Assembly: GCA_003252455.1 (NCBI GenBank)
Contig: QKED01000049.1
Span: forward strand, 1 to 49,949
Length of the DNA stretch: 49,949 bases
Reading direction: 5' to 3'
Origin: Gammaproteobacteria bacterium
GTDB taxonomy: Bacteria > Pseudomonadota > Gammaproteobacteria > Thiohalomonadales > Thiohalomonadaceae
The number at the start of each line of letters is the position of its first letter. Positions within the stretch are counted from its first letter, which is position 1. Positions 1 to 49,949 of this stretch are shown in pieces. The position numbers and the translations under genes were made by a program. The notes under the pieces were generated by a model. That model had not been told where the DNA came from. It searched no databases and saw only the letters and a program-made list of their open reading frames with translations.

Positions 1-492
1 GGCATCGAGGCGCTGCGCAAGCCGCGCTTCTGGAAGGAGTACGACCTCATCCTGATGGGCTTCATCGACTTCTATCGCAGCTTCTTCAGTCAGGTCTCCT
101 CACGCAACGCGCCGATGCTCGACGACGTCTACTTCCCCCACGAGGTGGAGAACATCCTGCTGTTCGATAACGACTTTCTCACCACCGCCAAGGTGGTGCG
201 CGACCGCTGCATCACCGACCCGGCCTATGCCAACGCGATCCGCTGGCAGCCCGCCTTCAAGCAGCTCATCTACCGCAACGACTCGGGGCAGTTGGTGGCC
301 ACGATCAGCCAGAACTCTATCGGCAACGCCATCACCGAGCTGCTCGGGGTGGTGGTCAAGCGCACCCCGGACGCCGAAGGCTATGGGCAGATGGAACCAG
401 CGCTCATCGAGCAGTTGGTGGAGGTGCGTCGGCGCCTCATCGCCGCCGACCTGGGGACCGGTATCGCGACCGAGCACTGGGGGGCCGAGTGA
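1..492 (+). CDS. uncharacterised protein, C-terminal part (5' end outside window)
   Basis: The reading frame is open from the first base of the window and ends with TGA at 490-492, so only the last 163 residues are seen. The sequence is soluble-looking, with aromatic and acidic patches (WKEYDL, DFYRSFFSQ, FPHEVENILLFDN) and no membrane segment or motif that I recognise. The next gene starts with GTG directly after the stop codon, so the two are probably translated together and may act together. No function is proposed. An in-frame ATG at 55 exists, but the open frame continues upstream in the same style, so it is probably internal. Confidence 0.75.
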   Translation, partial: GIEALRKPRFWKEYDLILMGFIDFYRSFFSQVSSRNAPMLDDVYFPHEVENILLFDNDFLTTAKVVRDRCITDPAYANAIRWQPAFKQLIYRNDSGQLVATISQNSIGNAITELLGVVVKRTPDAEGYGQMEPALIEQLVEVRRRLIAADLGTGIATEHWGAE

Positions 493-1293
493 GTGTTCAG
501 CGCGCTGTTCGCCCATAAGCCGCCGCTGGACGAGGAGACCACCCAGTGGCTGTTTCAGGTGTTCGACTGGGCCCTCGACGCCTTTGGTGGCACCTACTTT
601 CGTGATCACACCGTGCTGGTGTTGCCCGACGACCGGCACTTTCCGGGGCGTGCCGAGAGCGCCGAGGGGATGGCCGCGCTGATCCTCGGCCACGTGCAGC
701 GTCACGCCGGCCTCGGTCACTGGCCGACGCGTCTCGACATCAGTCCTCCGCTGGCCTTTGCCACGCCGCCACGTCTGACACTGCAGGGTCCGTTGCGTCT
801 GGCCGACGGGCAGGCCGGGGAGGGGCCCAAACTGCCCATCGCCTGCAACCCGCAACTGGTGGGTAACCCGCAGGCGTGCATCGCCCATCTGGCCATGCAG
901 TTGGCCCACTACATGGGGCCGCTCGCCCGGCGCCCACCTCCGGGCAGTGCCGAGAGCTGGCCGCAGGTGTGTGAGCTCCTGGCCATCTATCTCGGATTTG
1001 GTATCGAGGTGTGCAATAGTGCCCACGAGACCAAGGTCGGGGGCTGTGGTAGCTGCCAGGGGCCGAGTGCCAGTCGCGAGGGCTACCTCTCACAGTATCC
1101 GCTTACCTACGCCCTGGCCCTCTTCGCCCAGCTCAAGGGGCTACCCGCCGGGCGAGTCAACGCGCCGCTCAAGCCTGCCCTGCGCCCCTTTTTCAAACAG
1201 GCCTATAAGGACGTGGGGCGGCGTGGTGAGTGGCTCGATGCCCTGCGCGCACGTCTCAGCGCCCCGGTACCGCAACTGCCCGGCGTCGAGTAG
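493..1293 (+). CDS. uncharacterised protein, possibly a degenerate metallopeptidase-like fold
   Basis: 266 residues starting at a GTG that abuts the TGA of the preceding gene. I do not recognise the family with certainty. Visible features are an alanine/histidine-rich helix (IAHLAMQLAHYMG, about residues 134-146), then an acidic helix (CELLAIYLGFGIEVCNSA), then a CGSCQG cysteine cluster, then GYLSQYPLTYALALF. That order resembles uncharacterised proteins with an HExxH zinc helix followed by an acidic helix and a GYLSE-type segment. Here the HExxH is absent (MQLAH), so if it belongs there it has probably lost peptidase activity. The cysteine pair could bind a metal. The family link is a weak inference; the gene itself is well supported by coding character and coupling. 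Confidence 0.75.
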   Translation: MFSALFAHKPPLDEETTQWLFQVFDWALDAFGGTYFRDHTVLVLPDDRHFPGRAESAEGMAALILGHVQRHAGLGHWPTRLDISPPLAFATPPRLTLQGPLRLADGQAGEGPKLPIACNPQLVGNPQACIAHLAMQLAHYMGPLARRPPPGSAESWPQVCELLAIYLGFGIEVCNSAHETKVGGCGSCQGPSASREGYLSQYPLTYALALFAQLKGLPAGRVNAPLKPALRPFFKQAYKDVGRRGEWLDALRARLSAPVPQLPGVE

Positions 1294-1513
1294 ACCGACC
1301 CACAGTCTAGTGGTGGCAGGCTGTATCGCTACATAACCTATTGATCATCATCTGCATTTTGATGCCGCTCGGGTCGTTGGCCGCGCGTCGGCGGGGGGCG
1401 GGGTGAGGCCGTACTGGCGCCCGACCCACGGTGAGCCTATCGGTTTGAAAAGGGTGCGGTGAACTTTATACTCTGCGTAGATGTACTTACCCGTTTACAA
1501 ACGACTAGGCAGT
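1294..1513. other. intergenic region upstream of the hybrid kinase
   Basis: 220 bases without a credible gene. The right end holds the promoter annotated separately at 1445-1472. An isolated TTGAT half-site occurs near 1341, with no matching second half. Nothing else stands out. Confidence 0.6.
1445..1472 (+). promoter_or_regulatory. sigma-70-type promoter for the hybrid kinase
   Basis: TTGAAA at 1445-1450, a 16-base spacer, and TATACT at 1467-1472. Transcription would begin near 1479. The first in-frame ATG at 1481 would then have almost no leader, which favours the second ATG at 1514 as the translation start. Confidence 0.6.
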
Positions 1514-3742
1514 ATGACCGAACAGACAGACCCGGGCGCTCGCCCCCTCACCGACGCCAGTAGCACCGAACTGAGGGGGCTTCTGGAGCGTGCCGGGTAT
1601 CGGGTCGATGCCCTCACCGGGGAGGCGGGCGGCGGGGTGCGCCTGTGGCTGAGTCGCCTGCCGGCGAACGTCGGCCTGGTCGAAAGGGTCGGTGTGGACG
1701 CGCAAGCGTGTCGCGACCCGCGTAGCGAGCTGGCGCAAGAGCAGCGTCTGCGCACGCTGATCCTGGAGGCGGTGAGCGATGGTGTGTGGCAGTGGAACGC
1801 GGCCACCGGCGATGTGGAGCGTAGCCCCGGTTGGTTTCGTATGTTCGGCTACGGGCCGCGTCAACACTCTGGCGATGTCTTCACCTGGATCAACCTCATC
1901 CACCCCGACGACTACGAGGGGGTAATGGCACGCTTCAACGCCCACCTGCGCCAAGAGACCGAGAGTTATGAGGCCGAGTACCGGGTCAAGTGTGGTGACG
2001 GGCGTTGGAAATGGACCCTCGACCGGGGGCGGGTGGTGGAGCGCGATGCCGCGGGCAACGTGCGCTACATGCTCGGCGCCCACCAGGACATCAGCCAACG
2101 CAAACAGCAGGAGTTGGAGAGCGAGGCACACCGCCTCTCGTTGGAGGAGGAGGTGCGTCGGCGTACCGCCGAACTGGAGCAGGCCAAGGCCCAGGCGGAG
2201 GCGGCCAACATGGCCAAGAGCGCCTTCCTCGCCACCATGAGTCACGAGATCCGCACGCCGCTCAACGGTGTCATCGGCCTCGCTCGCCTGCTCGCCGATA
2301 CCCCCCTCGACGCCACACAGCAGGATTATTGCGACAAACTCAATAGCGCTGGTGACACCCTCCTGCAACTGGTCAACGATGTGCTCGACTTCTCGCGCAT
2401 CGAGGCGGAGCAGTTGGAGATCGAGCATACCCCCTACGACCTGCCGGTCCTGCTCAATCGGGTCATCGGGATCGCCAAACCCTCGGCCCTGCAGAAGGGG
2501 GTCTGCCTGCGGCTGGAGGGCGCCTACGGCGCCGGTAACTGGCGCCTCGGCGACCCGCTACGCCTCTATCAGGTGCTCACCAATCTGCTCAACAACGCCA
2601 TCAAATTCACCGACCACGGCAGCGTCACTCTGCGCGTGGCCGAGCTGAGTCATGGGCGCCTGCAGTTCACCATCGTCGACGAGGGGATCGGCATGAACCC
2701 GGAGCAGCAGGCACGACTCTTCCGCCCCTTTGTGCAGGGCGACAGCTCCACCTCGCGCCGCTATGGCGGTAGTGGCCTCGGCCTGGCCATCACCCAGCGC
2801 CTGGTGCAACTGATGGGAGGCGCGATCCGTGTGCAGAGCGCCCCGGGATTCGGCTCCCGCTTCATCGTCGAGCTGCCCGCGGAGGTGACCACCCAACCCG
2901 TTGAGTGCGCCACGGCGGTGCAGGACCTCACCGCCGCGCCCCCCGACTACTCCGACCTGCACCTCTTGCTGGTCGAGGACAACGCCATCAACCAACTGGT
3001 GGCCGGTGGCCTGCTCGCCAAACTCGGCGTGCCGTATGAGACCGCCTCCAGCGGCGTCGAGGCGCTGCGCCGGTTACAGGAGAGCCCACGCCCCTTCGAC
3101 CTAGTGTTGATGGATGTGCAGATGCCGGGCATGGATGGCTACGAAGCGACCCGGCGCATCCGCGCCGACCCGACCTGGGCCGGGCTGCCGATCATCGCGC
3201 TCACCGCCCACGCCTTTGCCAAGGAGCGCGAGCGCTGTCGGGCCGCCGGGATGGATGGGCACCTGACCAAACCCCTGGAGGCGGTGGCCCTGCTTCAGGT
3301 GTTGCGCGAGCAGTGGCCTGGGCGCGGGCGCCCCGGTGCCAACTCACACGCTGCCGAGCAGACACCGGGGCTCGATGCCCGATGCTACTTCGACCCGCAG
3401 CGCCTCTGTTCGGCCCTGGGGGGCGATGCCGCACTCACCCGACTCCTGCTGCAGACCTTCATCCAACAGCACGCTGCACTGGCGCAGCAGCTCGTAGAGG
3501 TGGCGGAGGGGGGCGATGTGGCGGCACAGGGGGAGTTGTTGCACGTTCTGCGCGGGATCTTCGCCAACCTGCGTGCCGAGCCGCTGGTGCAACTGCTCAA
3601 CCCGATCCATGAGCGGTTGCGCACCACACGAGACCCCTTCACCCCCGCCGAGGTGGCGCCGTTCGCCCACGCCTGTGCCGGGGCGATCGCCACTATCGAG
3701 GCCTACCTGGCCACCCCTGTGCCGTCATCTGCAGAATCATAA
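1514..3742 (+). CDS. PAS-domain hybrid sensor histidine kinase with receiver and Hpt domains
   Basis: A multistep phosphorelay kinase. Residue numbers count from the alternative ATG at 1481; subtract 11 for the preferred start. Order: a short N-terminal region, a PAS_3-type fold (about 92-205), a coiled coil (208-245), HisKA with the phosphoacceptor in [10 protein letters not shown] (His255), the ATPase N box NNAIKF (371), the G boxes DEGIG and GGSGLGL, a receiver domain with DD-type acidic residues (LLVED), phosphoacceptor Asp545 in [11 protein letters not shown] and Lys597, and a C-terminal Hpt domain with the HxLxG signature HVLRG (His688). All relay residues are present. No transmembrane segment is visible, so the signal is probably cytoplasmic and read by the PAS domain. 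No response regulator gene is adjacent, so the output partner is unknown. The promoter at 1445-1472 argues for the start at 1514. Confidence 0.92.
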
Positions 3743-3847
3743 TCGGGGCGTCGGATCCATCAAAAAGATGCATCGTTGCCCCCCTGTGCGGGTGATGATC
3801 GCCGGGCGCAGAATAGCTCTCCCAACGGCCACGGGACGAGCCCATGT

Positions 3848-4624
3848 ATGCACCTCATCACCTTTAACCCCTTCCGCTGCCTAGATATCCCCGGTACCCA
3901 ATACCTCAAACCCGAACGCTTCTACTTCCACATCGAAGAGCTCCGTCAGGCCGACTGGATCCTCTTTCCCGAGTACTGGCAGGTCAACGCCCTGCACTAC
4001 GGCCTGCACCGCCGCATCTTCCCCTCCATCGCCAGCTACCACCTCGGCCACGACAAGGTCGAGATGACCCGCGCCCTCTGGAGCGTGGCCCCGGCGCATG
4101 TGCCGCAGACGCTGATCCTGGCCAGCACCGAAGGGGTGGTGGAGTACGTGCTGGAGCAGTTCGCCCTACCGCTGGTGGCCAAGGAGGCGCGTAACTCCAT
4201 GGGCCGCGGCGTGTTCCTCATCGAGAGTCGTGCCGCGCTGCGCGAGTATGCCGCCCGGGTCGAGACCCTTTACGTGCAGGAGTACCTGCCCATCACCCGC
4301 GACCTGCGTGTGGTCTGGGTCGGCAACCGGGTCATCTGCGCCTACTGGCGCGAGGGGGCCGAGGGGGCGTTCCACAACAACGTGGCGCAGGGGGGGCAGC
4401 TCTGCTTCGAGGGGATCCCCACCGAGGCGCTCGACCTGGTGACACGGGTCGCCCGTGAGCTGGGCATCGACCACGCCGGCTTCGATCTGGCCGAGGTGGA
4501 TGGACACTTCTACTTCCTGGAGTTCAATGTGTTGTTCGGCAACATGGGGCTGCGCGAGCTGGGCATCACCACCGGTGCGGCGATCATGGAGCACCTGCAC
4601 GGGCCGTTGCTGCAGGTGGTGTGA
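3848..4624 (+). CDS. stand-alone ATP-grasp (RimK-like) ligase-type protein
   Basis: 258 residues. ATG 3848 is chosen because a GGGACGAG ribosome site ends 7 bases before it; an earlier in-frame start at 3776 would add an unconserved tail. The protein has the ATP-grasp pattern: a lysine in LPLVAKEARNSMGRGVFL (phosphate-binding loop), YVQEYLP (adenine-binding hinge), DLRVVWVGNRVI, a glycine-rich AQGGQLCF, and the Mg-binding acid/asparagine end FYFLEFNVLFGNMGL. In RimK/GshB-type enzymes this fold makes an acyl-phosphate and joins it to an amine. The acceptor is unknown here, and no peptide or cofactor pathway genes are adjacent. The N-terminal third (LITFNPFRCLDIPG...) is the probable substrate-specific part. 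Confidence 0.8.
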   Translation: MHLITFNPFRCLDIPGTQYLKPERFYFHIEELRQADWILFPEYWQVNALHYGLHRRIFPSIASYHLGHDKVEMTRALWSVAPAHVPQTLILASTEGVVEYVLEQFALPLVAKEARNSMGRGVFLIESRAALREYAARVETLYVQEYLPITRDLRVVWVGNRVICAYWREGAEGAFHNNVAQGGQLCFEGIPTEALDLVTRVARELGIDHAGFDLAEVDGHFYFLEFNVLFGNMGLRELGITTGAAIMEHLHGPLLQVV

Positions 4625-4777
4625 GGCCGGTGAGCGGGGGTCGACGGGTGGCCGGGTGGAGAGGGCGACCGATCGGCCCCTGCGTCTCGCATCGGTCACA
4701 GCCAGGCAGTAGACTGTAACGCTACCCGCCGGCACCACGCCATCGCCCTTCACATCATTCTTCACTCAAGGTCGCCC

Positions 4778-6223
4778 ATGTCCCTGGTCTCTCGCCTCGC
4801 CCTGATCGCCGTCGCGACCTTCGCCGCGTCGGCCTGGGCGGGCAATGGCCACCCGGACCCCATCGCACCGGTGATCCTCGGCGTTACCATGATCCTCTTC
4901 TTCGCCGTCACCGGGCGCTTCATCGCCCGTCACCTGGGGCAGCCCTCGGTACTCGGGGAGCTGCTGATGGGCATGGTCATCGGCAACCTCGCGCACCTCT
5001 TCGACCTGCACTTTCTGGAGGTGCTGCGCGAAGGCGGAGCGGTGTTCGAGGTCGAGCAGCGCAGCCTGCAGATGATGTCGCTGCAAGAGGCGTGCATCGG
5101 TGTGCTCGGTGACCACAGCGGCGACCACCTCTACGAGATCCTCGCCTCGCCCAGGGGTCACGAGTATATCCAGGTGGCGCATGTGGTGGATGTCTTCTCC
5201 AGCTACGGGGTGATCTTCCTGCTCTTTCTGGTCGGTCTCGGCACCAGCGTGGAGGACCTGCGCCGCGTCGGTGGCGAGTCGTTGCGCGTGGCCATCCTCG
5301 GCGTCATCGGCCCCTTTATCCTCGGCTTCGGCGCGGTGCGTCTGCTGATGCCCGAGGCGTCGTTCAATGTCGACCTGTTCACCGCCGCCACCCTCGGGGC
5401 CACCAGTATCGGCATCACCGCACGGGTGCTGCGCGACCTGGGGCAGACGCGCAGCCACCCGGCGCACGTGATCCTCGGCGCGGCGGTGTTCGACGACATC
5501 ATCGGTCTGCTGATGCTGGCGGTGGTCTCGGGTATCGTGGTGAGTGGTCAGGTGCAGGTCGCCAGTGTGCTCACCATCGTGGTGCTCTCGGCGCTCTATG
5601 TGGGGCTGGCCTTCTGGCTCGGGCCGCACCTCCTGCGTTTCACCATCCGCCTCTTGCGTCACCTGGATGTGATGGAGGCGAAGCTCTTCATCTCTTTTCT
5701 CTTCGTCATGCTCATGGCCTGGAGCGCCAATCTGGTAGGGTTGGCGACCATCGTCGGGGCCTTTGCCGCCGGTCTCATCCTGCGTGACGCCTATTTCGTA
5801 CACTGGGACGACGACCCCTCGCAGTGCAAGAATATCCATAATTTGGTGGCGCCCATCGAGGCGATCCTGGTCCCCATCTTCTTTGTGCTGATGGGCATCC
5901 AGGTGAAGCTGGAGAGCTTCTTCGACTGGCAGGTGGTGACCCTGGCCATCGGCCTGCTGGTGGCGGCCATCGTCGGCAAGCTGCTCAGCGGCCTGGGGGC
6001 CAAGCCCAGCAGCCAGCGCCTGGCCATCGGTATCGGCATGCTGCCACGCGGCGAGGTGGGGCTCATCTTCGCCGCCATCGGCAAGAGCCTCGGCGTGATC
6101 AACGACGCCCTCTTTTCCGCCGTGGTGCTGATGGTGATAATCACCACGCTGATCACCCCCTTCTTGCTCAAGCGCACCCTGGGCCACGCAACCGAACTCG
6201 ATCAACTGGAGGAGTGGCGATGA
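4778..6223 (+). CDS. Kef-type cation:proton antiporter (CPA2 family)
   Basis: 481 residues, starting with a hydrophobic, signal-like segment that ends near AWAGNG, followed by about a dozen membrane helices. Family marks include GQPSVLGELLMGMVIGN in the second helix, FLLFLVGLGTS, ATLGATSIGITARVL and FAAGLILRD. There is no C-terminal TrkA-N domain, unlike full KefB/KefC. About 60 hydrophilic residues (roughly 75-135) are inserted between helices 2 and 3, longer than I expect for this family. The stop codon overlaps the ATG of ppk (ATGA), so the two are translationally coupled. It probably exchanges Na+ or K+ for protons at the inner membrane; the cation cannot be told from sequence. Confidence 0.88.
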   Translation: MSLVSRLALIAVATFAASAWAGNGHPDPIAPVILGVTMILFFAVTGRFIARHLGQPSVLGELLMGMVIGNLAHLFDLHFLEVLREGGAVFEVEQRSLQMMSLQEACIGVLGDHSGDHLYEILASPRGHEYIQVAHVVDVFSSYGVIFLLFLVGLGTSVEDLRRVGGESLRVAILGVIGPFILGFGAVRLLMPEASFNVDLFTAATLGATSIGITARVLRDLGQTRSHPAHVILGAAVFDDIIGLLMLAVVSGIVVSGQVQVASVLTIVVLSALYVGLAFWLGPHLLRFTIRLLRHLDVMEAKLFISFLFVMLMAWSANLVGLATIVGAFAAGLILRDAYFVHWDDDPSQCKNIHNLVAPIEAILVPIFFVLMGIQVKLESFFDWQVVTLAIGLLVAAIVGKLLSGLGAKPSSQRLAIGIGMLPRGEVGLIFAAIGKSLGVINDALFSAVVLMVIITTLITPFLLKRTLGHATELDQLEEWR

Positions 6224-8364
6224 ACGCCCCTGTAGAGACCCCTGTCGAATACGACCTGAACGACCCCGCGCTCTACCTCAACCGAGAGCTCACCTGGCTC
6301 GCCTTCAACGAGCGTGTGTTGCACGAGGCGGAGGATGCCCGCACACCGCTGTTGGAGCGGGTGAAGTTCATCGCCATCGTCAGCGCCAACCTCGACGAGT
6401 TCTTCATGAAGCGCGTCGGCGGTCTCAAGCAGCAGCTCGGCGCCGGCGTCACCAGGCGCACCGTGGATGGGCGTACCCCGGCGCAGCAGATCGCCGAATG
6501 TTACGCCAAGGTACGTGAGATGGAGCTGCGCAAGGCGGCCATCTGGGAGGAGTTGGTGGGGCTGCTCGCCGAGCAGCAGATCGGCATCCTCCCGTACGAT
6601 AGCCTCGACAGCGAGCGCAAGGCGGCGGTGGACGACCTCTACTACCGCAACATCTACCCCCTGGTGACGCCGCAGTCCATCGACCCGGCACACCCCTTTC
6701 CGTTCATCTCCAACCTCTCGCTCAACCTGCTGGTGAGCGCCAACGAGGGTGACGAGCGGCGCAACCTGCTGACCCGCGTCAAGGTGCCGGTGGGCACGGG
6801 GATCTCGCGCCTGCTCAAGGTGCCGGGGGAGGGGGATTGGTTCGTCGCGCTGGAGGAGGTGATCGCCGCCAACCTGCACCGCCTCTTGCCGGGCATCGAC
6901 ATCACCGCCTGCAACCGCTTTCGCGTCACGCGCAACGCCAACACCGAGGGCAACGAGGAGCAGGCCGAAGACCTCCTCTCGCTCATCGAACTGGAGGTGC
7001 GCGAGCGCCGCTTCGCGCCCATCGTGCGCCTGGAGGTGGGCACGCGCATGGACCCGATCCTGCGCGGCATGCTCGCCGCCGAGCTGGGGCTGGACGAGAC
7101 CGCCGACGTCTTCGAGTTCCAGACCCTGCCGCAGCAGCGCGACCTGTTCGAACTCGCCGCGGTCGACCGCCCCGACCTGCACGACACCCCCTTCACCCCG
7201 CTGGAGCACCCGGAGCTGCGCGCCGATCAGAACATCTTTCACCTGATCCGCAACCGTGGCAGCCTGCTCCTGGCCCACCCCTACGACTCCTTTATCACCA
7301 GCGTCGAGCGCTTCCTGCGCGAGGCGGCCACCGACCCCAAGGTGCGCGCGATCAAGATGACCCTCTACCGCACCTCCGGCGAGTCCAAGGTGGTGGATTA
7401 CCTGATGCACGCCGCCGAGAACGGCAAGCAGGTGGCGGTGGTGGTGGAGCTCAAGGCGCGCTTCGACGAGGCGGCCAACATCCGCTGGGCCAGCCGCCTG
7501 GAGCAGGCTGGGGTGCACGTCACCTTCGGTGTGGTCGGCCTCAAGACCCACTCCAAGGTGATCCTGGTGGTGCGTCAGGACTACTCCGGCATCCGCCGCT
7601 ACCTGCACATCGGCACCGGCAACTACAACGCCTCCACCGCGCGCATGTACAGCGACTTCGGCCTCTTCACCGTCGATGCGCAGATCGGCGAGGACGCCAC
7701 CGAGCTGTTCAACTACCTCACCACCGGCTACACCCCGCAGCGCCACTACCACAAGCTGCTCCCCTCGCCGAAGCACCTCAAGCGTGCGCTGATGGAGCGC
7801 ATCGTGCGCGAGCGCAAACTGCACTGCACCGAGAACCCCGGCCTCATCCAGTTCAAGATGAACGCCCTGGAGGATGTGGACATCACTCGCGCCCTCTATG
7901 AGGCGGCGCGCGACGGCGTGCGCGTGGAGCTGATCATCCGCGACACCTGCCGCCTGCGCCCCGGCATCCCCGGTCTCTCCGAGAACGTGCGCGTGGTGAG
8001 TATCGTCGGGCGCTTCCTGGAGCATGCGCGCATCTACTACTTCCGCAACGGCGGCGACGAGGAGTACCTCATCGGCTCCGCCGACAGCATGAAGCGTAAC
8101 CTGGAGTCGCGCGTCGAGGTGGTCACCCCGGTGGAGGATGTGGACGCCCGCATGCAGCTGCGCCAAACCCTGGATATGCAGCTGGCCGACCACCGAAGCG
8201 CCTGGGAGATGGATAGCGAGGGTAACTACACCCAGCTGCGCCCCGAGGTCCCCGAGGCGCTCGGCTGCCAAGAGAAACTCATCGCCTGGCACAAGGCGCG
8301 CTACCTCGCCTCACGCCGCGACCGGCGTTACGGCAAGCGCGGGCGGCGGCGTAACCTGCGCTGA
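6220..8364 (+). CDS. ppk: polyphosphate kinase 1
   Basis: 714 residues from ATG 6220. That start overlaps the previous stop codon and has GGAGGAG at 6208-6214, five bases upstream; a GTG at 6214 is in frame but lies inside that ribosome site. PPK1 makes polyphosphate from ATP by way of a phosphohistidine. The N domain opens with LYLNRELTWLAFNERVLHEA and the body has FMKRVGGLKQQ. The two histidines of the phospholipase-D-like C domains are present: His444 in KTHSKV (equivalent to E. coli His435) and His602 in RFLEHARIYYF (equivalent to His592). Length is normal. Coupling to a cation antiporter is the notable feature. No ppx is adjacent. It converges with the next gene, leaving only 9 bases between stops. 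Confidence 0.96.
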   Translation: MNAPVETPVEYDLNDPALYLNRELTWLAFNERVLHEAEDARTPLLERVKFIAIVSANLDEFFMKRVGGLKQQLGAGVTRRTVDGRTPAQQIAECYAKVREMELRKAAIWEELVGLLAEQQIGILPYDSLDSERKAAVDDLYYRNIYPLVTPQSIDPAHPFPFISNLSLNLLVSANEGDERRNLLTRVKVPVGTGISRLLKVPGEGDWFVALEEVIAANLHRLLPGIDITACNRFRVTRNANTEGNEEQAEDLLSLIELEVRERRFAPIVRLEVGTRMDPILRGMLAAELGLDETADVFEFQTLPQQRDLFELAAVDRPDLHDTPFTPLEHPELRADQNIFHLIRNRGSLLLAHPYDSFITSVERFLREAATDPKVRAIKMTLYRTSGESKVVDYLMHAAENGKQVAVVVELKARFDEAANIRWASRLEQAGVHVTFGVVGLKTHSKVILVVRQDYSGIRRYLHIGTGNYNASTARMYSDFGLFTVDAQIGEDATELFNYLTTGYTPQRHYHKLLPSPKHLKRALMERIVRERKLHCTENPGLIQFKMNALEDVDITRALYEAARDGVRVELIIRDTCRLRPGIPGLSENVRVVSIVGRFLEHARIYYFRNGGDEEYLIGSADSMKRNLESRVEVVTPVEDVDARMQLRQTLDMQLADHRSAWEMDSEGNYTQLRPEVPEALGCQEKLIAWHKARYLASRRDRRYGKRGRRRNLR

Positions 8365-8373
8365 ACGCGCGGC

Positions 8374-9462
8374 TCAGCGCAGCCCCAGACGCGTGCCGCC
8401 GAGCCCGTGCGGGCGGCTGCGCCCACTTGGGTCGAGTACCAGCCGACAACTCACCCGCACCCGGCGCACCTGCTCCGGGTGCGTTGCCTGCAGTTGGTTG
8501 AGGGCAGCGAGCAGCGGCGCGCCGTCACTCAGGCCCAACTCGATACAGTCGAAATAGCCCTCCTTACCCCCCTGCACCGCCCCCGAGACCTGTGGCCGCG
8601 AACACAGTGCCCGGGCGCGAAAGCTCACCCCGGCGAAGCGGTGCCACACCTGCTCAGGCTCGTCGCGGATGCACTGCGCCAGGGCCCAACTACTCGGCAC
8701 GCCGCTCGGTGATGGCCCGTCGCCGAGTAGTGCCTCGGCGTGGTCGGCGTAGAGCTGGACCAGGGTCTCGCCGCTCACCAGGCCTTGATACCCCTCGTGC
8801 CCGAGTCCACTCACCCCGCGCCAGTCGAGCAGGCGCAGGCCGATGGCCTGTGCCTCGTCGTGCGACCGCTCCACTTGCGCCGCCCCACGGATCCCGTTGT
8901 AGAGGGCTCGGGCGTTGAGGGTGTGCAGGGTGAAACTCTCGCCGAGGCGATTGTTGGCGTCGATGAACTCCTTGAGGGCGAAGTGGCAGTCCTGTGGCAG
9001 TGGCGCCTCGCCGGGTGAGACCACCACCAGCGCGATGCGGGTACGTACATCGTAGAGCGCCGTGCGGATGCGTTCGAGCAGCCCGGCATCGAGCCCCGCG
9101 AAGTGGGTGAGGTCGAGGCCGATGAGTTCGCGTACCCCGCGCAGGAAGTCGCGCAACTGCACGAGCTGCAGCGGTCCCTGCAGGTCGCGCTGATACCAGG
9201 AGCGTAACAGGTAGAGGGTGTGGCGCGCCGGGTCCAGATAGAGGGTGCCGATCTGGTTTACCTCGTGGCAGTCGTGCAGCGCCTGACAGGCGACATGTGG
9301 CGAGAGGTCGCCCAACTGCTGCAGGGCGAGCGCCTCGACCCCGCGCGCCTCCAGGCGCTGCTCACGCACCATCTCGCCCCCGGGGCCCCCTTCGACCCAC
9401 TGCAGGTGGGGGTAGAAGTGCTGCTGGAGGTAACCTTGGATCTGTTTGATCTGCAGTGTCAT
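8374..9462 (-). CDS. protein resembling the AIPR (abortive infection phage resistance) family
   Basis: 362 residues, no signal peptide or membrane segment. Annotation rests on pattern resemblance. In order I see GTLYLDPARHTLYLLRSWYQ (about 72-91), like the IDxxxID...LxLIQSK segment of AIPR proteins; a helical linker; LVVVSPGE; then GLVSGETLVQLYADHAEALL (227-246), like the AIPR segment ending in ELYxxHGxxLF; then AQCIRDEPEQVWHRFAGVSFRARAL (262-286), in the place of NKxIxxTLxxxPxxFWxxNNGITI; and PQVSGAVQGG in place of the IVNGAQT stretch. The signature FWYYNNG and NGAQT residues are not kept, so it is divergent at best. No restriction, toxin or other defence gene is beside it. AIPR proteins are known from phage abortive infection. 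Function here is unproven. Confidence 0.5.
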   Translation of the reverse strand: MTLQIKQIQGYLQQHFYPHLQWVEGGPGGEMVREQRLEARGVEALALQQLGDLSPHVACQALHDCHEVNQIGTLYLDPARHTLYLLRSWYQRDLQGPLQLVQLRDFLRGVRELIGLDLTHFAGLDAGLLERIRTALYDVRTRIALVVVSPGEAPLPQDCHFALKEFIDANNRLGESFTLHTLNARALYNGIRGAAQVERSHDEAQAIGLRLLDWRGVSGLGHEGYQGLVSGETLVQLYADHAEALLGDGPSPSGVPSSWALAQCIRDEPEQVWHRFAGVSFRARALCSRPQVSGAVQGGKEGYFDCIELGLSDGAPLLAALNQLQATHPEQVRRVRVSCRLVLDPSGRSRPHGLGGTRLGLR

Positions 9463-9582
9463 AGGAGCGGTGCCACCCTCACTTGCGTGTCAGAATTAGT
9501 GAAGATTGTTGTCTTACATCACGCTTTTTGGCTATAGGTAGATGCACTTAACGTGAGGTTTTTTCGCGGGCAATCGCTACTC

Positions 9583-9602
9583 AATGTGATCTATGTCACT
9601 TG
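9583..9602. promoter_or_regulatory. CRP-like palindrome
   Basis: AATGTGA, six bases, TCACTTG: close to the CRP consensus TGTGA-N6-TCACA. It lies about 120 bases upstream of the AIPR-like gene start and beyond the 3' end of yciK, so the AIPR-like gene is the only plausible target. No strong -10 was found at the expected distance. Confidence 0.35.
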
Positions 9603-9642
9603 ATCTGGGCGTTGTGGTGAGATTGAGGGGAGGGGCAGAGAC

Positions 9643-9670
9643 GCCAACGCCGCCCGAAGGCGGCGTTGGC
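9643..9670 (-). terminator. strong hairpin after yciK
   Basis: A perfect 12-base-pair GC-rich stem (9643-9654 with 9659-9670). Read on the minus strand its loop is TTCG closed by C-G, the very stable UUCG tetraloop. It begins 24 bases after the yciK stop codon. A T-run is lacking, so it may act as an RNA end-stabiliser as much as a terminator. Confidence 0.5.
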
Positions 9671-9693
9671 GGGGTGCCGTGGGCACGGGCGCG

Positions 9694-10449
9694 TTACTGG
9701 GCGTCGAAGTGGCGACGGGTGATGCCACGGCTGTCGGGGCCCATGAGGTAGAGGTAGGTGGGCATGATCGCCTCGGGTGGGGTGACCTTGGTCGGCTCCT
9801 CGCCCGGGTAGGCGCGTGCGCGCATGGTGGTGCGCACGGCACCTGGGTTGATGGCGTTGGCGCGGATGTGGGTGTTGGTCTCCACCTCGTCGGCGAGGAT
9901 CTCCATCATGTTGTCGCTGGCCGCCTTACTGATGCCGTAGGCGCCCCAGTAGGCACGCCCTTGGCGTGCCACCGAGCTGCTGGTGAAGAGCACCGACGCG
10001 TCGTCAGAGGCCTTGAGTAGGTCGAGCAGGGCGCTGGTCATGAGGAAGGGGGCGTTGAGATTCACCTGCATCACCTTGGCCCACTGCTCCAGGTCGTACT
10101 GGTGCAGCGGGGTGAGGGTGCCGAGCAGGGCGGCATTGTGCAGCAGGCCGTCGAGGCGGCCGAACTCCTTCTCCAAGGTCAGGGCGAGGTCTTCGTAATC
10201 CTTGGGCGAGGCCCCTTCGAGGTTCATCGGATAGATGGCCGGCTGCGGGCTACCGTCTGCCTCGATGGCGTCATAGACCCGCTCCAGCTTGCCGATAGTG
10301 CGCCCGAGCAGCACCAGAGTGGCGCCGTGGGCGGCGAAGGTGCGGGCGGCCACGGCGCCGATGCCGTCGCCGGCGCCGGTGACCAGGATCACCCGCCCGG
10401 CGAGCAGGTCGGCTGAGGGGGTGTAGTCGGCGGGGATCTTTTCGCTCAT
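9694..10449 (-). CDS. yciK: YciK-family short-chain dehydrogenase/reductase
   Basis: 251 residues, classical SDR fold. The cofactor loop is VTGAGDGIGAVAA (TGxxxGIG, near residue 25), followed by HNAALLG (the NAG position), the catalytic serine in FTSSSVARQGRA, and the YxxxK pair in WGAYGISKAA. The C-terminal MRARAYPGEEP...DIMPTYLYLMGPDSRG pattern (here EAIMPTYLYLMG) matches the E. coli YciK subgroup rather than generic SDRs. The substrate of this family is not established. It begins 20 bases downstream of the gpmI stop codon on the same strand, so it is probably co-transcribed with gpmI. Confidence 0.88.
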   Translation of the reverse strand: MSEKIPADYTPSADLLAGRVILVTGAGDGIGAVAARTFAAHGATLVLLGRTIGKLERVYDAIEADGSPQPAIYPMNLEGASPKDYEDLALTLEKEFGRLDGLLHNAALLGTLTPLHQYDLEQWAKVMQVNLNAPFLMTSALLDLLKASDDASVLFTSSSVARQGRAYWGAYGISKAASDNMMEILADEVETNTHIRANAINPGAVRTTMRARAYPGEEPTKVTPPEAIMPTYLYLMGPDSRGITRRHFDAQ

Positions 10450-10469
10450 GGGGGCCTCGTGGGTTGGGG

Positions 10470-12017
10470 TCAGTGCGCCGGGTGGAGGAGCAGTGAGCGC
10501 GCCTCCATGCCGTTGGGGCGGGTGATGCCCATCAGGTGCAGCACCGTGGGGGCGATGTTGGCCAGCCCGCCGCCCGTGGTCAGGCGCCAGCGGATGGAGT
10601 CGATCACCAGGCAGGGCACGGGGTAGATGGTGTGCTGGGTGTGTGGGGCGCCGGTGGCGGGGTCCACGTACTCGTCGCAGTTGCCGTGGTCGGCGGTGAG
10701 GATCACCGAGTAGTCGTTGGCCACCGCCACGTCGAGTAGGCGTCCCACCTCTTTGTCGAGTGTCTCCACCGCGCTGATCACCGCCTGGGGGACGGCGGTA
10801 TGGCCGACCATGTCGCCATTGGCGAAGTTGACCACGATGAAGCCGTAGCGGCCGCTCTCCAGCGCCTTGATGGTGGTGTCGGCCACCTGCGGTGCGCTCA
10901 TCTCAGGCTGCAGGTCGTAGGTGGAGACCTTGGGTGAGGGGATGATCTCGCGCTCCTCGCCGGAGTAGGGCTCGGCGTGACCGCCGTTGAAGAAGTAGGT
11001 GACGTGGGCCGACTTCTCCGTCTCGGCACAGTGGAACTGGCGGATCCCGGCCTTGCTGATCACCTGGCCGAGGGTCACCGCAGGGCGCTCCTGGACGAAG
11101 GCGAAGGGGGTGTTGAACCAGTGGTCGTACTCCATCATGCAGGTGACCTGCACGGGCTCGAAGCCGCTGCGATCGAACTTGTCGAACTCGCGCTTGACCA
11201 GCGCGGTGAGCAGTTGGCGGGGGCGGTCCTTGCGAAAGTTGAAGAAGATCCCCTGGTCGCCGCGCTGCATCTGTACGAACTCCGGCAGCAGCACCGGCAG
11301 GATGAACTCGTCGGTGCACCCGGCCGCGTAGGAGGCCTCGATGGCCGCGCGGGCGCTCTCGGCGCGCGGTGCGTCGCCGAGGGCGATGGCGCGAAAGCCC
11401 GCCTCGGTACGCTCCCAGCGCTTGTCGCGGTCCATGCTGTAGAAGCGCCCGGAGACGGAGGCGATGGCACCCCCGGCGGAGCGTAGGGCGTTCTCTACGT
11501 CGGCCAGGTAGTTGAGGGCGGATTGCGGTGCGGTGTCGCGCCCGTCGGTGATCATGTGCAGCAGCGGGCGGGCGCCCTGCTTCTTGCACAGGCGGATCAG
11601 TGCCAGCAGGTGGCGTACGTGGCTGTGCACGCCACCGTCGGAGACCAGGCCGATGAGGTGCAGCGGGCGCTCGCTGAGGCTGGCGGCCTCGGCGGCGTCG
11701 CACAGGGCGCGGTTGGTGTAGAAGCTGCCGTCGTCGATGGCGTCGTCGATGAGGACCAGGTCCTGGCGCACCACGCCGCCGCAGCCGAGGGTGGTGTGGC
11801 CCACCTCGGAGTTGCCCATCTGCCCGTCGGGCAGCCCCACGGCGGGGCCGGAGGCCTCGATCACCGCGTGGGGGTGGCGGCTGAAGTAGCGGTCGAGGTT
11901 GGGGGTATCGGCCTCGGCCACGGCATTGTTGAGTTTGCTCGGATTGACGCCGAAGCCGTCGAGGATGACGAGCAGGACGGGGCGACGCGGCGCCCCGTGT
12001 TGGGTCGGGTTGGTCAT
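10470..12017 (-). CDS. gpmI: 2,3-bisphosphoglycerate-independent phosphoglycerate mutase
   Basis: 515 residues, the usual length. It interconverts 3- and 2-phosphoglycerate in glycolysis and gluconeogenesis using two Mn ions and a phosphoserine. The N-terminal metal site is VLLVILDGFG, the phospho-acceptor serine is in QMGNSEVGHTTLG, and later metal ligands appear in ITDGRDT, NFANGDMVGHT and ILTADHGNCDEY, followed by APHTQHT. All catalytic motifs are intact. A TATAAT-like -10 on the minus strand (12073-12078) lies about 55 bases upstream of the start. yciK follows 20 bases downstream. Confidence 0.97.
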   Translation of the reverse strand: MTNPTQHGAPRRPVLLVILDGFGVNPSKLNNAVAEADTPNLDRYFSRHPHAVIEASGPAVGLPDGQMGNSEVGHTTLGCGGVVRQDLVLIDDAIDDGSFYTNRALCDAAEAASLSERPLHLIGLVSDGGVHSHVRHLLALIRLCKKQGARPLLHMITDGRDTAPQSALNYLADVENALRSAGGAIASVSGRFYSMDRDKRWERTEAGFRAIALGDAPRAESARAAIEASYAAGCTDEFILPVLLPEFVQMQRGDQGIFFNFRKDRPRQLLTALVKREFDKFDRSGFEPVQVTCMMEYDHWFNTPFAFVQERPAVTLGQVISKAGIRQFHCAETEKSAHVTYFFNGGHAEPYSGEEREIIPSPKVSTYDLQPEMSAPQVADTTIKALESGRYGFIVVNFANGDMVGHTAVPQAVISAVETLDKEVGRLLDVAVANDYSVILTADHGNCDEYVDPATGAPHTQHTIYPVPCLVIDSIRWRLTTGGGLANIAPTVLHLMGITRPNGMEARSLLLHPAH

Positions 12018-12365
12018 ACCGGATTCCTGTTGCAGGGTACGGACGATAAGGGGGTCGGGTTGAGTGGCGGCAATTATACACGCGCACGCCGGTGGGCAGG
12101 ACTCCTTGCGCGTCCGTATCCCGGGTGTGTCGCCGCGAGCGACGGGGTGGCGCGTGCGATGCGTGTCCTCGACCCCGCGCGGGTGCGCATCGGGGGGCGG
12201 TGAGCCCAGGCACCGGCGGCATCGTCAGGCACACCGTGGTGTGCCTACAGAGGCGCGGCGATGGCGGTCTGCTGCCCCAGGGCGGGATACTCTTGTGAAA
12301 CTTATGTGAGCCGGTGGGGATGCCCCAGCTCTATACTGGGAAAAACCCCAGCGAGGAGTGCCGCG
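12018..12365. other. divergent intergenic region gpmI / msrP
   Basis: 348 bases. On the minus strand TATAAT at 12073-12078 is a likely gpmI -10, with no good -35. On the plus strand TATACT at 12332-12337 could be the msrP -10, but the -35 is weak and the leader would be only about 20 bases. No gene, RNA or repeat is seen. Confidence 0.5.
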
Positions 12366-13313
12366 ATGTTGATCAAACGCCCAGAACCCATCGCCCCGAG
12401 CGAGATCACCCCGGAGTCGGTCTACCAGGCGCGGCGGCGCTTTCTCGCCCTCGGTGCGGCGGGCGCCGGGGCACTGCTGCTGCCAAGATTGGCGGGCGCC
12501 GCCACCCTGCCACCGGTGGGGGCGTTCGGCACGCTCCCCTCTCAGGCGTTGGCCGGGGGAGAGGCGTTGACACCACTGGATTCCATCACCAGCTACTGCA
12601 ATTTTTATGAACTCGGCACCGGCAAGAGCGACCCGGCGCGCAACGCCGAAAGCCTACGCACCTCACCCTGGCGTGTACGTATCGGCGGTGAGGTGGCACG
12701 CCCGGGCGACTACACCCTGGAGGATATCCTCCAACCGCACACCCTGGAGGAGCGCATCTACCGCCTACGCTGCGTGGAGGCGTGGTCCATGGTGGTGCCG
12801 TGGGTCGGCTTTCCGCTGGCCGATCTGCTCAAGCGCTTCGAGCCCACCTCGCGCGCCAAGTATGTCGCCTTCACCACGCTCTACGACCCGGAGCAGATGC
12901 CGGGCCAACGGCGCAGCGTACTCGAATGGCCCTACCGCGAGGGGCTGCGCATCGACGAGGCGATGCACCCGCTGACGCTGCTCGCCGTCGGCCTCTACGG
13001 CCAGACCCTGCCGAAGCAGAACGGGGCGCCGCTGCGCCTGGTGGTGCCGTGGAAGTACGGCTTCAAGAGCATCAAGTCGATCGTCGCCATCGACCTGGTG
13101 GAGTCGCAGCCCACCACCACCTGGAATCAGATGCAGTCGAGCGAGTACGGTTTCTACGCCAACGTCAATCCGGCGGTGGACCACCCGCGTTGGAGCCAGG
13201 CGCGCGAGCGGCGCATCGGCGAGTTCTTCAAACGCGATACCCTCGCCTTTAACGGCTATGCCGAGCAGGTGGCGGGGCTCTATCGCGGTATGGACCTGCG
13301 TCGGCAGTTCTGA
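12366..13313 (+). CDS. msrP: protein-methionine-sulfoxide reductase catalytic subunit MsrP
   Basis: 315 residues from ATG 12366, with GAGGAG just upstream. An in-frame start further upstream would bury the Tat signal. The signal is [18 protein letters not shown] (about residues 22-39), so the protein is exported folded to the periplasm. It repairs oxidised methionines in envelope proteins with a molybdopterin cofactor; the Mo-ligand cysteine is in [15 protein letters not shown]. Other family marks are [51 protein letters not shown] and [16 protein letters not shown]. The membrane haem partner MsrQ, usually the next gene, is not here: the neighbour is yaiI on the opposite strand. The electron donor must therefore be encoded elsewhere or differ. 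Confidence 0.96.
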
Positions 13314-13328
13314 GACCCTGCGCCGGGC

Positions 13329-13787
13329 TCAGCGCCGCGCCTTGGCCAGCCAGCGGTCGAGGGCGTTGGCGAATGCCTGCTTCTCACTCTGCCCGAGCGG
13401 GGGTGGCCCACCGGTCTGCACCCCGCTGGCGCGCATCGTCTCCATGAAATCACGCATATTCAGGCGCTGACGGATGGTGTCGGGGGAGTAGGGCTCCCCG
13501 CGGGGGTGGAGCGCCTCGGCCCCCTTTTCGATCACCTCGGCGGCGAGGGGGATGTCTTGGGTGACCACCAGGTCGCCCGGTTGTGCCTGCTGGACGATGA
13601 CATGGTCGGCCACGTCGAAGCCGGAGGCGACCTTGATGAATTTGATCACCGCCGATCGGGGCACCTGCATGAAGTGGTTGGCCACCAGGGTGGTCTCCAC
13701 CTGGGTGCGCTCGGCGGCGCGAAAGAGGATCTCCTTCACCGCCACGGGGCAGGCGTCGGCATCGACCCAGATTTTTGCGGTTGGCAT
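13329..13787 (-). CDS. yaiI: YaiI/YqxD family (UPF0178, DUF188) protein
   Basis: 152 residues starting at [14 protein letters not shown]; a much longer frame on this strand reads on upstream through antisense sequence and is not real. The family opens with a PIN-like acidic motif (VDADACP) and has a further acidic motif in [19 protein letters not shown], consistent with a metal-dependent nuclease-like fold, but no activity is established. The C-terminal [24 protein letters not shown] is typical. It converges with msrP, leaving 15 bases between stops. Confidence 0.92.
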
Positions 13788-13968
13788 AGGCGGGGGGCGG
13801 TTGGGGCTGGGTGGGGGAGGGTAGTCGGATCCGCCGCCCTTGACCAGCCTTGTGGTGCACTTTGTCTCACCCCGCACAGGGGCGTGGCTGGGCGTGCGAG
13901 CGCAACGTGAGCCTGCCGGTGACGAGGGTGTTCCGTTACTATGTGCCAAACAGACCAGGGATGTGCCT

Positions 13969-15807
13969 ATGCCCACGCACAGTGAGATCGTCATCCAGCT
14001 CTCCGCCATCGGCCTGCTCGCCTTCGCCTGCCAGTGGCTTGCCTGGGCGGTGAAACTGCCCGCGATCATCTTTCTACTCATCACCGGGATTGTCGCCGGG
14101 CCGGTCACCGGCTGGCTGCAGCCGGGCCTCCTATTCGGTGAGCTGCTCTTTCCCGTGGTCTCCATGTTGGTGGCGGTGATCCTCTTCGAGGGGAGCCTGA
14201 CGCTGCGATTCGAGGAGATCCGCGGGCTGCAGACGGTCGTACAGCGCATGGTCAGCGGCGGGGTGCTCATCACCTGGTCGGTCATCTCCCTGGCCACCTG
14301 GTGGTTGGTCGGGGTGGAGTGGCCGGTGGCGCTACTGTTCGGCTCGCTCACTGTGGTGACCGGGCCCACGGTGATCGTGCCCATGCTGCGCACCGTGCGC
14401 CCCAACGCCACGATCGCCAGCATCCTGCGCTGGGAGGGGATTGTCATCGACCCGGTGGGGGCGCTGTTGGCGGTGTTGGTGTTCGAGTTCATCGTCTCCG
14501 GGCAGGGTGGCGAGGCCCTCTCCCACACCCTGTGGATGTTCGCCAAGGTGATGGGCGTGGGGACCCTCATCGGCCTCTGCAGCGGCCAGTTGCTCGGGCT
14601 GCTGCTGCGCCACCACCTGCTGCCGGAGTACCTGCACAACCTCGCCGCCCTCGCCTCGCTCATCGGCGCCTTCACCCTGGCCAACACCTTGGCGGACGAG
14701 GCGGGGCTGCTGGCGGTAACACTGATGGGGCTGCGTCTGGCCAACATGCAGGGGGTGGACGTGCACGAGATCCTCGATTTCAAGGAGAGCCTCAGCCTGC
14801 TGTTCATCTCCGGCCTCTTCATCCTCCTTGGCGCACGCTTGCAGATGGAGCCCATGGCCGGACTCTTCTGGCCGGCCACCGCGCTGCTGCTCACGATCAT
14901 GCTGGTGGCCCGACCGCTCAAGGTCGCCTACGCCACTTGGGGGTCGACGCTCACCTGGCAGGAGCGGGCGATGCTCGCCTGGATCGCCCCGCGCGGCATC
15001 GTCGCTGCGGCCATCTCGGCGCTCTTCGCCCTGCGTCTGGAGCAGGCGGGGGTGGCGGGGGCCGATCTGTTGGTGCCGCTCACCTTTATGGTGATCATCG
15101 GTACCGTGGTGTTGCAGAGTGCCAGCGCACGCCTGTTGGCGGTGCGCCTGGGGGTGGCGGAGCCCGAACCGCGCGGTTTTCTCATCATCGGCGCCAACCC
15201 GGTGGCGCGGGCGCTCGCCTGCGAGCTGGTGAAGCTCGACTACCGCGTGCTGCTCGCCGACGGCAGTTGGGAGAACATCCAGGCGGCGCGTATGGCTGGA
15301 TTGCCCACCTACTACGGTCAGCCGGTCTCCGAGCACGCCGACCGCTATCTCGACCTGGTCGGTATCGGTCGCCTGCTCGCCCTGGCACCGGTGAGCGAGC
15401 AGAACAGCCTGGCCGCGGCGCGCTACCGCCCGGAGTTCGGCGCGGCGCGCATCTACCGTATCCAGACCAGTACCGAGCTGGGCGGCTCGGCGCGTCGGCG
15501 CGACGCACCCCACCGGCGCGGCTATCAGCTGTTCGGTGAGGAGGTGACCTGGGCCAAGCTCTCCGGCCTGCTCAATCAGGGCGCGCAGATGCACTCCACG
15601 CCACTCAGTGAGAGCTTCGGCATGGAGGAGTATCGCGCCCAGTATGGTGAGCGTGCCCTCCCGCTCTTCGCCCTCGACCCGCAGGGGCGGTTGCAGATCT
15701 TCGTCGTCAACGGACGCATGCGCCCCGGGGCGGGTTGGACCCTGGTCGCCTTGATCACCCCCGAACCGAAGGCCGAGACCGTTTCAAAGCCAGACAGCGA
15801 GGGGTAA
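13969..15807 (+). CDS. CPA1-type cation:proton antiporter with C-terminal nucleotide-binding domain
   Basis: 612 residues. ATG 13969 is chosen: AGGG ends 8 bases before it and the first membrane helix starts soon after ([20 protein letters not shown]). An in-frame start at 13840 would add a non-hydrophobic, arginine-rich tail. About 12 helices include [66 protein letters not shown] and [17 protein letters not shown]. These match the NhaP/CvrA side of CPA1. After about residue 400 comes a Rossmann-like segment ([29 protein letters not shown]) resembling KTN/TrkA-N regulatory domains, so transport may respond to nucleotide. The substrate ion is unknown. It is unrelated in subfamily to the antiporter at 4778. 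The P-loop gene follows 47 bases downstream. Confidence 0.88.
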
Positions 15808-15854
15808 ACTGGCCTCCCTTCCGCGCGCCACACAACTACAATCGAGAATCCGTC

Positions 15855-16700
15855 GTGAAACTCACTCTAGAGCAGTTCAGATCTTGGGAACACAAGTGCG
15901 TCACCCTGATGGGGATGTCTGGTGTCGGCAAGACGCGTCTCTCCGCGCTGCTGCGCGACCACAACTGGTTCCACTTTTCCGGCGATTACCGCATCGGTAC
16001 CCGTTATCTGGACGAGCCGATCCTGGACAACATCAAGCAGCAGGCGATGCAGGTGCCCTTTCTGCTCGACCTGCTGCGCTCCGACTCCATCTACATCCGC
16101 AACAACCTCACCGTGGACCACCTCAAACCGGTGAGCACCTTCCTCGGTATGGTCGGTGACCCGGAGTGTGGTGGTCTGCCCCTGCGTGAGTTCAAGCGTC
16201 GGCAGAACCTGCACCGCGAGGCGGAGATCGACACCATGCGCGATGTGCCCTTCTTCATCCACAAGGCGCAGACCCTCTACGGCTATCGTAACTTCGTCAA
16301 CGACGTGGGCGGCAGCCTCTGCGAGCTGGACGAGCCCGGTATCATCGAGCTGCTCGCCGAGCACACCCTGATCCTCTACATCAGCACCACCGAAGAGGAC
16401 GAGGCGCAGCTCATCGCCCGTGCCGAGAGCGCGCCCAAGCCGCTCTACTACCGCGAGGCGTTCCTCGACGAGGCGCTCGCCGAGTACATGAGTAGCCACC
16501 AGCTGGAGTTCGTCGCGCAGATCGACCCCGACGAGTTCGCCCGCTGGGTCTTCCCTCGGCTGTTTCACTCACGCATCCCGCGCTACGAGGCGATCGCCGC
16601 CCAGCACGGCTACACCGTGAGCAGCACCGACATCGCCAAGGTCGAGACCGAGGCCGATTTCCTCGCCCTGCTCGAACGGGTCATCGTCGAACAGGCCTAA
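15855..16700 (+). CDS. P-loop ATPase-like protein of unknown role
   Basis: 281 residues starting at GTG 15855; the only nearby ATGs lie inside the Walker A motif. Walker A is GMSGVGKT at residues 20-27, followed by FHFSGDYRIGTRYLDEPI. The fold looks kinase-like (a short P-loop NTPase with the loop near the N-terminus), but a substrate cannot be named. The C-terminal half is acidic with no membrane segment. A VGGSLCELDEPG motif could supply a catalytic acid. It lies 47 bases after the antiporter and 39 bases before the MetA-family gene, all on one strand, so a three-gene operon is likely. The ribosome site is weak. Confidence 0.75.
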   Translation: MKLTLEQFRSWEHKCVTLMGMSGVGKTRLSALLRDHNWFHFSGDYRIGTRYLDEPILDNIKQQAMQVPFLLDLLRSDSIYIRNNLTVDHLKPVSTFLGMVGDPECGGLPLREFKRRQNLHREAEIDTMRDVPFFIHKAQTLYGYRNFVNDVGGSLCELDEPGIIELLAEHTLILYISTTEEDEAQLIARAESAPKPLYYREAFLDEALAEYMSSHQLEFVAQIDPDEFARWVFPRLFHSRIPRYEAIAAQHGYTVSSTDIAKVETEADFLALLERVIVEQA

Positions 16701-16739
16701 CTTCAACCGCTCCATCCAGTCAGGAGAACCGACGCTACC

Positions 16740-17810
16740 ATGCCTCTGGTTGCCAACTCAGACCTCCCTACATTCAACCGCCTGGCCAAAGAGGGGCAGA
16801 CCATCCTGCCCCACGACCACGCCATCGAGCAGGATATCCGCGAGATCCACATAGGCCTGCTCAACATGATGCCGGATGCCGCCCTCGAGGCCACCGAGCG
16901 TCAGTTCTACCGCTTGGTCGGAGAGAGCAATCAGATCGCCCAGTTCTATATGCACCCCTTCACCCTGGAGCAACTCCCGCGTGGTGCGGTGGCCCAGGGG
17001 CATATCGACCGGTTTTACGAGACCTTCGACAGCGTCCAGCGTGATGGCCTCGATGCCCTCATCATCACCGGGGCCAACGTCACCCACGCGGACCTCTCCA
17101 ACGAGCCCTTCTGGGGCCCGCTCGGTGAGGTGATCGCCTGGGCCAAGGAGAACGTAACCTCCACCATCTGCAGCTGCCTGGCCACCCACGCGGTGTTGCA
17201 GCAGCGCCACGGGCAGGCGCGTCGCCCGCTCGGCTTCAAGCGCTGGGGCGTGTTCGACCACCGCGTGGTGGACCGCAACCACCCCCTGGTAAAGGACGTC
17301 AACACCCGCTTCGATGTGCCTCACTCACGCTTCAACGACATCAGCCGTGCCCAGTTCGAGGCCGCTGGCCTGCACGTGTTGGTGGAGAGTGCCGAGGCGG
17401 GGGTGCACCTGGCGGTGAGCCAGGACCGCTTCCGCACCATCTACTTCCAGGGCCACCCGGAGTACGACACGGTCAGCCTACTCAAAGAGTACAAGCGCGA
17501 GGTGCTGCGCTACGCCGCCGGTTCACGCGCCGACTATCCCCCCTTCCCCGATAACTACTTCTGGGACCGGGAGCAGGCGATCCTCAACGAGCACCGCGAG
17601 CGGGTCGACGCGGCACGGGTCAAGGGGCAGCCCTGTCCAGAGTTCCCCGAGGGGTTGGTGAGTACACGCCTCGACAACACCTGGCACGACACCGCCGAGG
17701 CGGTGATCGACAACTGGCTCGGGCACATCTACCAGATCACCCACCGCGACCGTCACCGCCCCTTCATGGAGGGGGTGGACCCCGACGACCCGCTCGGCCT
17801 GCGCGGTTGA
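16740..17810 (+). CDS. MetA-family homoserine O-acyltransferase, divergent subtype
   Basis: 356 residues. The family transfers succinyl or acetyl from CoA to homoserine (methionine biosynthesis). The nucleophile is Cys146 in TSTICSCLATHA, aligned with E. coli MetA Cys142; the His-Glu pair is His239/Glu241 in FQGHPEYD. Other marks are IGLLNMMP and VPHSRFND. Two positions differ from E. coli MetA: the lysines after LNLMP (MPKK) are replaced (MPDAALEATERQF), and the TGAPxE loop reads TGANVTHADLSNEPFWGP. Acyl donor and even acceptor therefore cannot be assumed; serine acylation is an alternative. It is probably in an operon with the two upstream genes. No other methionine gene is adjacent. Confidence 0.85.
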   Translation: MPLVANSDLPTFNRLAKEGQTILPHDHAIEQDIREIHIGLLNMMPDAALEATERQFYRLVGESNQIAQFYMHPFTLEQLPRGAVAQGHIDRFYETFDSVQRDGLDALIITGANVTHADLSNEPFWGPLGEVIAWAKENVTSTICSCLATHAVLQQRHGQARRPLGFKRWGVFDHRVVDRNHPLVKDVNTRFDVPHSRFNDISRAQFEAAGLHVLVESAEAGVHLAVSQDRFRTIYFQGHPEYDTVSLLKEYKREVLRYAAGSRADYPPFPDNYFWDREQAILNEHRERVDAARVKGQPCPEFPEGLVSTRLDNTWHDTAEAVIDNWLGHIYQITHRDRHRPFMEGVDPDDPLGLRG

Positions 17811-17933
17811 GGGCGTCGCCAGGATATCGGCGCGCCTCCGGGGCGGGGCCTGTCGATGCGACTCGACAAGTGTGACGCCGACTGGCTATACCTCATGGGG
17901 TCCCAGGTCGGTCGCCAGTGCCGCCTGGGCCCT

Positions 17934-17953
17934 CCCTTGACCTGGGTCAAGGG
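17934..17953. promoter_or_regulatory. FNR/DNR/NNR-type operator upstream of the didomain globin
   Basis: A perfect palindrome with 8-base arms and a 4-base centre, containing TTGAC-N4-GTCAA at 17937-17950. This core matches the boxes bound by DNR/NnrR-type members of the CRP/FNR family. Its centre is 41.5 bases before position 17985. A weak -10 (TAGCCT, 17973-17978) fits a start there, the geometry of a class II activator site. The globin ATG is at 18009. Confidence 0.65.
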
Positions 17954-18008
17954 CCTCCCGCCCCCGGGCCTCTAGCCTGCGCAGCCCGCAACTTTAGGTG
18001 ATTTTCCG

Positions 18009-18917
18009 ATGGATGAAGCCCAACGCCTCCTGGTCAAGCAGAGCATCGCCGCCCTGCGCCCCCACACCCAACGCCTCAGTGACCTCTTCTACAGCGAACT
18101 GTTTGCCCGTGACCCCCAACTGGAGGCGGTCTTCCGCCCCGATGCGCGTTCGCGCCTGACCAAGTTCACCAGCATGCTCTCCACCTTCGACAACCTGAAG
18201 CACCTGGAGAAGATCGCCCCGGCGCTGGTGGCCCTGGGCAAACGGCACCGACAGTACGGGGTGCGTGCCGACCACTACGCCACCGGCGAAGAGGCCTTTA
18301 TGATGAGCCTGCGCGCGGTGCGTGGGGCGGAGGTGACGCGTGAGGAGCTGATCGCCTGGCGCGAGACCTTCAAGGCGGTGATCGGGCTGATGACCCAGGC
18401 CTACACCCAGCGCGACGAGAGTAGCTACGCCGCCGAGGACGCACGTCTGGCGCACGCCCGTGCCACCCACGATGAGCAACTGCTCGACGCCATCGGCGGC
18501 GCCGAGGTGGTGCGCCGGGTGCACGCACGCTTCTACGATGTGATGTTCGCCGACGAGTGGCTCGGGCGCTTCTTCTTCGGTAAGTCCGAGGAGGCGCTGA
18601 TCAAAAAGCAGACCGACTTCATGGTCGCCTGCTTCGGTGGCCCCAACCACTACCAGGGCGAGCCCCCCGGCATCACCCACATGCACATGCTCATCACCGA
18701 CGAGCAGCTCGACCTGCGTGAGACGATCCTGCGTGAGGCGATCCTCGCCGAGGGGCTCTCCGAGTCGATCGCCGACCGTTGGCTGGCGGTCGACTCCGCC
18801 TTTCGCAGCGCCATCGCCAAACAGGATAAGGGCGAGTGTGTGATGCGCTGTATGGGTCAGGCGCCCATCGTAGTGCCGAAGCCCCGAGGTTACCCCTGGC
18901 CGCCCAAGGCGGAGTGA
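18009..18917 (+). CDS. didomain globin: flavohaemoglobin-type globin fused to a truncated haemoglobin
   Basis: 302 residues, with AGGTG 8 bases upstream. Residues 1-140 match single-domain/flavohaemoglobin globins: FYSELFARDPQLEAVF carries the B10 Tyr28 and CD1 Phe42, and LGKRHRQYGVRADHY carries the likely proximal His80. Residues 155-270 match truncated haemoglobins: IGGAEVVRRVHARFYDVMF (Tyr176 at B10), FGGPNHYQG, and HMHMLITDEQLDL with His224 as likely proximal ligand (His226 as alternative). There is no FAD/NAD reductase domain. Globins of both classes bind O2 and NO and can act in NO dioxygenation. The operator at 17934-17953 supports control by NO or low oxygen. The C-terminus (CVMRCMGQ then a proline-rich end) has two cysteines. 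The electron donor is unknown. Confidence 0.85.
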   Translation: MDEAQRLLVKQSIAALRPHTQRLSDLFYSELFARDPQLEAVFRPDARSRLTKFTSMLSTFDNLKHLEKIAPALVALGKRHRQYGVRADHYATGEEAFMMSLRAVRGAEVTREELIAWRETFKAVIGLMTQAYTQRDESSYAAEDARLAHARATHDEQLLDAIGGAEVVRRVHARFYDVMFADEWLGRFFFGKSEEALIKKQTDFMVACFGGPNHYQGEPPGITHMHMLITDEQLDLRETILREAILAEGLSESIADRWLAVDSAFRSAIAKQDKGECVMRCMGQAPIVVPKPRGYPWPPKAE

Positions 18918-18936
18918 CCGGCGCAGAAAATGAAAA

Positions 18937-18954
18937 CGAGGCCCGCGGGCCCCG
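18937..18954 (-). terminator. possible terminator after bamE
   Basis: A GC-rich palindrome between the convergent globin and bamE genes. On the minus strand it is followed by a T-rich stretch (TCGTTTTC). The stem is short once a loop is allowed. Confidence 0.35.
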
Positions 18955-18978
18955 TGTGTGTCTCTGGCGCTGCCCCGT

Positions 18979-19323
18979 TCAGGGACGGGTCACCGGCGGT
19001 GTGTACTCGGCGGGGAGTTCGCCCACCTTGTCGATGCTCGCCAGCTCCCCCGCCGGGTTGAAGAGGAGTACCAGCCGGTACTGGGTCACCTCCGCAGTGG
19101 CGCCGTGGCGGAAGTAGTAGAGATAGTCCCAGCGTGATTTGTGGAAGGTATCGGCGAGCATGGGCGAGCCGAGCAGGAAGCGCACCTGGTCCCGGGTCAT
19201 CCCCTCCTTGAGCTGATCCACCTTGTCTTGGGTGATGACATTGCCCTGCTGCACATCGATCTTGTGGATGGTGCAACCGGCCAACAGGGTGAGGAGGAGG
19301 GCGATGAAGAGGGGGTGACGCAT
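18979..19323 (-). CDS. bamE: outer membrane assembly lipoprotein BamE (SmpA/OmlA)
   Basis: 114 residues. A lipoprotein signal with lipobox LLAGC puts Cys16 at the mature N-terminus; the residue after it is Thr, so outer-membrane sorting is expected. The core is typical: IHKIDVQQGNVITQDKVDQLKEGMTRDQVRFLLGSP, then DTFHKSRWDYLYYF and LVLLFNPAGELASI. BamE is a small subunit of the BAM complex that folds beta-barrel proteins into the outer membrane. In many gammaproteobacteria the gene sits near fur and recN. Here recN is the upstream neighbour on the same strand and fur is absent. Confidence 0.93.
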   Translation of the reverse strand: MRHPLFIALLLTLLAGCTIHKIDVQQGNVITQDKVDQLKEGMTRDQVRFLLGSPMLADTFHKSRWDYLYYFRHGATAEVTQYRLVLLFNPAGELASIDKVGELPAEYTPPVTRP

Positions 19324-19515
19324 GGCGGCTCTGGCTGACTGACTGTGTGGGGTGGGCGGATCATAACGTAAATGCGTGGGCTTGGCTGCGTGAGGGGCCG
19401 CATGAGGGGCAGGGCAGTGCGCCGCAGACCCCCGGCGTACCGGGTGGCCTCGTGCGTCGCGGGGCGTTACCTCGATGCGGGGAGGGCGCGCGCTGCGCCT
19501 CCACGCGGCGTCACC

Positions 19516-21198
19516 CTACCCCTCGGCAGCGGCCAGGTCGAGCATCTCGCGGGCGTGGGAGAGGGTCTGTTCAGTGATGCGTAGGCCGCCGAGCATGCGC
19601 GCGATCTCCTCCACCCGCTCCGCCAGCGCCAGGTGCACCACCTGGCTGGCGGTGGTCTCGCCGTCGCTACTTTTGCTGATCTGCAGGTGGTTGTGACCCT
19701 GGGCCGCCACCTGCGGCTGGTGGGTGACGCAGAGGATCTGATGTTTGCTGGCCAGCGTGCGCAACTGACGCCCGACCATCTCCGCGACGCCACCGCCGAT
19801 GCCGACGTCTACCTCGTCGAAAATCAGTGTCGGAATGCGTCCCTTGCCGGCGGTGATCACCTGGATCGCCAGGCTAATGCGCGACAGCTCGCCACCGGAG
19901 GCGACCTTGCCCAGTGGGCGCAGTGGCTGGCCCGGGTTGGCGCTGACGCGAAACTCGACCCGCTCCCAACCGTGGGCACTCGGTTCGGCCTGCGCGTCAC
20001 GCTCCAGCTCCACGGCGAAGCGGCCGTTGCCCATGCCCAGCTCCTGCATATTGGCACTCACCAGGCCGCCGAGCCGTTCGGCGGCCGCGGCGCGGCTGGT
20101 ACCGAGGGCGTCGGCGGCCTCGCGGTAGGCGGCGAGGAGCCCCTCCAGGTCGGCCTGCATACCGCCGAGTTGGTCGTCGGCAGCGTCCAGTTCGGCCAGC
20201 TCGGCCTGCAGTGTCTGCAGCCGGGTGGGCAGCTCCTCGGGGCGCACCTGATGCTTGCGCGAGAGCTGGTGAATGGCGTCGAGACGCTCCTCGACCCACT
20301 CCAGGCGCTGCGGGTCCACCTCGACGTCGGAGAGGTAGTGGCGCAGCTCGGCGGCGGCCTCACCGGCTTGGATTACTGCGCCGTCGAGCAGCTCGCAGAT
20401 CGGGCCCAGGCGGGCGTCGAAACCGGCCAGCTCCTGCAGCTCGGCGAGGGTCGACTCCAGTAGGGAGAGGGCGTTGCCCTCGTCCCCCTCGGAGAGGCGG
20501 GCGAGGGCGCCCTGACCCTCGCCGAGTAGGCGGCTGGCGTGGGCCAGACGGTTGTGTTCGGCGTCGAGCGCGTCGAGTTCATCGACACTCAGGTCGAGCG
20601 CCTCCAGCTCCTCGACCTGATAGCGCAGCAGCCCTTGGCGGTCGGCGCGCTCGCTGGCGCTCTGGGTGAGGCGCGCGAACGCCTCGTGCTGCCGACGCCA
20701 GCGGCGGAACAGGTCCGCCACCTGGTTCACCAGCGCCTCGTGCATGGCGTAGTCGTCGAGCAGTTGGCGCTGGATCTCCTTTTTCAGCAGCGACTGGTGG
20801 GCGTGCTGGCCGTGGATGTCGACCAGCAGCTCACCCAGCTCGCGTAACTGCTGGATCGGCGCGGGGTTACCGTTGATGTAGCCCTTGGAGCGCCCATCGG
20901 CGCTCACTGTGCGGCGGATCTGCACCTCCGGCTCCTCCTGGTCGAGCTCCTGCTCGGCGAGCCAGGCGGTCACACCGGAGAGTGTGCGCACGTCGAAGGT
21001 GGCGGCCACCTCGGCACGCTGACTGCCGTGGCGCACCACATCGCTGTCGGCGCGGTCGCCGAGGGTGAGGCCGAGCGCGTCGAGGAGGATCGATTTACCC
21101 GCACCGGTCTCGCCGGTGAGGACGGTCATGCCCGTGGCGAGGTCGAGCTCCAGCCGCTCGACCAGGGCGAAGTCGCGGATGTAGAGCTGTTTGAGCAT
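19516..21198 (-). CDS. recN: DNA repair protein RecN
   Basis: 560 residues, an SMC-like ATPase for recombinational double-strand break repair. It starts MLKQLYIRDFALVERLELDL, with Walker A GETGAGKS at 29-36, long helical regions rich in Leu, Glu and Arg in the middle, the signature VASGGELSRISLAIQ, and Walker B TLIFDEVDVGIGGGVAEMVG, followed by ILCVTHQPQVAAQG. All parts are intact. It starts 6 bases after the nadK stop codon, so the two form an operon. Confidence 0.97.
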   Translation of the reverse strand: MLKQLYIRDFALVERLELDLATGMTVLTGETGAGKSILLDALGLTLGDRADSDVVRHGSQRAEVAATFDVRTLSGVTAWLAEQELDQEEPEVQIRRTVSADGRSKGYINGNPAPIQQLRELGELLVDIHGQHAHQSLLKKEIQRQLLDDYAMHEALVNQVADLFRRWRRQHEAFARLTQSASERADRQGLLRYQVEELEALDLSVDELDALDAEHNRLAHASRLLGEGQGALARLSEGDEGNALSLLESTLAELQELAGFDARLGPICELLDGAVIQAGEAAAELRHYLSDVEVDPQRLEWVEERLDAIHQLSRKHQVRPEELPTRLQTLQAELAELDAADDQLGGMQADLEGLLAAYREAADALGTSRAAAAERLGGLVSANMQELGMGNGRFAVELERDAQAEPSAHGWERVEFRVSANPGQPLRPLGKVASGGELSRISLAIQVITAGKGRIPTLIFDEVDVGIGGGVAEMVGRQLRTLASKHQILCVTHQPQVAAQGHNHLQISKSSDGETTASQVVHLALAERVEEIARMLGGLRITEQTLSHAREMLDLAAAEG

Positions 21199-21204
21199 AT
21201 GGGT

Positions 21205-22071
21205 TCAACCCCAGCCGAGTTTGGCGCGCAGGATGTGGAAGTGGTCGTGGTCGAGCGGGTGGATGAGGCGCACGGGGCGCTCCTTCTTGCGAATGGTGAT
21301 GCGGTCGCCGGGGATCAGCCCGAGGTTGATCTGCCCGTCGCAGGTGGCCTGGGCGGCGGAGCGGGCGTTCTCGCTGACGATGATCTCCACCACGCTGTCG
21401 CCGCCGATGACGATGGGGCGGTTGCTCAGGGTGTGCGGGCAGATGGGCACCAGCACCATGGCGTTGAGCGTCGGCATCATCAAGGGGCCGCCGCCGGAGA
21501 GGGCGTAGGCGGTGGAGCCGGTGGGGGTGGAGACGATGAGCCCATCGGAGTGCACGGTGTTGACGAAGTGGCCGTCGACGAAGGTGTCGACCTCGATCAT
21601 CCGCGCCCCCTCCCACTTGTGCACCACCACGTCGTTGAAGGCGTCGCTGGCGTTGATGATCTCGCCGTCGCGCTCGATGGTGCACTGCAATAGGCAGCGC
21701 TCCTCCTGGGTGTAGTTACCCTTGAGGATCTCGCCGAGGCGACACTCCAGGTCGTTGGGTGAGATGTCGGTGAGGAAACCAAGGCGCCCCATGTTGACCC
21801 CCACCAGCGGGATGTGGAAGTCCGCCAGGGTGCGCGCGGCGTTGAGTAGGGTGCCGTCGCCGCCCATGACGATCACCAGGTCGCAGCGGGTACCGATCTC
21901 CTCGCGGCTGGCCACATCCATGGAGTTGCTGGTGAGCTGGTGGGCGGTGGATTCGTCGAGGAGGACCTTCAGACCCCGTTGGATGAGGTAGCGACCGAGG
22001 GCGTGCAGCGGTTCCCCCGCCTTGGGGTCCGCGTAGCGTCCGATGAGGCCGACGGTGGTGAAGGTGGTCAC
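21205..22071 (-). CDS. nadK: NAD kinase
   Basis: 288 residues. It phosphorylates NAD+ to NADP+ with ATP or polyphosphate. The catalytic GGDGT is at 70-74 in VIVMGGDGTLLNAAR, followed by VNMGRLGFLTD, the NE/D-type loop (NASDAFNDVVVHK) and the conserved STPTGSTAYALSGGGP substrate loop. It forms a two-gene unit with recN, 6 bases apart, an arrangement common in gammaproteobacteria. Confidence 0.97.
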   Translation of the reverse strand: MTTFTTVGLIGRYADPKAGEPLHALGRYLIQRGLKVLLDESTAHQLTSNSMDVASREEIGTRCDLVIVMGGDGTLLNAARTLADFHIPLVGVNMGRLGFLTDISPNDLECRLGEILKGNYTQEERCLLQCTIERDGEIINASDAFNDVVVHKWEGARMIEVDTFVDGHFVNTVHSDGLIVSTPTGSTAYALSGGGPLMMPTLNAMVLVPICPHTLSNRPIVIGGDSVVEIIVSENARSAAQATCDGQINLGLIPGDRITIRKKERPVRLIHPLDHDHFHILRAKLGWG

Positions 22072-22267
22072 ATCAACTCCGGGTGAGTAAAAACGCGCAA
22101 CTTATCACTTATGCAGCGAGTCGCCAACCGAGAACGGTCGGTCGACGCACACTTTGCGCGGGGCGGGGGATGGGGGGGATAAGTCATTGATGGGGTGTGG
22201 TTGTCGGAGGGCTGAAGTGGGGCGGGGCCTGGTGTGCATTGACTTGCAAGGCGGGTGACGACGGCGC

Positions 22268-24664
22268 TCAGTGCGCCTGCAGCCAGGTCTCGAAATCGTC
22301 CAGCTCCAGGGGTTTGGCCACCAGGAAGCCCTGTCCCTCGTCGCAGCCCATCTCGCTCAGGCGTCGGTATTGGCTCTCGGTCTCGATCCCCTCGGCGATC
22401 ACGCGCAGACGCAGCAGACGGCCGAGCTGGATGATCAACTGCGAGATGGCCACCTCGTCGCAGGCGTCCATCTCGCTGACGAAGCTGCGGTCGATCTTCA
22501 GGCGGCTCACCGCCAGACGTTTGAGGTAGGTGAGGGAGGAGTAGCCGGTGCCGAAGTCGTCCAGGGCGATAGTGATGCCGCGCTGACAGAGCTGGTTGAG
22601 CACCGAGGTGGTGTAGCTCAGGTCGTGCAGCATTACACCTTCGGTGATCTCCAGCTCCAGGTACTCGGGGGCGAGGCCGCTCTGGGCGAGGGCGGACTCC
22701 ACGTGTTGGAGCAGGTCGCCACGGGTGAACTGTACCCCGGAGATGTTCACCGAGACGCGCAGCGGCTTGCCCAGGTTGCGCCAGCGCACCGCATCGCGAC
22801 ACGCCTGCTGCAGTACCCAGCGACCGATGGCGTGGATCAGCCCCGACTCCTCGGCGAGGGGGATGAACTCGCAGGGTGGGACGCTCCCCAGGGTGGGGTG
22901 ACGCCAGCGCAACAGCGCCTCGACCCCGCACGGACGCCCATCCTCCAGGCTCACCTGGGGTTGGTAGACCAGGCGTAGTTGCCGCAGCTCCAGCGCCTGG
23001 CGTAGTTGGGATTCGAGCAAGAAGCGCTGGTTGGCCCGTGCCGAGAGGCTCGGATCGAAATAGCAGAAGCGCCCCTTGCCCAGCTCCTTGGCGCGGTACA
23101 TGGCGGTGTCGGCATGTTTGAGCAGCTCCTCGGGGGTGCTGCCGTCCTTGGGGTAGTAGCCGACGCCGATGCTGGCGCCGATGGCGAAGTCGCGCCCCTC
23201 TAGGCGTACCGGCTCGGCGAGGGCGGCGAGGATGCGTTGGCAGATCTGGTCGACGCCGCCGTTGTCGTGTGGCTCCTCCAGCAGCAGCACGAATTCGTCG
23301 CCACCTAGGCGCGCCACGGTGTCCGCCTCGCGCACCAGACGCTGTAGACGCTCGGCGACGATCTTGAGCAGCTCGTCTCCGGCGGGGTGGCCCATGCTGT
23401 CGTTGATCAGTTTGAATGAGTCGAGGTCGATGAAGAGCAGGGCCAGCTCGCGTTCGTGGCGACTGGCCATGGCCATGGCGTGTTTGAGGCGGTCGTGCAG
23501 CAGGGTCCGATTGGGTAGGTCGGTGAGGATGTCGTAATGCGCCAAGTAGTGGATGCGCTCGCGGTGCGCCTTCTGCTCGGTGATGTCGCGGAACATGCCG
23601 ACCATGTAGAGCAGCTCGCCCTTCTCGTCACGCACCGTGGAGATGTTCTCCCACACCGAAAAGCCCTCGCCGTTCTTGCGCCGATTCCAGATCTCACCCT
23701 CCCAACGCCCGTGGGTCAGCAGGTCGTGCCAGAGGTTGCGATAGAAGTCGGGTGGGTGGCGCTGCGACTTCATTACGTTGGGGTGCTTACCGATCACCTC
23801 CTCGGGCTGGTAGCCGGTGATCTCGGTAAACATGGGGTTGACGCGCAGGATCACCCCGTTGGCGTCGGTGATGAGGATGCCGTCGAGGCCGTTGGAGAAG
23901 ACCTGGGCATTGAGCGTCAGCTCCTTGAGTGAGCGGGCGCGTTCGTTGAGGTAGCGTTGGCTGCGCCAGGCGACGATGAGGATGGTGACCAGCCCCGCCA
24001 GGGTGAAGAGGGCGTACTGCCAGTAGAGCGTCTTCAACGCCTCGCCCTCGGCCTGCCTGTAGCTGGCCATGGGTACCGAGATGCTCACCCCCCCACGTAT
24101 CGCCCCCACGGGGATCCCCAGGTGGCCGTGGCACTTCATGCAGCTCTGTTCCATCAGCATCGGGCGCATCAGGCGCAAGTAGGGCTGCCCATCGATCTCC
24201 GCCAGCTCGACCACCTCCGGCACCCCCTGCTGAAACTGCTGGAGCACACCGCGCTCCCAGGCGTCGGGGGCGTTATTGGGGTTGAGGGTGACCAGCCCCG
24301 TGATGTGCCCCTTGATGCCGTACTGATCGGAGAACTCCTCCATCATCTGGCGCAGCATGTAGGCGGGGTTCATGAGCGTCAACGCATCCCCCTCGGTGCT
24401 GGTCAGGTCCCGTTTGGGGACATGGCTCAGGTAGGGGTTGGGTGGGGTGTGTGCATCGGGTGGGACATAGACGCCGCCGTGACGGCTGGCCCAGCGGCGG
24501 TAGGCCTGGTCCTTATCGAAACTGGCGCGTGCCGTGTTGGTGGCCAAGGCGAGGCTCTGCGCCTCCTCACTGCGGATACTGGCCCAGAGTGAGAGGGCGA
24601 CGGTGGCCAGCCAGAGCGTGATGGCCAGTAGGGTGTAGCGCAGGACGGGTGACGGTTCCCCCAT
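22268..24664 (-). CDS. c-di-GMP turnover protein: haem-c Tll0287-like (DUF3365) sensor, PAS, GGDEF, EAL
   Basis: 798 residues. Membrane helix about 8-29; periplasmic domain about 30-215 resembling DUF3365/Tll0287, with a c-type haem motif CMKCH at 175-179 (C175, C178, H179); second helix about 216-234; PAS about 250-365 with the usual FRDITEQK end; GGDEF intact at 454-458 (LGGDEFVLL); EAL intact at 582-584 (GVEALLRW), with later EITEGVML and DDFGTGYSSL motifs. It should both make and break c-di-GMP, with the periplasmic haem probably reporting redox state or a small ligand. Haem attachment is inferred from the motif and its exported position. The gene is monocistronic, flanked by dnaJ and nadK. 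Confidence 0.9.
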   Translation of the reverse strand: MGEPSPVLRYTLLAITLWLATVALSLWASIRSEEAQSLALATNTARASFDKDQAYRRWASRHGGVYVPPDAHTPPNPYLSHVPKRDLTSTEGDALTLMNPAYMLRQMMEEFSDQYGIKGHITGLVTLNPNNAPDAWERGVLQQFQQGVPEVVELAEIDGQPYLRLMRPMLMEQSCMKCHGHLGIPVGAIRGGVSISVPMASYRQAEGEALKTLYWQYALFTLAGLVTILIVAWRSQRYLNERARSLKELTLNAQVFSNGLDGILITDANGVILRVNPMFTEITGYQPEEVIGKHPNVMKSQRHPPDFYRNLWHDLLTHGRWEGEIWNRRKNGEGFSVWENISTVRDEKGELLYMVGMFRDITEQKAHRERIHYLAHYDILTDLPNRTLLHDRLKHAMAMASRHERELALLFIDLDSFKLINDSMGHPAGDELLKIVAERLQRLVREADTVARLGGDEFVLLLEEPHDNGGVDQICQRILAALAEPVRLEGRDFAIGASIGVGYYPKDGSTPEELLKHADTAMYRAKELGKGRFCYFDPSLSARANQRFLLESQLRQALELRQLRLVYQPQVSLEDGRPCGVEALLRWRHPTLGSVPPCEFIPLAEESGLIHAIGRWVLQQACRDAVRWRNLGKPLRVSVNISGVQFTRGDLLQHVESALAQSGLAPEYLELEITEGVMLHDLSYTTSVLNQLCQRGITIALDDFGTGYSSLTYLKRLAVSRLKIDRSFVSEMDACDEVAISQLIIQLGRLLRLRVIAEGIETESQYRRLSEMGCDEGQGFLVAKPLELDDFETWLQAH

Positions 24665-25019
24665 GGGGCCCTCGGGTGGATTCTTGTATGGCCTATTTTG
24701 CCCTAGGTGGCGGCGCTGCGTGTCATTGGATAACTGTAGGCGGCACCCTGGCCTGTGGCGACGCCTGGGATACCCCCTCGTTGCATGATGATTGGGCCAG
24801 TGTGGATGGGCCGCAAGTAAATCCCAAGTCGGTCACTGAGGAATTGTGATGTGGCTCACCCCTGAGACGATACTGGCCAGGTGCGTAGCACAGGCCTAAA
24901 TCGTCCAGTGCGCCGGGTCGTTGCCGAGGGCGAGGGGCGCAGAGGCGTAAAGCAACACAGGCCCCGAACCTCCCGGTCCGGGGCCTGTGTTGCCGTCGGC
25001 ATGGTGTGTCGAGGCTCGG
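24665..25019. other. intergenic region between dnaJ and the GGDEF/EAL gene
   Basis: 355 bases. The right end holds the dnaJ terminator (24952-24993). The left end must hold the promoter of the minus-strand GGDEF/EAL gene, but no clear -35/-10 pair was found. No gene or repeat is seen. Confidence 0.5.
24952..24993 (-). terminator. dnaJ terminator
   Basis: A perfect 15-base-pair stem (24952-24966 with 24979-24993) and a 12-base loop, starting 26 bases after the dnaJ stop codon. On the minus strand it is followed by only three T, so it is a strong hairpin with a short T-run. Confidence 0.65.
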
Positions 25020-26162
25020 CTAGAACTTCATGTCCTCGAAGAATTTCTTCACCCCGTCGAGCCAGCTACTGTGCTTGGGGCTGTGCTGCGCCTCGCTGCC
25101 GCCGAGGGAGTCGGCGAACTTCTGCAGCAACTCCTTTTGCTCGGCGTTGAGCTTCACAGGGGTCTCGACGAAGACCTGACAGAGCAGGTCACCCGCCGCC
25201 GCCGAGCGCACCGACTTGACCCCCTTGCCGCGCAGGCGGAACTGCTTGCCGCTCTGGGTCTCGGGGGGGATCTTGATCTTCACTCGACCGTCCAGGGTCG
25301 GCACCTCGATCTCACCGCCCAGGGCGGCGGTGGGGAAGCCGATGGGCACCTCGCAGAAGAGGGCATCACCATCGCGCTCGAAGATCGGGTGCTTCTTGAC
25401 CCGCACCTGCACGTAGAGGTCGCCGTGCGGCCCACCGTTCTCGCCGGCCTCACCCTCGCCGGAGAGGCGGATGCGGTCACCCGTGTCGACGCCCGCGGGC
25501 ACCTTCACCGAGAGGGTCTTGTGCTCCTGCACGCGACCGTCGCCGTGGCAGACGCTGCACGGGTCGGAGATGATCTTGCCGGTACCGCGGCAGCGCGGGC
25601 AGGTCTGCTGCACGGTGAAGAAGCCCTGCTGCATGCGCACCTGGCCGTGACCGTGACAGGCGGGGCAGGTGGTCGGGCTGGTGCCCTTCTTGGCGCCGCT
25701 GCCGTCACACGCCTCGCAGGTGACCTGCGTGGGGATGCGGATCTTCACCGAGGTGCCGGCGACCGCCTCTTCGAGGCTCAGCTCCAGGTTGTACTGCAGG
25801 TCGCTGCCACGATAGGGGCGGTTGCTGCCGGGGCCGGCACCGCCGCCGAAGATGTCACCGAAGATGTCGTTGAAGTTGAAGCCGCCGCCACCGCCGCCGC
25901 CCGCGCCGCCACCCCAGCCGCCGCCCCCCATGGAGGGGTCGACACCGGCATGGCCGAACTGGTCGTAGGCGGTACGCTTTTGGGCGTCGGAGAGGATCTC
26001 GTAGGCCTCCTTGACCTCCTTGAACTTATCCTCCGCCTCCTTGTTGTCCGGGTTGCGGTCGGGGTGGTACTTCATCGCCAGCTTCTTGTAGGCCTTCTTG
26101 ATCTCGGCCTCGGTGGCGTTGCGCTCGACCCCGAGCACCTCGTAGAAATCTCGCTTCGACAT
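25020..26162 (-). CDS. dnaJ: chaperone DnaJ
   Basis: 380 residues, Hsp40 co-chaperone that stimulates DnaK ATPase. The J domain carries HPD in YHPDRNPDN (about residue 33), followed by a glycine/phenylalanine linker that is very glycine-rich (about 78-100), then four CxxCxGxG zinc repeats ([32 protein letters not shown]) and the C-terminal substrate domains. It lies downstream of dnaK but 380 bases away, with a hairpin after dnaK and a palindromic repeat element in between, so it may have its own promoter. Confidence 0.98.
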
Positions 26163-26281
26163 CGCTTTGATTCTTTAGCTTCTGGTGAGAGTTAGCCGCA
26201 CAGTGTGACCGCCTAAGGCGCGGTGCGCAAATCCAGCGGCCTGGAACTGGGCCGCCGGTGACGCCGAAACCCTGCGGAAAT

Positions 26282-26421
26282 TTGCCACGGAGACACGGAG
26301 GACACAGAGAAGAGTAACGATGAGCCTCAAAGTTAACTCACCAAGGCCTGTTTCCCCCGAATGGTGGGATCAAGCTGAACTGACTGCGTACTTCTCCGTG
26401 TCCTCCGTGTCTCCGTGGCAA
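26282..26421. repeat. palindromic repeat element, copy 1
   Basis: Terminal inverted repeats of 31 bases (26282-26312 and 26391-26421) match at 30 of 31 positions. Each arm contains CCACGGAGACACGGAG. The 78-base centre has no coding capacity. A shorter, more diverged copy lies at 35543-35621. It looks like a small non-autonomous interspersed element or large hairpin. Confidence 0.85.
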
Positions 26422-26458
26422 TCCTATCCGAGCTGTGCGTTAAGGATGGACCGGACAC

Positions 26459-26493
26459 GAAAACGACAGGTCTGCGGGGGCAGGACCTGTCGT
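26459..26493 (-). terminator. terminator after dnaK
   Basis: A 10-base-pair stem (26463-26472 with 26484-26493) followed on the minus strand by TTTTCG. It would separate dnaK from dnaJ transcription at least partly. Confidence 0.6.
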
Positions 26494-26542
26494 GGTCGTG
26501 GTGGCGGCTCGCACCGCCACATGGGCCTGCCCGAAGGACGAC

Positions 26543-28483
26543 TTACTTCTTGTCGTCCTTCACCTCTTCGAACTCGGCGTCGACCACGTCGTCGTCCTTG
26601 GCGCTGGAGCCACCGGCGGCCTGATCGGCACCACCGGGCGCGGCGCCCTCGCTGGCACCAGCCTGGGCGTAGAGGCGCTCGGCCATCTTGCCGGAGGCCT
26701 CGGCCAGGGCCTGGGTCTTGGCCTCGATGGCCTCCTTGTCGTCGCCCTTGATGACGCCCTCCAGCTCCTTGATGGCGGCCTCGATGGCCTCCTTCTCACC
26801 GGCCTCCAGCTTGTCGTCACCCAGCTCCTTCATGCTCTTACGCACGGAGTGGATCATGCCGTCGGCCTGGTTGCGCGCGTTGACCAGCTCGTGGAACTTC
26901 TTGTCCTCCTCGGCGTTGGCCTCGGCGTCGCGCACCATGCGCTCGATCTCGGCATCGGAGAGGCCGGAGGAGGCCTTGATGACGATCTTCTGCTCCTTGC
27001 CGGTGCCCTTGTCCTTGGCGGAGACGTTGAGGATGCCGTTGGCGTCGATGTCGAAGGTCACCTCGATCTGCGGTACGCCGCGCGGGGCGGGCGGGATCTC
27101 GGTGAGGTCGAAGCGGCCGAGGGACTTGTTGGCGCTGGCCACCTCGCGTTCACCCTGCAGCACGTGCACGGTTACTGCGGTCTGGTTGTCGTCGGCGGTG
27201 GAGAAGACCTGGCTCTGCTTGGTCGGGATGGTGGTGTTCTTGTCGATGAGCTTGGTCATCACACCGCCCATGGTCTCGATACCGAGGGAGAGGGGGGTGA
27301 CGTCGAGCAGCAGCACGTCCTTCACATCGCCACCGAGCACACCACCCTGGATGGCGGCGCCCACGGCCACGGCCTCGTCGGGGTTGACGTCCTTGCGCGG
27401 CTCCTTGCCGAAGATGTTCTTCACGCTCTCCTGCACCTTGGGCATGCGGGTCTGGCCACCGACCAGGATCACGTCGTCGATCTCGGAGGCGGAGAGGCCA
27501 GCGTCCTTGAGGGCGATGCGGCACGGCTCGATGGTGCGGTTGATCAGCTCCTCGACCAGGGACTCCAGCTTGGCGCGGCTCACCTTGATGTTGAGGTGCT
27601 TGGGACCGGAGGCGTCGGCGGTGATGTAGGGCAGGTTGACCTCGGTCTGCTGACTGGAGGAGAGCTCGATCTTGGCCTTCTCGGCGGCCTCCTTGAGGCG
27701 CTGCAGGGCCAGCGGGTCGTTGTGCAGGTCGACACCGCTCTCCTTCTTGAACTCGGCGGCCAGGTAGTCGATGAGGCGCATGTCGAAGTCTTCACCACCG
27801 AGGAAGGTGTCACCGTTGGTGGAGAGCACCTCGAACTGGTGTTCGCCGTCGATCTCGTTGATCTCGATGATGGAGATATCGAAGGTACCGCCGCCGAGGT
27901 CGTAGACGGCGATCTTGCGGTCGCCCTGCTGCTTGTCCATGCCGAAGGCGAGGGCGGCGGCGGTGGGCTCGTTGATGATGCGCTTCACTTCGAGACCGGC
28001 GATGCGTCCGGCGTCCTTGGTGGCCTGACGCTGGGAGTCGTTGAAGTAGGCGGGGACGGTGATTACCGCCTCGGTCACCTCTTCACCGAGGTAGTCCTCG
28101 GCGGTCTTCTTCATCTTCATCAGCACCTTGGCGCTGATCTCCGGCGGGGCCATCTTGCGGCCCTTGGCCTCGACCCAGGCGTCGCCGTTGTCCGCCTTGA
28201 CGATCTTGTAGGGGACCAGTTTGATGTCCTTCTGCACCGCCTGCTCGTCGAAACGGCGGCCGATGAGGCGCTTGACGGCGAAGAAGGTGTTGTTCGGGTT
28301 GGTGACGGCCTGGCGCTTGGCGGTGGCGCCGACCACCACCTCGTCATCGTCCTTGCTGAAGGCGACGATGGAGGGGGTGGTGCGGTCACCCTCGCTGTTT
28401 TCGATCACGCGAGACTTGCCGCCTTCCATCACGGCGACGCAGGAGTTGGTGGTGCCGAGGTCGATGCCGATAATCTTACCCAT
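26543..28483 (-). CDS. dnaK: chaperone DnaK (Hsp70)
   Basis: 646 residues. The ATPase domain opens with [21 protein letters not shown] and has [15 protein letters not shown] and the [11 protein letters not shown] loop; the substrate domain and helical lid follow, with the acidic EEVKDDKK tail. It folds and protects proteins with DnaJ and GrpE. A sigma-32-like promoter lies about 60-85 bases upstream (28543-28569), so it can be transcribed apart from grpE. The gap to grpE is 112 bases. Confidence 0.99.
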
Positions 28484-28542
28484 GATTTATTCTCCAATTC
28501 TTTCAATGTATTAGCGCAGTAGGCGCCAATTGATGTGCACTT

Positions 28543-28569
28543 AATAGGGGCTCTCGGATGGCTTTCAAG
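28543..28569 (-). promoter_or_regulatory. sigma-32-like promoter of dnaK
   Basis: On the minus strand CTTGAA (28564-28569), a 13-base spacer, then CCCCTATT (28543-28550). This is close to the heat-shock consensus CTTGAA-N13/14-CCCCATnT. Confidence 0.75.
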
Positions 28570-28595
28570 GGCCTTGTCGAAGGCAATATCGGCCC

Positions 28596-29168
28596 TCAGG
28601 AGGCGGCCACCACCACCATCGCCGGGCGCAGCAGACGCTCGTTGAGCAGGTAACCCTTCTGGTAGACGGTGACCACAGAATCGGGGGCGTGGTCGGGGCT
28701 CGGCACCAGGGTCATCGCCTGGTGCAGGTCGGGGTTGAACTTCTCCCCCTCGACACCCACGGCCTTGATGCCGAACTTCTCCATCACCCCGGCGAGCATC
28801 TTCAACGTCAGCTCCATCCCCTCGCGCAGTTTGGCCAGGTTCTCGTCGTCGCCCTCGGCGGCCTTGAGACCCATCTCCAGGCTGTCGCGCACCGGCAGCA
28901 GCTCCTGGGCGAAATTCTCCAGGGCGAACTTGTGCGCGTTGGCGACATCACGCTCGGTGCGACGACGCAGGTTGTCCATCTCGGCCTGCAGGCGCAGCAG
29001 TTGGTCCCAGTGGGCGTCGGCCTTGCTGCGGGCGTCTTCCAGCAGGGCCTGGAGGTTTTCGGTCGGGGCCGCCTCGGCCTCGGGGGGCGGTGTCGCGGCG
29101 TCGCTGTGCGTCGCGCTGCTCGCTGGCACCGCTTCCTCTTCGGTGGCGGTAGGCTTGGTGTCGCTCAT
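28596..29168 (-). CDS. grpE: nucleotide exchange factor GrpE
   Basis: 190 residues. The N-terminus is a low-complexity Ala/Glu/Thr tail (about 1-40), then the long coiled coil with DNLRRRTERDVANAHKFALENFAQELLPVRDSLEMGL, and the beta-domain FGIKAVGVEGEKFNPDLHQAMTLVPSPDHAPDSVVTVYQKGYLLNERLLRPAMVVVA. It exchanges ADP for ATP on DnaK. It lies 82 bases downstream of hrcA, with its own sigma-32-like promoter overlapping the end of hrcA. Confidence 0.98.
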   Translation of the reverse strand: MSDTKPTATEEEAVPASSATHSDAATPPPEAEAAPTENLQALLEDARSKADAHWDQLLRLQAEMDNLRRRTERDVANAHKFALENFAQELLPVRDSLEMGLKAAEGDDENLAKLREGMELTLKMLAGVMEKFGIKAVGVEGEKFNPDLHQAMTLVPSPDHAPDSVVTVYQKGYLLNERLLRPAMVVVAAS

Positions 29169-29239
29169 TCAGGTCTCTCCATCTACAGGTAATTGGGTCT
29201 TTGGGCGTGCACGTGGCAGGCCGGTAATTCGCCGATGAA

Positions 29240-29266
29240 TGTTGGGGCTATTAGCTCTGATTCAAT
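29240..29266 (-). promoter_or_regulatory. sigma-32-like promoter of grpE
   Basis: On the minus strand ATTGAA (plus-strand 29261-29266), a 13-base spacer, then CCCCAACA (29240-29247). One mismatch in the -35; the -10 keeps CCCCA. It overlaps the last codons of hrcA. Confidence 0.6.
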
Positions 29267-30294
29267 ACGTGTCCGAGCAGCCGGGCGGTGATGTCGACCA
29301 CCGGGATAACGCGGTCGTAGGCCATGCGTGTGGGGCCGATGACACCGAGTACGCCGACCGTCTGCTCACCGATGCGATAGGGGGCGGTGACCACGCTACA
29401 GTCGCCCAAGGGGCCGTAGCCGGATTCGTCGCCGATGAAGATCTGCACCCCCTGGCTGTGCAGGGACTGGTCGAGCAGTTGCAGAATGTCGCGCTTGGCG
29501 TTGAACGCCTCGAACAGGGCGCGCAGCTTCTCGACCTGGGCGATCTCTGAGTAGCCCATGAGGTTGGTCTCGCCGGCCAGGATGAAGTCTGCCTGCGGCT
29601 TCTCCGACGTCTCGGCGAGGCTCTGCTGGGCCATCACCAGGGCGTCGGTCATCAGTTTGTCCATCGCCGCGCGCGCCTCCTCCATCTCGCTGATCAGGGT
29701 CTCGCGAACCTGGTCGAGGCTCTTACCCGAGAGGTGGCGGTTGAGGTAGTTACCCAGGCTGGTCAGCTCGGCGGCGCTGTAGTCACGCGGCACCTGGATG
29801 ATGCGGTTCTGCACCTCGTCCTCGTTGAAGACGAGGATGGTGAGTACGCGGCGGTTGGATAGGGGCAAAAATTCCAGGTGACGCAGGGTCACGCTGGGCT
29901 TGGTGAAGCGTGGCAGCATGACGATACCGGCCATCGAGGTGAGGCTCGACAGGGTCTGGCTCGCGTGCTGCATCAGCACCTGTTTGTCGGCCACCCCGCT
30001 GAGCTTTTGGCGTAGTGCCTCGACCTCGGGTTGGTCTAGGCGCTTGACCGTGAGCAGGGTGTCGACGAAGAGGCGATACCCCTTGGCGGTGGGGATGCGC
30101 CCGGCAGAGGTATGAGGCGAGACGACCAGCCCGAGCTCTTCGAGGTCGGCCATGACGTTGCGGATGGTGGCGGGACTCAGGTCGAGACCGTCGCGCGAGA
30201 GGGTGCGCGAGCCGACCGGTTGGCCGTCACGGATATGCCGCTCGATGAGCAGTTTGAGCAGACGTTGGGCGCGTTCGTTGAGGGTATCGGTCAC
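29251..30294 (-). CDS. hrcA: heat-inducible transcription repressor HrcA
   Basis: 347 residues. It binds CIRCE operators and represses chaperone genes when folded with chaperonin help. The N-terminal winged helix is LNERAQRLLKLLIERHIRDGQPVGSRTLSRDG..LSPATIRNVMADLEELGLV, followed by SPHTSAGRIPTAKGYRLFVD; a GAF-like regulatory domain follows, ending IGPTRMAYDRVIPVVDITARLLG. A CIRCE element lies 46 bases upstream, so it represses itself. It heads the hrcA-grpE-dnaK-dnaJ order. Confidence 0.98.
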   Translation of the reverse strand: MTDTLNERAQRLLKLLIERHIRDGQPVGSRTLSRDGLDLSPATIRNVMADLEELGLVVSPHTSAGRIPTAKGYRLFVDTLLTVKRLDQPEVEALRQKLSGVADKQVLMQHASQTLSSLTSMAGIVMLPRFTKPSVTLRHLEFLPLSNRRVLTILVFNEDEVQNRIIQVPRDYSAAELTSLGNYLNRHLSGKSLDQVRETLISEMEEARAAMDKLMTDALVMAQQSLAETSEKPQADFILAGETNLMGYSEIAQVEKLRALFEAFNAKRDILQLLDQSLHSQGVQIFIGDESGYGPLGDCSVVTAPYRIGEQTVGVLGVIGPTRMAYDRVIPVVDITARLLGHVLNQS

Positions 30295-30326
30295 GGTTAG
30301 CGTCGGGCATCTGGATGACGTGGGGG

Positions 30327-30332
30327 ATTATA
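30327..30332 (-). promoter_or_regulatory. -10 element of hrcA
   Basis: TATAAT on the minus strand. A TTGTTG lies 18 bases further upstream, inside the CIRCE spacer, so a bound HrcA would cover the -35. Confidence 0.6.
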
Positions 30333-30339
30333 GACAGCT

Positions 30340-30366
30340 TTAGCACTCACCAACAAGGAGTGCCAA
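30340..30366. promoter_or_regulatory. CIRCE operator (HrcA binding site)
   Basis: TTAGCACTC, nine bases, GAGTGCCAA. The consensus is TTAGCACTC-N9-GAGTGCTAA, so there is one mismatch. It sits just upstream of the hrcA -10. Confidence 0.92.
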
Positions 30367-30574
30367 CAATCGGACCACGCCGCTCCTGGGTGGTTCCCAT
30401 GTGGCGTGGGTCGAGTAGGGGGAAACGTGATATAGAGGCGGCGCGAGGGGGGGCGGGGCAGTGGTGTCGTCTTGGATGAGAGATCGCGTCCCAGTGGTCA
30501 CGCGCTGGGCCGCGTGCGTGCACCTGTTGGTATGGGCAGGTCGTGACAGCCGTCCCTGGCTGAAGGTCGGGGGG

Positions 30575-31042
30575 CTATTTGCGCTGGCGAAAATCGGTGT
30601 GGCACGCCTTGCATGCCTTACCCAGGGCGCCGGCCTGTTCTCCGGCAGCGGCCATGTCTCCCGCCTCGACGGCGGCGTGCAGTGCCTTGGCGATCTGCTC
30701 GGCCTTGTCGGCGGCCGCGGCGAACTCCACCGGGTTCTCCCACACCTCGGGTTTGGCGGCGGTGTCGGCGGCAAAGTCGGAACCAGGGGGGAAGAGGGCG
30801 GGCAGACCCTGCATCAGTCCGGCCAGTGCGGCGGTGTGGGTGGCGAGTCGTTCAGGCTGCTGCACCTTGCCTTGGAGCAGGGCACTGGTCGCCTTCAGGT
30901 GGGCGGCGCTCGCCTCCATTACCTGCTCGCGGTATTCGAAGATCGCGTCACCCTCTTCTTCGGCGTGAAGCGGGGTGCTCAGGGTCAGTGTGGCCCCGAG
31001 GGAGAGCAGGGCGAGGCGGAGTGTAGGGTGAAGATCAGGCAT
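30575..31042 (-). CDS. cytochrome c'
   Basis: 155 residues from the ATG at 31042, with AAGGAG a few bases upstream; an earlier in-frame start would displace the signal peptide. Signal peptide about 1-27 (cut near LHA-EEE). The mature part is a four-helix protein opening DAIFEYREQVMEASAAHLKAT and ending with the haem site CKACH (144-148) and TDFRQRK. That is the cytochrome c' plan: C-terminal CxxCH, His as fifth ligand, usually an open sixth site that binds NO or CO in the periplasm. It lies 69 bases downstream of xthA on the same strand; read-through is possible, but a small hairpin lies between. Confidence 0.9.
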   Translation of the reverse strand: MPDLHPTLRLALLSLGATLTLSTPLHAEEEGDAIFEYREQVMEASAAHLKATSALLQGKVQQPERLATHTAALAGLMQGLPALFPPGSDFAADTAAKPEVWENPVEFAAAADKAEQIAKALHAAVEAGDMAAAGEQAGALGKACKACHTDFRQRK

Positions 31043-31111
31043 GTGTGGACTCCTTGTGGTGGGGGGGACTCTCCTCCCAATGGGCACAGGCACGCCCCCT
31101 CTCAAGGGGCA

Positions 31112-31924
31112 TCAGACGAACCGTGCCCAGACGGGGGCGTGGTCCGAGGGTTTCTCCATGCCACGTAGGGGGTAGTCGATGCCGCTTTCGTGACAGCGGG
31201 CCATCAGCGGTGCGGTGGCGAGGATGAAGTCGATGCGCAGGCCACGTTTGGGCTCGTCGTCGAAGCCCTTGCTGCGGTAGTCGAACCAGCTGAATAGGGC
31301 GCTGTCATCGGGGTGTTGTTCGCGGTAGGTGTCGTGCAGGCCCCATGCGACCAGATGCTCGAACCACTCGCGCTCCTCGGGCAGGAAGCTGCACTTGCCG
31401 CTCTTCAACCAGCGCTTGGCGTTGGCCTCGCCGAGGCCGATGTCGAGGTCTTGCGGGGCGATGTTCATGTCGCCCATCACCACCAGTGCCTCGTCGGGGC
31501 TGTGACCTTGCCGCAGAAGGGTCAGCAGATCGGCGTAGAAGCGCGCCTTGTGTGGGAATTTCAGCGCATGGTCGCGGCTCTCGCCTTGAGGGAAGTAGCC
31601 GTTGTAGACGCCGATCGAGCCCCCTTGTCCATCGTCGTAGCGACCGAAGATGAGGCGCCGCTGAGCCTCTTCACCCTCGCCCGGGAAGCCGAGGCGCAGC
31701 TCCAGTGGGGGCTGCTTGCTCAGCAAGGCGACCCCGTAGTGGGCCTTCTGACCGTAATGCGCCACATGGTAGCCGAGCGCCTCTACCTCGGCGCGGGGGA
31801 AGGCGTCGTCGTGCACCTTGATCTCCTGCAGGCCGATGATATCCGGGTCGTGCTGATCGCGTAGGGCCTCCAGTTGGTGCAGACGGCTGCGCAGGCCATT
31901 GATGTTGAAGGATACGATCTTCAT
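31112..31924 (-). CDS. xthA: exodeoxyribonuclease III
   Basis: 270 residues from the ATG at 31924 (AGGAGTG precedes it; an upstream in-frame start is discarded). A Mg-dependent AP endonuclease/3'-exonuclease for base excision repair. Motifs in order: [22 protein letters not shown] (metal-binding Glu), [35 protein letters not shown] (the DxN pair), [10 protein letters not shown] and [10 protein letters not shown] (catalytic Asp-His). All are present. A promoter is seen at 31953-31981. Confidence 0.96.
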
Positions 31925-31952
31925 GCTCACTCCTGATTGACTGCTGCACCCC

Positions 31953-31981
31953 ATGATACGCCAGACGAGCACCCGTGCCAG
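31953..31981 (-). promoter_or_regulatory. sigma-70-type promoter of xthA
   Basis: On the minus strand CTGGCA (31976-31981), a 17-base spacer, then TATCAT (31953-31958), with the ATG about 29 bases further on. Confidence 0.55.
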
Positions 31982-32229
31982 CGTACGTACCGTTGGGTAG
32001 GGCTGCGGTTGCTCCCGGCCACGTTAGCGATTTGCGTCACAGTAGGTATATAGGAGAGTGGGGCCGCTGTGCGTAGCAGGCCCCCATGCTCGGCGGTGAG
32101 AGGTCTACAAGTGGCTCCTTTGGACCCATACAGGGTTGTTTCAGCGACCTCTGCGTTTATGCACCCGTCGGATCTGTACGGGGTTGTCGCCAGGGCGTGA
32201 TGACCAGGGACAGAGGGTGGTGATGGCGG

Positions 32230-32258
32230 CTGACAGTCTGGTGGGTATACACCATAAT
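32230..32258 (+). promoter_or_regulatory. sigma-70-type promoter of the zinc-ribbon gene
   Basis: CTGACA (32230-32235), a 17-base spacer, CATAAT (32253-32258). Five of six bases match consensus in each box. Confidence 0.7.
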
Positions 32259-32304
32259 GGACCCCTCAGCGGGGGTGGTCCCCGCCTGCGAGGGAGGTTT
32301 AGCC

Positions 32305-32820
32305 ATGAGCGAACAAGAAGAAGAGCGTTTCGACAAGCACCTGGTCGAGGCCTACGACCGCATGCTCGACCATGTGAAAGAGGCCTTCACTGAGAAGGGG
32401 ATGTGGCGTGCCATCGACAGCGCCGCAGAGAAGACCTCCGAGCTGATGGAGCTGAGTCGCGAGGAGAGCGAGCGAGTGAGCGACTACCTGCGCCGTGACC
32501 TGCACGACGCCGCCGAGTTCATCGCCGATGGCTCACGCGAGTTGGGTGACTGGTTGCGCTTCGATACCCAAGTGATCGAGCGCGGGCTGTTCGATGCCTT
32601 CAGCCGTGCCGTGGATCAGACCCGTGTCGAGCTGGAGGAGTTCAAGGAGCGCAATCAGGCGCTGGCCGAGTGGCACACCGGCGAGGTGGCCTCTATCGGT
32701 ACGCTGGAGTGTAAGGCGTGTGGTGCGCACATCCACTTTCACAAGACCGGTCATATTCCGCCTTGCCCGAAGTGTGCCAGCACCCACTTTCGGCGTATCT
32801 CCGACTCCGACGAGGAGTAG
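32305..32820 (+). CDS. zinc-ribbon protein of the DUF1451/YbeL type
   Basis: 171 residues from ATG 32305, with GGGAGG 8 bases upstream; an in-frame start at 32257 lies upstream of the likely transcript start and is rejected. The first 135 residues are highly charged and helical, probably coiled coil (KHLVEAYDRMLDHVKEAF...). The C-terminus is a zinc ribbon with CKACG and, after an HIHFHKTGHIPP segment, CPKC, then ASTHFRR. This layout matches DUF1451 proteins such as E. coli YbeL, whose function is unknown. Transcription ends at the hairpin at 32895-32924. Confidence 0.85.
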   Translation: MSEQEEERFDKHLVEAYDRMLDHVKEAFTEKGMWRAIDSAAEKTSELMELSREESERVSDYLRRDLHDAAEFIADGSRELGDWLRFDTQVIERGLFDAFSRAVDQTRVELEEFKERNQALAEWHTGEVASIGTLECKACGAHIHFHKTGHIPPCPKCASTHFRRISDSDEE

Positions 32821-32894
32821 CGGCCCGTGGAGGTGTCCGGTCTTCGACCGGCGCCTCCCGTAGGGGGAGTCCGCTTGCCCGATGCAGAAACGAA

Positions 32895-32924
32895 AAAGGC
32901 CGATGCATCACTGCATCGGCCTTT
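32895..32924. terminator. bidirectional terminator between the zinc-ribbon gene and tRNA-Gly
   Basis: A 13-base-pair stem with a 4-base loop (32908-32911), flanked by A-run and T-run, so it can work for both converging transcripts. Confidence 0.88.
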
Positions 32925-32933
32925 CTCTTTGTC

Positions 32934-33009
32934 TGGAGCGGGAAACGAGATTCGAACTCGCGACCCCAACCTTGGCAAGGTTGTGCTCTACCAACTGAGC
33001 TATTCCCGC
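32934..33009 (-). tRNA. tRNA-Gly(GCC)
   Basis: 76 bases including an encoded CCA (32934-32936). On the minus strand the acceptor arms GCGGGAA and TTCCCGC pair, the D-arm has TAGCTCAGTTGGTAGAGC, the anticodon loop reads CTTGCCAAG (anticodon GCC), and the T-arm has GTTCGAATC. Confidence 0.97.
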
Positions 33010-33368
33010 TGATTCGCGCACAGCTGATAATTGAAATCTTCTTCAATTACAACTTGTTACGCTTGTTGTGAAGAGGCATCGCCTCAGCACGGGGCGCATA
33101 ATGCCCGAGCGAGGCCGGGTCGTCAACCCTTCACGAGAAAGAAATCGAATTTACCGCCCCACAGGGCGAACCCAGCAGGGCGTAGGGGCACACCCGACCT
33201 TCTACTCAGGTGGCCCATCGTGCTGATTATCTGGACGAGGGCGTTCAATACGAAACGACATCTAGTCCGTTTGTTCTATGTCTCCAAATTTGCTCAAAAT
33301 GCTATGTTTAGAGGGACCTCTAGAGCACCTTTCTGTGGCTCTAATCGTTTAATACAAGGATGCTCCTC
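33010..33368. other. intergenic region between tRNA-Gly and the PEP-CTERM gene
   Basis: 359 bases, more AT-rich than its surroundings, especially 33220-33368. It contains a TTGTAA-17-TATCAG candidate promoter for the tRNA on the minus strand and an inverted repeat ATTGAA/TTCAAT near 33032-33049. No clear sigma-54 site was found before the PEP-CTERM gene. No gene is seen. Confidence 0.45.
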
Positions 33369-34052
33369 ATGTCTATGACTCGACCGCTTTCGCGCCTCTT
33401 CCTACCCCTTGTCTGCCTCCTCGCTAGCCCCGCACTCTATGCCGCCACACTCACCACCGTGAGTAATCTCAACCAGACGTCCGGCGGCTCCGCGCCCTTG
33501 AGCGCCAACAGCTACAATCTGCTCGGTAGCGCGTTTACCGTCGGCAGCGCCGACCTTGAACTGCTGAGTGCACGGGTGAGCTTCACCTTAGCCAACCCGG
33601 GCTTGTCGGCGAATGTGCAGTTTTTCCTCTATGACAACAATGTCGACCGTCCCGGCTCGCTCTTGACCACCTTCACCGGACCTACCGACCCTGGCAATGG
33701 GGTGGTCACCTACGGCCTCGCCACCAGCTATCTGCTGACACAAGGCTCCACCTACTGGCTGATGGGGCTCAACACCGGAACCACCCTCGGACCCTCTTGG
33801 TATTTCACCAACTCCGATAGTGAGGACGCGAGTGGTGTGGCCGGTTGGACCATCTCCTCGACCGCGGCAGAGAGTACCAACTCGGGTTCTACCTACACCC
33901 TCTACCCCGGTCCGCAGATGTTCTCCATCCAGGTCTATCGTATCCCCGAGCCCTCGGTCGCCTTCGCCTCGTTGCTCGGCTTCGTCGCCTTCGGTGGGGT
34001 GGCACGTCGCCGCCACCTCCAGCACAAGGTCACCAAGCATCCTGCCGTGTGA
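33369..34052 (+). CDS. PEP-CTERM sorting-domain protein (choice-of-anchor R-like)
   Basis: 227 residues from ATG 33369; an AAGG about 10 bases upstream fits it, and nearby ATGs at 33360 and 33375 are also possible. Signal peptide about 1-26 (RLFLPLVCLLASPALYAA). The mature part is a Ser/Thr/Gly-rich beta domain (LLGSAFTVGSADLELLSARVSF..., FFLYDNNVDRPGSLL) resembling choice-of-anchor R domains. The C-terminus is a textbook PEP-CTERM signal: IPEPS, a hydrophobic helix FASLLGFVAFGGVA, then RRR. Exosortases recognise such signals and process exported proteins destined for the surface or matrix. An exosortase gene lies at 46331, 12 kb away. Composition is close to the chromosome, not to the exosortase cluster. 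Confidence 0.9.
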   Translation: MSMTRPLSRLFLPLVCLLASPALYAATLTTVSNLNQTSGGSAPLSANSYNLLGSAFTVGSADLELLSARVSFTLANPGLSANVQFFLYDNNVDRPGSLLTTFTGPTDPGNGVVTYGLATSYLLTQGSTYWLMGLNTGTTLGPSWYFTNSDSEDASGVAGWTISSTAAESTNSGSTYTLYPGPQMFSIQVYRIPEPSVAFASLLGFVAFGGVARRRHLQHKVTKHPAV

Positions 34053-34201
34053 CCTGTTCGTGCCGTCGACCATCGCCTTGCGGACACACCCCCGACTGTG
34101 AGGGTGTCGCGCGCGGGCGATGGAAGCGCTCTCTACGGCTGCGCGTGCCCGTCTACACGCCCTCTCGACGCCCTACGCAAGCCCGCACCCCTCCCGTATA
34201 A

Positions 34202-35524
<1,323 letters not shown>

Positions 35525-35542
35525 GGGCACCTCCAAGTCAGA

Positions 35543-35621
35543 TTGGCCACGGAGGCACGGAGTACACGGAGCTGATAAGCGCTTAACCGTATTCTCTGTC
35601 TCCTCCGTGACTCCGTGGCAA
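35543..35621. repeat. palindromic repeat element, copy 2
   Basis: About 79 bases. The arms (35543-35571 and about 35593-35621) are imperfect inverted repeats containing CCACGGAGGCACGGAG and its partner. It is related to the arms of the element at 26282-26421 but has a much shorter centre. It lies 19 bases after serS, before cysG. Confidence 0.8.
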
Positions 35622-35769
35622 GTCTTCAGCTTGAATCCGCCGCCACGGGCCCAAATCTACCCCGCAGAATATTAGAACCACCTTATATCCCCTCTGGGTA
35701 AGGGGTGGCCTCGGCCATTTGGGTTAAACTGGTCGACTCTCTTCGTCCCCACAAAGGTAGCTGAGTACG

Positions 35770-37173
35770 ATGGATTTCCTCCCCATTTTCATGAACATGC
35801 GTGGCCGTCTGGCGCTGGTGGTCGGTGGCGGTGAGGTGGCGACACGCAAGGTCGCCCTGCTGCGCGAGGCGGGCGCCAAGGTGCGTCTGGTCTCTCCCGA
35901 TTTGAGCAGTGCCCTGCGTGACCAGTTCGCCGCCGGGGGGATGGAGTATCGAGCCGGGAGCTTCAGCGAGGCGGACCTCGACGGCGTGAGCCTGGTGATC
36001 GCCGCCACCGACAACACCGAGGTGAACGCCGAGGTGGCGCGTCTGGCCGATGCCCGCGCGCTGCCGGTGAACGTGGTGGACAACGCCGAGGCGGGCAACT
36101 TCATCATGCCCTCGATCATCGACCGCTCGCCGGTGCAGATCGCCGTCTCCACCGGCGGTAGTTCGCCGGTGCTGGCGCGCCTGCTGCGCGCCCACCTGGA
36201 GAGCACCATCCCCTCCACCTATGGTCGTCTGGCGCAGCTGGTGGAGCGCTTCCGCGACGCGGTCAAGACGCGCTTCGGCGATGTCAACGCGCGGCGCAAG
36301 TTCTGGGAGTCGATCCTGCAAGGGGAGGTGGCCGAGCTGATCTTCTCCGGCAAGCACGACGACGCCGAGTCCTCACTGGAGAAGGCGATCGCCGCTGGTG
36401 GTGCTGAGCACGCCGGTGAGGTCTATCTGGTCGGCGGCGGCCCCGGCGACCCGGACCTGCTCACCTTCCGCGCCCTGCGCCTGATGCAGCAGGCGGATGT
36501 GATCGTCTACGACCGCCTCATCTCCGCCGAGGTGCTCGACATGTGCCGGCGCGACGCCCACCGCATCTACGTGGGCAAGGAGCGCGACAACCACTCGGTG
36601 CCGCAGGACCAGATCAACCAACTGCTGGTGGACCTGGCCAAGGAGGGCAAGCGCGTCTGCCGCCTCAAGGGTGGTGACCCGTTTGTCTTCGGCCGTGGTG
36701 GCGAGGAGATCGACACCCTTACCGCCAACGGCGTCAACTTCCAGGTGGTGCCCGGCATCACCGCCGCGCTCGGTACCGCTGCCTACGCCGGTATCCCGCT
36801 GACCCACCGCGACTACTCGCAGGCGGCGGTGTTCGTCACCGGCCACCTCAAAGACAACACCATGAACCTCAACTGGCCGGCGCTGGCGCAGCCCAACCAG
36901 ACGGTGGTCTTCTACATGGGCCTCAAGGGTCTGCCGGTGATCTGCGCCAAGCTGATGGAGCACGGCCTGCCCGCCGAGACCCCCATCGCCCTGGTGCAGC
37001 AGGCGACCACGCCGCGTCAGCGCGTCTTCACCGGCACCCTGGGCGGTATGCCGGAGCAGATCCAAAAGGTGGAGATCAAACCGCCGACGCTGATCATCGT
37101 CGGCAACGTGGTCAAGCTGCACGACAAGCTGAAGTGGTTTGTCTCGCCTGCGGAAGAGGCGGCGCAGGGCTAA
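35770..37173 (+). CDS. cysG: siroheme synthase CysG (trifunctional)
   Basis: 467 residues. The N-terminal half is the NAD-dependent precorrin-2 dehydrogenase/sirohydrochlorin ferrochelatase: [28 protein letters not shown], then [40 protein letters not shown]. The C-terminal half (about 215-460) is uroporphyrinogen-III methyltransferase: [32 protein letters not shown], then [17 protein letters not shown] and [20 protein letters not shown]. It makes siroheme for sulfite and nitrite reductases; neither is in the window. It ends at a bidirectional terminator. Confidence 0.98.
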
Positions 37174-37192
37174 TTGACGTACACGTAGGGCG

Positions 37193-37223
37193 AAAGAAAA
37201 CCGGCTCATGCCCGGTTTTCTTT
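37193..37223. terminator. bidirectional terminator cysG / rhodanese
   Basis: A 12-base-pair stem (37193-37204 with 37212-37223), CCGG base flanked by AAAGAAAA and TTTTCTTT, and a 7-base loop, between convergent genes. Confidence 0.9.
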
Positions 37224-37243
37224 ATCGTTGAGGGTAACAGGGC

Positions 37244-37717
37244 TCAGCGGTCGTCGGGGTTCTTCTGATCCTCGCGAATGCCCTTGGCGAAGTAGGCGTC
37301 GGCATCGTCGATATCCACGGCATTGCCCTCGCCATCCTGCAGCGCCCCTTCGTAGTCGTTCCAGCCCTTGACCCCGGTCTTGAGCGAGGCGACATGCTTG
37401 AAGCCCATCAGCTGCATGACGAAGGCGGCCATCACGCTGCGGTTGCCGGAGCGGCAGATGACCACGATCTCGCTCTCGCGGCCCCCGGCCAGGGCCGGTA
37501 CGGTCTCCTCGAAGTCCCACTCACAGGCGGTCTCCAGCACGCCACGCGGGACGTTGATCGAGCCGGGGATGTGCAGTGTGTTGAATTCGTAGGGCTCGCG
37601 CACGTCGAGTAGCAAGGGGTTACGACCCTCTTCGTCGAGGCGCTCCTCCAGGTCCCAGGGAAAGAGTTCGGTGACGTGGGGCAGGCAGTCGGCGACCAGG
37701 TCGTTGTAGCGCTTCAT
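37244..37717 (-). CDS. single-domain rhodanese-like protein
   Basis: 157 residues. Rhodanese fold with LLLDVREPYEFNTLHIPGSINVPRG and the active loop CRSGNR starting at Cys88, followed by VMQLMGFKHVASLKTGVKGW. Such proteins carry sulfane sulfur as a persulfide. There is no signal peptide, so it is cytoplasmic. The first 25 residues and an acidic C-terminal tail (DIDDADAYFAKGIREDQKN) lie outside the core. Converging with cysG may be incidental, though both touch sulfur metabolism. Confidence 0.9.
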   Translation of the reverse strand: MKRYNDLVADCLPHVTELFPWDLEERLDEEGRNPLLLDVREPYEFNTLHIPGSINVPRGVLETACEWDFEETVPALAGGRESEIVVICRSGNRSVMAAFVMQLMGFKHVASLKTGVKGWNDYEGALQDGEGNAVDIDDADAYFAKGIREDQKNPDDR

Positions 37718-37832
37718 GGTGGGTCCTTGTATCAGGCTTTACTTATATTTTTGACGATGGGGATTCTACCCCGAACTTCAAGCGTGTGACAAAATCGCTC
37801 GGATACTCCCGGGCGTGAGCAGAGGTGAGCGT

Positions 37833-38219
37833 ATGAGCCGTAAGATCGACATCCCGGTAATGGACGAGCAGGCGCTGATCCAGCGCGACTTCCCCACCAA
37901 CGGCTGTACCTCGGAGGAGGCCTACGTGCTGATGGTGCTGGGCGACAGCATGCTGCCGGAGTTCGAGGAGGGGGAGGTGATCCTCATCGACCCCAATGGC
38001 ACGCCGTGCGACGGGGCCTACGTGGTGGCGCGCGATGGCGACAAGGAGGAGTACATCCTGCGTCAGCTGCGCATCCTCGGCGGGGCGTGGTACCTGGTCC
38101 CGCTCAACGACCTCTACCCCAGCCAGCCCACCTCCGTCCAGGGGATGAAGGGGGTGGTGGTGCAGAAGAACCGCCCTGGGCTCGGGCGCAAGGGGCGCAA
38201 GTTCTACGAGTATGGTTAG
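37833..38219 (+). CDS. LexA-like S24 domain protein without DNA-binding domain
   Basis: 128 residues from ATG 37833 (AGAGGTGAG precedes it; an earlier in-frame GTG at 37815 overlaps that site). The S24 fold covers nearly the whole protein: VLGDSMLPEFEEGEVILID with catalytic-type Ser39, then GAYVVARDGD and YILRQLR. In LexA the catalytic lysine follows in VKRL; here the aligned position is Arg77 (LRQL), so autocleavage may be lost. There is no N-terminal helix-turn-helix, and no phage genes are nearby. It could be a domesticated regulator fragment or an independent family. Function unknown. Confidence 0.8.
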   Translation: MSRKIDIPVMDEQALIQRDFPTNGCTSEEAYVLMVLGDSMLPEFEEGEVILIDPNGTPCDGAYVVARDGDKEEYILRQLRILGGAWYLVPLNDLYPSQPTSVQGMKGVVVQKNRPGLGRKGRKFYEYG

Positions 38220-38241
38220 CCGCTCTGGGCGGGCAGAAGTC

Positions 38242-38275
38242 AAAAAAAGGCCGCTCCTGGGAGCGGCCTTTTTTT
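38242..38275. terminator. bidirectional terminator
   Basis: A 15-base-pair stem: seven A, GGCCGCTC, loop CTGG (38257-38260), GAGCGGCC, seven T. It serves the S24 gene and the converging lipoprotein gene. Confidence 0.95.
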
Positions 38276-38295
38276 GTCGAATGGACGGTGTGCCT

Positions 38296-38697
38296 TTATT
38301 GGGTGCTCATGGCCTTGTCGGGGAGCGGGCTACTGACCTGGCGCGGTCCACCGATGGCGTGCCAGCCGATGGCCACTAGGCGGTCGTCGTGGAAGACATA
38401 GGGGGTGAACTCGTCGTCAGTGGTAAGACCGTCGTCGTGCCAGGCGGTACGGAAGTAGTAGATCTCGACCTTCACCCCATCACGTAGGAAGCGGTCGGGG
38501 CGCTTGCGCATCTCGCTGGGCAGGGCGGCCTGAGTCGGCTCCAGGATGCCGAGGACGTCCTCCTTGGTAGCCCCCAATTCGATTTGGTTGGCCATGCCGT
38601 CGTAGTCTTTGATGGCGTTCTCGATGACGACGGTGTTGGTGCAGGCGGCGCTGCCAAGACCGATGACGAGGCCGAGGGCGAGCAGGTGTAGTTTCAT
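38296..38697 (-). CDS. small lipoprotein resembling DUF3192
   Basis: 133 residues. Lipoprotein signal with lipobox GSAAC, so Cys19 is the likely lipidated residue. The mature part has IELGATKEDVLGILEP, like the BamE-type GMTxxxVxxLLG helix, and EIYYFRTAWHDDGLTTDDEFTPYVFHDDRLVAIGW, which resembles DUF3192 proteins. It is probably a small periplasmic-side envelope lipoprotein. Role unknown. It is monocistronic and ends at the terminator at 38242-38275. Confidence 0.75.
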   Translation of the reverse strand: MKLHLLALGLVIGLGSAACTNTVVIENAIKDYDGMANQIELGATKEDVLGILEPTQAALPSEMRKRPDRFLRDGVKVEIYYFRTAWHDDGLTTDDEFTPYVFHDDRLVAIGWHAIGGPRQVSSPLPDKAMSTQ

Positions 38698-38966
38698 TCT
38701 TATCGACTCCCTTGGGTGGTACTGCGCGGCAGATGGTAGCGCGGTTTTGCGTCAGTTTGTGTGGTCGCTCGACCAGTGTTGAATTTCATTCTACATGGAA
38801 AAACAGGTACGGGAGCGACACATGTGTAATTGAGTGTGTCCCTTGAAATGGCCGACCAACGGTGGCTTTCGAGGTGTTTGTCGCCCCTGCTGTGAGGGTC
38901 CATAATGTGCGCACATCACTCCACTGTCCGGTCTGTCACCGGGCAAACCAAGAGAGAGGCGCCCAG

Positions 38967-41900
38967 GTGAAGGACAAACTTTTCGGCATCGCCCTGTTGT
39001 TGTTGCTAGTGGGCATCGTCGGCGTGAGCGTATGGAATGGGCGTCAGGCCCAAGTGGCCCTCCCCGGTGGGCAGAGTGTCGTGGTACCCCCGGGCAGTGC
39101 AGTGGCTACCGAGACCGCCCCGGCCAAGGCGCAACTGCCGCCCACAGCGGGCCCTTTCGAGCTGGTCTCTGTGGCCGAGCGTAGTTATCAACAGGCACCG
39201 GCCATCGCCGTCACCTTTGCGGCCCCCCTCGATACGACCAAGATCTACGACCGCTATCTGACCCTCACCCGGGCCGACGGGCAGCGCCCGGAGGGCGGTT
39301 GGGTGCTGAGTGATGATGGACGCATCCTCTTCTTCTCCCCTGCAGAGCCCGAGAAGGAGTACCAGTTACAGGTCTCTGCCGAGCTGCCGTCCCAAGATGG
39401 GCGTACCCTCGGTGTCGCCAGTAGCCACAGCATCACCACTCGCCCCTTGGAACCGGCCTTTGGCTTCGCCTCGCGCGGCTCCATCCTCCCGGCCAAGTTG
39501 AGCGCCGGTCTGCCTATCCGCACGGTCAACGTGCCCGAGGTGGATGTGGAGTTCCTTCGCGTGCGCGACCAGTTTCTGGTCGACTTCATCAACGAATACC
39601 TGATCAATGGTTACAACTACTGGTACAACGAGGAGCGTGGACAGGTCGAGCTAGAGCAGGTCTATTTCGGCCGCTTCGGCACAGAGGCCAAGCCCAACAC
39701 ACGCACCGTCACCCATCTTCCGGTAGAGGATATCGCTGCCCTGCGTCGCCCTGGCCTCTACATCGCCTATATGAAGCGCCCCGGCCCCGGCTACTACGAT
39801 GGCGAGAACGCCACCTTCTTCCATGTCACCGACATCGGCCTACAGCTGCGTCTCTACAATCAATCGATGCAGGTGCATACCGCCTCTCTGGCCAGCGGTC
39901 AGCCGCTCTCCGAGGTGCAACTGACGCTGTTCAACGGTAAGGGCGAACAGGTCGGGCAGGGGCGTACCGATATCGAGGGCAATGCGAGGCTGGAGGGCAA
40001 GGCACCGGTGGACGGTGTGCTCCTGGCACGCAGTGGTGAGCAGATCGCCTTCGTCTCTATGCGTCAGCCAGCGCTCGATCTGGGTGAATTCCCTGTCACC
40101 GGGGCGGCCAATCGGCCCATGGAGGTGTTCGTCACCAGTGGTCGTGACCTCTATCGCCCCGGCGAGCGTATCCAACTGCTGGCGCTCTTGCGCAATCAGG
40201 ACGGTCAGCCTATCGACCATGCGTTGCCACTGCACCTGAATCTGGTTCGTCCCGATGGCAAGACCATGCAGACGGCCCTACTGCAGCCCCAGGGGCTCGG
40301 TGACTACACCCACACCCTCGGGCTGCCAGCCAATGCAGCGACCGGCCTGTGGCGGGTCGAGCTACGCGCCGACCCCTCGGCCAAGGAGCCCGACGGGCTG
40401 CTCAGCGTGCATGTAGAAGAGTTCCTTCCCGAACGTATGCGTTTGAGTTTTAAGGGCGAGGAGCGCCCGCTGTTGATCGGCGAACCGATGCAGTTCGAGG
40501 TGCTGGGTGAATATCTCTACGGCGCCCCCGCCAGCGATGCGCGCCTCGACCCGGTACTGCACGTGGGCCCTGCCATACACCCCATTGAGGGCTTGCCAGA
40601 GTATTTCTTCGGTGATGCCGACGAGGCGAACGAGCAGTGGCGCGAGGAGTTACCCTCCGAGACGCTCGACAAGGAGGGACGTGCGACGCTCACCGTCGAT
40701 CCGCTGCAGAGTCAGTATCACTCACCCATGCGTCTGAAGCTCACCGCCTCGCTGTTCGAGCCGGGTGGACGCCCGGTCACGCGTAGCTTCAGTCGCACCC
40801 TGTGGCCCGATATGGCCCTGCTCGGGGTACGTCCCAGCTTCGGCGATGGGAGTGCACCGGCCAATGAACTGGTAGACCTGGACTATCTGCTGGTCAATCA
40901 GGACGGCAGCTATGCCGGGGCGGATAACCTCATCGCCACCGTGATACGTGAGGATCGTGACTACTATTGGAGCTACACCAGTGGTCGCGGCTGGCACTAC
41001 GAATACACAGAGACGCCTTACCCGGTGCACGAGGAGCTGCTCAACCTCAAGGCCGATGGGCCCGTGGGTATCCACTTTCCGGTCGAGTACGGGCGCTATC
41101 GTGTCGAGGTGAAGGATGTGCAGGGTAAACTGCTCAACCGCTTCCGCTTCACCGCTGGCTGGCTTGATGGTGACGAGGCGATGCAGGCGGCCAACGCGCG
41201 TCCCGATCGGGTCAACATGAGCCTCGATCGGCCTGCCTATGGCCCCGGCGACCTGGCCAAACTCACTCTGGTGCCGCCTCACGCCGGGCAGGCCCTGGTG
41301 ACCCTCGATTCGAGTGACGGGCAGTTGTGGCACAAAGAGGTCTATCTGCCTGCCGAGGGTGCTACCGTCGAGGTGCCCCTCGACCCGGCCTGGCTCGATC
41401 GCCACGACCTCTATTTAGGGGCCGTGGTCTTGCGCCCTGGTGAGGCGCAGGATCGGGTTACACCGAACCGCGCCATCGGCCTCATCCACCTCCCACTCGA
41501 CCGCACGGCGCGGACCCTTCAGGTGGAGCTGGAGCTACCCGAGCAGGCACGTCCAGAGACCCGGGTACCGGTGAAGGTGCGTGTCCCCGCTGCCGCTGGG
41601 CAGACGGTACGTCTGCAGCTGAGTGCCGTGGACCTGGGGATCCTCAACATCACCCGCTACCAGACCCCGGACCCGGCCAGGCACTACTTCAGCCAGCGCC
41701 GCTATGGGGTGGAGCTGTACGACCTCTACGGGCGCGTCATCGAGGCGCGTCAAGGGGTGACCGGGCGGCTGCGCTTTGGCGGCGACATGGATCTGGCACG
41801 CGAACAAGCGGGTGCCTTGGCACAGGCGCAGGTCGAGTTGGTCTCGCTGTTCCAGGCGCCAGTGGTCTTGGATGCACAGGGGGAGGCGACCATCGAACTT

Positions 41901-43895
41901 CCCGTGCCCGACTTCAACGGGGCAGTGCGGGTGATGGCGGTGGCCTACGGCGCTGACCGTTTTGGCATGGGCGAGGCGGAGCTGAAGGTGGCCGCCCCTG
42001 TGGTGGTGCAGACCAGCCTGCCGCGCTTCCTCGCTGGTGGAGACCAGTCGCTCTTCACGGTCACGCTCGATAATCGCAGTGGCGCCGACCAGACGCTGAA
42101 GTTGGCCATTTCGGCGGATCTGCCACTACGCATGGAGGCGGTCACGATACCCTTCATGCTCCCAGACGGGGAGCGGCGTACTCTGCAATATCCGCTGGTG
42201 GCGCTGCCGGGATTTGGCATGGGGGCAGTCCACCTATCGCTCAGTGGCGAGGGGGTCGATGTAGAACGCACGGTGCGTCTGCAGGTGCGTCCGGCGCACC
42301 CGGCCCAAACCCGCATGGTCACGCGTCGGCTGCTCCCTGGCGAAAGCTATGTACTGCCCAAGACCCTCTCCGAGGGGCTGCTCGGTGACGCCCTGCGTGT
42401 CCGGCTTGACCTCTCGTTGCGCCCCTACCTCGACTTGGTGGAGGCATTCGACGGCCTGCAGCAGTACCCCTACGGCTGTCTGGAACAGACCACCAGCCGC
42501 GCCTTCCCACTGATCTACGACGACGACGCCTTGCTGCGCGGCTACGGGGTCACGCCCTTGGCGCGCGAAGGGCGCGTGGAGCGGGTCGAGGCAGCCCTGC
42601 AGCGTCTGCTCGGCATGCAGTTGAGTAACGGCGGCTTCACCCTGTGGGGTGATGGAGAGAGTGAAGAGGGGTGGCTTGGCGCCTATGTGGTCGATTTCCT
42701 GCTTGAGGCGCGCGACCAGGGCTTCAACATCCCTGGCGAGATGCTGGAGAAGGGGCTTGCACGACTCGCTGAGCGGCTCAATCAGGGCGGTGGGCTGCGC
42801 GACAGTCAGCGCTACTCTGACAACATGCGTCATCTCGTGCTCGCCGAACAGGCCTATGCGGGCTATGTGCTGGCGCGTGCCGGTCGTGCGCAGCTCGGTA
42901 CCTTGCGCACCTTGGCAGATGGCCATGCCAGTGACGCGGCCTCGGGCCTACCCTTGTTGCATCTAGGGTTGGCCCTGGAGTTGGCCGGTGACACCAAGCG
43001 TGGCAAGTCGTTGATTGCCATCGCCAGCAAACCACAGCGCTCCGATCGACTCTACTTCGGCGACTATGGATCACCGTTACGTGACGATGCCATGATGGTC
43101 GCGCTGCTACTACGTCACGAGCCGCAAGACACCCATCTGGAGGCCCTCATCGAGCGGTTGACCGATACCCTCTCTGGCACGCGCTGGTATAGCACGCAAG
43201 AGCGACTCGCCCTGTATTTGGCCGCGCGTCAGATGCAGGCCGGGAGTGGTGGGAGTGAGGTGCTACTCAAGCGCGGCGAGGTGAGTGAGCAGCTGGCGCT
43301 CGGGCGCTTGAGTGACACGCTCTCCGGCAGCGAGTTGGGTGCCGGAGTCGAGGTGAAGGTGACCGGTGAGAGTGCGGTCTACCTACGCGCCCGTGCCAAT
43401 GGTTACCCCATGACGGCGTTGCCGGCAGACAACAGTCAAGTGAGAGTGGTGCAGCACCTCTACAGCGCCGCCGGTAAGCCGCTCAAGGAGAATCGCGTCG
43501 AGGCCGGTGAGATGCTCATCGTGCAGTTACAGGTCGAAGGTGCCAAGCGTCGTGTACCCAACGCGCTGGTCGAGGCGCTCCTCCCCGCGGGGTTGGAGCT
43601 GGAGAACCTCAACCTCAGCGAGGGTGAGGGGCTCCAAGAGCTGATGGTTGATGGGGTCGACCTCTATCAAGCGATGGAGAATGCCAGCATCCGTTACCAG
43701 GAGTATCGTGACGACCGGTACGTGGCGGCCATCGACCTGGGTAAAGGCGAGCGGATCAACCTCTTCTACCTCGCCCGTGCTGTGACGCCGGGGGAGTACA
43801 GCCTCCCGTCACCATTGGTGAGTGACATGTATCACCCGGTCTGGCGGGGGCACGGGGAGGGCGGTCAGCTGGTCATCCAGGGCCGTACCCCATAG
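38967..43895 (+). CDS. yfhM: bacterial alpha-2-macroglobulin (YfhM-like)
   Basis: 1642 residues from GTG 38967, with AGAGG ending 7 bases upstream and a membrane segment immediately after (KLFGIALLLLLVGIVGVSVW); an in-frame GTG at 38862 is less likely. A periplasmic protease trap: many MG beta domains (MEVFVTSGRDLYRPGERIQLLALLRNQDG; RPAYGPGDLAKLTLVPP), then the thioester domain with PYGCLEQTTSRAFP (CLEQ; Cys about 1171). The thioester is intact. Unlike E. coli YfhM, no lipobox is seen, so it is anchored by a transmembrane helix. pbpC follows immediately, the classic pairing in which PbpC is thought to repair the wall while the macroglobulin catches proteases. Confidence 0.95.
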   Translation: MKDKLFGIALLLLLVGIVGVSVWNGRQAQVALPGGQSVVVPPGSAVATETAPAKAQLPPTAGPFELVSVAERSYQQAPAIAVTFAAPLDTTKIYDRYLTLTRADGQRPEGGWVLSDDGRILFFSPAEPEKEYQLQVSAELPSQDGRTLGVASSHSITTRPLEPAFGFASRGSILPAKLSAGLPIRTVNVPEVDVEFLRVRDQFLVDFINEYLINGYNYWYNEERGQVELEQVYFGRFGTEAKPNTRTVTHLPVEDIAALRRPGLYIAYMKRPGPGYYDGENATFFHVTDIGLQLRLYNQSMQVHTASLASGQPLSEVQLTLFNGKGEQVGQGRTDIEGNARLEGKAPVDGVLLARSGEQIAFVSMRQPALDLGEFPVTGAANRPMEVFVTSGRDLYRPGERIQLLALLRNQDGQPIDHALPLHLNLVRPDGKTMQTALLQPQGLGDYTHTLGLPANAATGLWRVELRADPSAKEPDGLLSVHVEEFLPERMRLSFKGEERPLLIGEPMQFEVLGEYLYGAPASDARLDPVLHVGPAIHPIEGLPEYFFGDADEANEQWREELPSETLDKEGRATLTVDPLQSQYHSPMRLKLTASLFEPGGRPVTRSFSRTLWPDMALLGVRPSFGDGSAPANELVDLDYLLVNQDGSYAGADNLIATVIREDRDYYWSYTSGRGWHYEYTETPYPVHEELLNLKADGPVGIHFPVEYGRYRVEVKDVQGKLLNRFRFTAGWLDGDEAMQAANARPDRVNMSLDRPAYGPGDLAKLTLVPPHAGQALVTLDSSDGQLWHKEVYLPAEGATVEVPLDPAWLDRHDLYLGAVVLRPGEAQDRVTPNRAIGLIHLPLDRTARTLQVELELPEQARPETRVPVKVRVPAAAGQTVRLQLSAVDLGILNITRYQTPDPARHYFSQRRYGVELYDLYGRVIEARQGVTGRLRFGGDMDLAREQAGALAQAQVELVSLFQAPVVLDAQGEATIELPVPDFNGAVRVMAVAYGADRFGMGEAELKVAAPVVVQTSLPRFLAGGDQSLFTVTLDNRSGADQTLKLAISADLPLRMEAVTIPFMLPDGERRTLQYPLVALPGFGMGAVHLSLSGEGVDVERTVRLQVRPAHPAQTRMVTRRLLPGESYVLPKTLSEGLLGDALRVRLDLSLRPYLDLVEAFDGLQQYPYGCLEQTTSRAFPLIYDDDALLRGYGVTPLAREGRVERVEAALQRLLGMQLSNGGFTLWGDGESEEGWLGAYVVDFLLEARDQGFNIPGEMLEKGLARLAERLNQGGGLRDSQRYSDNMRHLVLAEQAYAGYVLARAGRAQLGTLRTLADGHASDAASGLPLLHLGLALELAGDTKRGKSLIAIASKPQRSDRLYFGDYGSPLRDDAMMVALLLRHEPQDTHLEALIERLTDTLSGTRWYSTQERLALYLAARQMQAGSGGSEVLLKRGEVSEQLALGRLSDTLSGSELGAGVEVKVTGESAVYLRARANGYPMTALPADNSQVRVVQHLYSAAGKPLKENRVEAGEMLIVQLQVEGAKRRVPNALVEALLPAGLELENLNLSEGEGLQELMVDGVDLYQAMENASIRYQEYRDDRYVAAIDLGKGERINLFYLARAVTPGEYSLPSPLVSDMYHPVWRGHGEGGQLVIQGRTP

Positions 43896-43936
43896 CAACG
43901 CGGCTACGCTGGTTCCTGCGCTGGTGGCGATGGCCA

Positions 43937-46246
43937 TTGTTGGCTGTCGCCCTGTTGCTGTTTCTATTTCTTCTCGCCGACCGCCTCGACCCGCTACCAC
44001 CGTTGAGCGGGGGCTACAGCACCTTGATCACCGATCGGCATGGCACCCCCCTGCGCGCCTTTGCAGACAGTCGTGGGGTGTGGCGCTATCCGGTGACCTA
44101 CACGGAGGTGTCGCCGCTGTACCTGGAGGCGCTACTCGGCTACGAGGACCGCTGGTTCTATTACCATCCGGGGATCAATCCCTTCGCCCTGGCGCGCGCG
44201 GCGGTACAGAACCTTTGGTGTGGTTGCATCGTCTCCGGCGGTTCTACCCTCACTATGCAGGTGGCCCGTCTCATCGAGCCCCACGCGCGCTCGATTCCCG
44301 GCAAGCTCAGGCAGATGCGCCGAGCGCTGCAGTTAGAGTGGCATCTGAGTAAGGCGCAGATCCTCGATCTTTATCTCAACCTCGCCCCGTTCGGTGGGAC
44401 GGTGGAGGGTGTTCAAGCGGCCAGCTACGCCTATTTAGGGAAATCGGCCAGAGAGCTGAGCCGCGCTGAGGCGGCGTTGCTCGCCGTACTACCCCAGTCC
44501 CCCACCCGCATCCGCCCCGATCGCCAACCGCAACGTTCTCGCGAGGCACGCGACAAGGTGCTACAGCGACTGGTCGACTTGCATATCTGGAGTGCCGAGG
44601 CCGTTGAGCAGGCGCGTATCGAACCCGTGGTGGCGCGCAGCCTAGAGTTACCCATGGTCGCGCCGCTCCTCGCGAGGCGTCTCGCCGACCAGGCACCGCA
44701 GGGGGGGGAGGTGCGGACAACCATCGACCTGGAGACGCAGCAGGCAGTTGAGTCGTTGGTCAGACGCTCCATTACGGGCCTCGCCCCACGCAGTTCCGTC
44801 GCGATATTGGTGGTGGAGAATGCCACCCGCCAAGTGCGCGCCTATGTGGGTTCAGCGGACCTCTTCGATAGCAGCCGTGCCGGCTATGTGGATATGGTAC
44901 GCGCGGTGAGGTCGCCCGGCTCGACATTGAAGCCCTTCCTCTATGCCTTGGCCATCGAGGAGGGGCTGATCCACTCACAGAGCCTTCTTGCCGATGTACC
45001 CGGGCTCTTCACCGAGTACCAGCCAGATAACTTCAGTGGAGGTTACAGCGGTCCGGTGAGTGCGACCCAGGCACTACAACGCTCTCTGAATATCCCTGCC
45101 GTCTCCCTACTGGCACACTATGGCCCTGAGCGCTTCGCCGCACGCCTGCGTAACGCTGGATTGGAGTTGTACTTACCAGGTGATCAGGCCTCGTTGGCCA
45201 TGGTGCTGGGCGGTGAGGGCGTCACTCTAGAGGGGCTCGTCGGCCTCTATACGGCGCTGGCCAACCAGGGACTGGCGGGGTCGCTTCAATATATCGAAGG
45301 AGCCCCCCCCCCAGCGCGTCGTTTGGTCTCGGATGGGGCTGCTTGGATTGTCCGCCACATGCTGGCTGAGCAGGCGCGCCCAGAGCACCGCTCGGCACTG
45401 TTGGCAGTCGAGTCGGGGCGCACGCTGGCATGGAAGACTGGCACGAGTTATGGCTATCGCGATGCCTGGGCCATTGGCGTCAACCCTCGCTATACCATAG
45501 GTGTTTGGGTCGGGCGTCCGGACGGTACACCTACACCTGGTGCATACGGGGCCGTCAGTGCAGCGCCTCTGCTGTTCCAGTTGGCGGATATGCTGCAATT
45601 AGGGCCAGCACCTGCCGATAACATGCCTGCGTCGGTCACCAAGGCCGATGTGTGTTGGCCCCTCGGTGGTCAGGAGAGCGAGAGCCATGGACTTTGTACA
45701 CAGAAGCACAGTGCATGGCTACTCGATGGCATGGCCCCGACGACCCTCTCTCCCTCTGTAGAAGCCCCATGGAGCGCCCGCCCTATCCAGTACTGGATCA
45801 ATCCGGTCACCGGTCGTCGGGTCGATGTTGGATGTGGACCCGAGCAACGGGAGCAGCACGCTATAGCTCCGTGGCCCCCTCGACTAGAGGCATGGCTACC
45901 GCGTGAGCAGCGTCGACTGTCGCGTCTCCCCCCCTGGGACCACGCTTGTTCGCAGGCGGTAGAAACTTTCTCCGATCCCCTGGGTCTACGCGGGGTCGGT
46001 GATCAACTGGTACTACGACCCGCCGCTCGGGATGGTTCCTCACCCATGGTTACCTTCACCCCCATAGGTGGGTCAAGTGAACTTTACTGGCTGCTGGATG
46101 GTAAGCCCCTCACCAGAACCCCCCGAGGCCAAGCGCTGAATTGGCGCTTCGATGTCGAGGGCACACATGAGCTGACAGTGTTCGATACCCAGGGCAGGCA
46201 TGCGTCGGTAGAGGTGCTCGTTGAGTCCGCCAGTGCAGGGGAATAG
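43937..46246 (+). CDS. pbpC: penicillin-binding protein 1C
   Basis: At least 769 residues. The membrane anchor LLAVALLLFLFLLADRL is followed by a GT51 glycosyltransferase domain (YEDRWFYYHPGINPFALARA; GGSTLTMQVARL) and a transpeptidase domain with SxxK in GSTLKPF, SLN in RSLNIPAV and KTGT in WKTGTSYGYRD. A PbpC-type C-terminal domain follows (FSDPLGLRGVGDQLVLRP ... YWLLDGKPL). It synthesises and cross-links peptidoglycan. The start is uncertain: the frame continues upstream of TTG 43937 with a basic stretch (RLRWFLRWWRWP) to about 43892, where ATA overlaps the macroglobulin stop codon, but no ATG or GTG occurs there. Confidence 0.93.
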   Translation: MLAVALLLFLFLLADRLDPLPPLSGGYSTLITDRHGTPLRAFADSRGVWRYPVTYTEVSPLYLEALLGYEDRWFYYHPGINPFALARAAVQNLWCGCIVSGGSTLTMQVARLIEPHARSIPGKLRQMRRALQLEWHLSKAQILDLYLNLAPFGGTVEGVQAASYAYLGKSARELSRAEAALLAVLPQSPTRIRPDRQPQRSREARDKVLQRLVDLHIWSAEAVEQARIEPVVARSLELPMVAPLLARRLADQAPQGGEVRTTIDLETQQAVESLVRRSITGLAPRSSVAILVVENATRQVRAYVGSADLFDSSRAGYVDMVRAVRSPGSTLKPFLYALAIEEGLIHSQSLLADVPGLFTEYQPDNFSGGYSGPVSATQALQRSLNIPAVSLLAHYGPERFAARLRNAGLELYLPGDQASLAMVLGGEGVTLEGLVGLYTALANQGLAGSLQYIEGAPPPARRLVSDGAAWIVRHMLAEQARPEHRSALLAVESGRTLAWKTGTSYGYRDAWAIGVNPRYTIGVWVGRPDGTPTPGAYGAVSAAPLLFQLADMLQLGPAPADNMPASVTKADVCWPLGGQESESHGLCTQKHSAWLLDGMAPTTLSPSVEAPWSARPIQYWINPVTGRRVDVGCGPEQREQHAIAPWPPRLEAWLPREQRRLSRLPPWDHACSQAVETFSDPLGLRGVGDQLVLRPAARDGSSPMVTFTPIGGSSELYWLLDGKPLTRTPRGQALNWRFDVEGTHELTVFDTQGRHASVEVLVESASAGE

Positions 46247-46330
46247 CGGTGCTTCCTACATCAGGGGCGTGGTAAAATCGTGATTTGGGTCTTCTATATG
46301 TACCCTACTGACTCTCATTAGGAGTGTTGA

Positions 46331-47257
46331 ATGCTTGTTTCGGGTCTTACCAAAGAGCGCGCCTTTGTCGCCATCGGTCTCGTCTTTACACTATTGTATC
46401 TGTTGCTGGTCTATGCTAGAGGCAGTGCGAGTGGCGTTGGTATGGGCGGGCTTTTCATCGCAGCAGCCGGGATGCTCTACTTTGAAAAGGCTAAGGAGAT
46501 GGAGTCACTCCCTGTTACGAGCATCTTCTCCCGAGGTATTGCGGTATTGATTCTGGTTGGCGTGATCAGCGTTGGTGTGAGCTTTCTTGGGTACGAAGAC
46601 CTGAACTATGTTGGCCACCCGGAACGCATACTGCCGTTCTTCACGCTTGTGGCACTGACCTTGATGTTCTATGGGCGGATCGCTTTTGAGAAGCTCACAG
46701 CAGAGTACAGTATTTTACTCGGACTTGGGCTTCCACCAATCATCCTCAACCTGCTTGCCGAACCCATCGCTGTGTTGACGGCCAATACGGGGGGTATGTT
46801 CCTTTGGTATTTCGGCTTTGAGGCGAACGTGGTTGGGAGAGTCGTCTACATCCCAGGTGGAGCGGTACAGGTGACGAATGAGTGCTCCGGTTATCTTCTC
46901 GACGCGTGGCTCATAGGTTTGGCCATTGCCGCCCAGCAAGTGGTGCCGCTGAAGAATCGTGCATTTTTAGTTCTGTTGCCCTTGGTCGGCCTTCTTATCG
47001 GTGTGTTTACAAATACAATTCGAATCTCCATCTTGGCTGTTCTCACGCGCCTGCAGGATGAAGAGCGGTTTGAATACTGGCATTCTCATGATGGTTCACA
47101 GATCTTTGGCTTGTTTGGTATCGGTCTGTTTATGCTCTTATACTGGCTACTGCTCAAAAGACAGGACAAACAAGAGAGAGAAATGAAAGAGCGACAGGCG
47201 TCCTCTGCCGCCGCCATCCTTGCTAGACAGAATCCTAATTTCACAGAGCATGAATAA
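46331..47257 (+). CDS. exosortase-family transpeptidase-like membrane protein
   Basis: 308 residues, AGGAG 6 bases upstream, about eight membrane helices. The exosortase triad is visible: Cys185 in VTNECSGYLL, Arg231 in TNTIRISILAVL, and His251/His253 in YWHSHDGSQIFGLFGIGLF. Exosortases act on PEP-CTERM-type C-terminal signals. The ECSG context and the neighbours below are closer to cyanobacterial-type exosortases than to the EpsH/XrtA group, but the subtype is uncertain. No EpsI domain or EPS gene is attached. GC content is about 50%, far below the preceding genes. It overlaps the next gene by 8 bases. Confidence 0.85.
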   Translation: MLVSGLTKERAFVAIGLVFTLLYLLLVYARGSASGVGMGGLFIAAAGMLYFEKAKEMESLPVTSIFSRGIAVLILVGVISVGVSFLGYEDLNYVGHPERILPFFTLVALTLMFYGRIAFEKLTAEYSILLGLGLPPIILNLLAEPIAVLTANTGGMFLWYFGFEANVVGRVVYIPGGAVQVTNECSGYLLDAWLIGLAIAAQQVVPLKNRAFLVLLPLVGLLIGVFTNTIRISILAVLTRLQDEERFEYWHSHDGSQIFGLFGIGLFMLLYWLLLKRQDKQEREMKERQASSAAAILARQNPNFTEHE

Positions 47258-48506
47258 AATAGCTCACCGTTGGCGGATTTTAACTTTGCTGTGGGGGATA
47301 ACCTCCGTACTTCTTGCTCCATCTGTATTCGCTCAATCACTACCCACGGTACTCTTACCTAAGGCTCGCTTGGCTGTTGATGAGTTCGCCATTATCGTCA
47401 ATACGGCCGATCCCCAGAGTCAACGTGTTGCGGCCTATTACGCCGGCAAGAGAGGAATCCCGAAAGAGAACATTATCGAAGTTGACTTGGGGCCACCTAC
47501 TGCGGTGATACACAAGCGACAGTTTGAAACAGCATACTCCAAGGTCAAGGACGCAACGCCGTCCAGAATTCAGGCCTATGTCCTTGCCTTTGACCACCCG
47601 TATCGGGTCGATTGTATGTCCATTACATCGGCCTTTGCTTTCGGCTATGATCGTACCCTTTGCGCCACGGGATGTACCCTCAGTAAAGAGAATGGCTACT
47701 TCAATCAGACAGGGGGTGCGCCGTATAGTCGCTTTGGCTTTCGCCCCACGATGGCCCTCGCGGGACTAAATGAGAGCGAGGTACTAAAGCTGATTGACCG
47801 CTCTGTCCTGGCTGACGGGCATGGGGCGAGAGGCACTGCCTACTTGGTGAGTACGCCTGATAAAACGCGCAACGTTCGCGCCTCTATCTATCCTGAGGTG
47901 GAGAAGCTTGTCGCAGGAGATATCACTACAGAGGTGGTTGAAGGCTATCAAATAGCAGACCGTGATGATGTCATGTTCTATTTTACGGGTACAGCAGTGG
48001 TTCGCAAGCTTGATACCAATCGTCTGTTGCCGGGGTCTGTTGCTGATACCCTGACGTCGAAATCCGGTGTGCTCGATCACAGTTCACACACGATGGTTAC
48101 TGAGTTTCTCGCTGCAGGCGCCTCCGCGAGCTACGGAGCAGTTGTAGAACCATGCAATTTTCCACATAAATTCTCAAACCCACTCATTCTCATGGGCGTA
48201 TATCTCCGAGGTGCGACCTTGATGGAGGCCTATTGGAAGAGTGTGGCGATGCCAGGGCAGGGGATCTTCACCGGTGACCCGCTTACCGCACCCTATGACT
48301 ATACGAAAGTCACACGCAGTGGAGATGACATTTTGGTGCGTGCACCGAGTCTTATCCAGGGGCGCTATCGCATCCTCGGTTCAGAGTCGCTTGTCGGCCC
48401 CTTCAAGGTCGTCGAGACTGTACATCTGACTCGACGTGAGGGTGGGGAGGGCTATCTACTATTTAAAGACGCTGGTTACAGCGTTTATCAGGTCTCGCCG
48501 CTTTAA
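47250..48506 (+). CDS. TIGR03790-family protein
   Basis: 418 residues from ATG 47250, overlapping the exosortase stop codon. Signal peptide about 1-28 (LLWGITSVLLAPSVFAQ). Family marks in order: DEFAIIVNTADPQSQRVAAYYAGKRGIPKENIIEVDL, YVLAFDHPYRV, LVSTPD, ASYGAVVEPCNFPHKF, MEAYWKSVAMPGQGIFTGDPLTAPY. As I know it, this family has a sporadic distribution confined largely to species with an exosortase, and has no known function. The coupling to the exosortase gene here fits that. Four cysteines (DCMS, LCATGC) in the exported part could form disulfides. Low GC like its neighbours. Confidence 0.88.
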   Translation: MNKIAHRWRILTLLWGITSVLLAPSVFAQSLPTVLLPKARLAVDEFAIIVNTADPQSQRVAAYYAGKRGIPKENIIEVDLGPPTAVIHKRQFETAYSKVKDATPSRIQAYVLAFDHPYRVDCMSITSAFAFGYDRTLCATGCTLSKENGYFNQTGGAPYSRFGFRPTMALAGLNESEVLKLIDRSVLADGHGARGTAYLVSTPDKTRNVRASIYPEVEKLVAGDITTEVVEGYQIADRDDVMFYFTGTAVVRKLDTNRLLPGSVADTLTSKSGVLDHSSHTMVTEFLAAGASASYGAVVEPCNFPHKFSNPLILMGVYLRGATLMEAYWKSVAMPGQGIFTGDPLTAPYDYTKVTRSGDDILVRAPSLIQGRYRILGSESLVGPFKVVETVHLTRREGGEGYLLFKDAGYSVYQVSPL

Positions 48507-48548
48507 TTGCGGGTTCAGAATTATTAGTACTTAAAGGATGTAACCGCC

Positions 48549-49340
48549 GTGGAAGAAGTTGATGTCAAGAGCCCCGTCTATCTTACACAAAAAGATCGGC
48601 AGCAGATCGTTGACGAGATGCTCCGTCTCAACAGTTCTCGGGAAAAGATCGATTCTATGCTGGCAGGCGTTAAGTCTGTGCGCCTATTGGGTTACATCCT
48701 GATCGTGCTCTTCTTCATGGATATTGCATACGTCGTATACCCTACTGACTTCTTTAACCCGACCTGGGAGATGCGTAAGATGTCCGAAGTACTGGAGAGG
48801 CTTCCAGTCCCCTTCATCGGTCTTGTGCTTATCTTCTGGGGGGGGCTATTTCAACGGGAGATGCGGGATACCTTTCTCCTCTGGATGACCTCATGGTTCT
48901 GCTTCTGGATTGGGGTAATCATGTTTCTTGGTATCCCTTTAGCCGCGCTCAATACATTCCGTGTGATAGATACCTATCAGTTGGAAATGGATGCACGCCT
49001 GCAACAACAGACAGACAATGCCAATGAATTGATTACCGCACTTCGTCTCTGCACCAATAATGCGCAGGTATCTACCGTGATGTCGCGCTTTAGTGGGAAA
49101 GATATTAGGTACGGAAATGACATGACCACTGATCAGTTACGTGACAAGCTTCTTGAATCGATAGACAGACAGCAGGAGTCGTTAATAGAGAAGATCCATG
49201 AAGGCATGGATGAGCAAGTGACGGCACTTTGGAAGCGTCTGATTCGTAATGTCTTTACTCTGATCCTTGCAGGTGTGTTTTTGCTTGTTGTCTGGGGAAG
49301 TTCTAAGTGGGCACGTGACGAATGGCTTCACAATCGATGA
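48549..49340 (+). CDS. membrane protein resembling cyanobacterial HpsJ
   Basis: 263 residues from GTG 48549, AAAGGA about 10 bases upstream. N-terminal cytoplasmic helix, then membrane segments at about 44-63, 86-100 and 110-131, a long coiled-coil region (139-230) and a final membrane helix (about 232-252). LLGYILIVLFFMDIAYVVYPTDFFNPTWEM, then VLERLPVPFIGLVLIFWGG, then GIPLAALNTFRVID with QLEMDARLQQQ resemble HpsJ proteins of cyanobacterial hormogonium-polysaccharide loci, which are associated with cyanoexosortases. The call is from memory of the pattern. Its stop codon overlaps the ApbE start (ATGA), so the cluster is co-translated. Confidence 0.6.
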   Translation: MEEVDVKSPVYLTQKDRQQIVDEMLRLNSSREKIDSMLAGVKSVRLLGYILIVLFFMDIAYVVYPTDFFNPTWEMRKMSEVLERLPVPFIGLVLIFWGGLFQREMRDTFLLWMTSWFCFWIGVIMFLGIPLAALNTFRVIDTYQLEMDARLQQQTDNANELITALRLCTNNAQVSTVMSRFSGKDIRYGNDMTTDQLRDKLLESIDRQQESLIEKIHEGMDEQVTALWKRLIRNVFTLILAGVFLLVVWGSSKWARDEWLHNR

Positions 49341-49949
49341 GCGCTCAGTTTCGGATTGTAGCACTGCTTCTTCTACTGCCTCTGTTTGCACTTACAGGCT
49401 GCAGCGGTGAACAGCGATATACGCAACGTCTTTATGTGTTTGGGACACTTGTTGACATTACTGTCTACTCGAAATCTGAGCGTGAGGCGACTACAGCGAT
49501 AAATAAAATAGCCCGCGACTTTCAGGTAATGCATCATGACTGGCATGCCTGGGAAGAGGGCCCGTTGATGGTGATAAACCGCGCCCTTTCTAAGGGTGAA
49601 CCCGTTTCTGTCATCCCTTCATTGCGCCCAGTAATAAAACAGTCAATTCGCCTATCTGAGGCCACCGGTGGGTTGTTCAATCCAGCCATCGGTCGGTTGC
49701 TGAATCTTTGGGGATTTCAAAGTAGTACTTTTGAGCCTGGGCCTATGCCCGCAAACGAGGCGATCCGAGCACTGGTAGAACAGCATCCATCTATGAGCGA
49801 CCTGACCCTCACTGACGATGGCGTACTTACATCTACTAACAGTAGTGTTCAACTTGACTTTGGTGGTATCGCTAAGGGTTATGCAGTTGATTTAGCGATC
49901 GAGCAACTCCGTGCAGCAGGTATCACAGATGCGATGGTGAATGCAGGGG
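49337..49949 (+). CDS. apbE: FAD:protein FMN transferase (ApbE), lipoprotein, 3' end outside window
   Basis: The first 204 residues are present; the frame is open at the window edge. ATG 49337 overlaps the preceding stop codon; an in-frame ATG at 49322 is an alternative. Lipoprotein signal with lipobox LTGC (Cys22 from the preferred start). Family motifs: LYVFGTLVDITVYS, ATGGLFNPAIGRLLNLWGF and LDFGGIAKGYAVDLAI. ApbE attaches FMN covalently to Ser/Thr of periplasm-facing domains (NqrB/C, RnfG/D, FMN-bind proteins). No such target is in the window. It shares the low GC and tight spacing of the exosortase cluster. Confidence 0.92.
   Translation, partial: MSAQFRIVALLLLLPLFALTGCSGEQRYTQRLYVFGTLVDITVYSKSEREATTAINKIARDFQVMHHDWHAWEEGPLMVINRALSKGEPVSVIPSLRPVIKQSIRLSEATGGLFNPAIGRLLNLWGFQSSTFEPGPMPANEAIRALVEQHPSMSDLTLTDDGVLTSTNSSVQLDFGGIAKGYAVDLAIEQLRAAGITDAMVNAG

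Follow-up and report, generated by a model that had tools for sequence, protein, structure and literature searches.

A diverged cyanoexosortase-A-type enzyme, an HpsJ-A protein and a TIGR03790 protein in one probable PEP-CTERM sorting operon of a non-cyanobacterial genome

The anchoring of surface proteins by exosortases, and the partners involved in it, are still mostly unproven. Among described systems, those closest to the locus presented here are the XrtA-type PEP-CTERM/EpsH system of Proteobacteria (excerpts of Haft et al. 2006, PMC1569441) and the cyanoexosortase A system, which consists of CrtA (TIGR03763), TIGR04153 and the HpsJ-like family NF050013. Another comparison is offered by the gingipain/PorU proteins of Bacteroidota (C25), of which PorU is a proposed C-terminal-signal sortase (excerpts of PMC7468200).

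The window, i.e. the whole stretch of DNA analysed (49,949 nucleotides, the entire contig C3), carries at its right end four genes on the same strand. The first-pass annotation had described them as a tight exosortase cluster, and the cluster was confirmed together with its spacing: an 8-base overlap (47250-47257), a 42-base gap (48507-48548) and an ATGA overlap (49337-49340). The features considered are the following.

33360..34052, + strand: PEP-CTERM protein (choice-of-anchor R), probable substrate (translation; NF041539 63.6 bits, cut-off 30)
46247..46330, + strand: spacer from pbpC to the exosortase gene; GC drops here, and the operon promoter is presumed to lie in it (sequence and GC)
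46331..47257, + strand: exosortase, cyanoexosortase-A-like, 308 aa (PF09721, TIGR03763; conserved Cys185, Arg231, His251)
47250..48506, + strand: TIGR03790 family protein, 418 aa counted from the ATG (TIGR03790 profile; N-terminal signal-like stretch)
48549..49340, + strand: HpsJ-like protein A (cyanoexosortase A-associated), 263 aa, GTG start (NF050013)
49337..49949, + strand: ApbE lipoprotein (FAD:protein FMN transferase), truncated where the contig stops (PF02424)

The right end of the cluster, earlier out of view, could be recovered, as the last 52 bases of C3 are the first 52 bases of contig C31. Two starts are possible for apbE, 49322 (the first) and 49337 (which gives the ATGA overlap), and the gene runs on in frame across the join, with no stop, to 350 aa counted from 49322. 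Two further genes follow on C31, the first VpsP-like and the second coding for a secreted protein of 209 aa that matched no family in profile searches. No sigma-70-like site was reported by the promoter scan in 46247..46330; the scans for promoters and terminators gave roughly as many sites as expected by chance, both in the window (3 versus 3.4 expected and 4 versus 3.8) and on C31 (5 versus 3.4 and 4 versus 2.6). An Rfam search returned tRNA only. The names pgm, rne, small phosphatase and pbpC, used below, were given by eye or taken from the earlier annotation, without a family call.

The first gene codes for an exosortase by family profile (PF09721, 86.9 bits, cut-off 25.7; TIGR04178, 44.6 bits, cut-off 23). 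Against cyanoexosortase A (TIGR03763) it scored 128.5 bits, under the curated cut-off of 150; the best scores elsewhere were 58.5 bits in 397 other genomes of the phylum and 59.2 bits in 40 TIGR03790-bearing genomes (those of 40 among the best 80 of 566 TIGR03790 loci). The columns of Cys185, Arg231 and His251 are conserved in 83/83, 83/83 and 82/82 rows of an exosortase alignment that contains the window's protein and every second cyanobacterial row, with the degraded L030 omitted. A search of PDB sequences gave a single match (E 0.87), taken as chance. In a genome that is 99.7% complete this was the sole exosortase match to two queries, the TIGR03763 profile and the protein itself, which a remote-type exosortase could escape. 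No close exosortase was found with the protein query in 143 relatives (best 28.7 bits); given that this query misses ordinary exosortases, with no match in many class genomes that have PEP-CTERM hits (47/144), the search shows the absence of close ones only. Plasmids searched by tblastn with the exosortase and with HpsJ gave no match.

In a careful tree of 43 chosen rows (22 out of 39 cyanobacterial exosortases and 20 out of 63 others, without L224 and the degraded L030) the window's exosortase was nested among the cyanobacterial rows with support 98/91, and the 20 rows of the Pseudomonadota side were split from these and the window's exosortase with 100/100. In a quick tree of 70 rows it fell next to a second long branch in a basal, poorly resolved part of the cyanobacterial side, and a tree with it outside the cyanobacterial clade was not rejected by the AU test (p 0.128). 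Its end branch is long (2.23), and its identity to the cyanobacterial exosortases in the tree reaches 30% at best.

The third gene product is an HpsJ-like protein A (NF050013, 166.5 bits, cut-off 140) with several hydrophobic stretches recognised by eye, which completes a cyanobacterial-type pairing. The genome has four HpsJ-A paralogues, including the operon copy, which form one deep clade (100/100, 30–36% identity; 24 rows less L232), while the class sample had none above cut-off in its 368 other genomes. One paralogue lies directly 3' of a PEP-CTERM gene (C19), suggesting that each HpsJ protein may partner particular substrates. Of 40 cyanobacterial exosortase regions, 24 held an HpsJ homologue along with the CrtA-type exosortase, in one case as fragments only; the 40 were hand-picked (20 with lower and 20 with higher scores, two places from a single genome being repeated), and one, L239, had no exosortase match. 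A scan of the contig collection with one narrow pattern from the HpsJ profile matched 15 stretches, none confirmed, and as it also missed cyanobacterial HpsJ it carries no information on absence.

Candidate PEP-CTERM substrates number about 14 and lie dispersed over the genome: 13 places over the TIGR02595 cut-off and, additionally, the protein at 33360..34052. Tails could be read at 11 of the 13 places, and at ten of these the N-terminus was visible too and looked signal-like by eye; the ORFs of the other two, L038 and L039, were not resolved in this reading, L039 being matched later. At the protein level TIGR02595 matched 10 of 12 places (L041 and L042 did not match at the limits used). It also matched a PEP-CTERM protein from a cyanobacterial region and hence does not separate a cyanobacterial tail subclass. 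The window protein has a signal-like N-terminus and, near its C-terminus, RIPEPS, a hydrophobic stretch and ARRR; the PEP-CTERM profiles gave no match to it, and its putative assignment as a substrate comes from direct reading of the sequence. Among 19 other genomes of the family, three had PEP-CTERM hits (1, 2 and 4 places) and one a weak exosortase match.

We consider it likely that these genes form a core PEP-CTERM/exosortase sorting locus, built around a diverged cyanoexosortase-A-type enzyme and HpsJ-A in a non-cyanobacterial genome in which no other exosortase was found. Points that weigh against this reading are the TIGR03763 score short of its cut-off, the AU result, the placement in the quick tree and the lack of a TIGR04153 match in the genome (E up to 1). 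The exosortase, with Cys185/Arg231/His251 on the outer face of the inner membrane, would cut its substrates near the PEP motif and hand them to an acceptor, probably polysaccharide-linked. HpsJ-A would be a membrane-anchored partner, perhaps with a separate paralogue for each group of substrates. The exported TIGR03790 protein would hold or handle C-termini, probably without peptidase activity, and ApbE may act on some acceptor protein. As to the earlier view of one acquired functional module for surface proteins, the tight unit, the exosortase and the candidate substrates speak for the functional part, while arrival as a single ready-made module found no support. That the arrangement is not a standard one was borne out by the neighbourhood comparison: the four-gene order was found at none of 80 TIGR03790 loci (the best 80 of 566, some with flanks much shorter than 10 kb) and in none of the 40 cyanobacterial exosortase regions, where neither TIGR03790 nor ApbE had a match. 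As no examined locus elsewhere holds all four genes, the functional coupling of TIGR03790 and ApbE to the exosortase rests on one genome. A single operon with a diverged exosortase, HpsJ and TIGR03790, in a genome with about 14 predicted substrates, is also a small testable system.

TIGR03790 is a family without known function, which we take to be tied to exosortase genomes. The window protein passed its profile with 208.8 bits (cut-off 67). All four phylum-sample genomes over the TIGR03790 cut-off matched an exosortase profile, versus 69/398 overall, and so did 36 of the 40 TIGR03790-bearing genomes. A plasmid search gave two Rhizobium records (34–35%); in one the gene is surrounded by exopolysaccharide genes and has no annotated exosortase within 10 kb, and the other is without annotation. 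Clan CD folds have a characteristic strand order, and an AlphaFold2 model of the window protein (mean pLDDT 90.3) predicts a gingipain-like fold of this clan for residues about 41-350, followed by a small beta domain (352-418) with weak Ig/fibronectin-like matches (Z 4-5). VIA-align to RgpB gave Z 18.7 for the window protein (270-273 residues) and Z 19.0 for its relative L148. Each listing had 34 entries at Z of at least 8, all gingipain, separase, TPR-CHAT/Csx29-type (we take Csx29 to be a TPR-CHAT protein) or, for the window protein only, PorU, except two titled just 'bacterial protein complex'. Foldseek reached E 1e-4 for L148 and nothing at 0.001 or below for the window model; PDB sequences gave nothing with the protein, and nothing at E up to 10 with a profile of 49 TIGR03790 sequences. 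Four Cys (122, 138, 142, 302) are invariant in these 49, the window's included, and the one near-invariant His of the family, at position 267, is found in 48, the window protein having Thr there; the places of these Cys and of the His were judged by strand count only. A Cys-His dyad is not evident and the active site is apparently absent.

This predicted fold is a first structural hypothesis for the family and ties it to the sortase fold of type IX secretion. It is conceivable, if rather unlikely, that TIGR03790 proteins are exported gingipain-fold pseudo-peptidases that partner exosortases, as PorU does in type IX secretion, and that the window's exosortase founds a subfamily of its own. If true, two unrelated bacterial C-terminal sorting systems would use the same clan CD fold, and in this genome the link would be physical, as the TIGR03790 gene overlaps the one for a diverged exosortase of cyanobacterial type.

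The cluster looks, from its sequence relationships, like a mosaic, since its exosortase and HpsJ are of cyanobacterial type and the nearest TIGR03790 proteins (among the best 80 of 566 confirmed stretches) are mostly from Pseudomonadota. The composition is distinct. As the first-pass annotation had claimed, GC drops after pbpC; the fall is from about 63% to 50%, and per kb GC is 0.57–0.70 across the first 46 kb and 0.624–0.662 over 40–46 kb, then 0.538, 0.503 and 0.508. GC3 of the six operon genes and the neighbouring vanZ is 0.448–0.557 (0.45–0.56 for the four genes), lower than in any of 89 reference ORFs taken from this genome (minimum 0.578). The latter were the longest non-overlapping ORFs of at least 250 aa from eight stretches, some perhaps spurious, a set that omits two other low-GC patches (C111, C60) and the stretch beside the operon.

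Such a composition could belong to the region rather than to the origin of the genes, the locus being an old resident of a low-GC chromosome stretch with pgm-like, VpsP-like and VanZ neighbours, to which we give somewhat less than an even chance. GC3 indeed falls and rises stepwise (pbpC 0.668, operon about 0.5, pgm 0.618, protease 0.645, small phosphatase 0.630, rne 0.728), the HpsJ paralogy is deep and the PEP-CTERM substrates have host-like codon usage; against long residence, the sampled genomes of family, class and phylum lack an exosortase of this type and HpsJ-A over cut-off. An unlikely alternative is a recently transferred island, in which a set of four to six genes, acquired jointly from a cyanobacterium or some other donor, is not yet host-like in composition. 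The GC3 values, the low exosortase scores in the 143 relatives, the cyanobacterial type of exosortase and HpsJ and the nested position in the careful tree would all agree with it, but the best cyanobacterial exosortases in the tree are distant, no cyanobacterial region matched TIGR03790 or ApbE, and recent arrival of the whole system is unlikely because the end branches of the exosortase and of TIGR03790 (1.69 in a quick tree) are long and the three HpsJ paralogues outside the operon (GC3 0.725–0.897) and the substrates are host-like in codon usage.

ApbE is a FAD:protein FMN transferase. The family profile PF02424 gave 119.5 bits in the window part (cut-off 25.6) and 140.9 bits for the rest of the match (G000:C31:4-375), and the translation shows a lipobox-like LTGC, recognised by eye. 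The earlier suggestion of flavin transfer to surface proteins went unsupported: the gene is real, but family profile searches matched no flavin-acceptor family among the operon proteins, and flavin transfer remains a guess for that reason. We hold it very doubtful that flavinylation of surface or periplasmic proteins is a further task of the unit, with ApbE passing FMN to an operon protein or to exosortase substrates. In favour of it, the unit codes for an entire ApbE lipoprotein in a genome that has another ApbE (C60); against it, no ApbE match lies beside TIGR03790 at the best 80 of 566 loci or in the 40 cyanobacterial regions. Finally, a misjoin of cyanobacterial-type DNA to a proteobacterial contig end in assembly or binning, to which the deviating composition at a contig end might point, is highly improbable given the 52-base overlap that carries the apbE reading frame on into C31, where chromosomal genes of an ordinary kind lie (rne etc., by eye), the three HpsJ-A paralogues and 13 PEP-CTERM places on other contigs, and a genome contamination given as 0.07%.

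Compared with known systems, the likely sorting locus described here shares with the XrtA-type PEP-CTERM/EpsH system, as far as the excerpts of PMC1569441 go, PEP-CTERM substrates, one exosortase and the Cys/Arg/His residues. It differs in that plain XrtA identity was rejected for the exosortase (37.6 bits, cut-off 208) and no large exopolysaccharide cluster was recognised by eye, either in the window or over the first 20 kb of C31. From gingipain/PorU it differs in that TIGR03790 has no PDB sequence match and no recognised conserved Cys-His dyad and is found with exosortase genomes; alike are the fold predicted for the catalytic-type domain and the small beta domain that comes after it. As to the cyanoexosortase A system, the exosortase here is under the CrtA cut-off, the usual CrtA partner TIGR04153 had no match in the genome at E up to 1, the host, a proteobacterium to judge by its gene content and the phylum samples, is not a cyanobacterium, and TIGR03790 stands between exosortase and HpsJ, with ApbE, the VpsP-like protein and the 209-aa secreted protein after them; the likeness lies in an exosortase most similar to CrtA, in an HpsJ-like protein A over cut-off near it on the same strand, and in the PEP-CTERM proteins of the genome.

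The exosortase operon at the right end of the window is real and compact, and combines a cyanobacterial-type core with a partner of predicted gingipain fold. ORF calls, family profiles and direct reading of the sequence confirmed the four genes, and their placement, proposed in the first-pass annotation. The window is the whole of contig C3 in a genome of 4.58 Mb and 118 contigs, given as 99.7% complete, and its terminal 52 bases are identical to the initial 52 of another contig, C31. Across this join apbE is intact and stays in frame (350 aa counted from a start at 49322), with a lipobox-like stretch present. The features considered here are as follows.

Window 46331-47257 (+): exosortase
Window 47250-48506 (+): TIGR03790-family protein
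Window 48549-49340 (+): HpsJ-A (cyanoexosortase A-associated HpsJ)
Window 49337 to the end (+), continued on C31: apbE
C31, 118 bases after apbE: VpsP-like gene, 245 aa (weak VpsP match, 36.1 bits against a cut-off of 125)
C31, 12 bases past the VpsP-like gene: secreted-protein gene, 209 aa, signal-like N-terminus; no family found by family profile search
C31:2035-2051, after the 209-aa gene: terminator-like hairpin with a T run, from a scan whose count was near chance
Locus L019:2662-3720 (-), past the hairpin on C31: VanZ-family gene, convergent to the operon
C31, opposite strand, beyond the hairpin: pgm-like gene (named by eye) and aspartic-protease gene
C31, past the aspartic-protease gene: small phosphatase gene, then rne (both named by eye)
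Window 33360-34052: candidate PEP-CTERM protein of the choice-of-anchor R family, beside tRNA-Gly (32934-33009) where GC dips locally; no match to any PEP-CTERM profile, TIGR02595 included

The unit therefore probably consists of six genes (exosortase, TIGR03790, HpsJ-A, ApbE, the VpsP-like gene and the 209-aa secreted protein).

The drop in GC at the cluster, also noted from the sequence alone, was borne out (0.625 to about 0.50). GC at third codon positions (GC3) was 0.448–0.557 in the six operon genes and vanZ (0.52 in the latter, low like the operon), against a minimum of 0.578 and a mean of 0.797 in 89 reference ORFs of the same genome, a set that left out two low-GC patches. The codon distance of these seven genes reached or exceeded the 98th percentile among the 56 reference ORFs shorter than 450 aa. 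The flanking pgm, protease and phosphatase genes were intermediate (GC3 0.62–0.645). The two patches left out, which contain ORFs and have a GC of 0.43–0.51, lie at about 2000–5000 of locus L023 (contig C111) and about 17000–20000 of locus L024 (contig C60).

The exosortase is the only one detected in the genome, whether the query was TIGR03763 (the cyanoexosortase A, CrtA, profile) or the window protein itself. Alignment columns show the conserved Cys, Arg and His, proposed by Haft et al. 2006 (PMC1569441) as sortase-like residues. Its top profile was cyanoexosortase A, at 128.5 bits, below the cut-off of 150. Sixty-nine of 398 genomes in the phylum sample, its own included, matched TIGR03763 at E <= 0.001, the runner-up scoring 58.5 bits; among 40 genomes reached via TIGR03790 loci, which by record title include one cyanobacterium and one Desulfobulbaceae, 36 matched, with a top score of 59.2 bits. 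In 292 genomes of that cyanobacterium's phylum there were 87 matches, 35 of them over the cut-off. With the window protein as query, six of 144 relatives (its own genome included) matched, the best foreign score being 28.7 bits. A careful tree of 43 rows split 20 other rows from the cyanobacterial rows and the window with full support (100/100) and placed the window row beside two cyanobacterial ones (98/91). Several results count against this placement: the end branch is 2.23 long and the top identity 30%, a quick tree of 70 rows had the protein branching basally on the cyanobacterial side, adjoining another long branch, and an AU test did not reject a position outside the cyanobacterial clade (p 0.128). 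The protein is here named cyanoexosortase-A-like and not CrtA.

Potential substrates lie elsewhere in the genome: the PEP-CTERM profile matched 13 places over the cut-off, spread on eight contigs, none of them C3. PEP, a hydrophobic segment and a basic tail were present in all 11 candidates read, and a signal-like N-terminus was apparent by eye in the 10 with that end in view. Their GC3 was host-like (0.653–0.838). Other genomes of the family gave PEP-CTERM hits in three of 19 cases (1, 2 and 4 hits), and one of the 19 had a weak exosortase match. This match (locus L030, genome G369) lies in a short frame interrupted by one TGA stop, in a genome that retains a single PEP-CTERM hit, and is perhaps a decayed exosortase. 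Across the class, PEP-CTERM hits are common (47 of 144 genomes, own included), so it is the enzyme and not the substrates that is special. Separately, a 468-aa protein (L023:18421-19827, minus strand, C111) ends in a Gly-rich stretch, a hydrophobic segment and a basic tail resembling, by eye, GlyGly-CTERM or MYXO-CTERM sorting tails, and weakly matches sorting-dependent M36 peptidase families.

HpsJ-A was found over the cut-off four times in this genome and in none of 368 other genomes of the class sample, eight of which gave weak matches (25.8 bits at most). The four paralogues formed one clade against 23 cyanobacterial HpsJ proteins (100/100) at a mutual identity of only 30–36%, so the expansion is either old or fast. 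The three outside the operon are host-like (GC3 0.725, 0.811 and 0.897), and one paralogue lies directly downstream of a PEP-CTERM gene on contig C19. In cyanobacteria, an HpsJ homologue shared the region of a CrtA-type exosortase in 24 of 40 cases, with fragments only in L232. Gene order varied among the eight regions read: exosortase, a gene like TIGR04153 (the usual CrtA partner) and HpsJ in L223, L241 and L244; HpsJ directly after the exosortase in L251 and L253; HpsJ upstream in L260 and L226, one of the two being a fusion with TIGR04153; and HpsJ on the opposite strand in L240. By profile, both TIGR04153 and HpsJ-A were confirmed in L241, TIGR04153 also in L226 and HpsJ-A also in L251; a TIGR04153 search of the window's genome found none. 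A PFE-CTERM protein (L260:5557-6465, minus strand; NF050011, 44.9 bits, cut-off 24) adjoins the L260 CrtA-type locus, and PFE-CTERM may for this reason be a CrtA substrate type. A study in Nostoc (PMC12188702) associates cyanoexosortase B with PEP-CTERM proteins and scytonemin as well as with motility and biofilm formation. As for ApbE, profile searches of its operon partners matched no flavin-acceptor families.

TIGR03790 exceeded the cut-off in four of the 398 phylum genomes, all four of which also match the exosortase profile; two genomes gave weaker matches, one with an exosortase match. A contig scan confirmed 566 stretches, the best 80 being mostly from Pseudomonadota by title. In the flanks of these best 80, phmmer (E <= 1e-3) detected none of the window exosortase, HpsJ or ApbE; as a control, the window ApbE recovered the genome's other ApbE at 2.4e-20. 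A broad exosortase profile found, at the same 80 loci, one full exosortase about 6 kb away in Thiocapsa (L119) and one partial (L111). Thus the TIGR03790-exosortase association holds at the genome level and the gene order does not. At another locus (L075, plasmid of Rhizobium sp. WL3), the TIGR03790 gene sits among exopolysaccharide genes, and the annotation lists no exosortase within 10 kb. In the literature searched, which excludes most subscription papers, no mention was found of TIGR03790, of exosortase together with HpsJ, or of PEP-CTERM together with caspase-like; these absences are weak evidence.

Sequence and profile searches of TIGR03790 against PDB sequences detected no similarity to gingipains. 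AlphaFold2 models were confident for the window protein (pLDDT 90.3) and for a relative's single domain (93.8), and gingipains were the top structural match of both (Z 18.7 for the former, over 270–273 residues; Z 19.0 for the latter, over 265 of its 305), followed by separases and CHAT proteins. Foldseek matched the relative's model to gingipains (E 1e-4) and returned nothing at 0.001 or below for the window model. In an alignment of 49 sequences, window included, four Cys are invariant and a single His is nearly so (48/49), the window protein having Thr at that place. From strand counting on the models we infer that neither dyad place bears the expected residue, so the family may be expected to be non-catalytic or altered, the window copy more so; that copy lies on a branch of 1.69 in a quick tree. 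The tail, residues 352–418, is modelled as a small beta domain whose structural matches, to Ig/fibronectin-like folds, are weak (Z 4–5); it recalls, though it does not prove, the gingipain layout. PorU, of the gingipain family, is implicated as the type IX sortase, cleaving the C-terminal signal and conjugating the new end (PMC7468200), and because of this role the predicted gingipain-like fold of TIGR03790 has a parallel worth testing.
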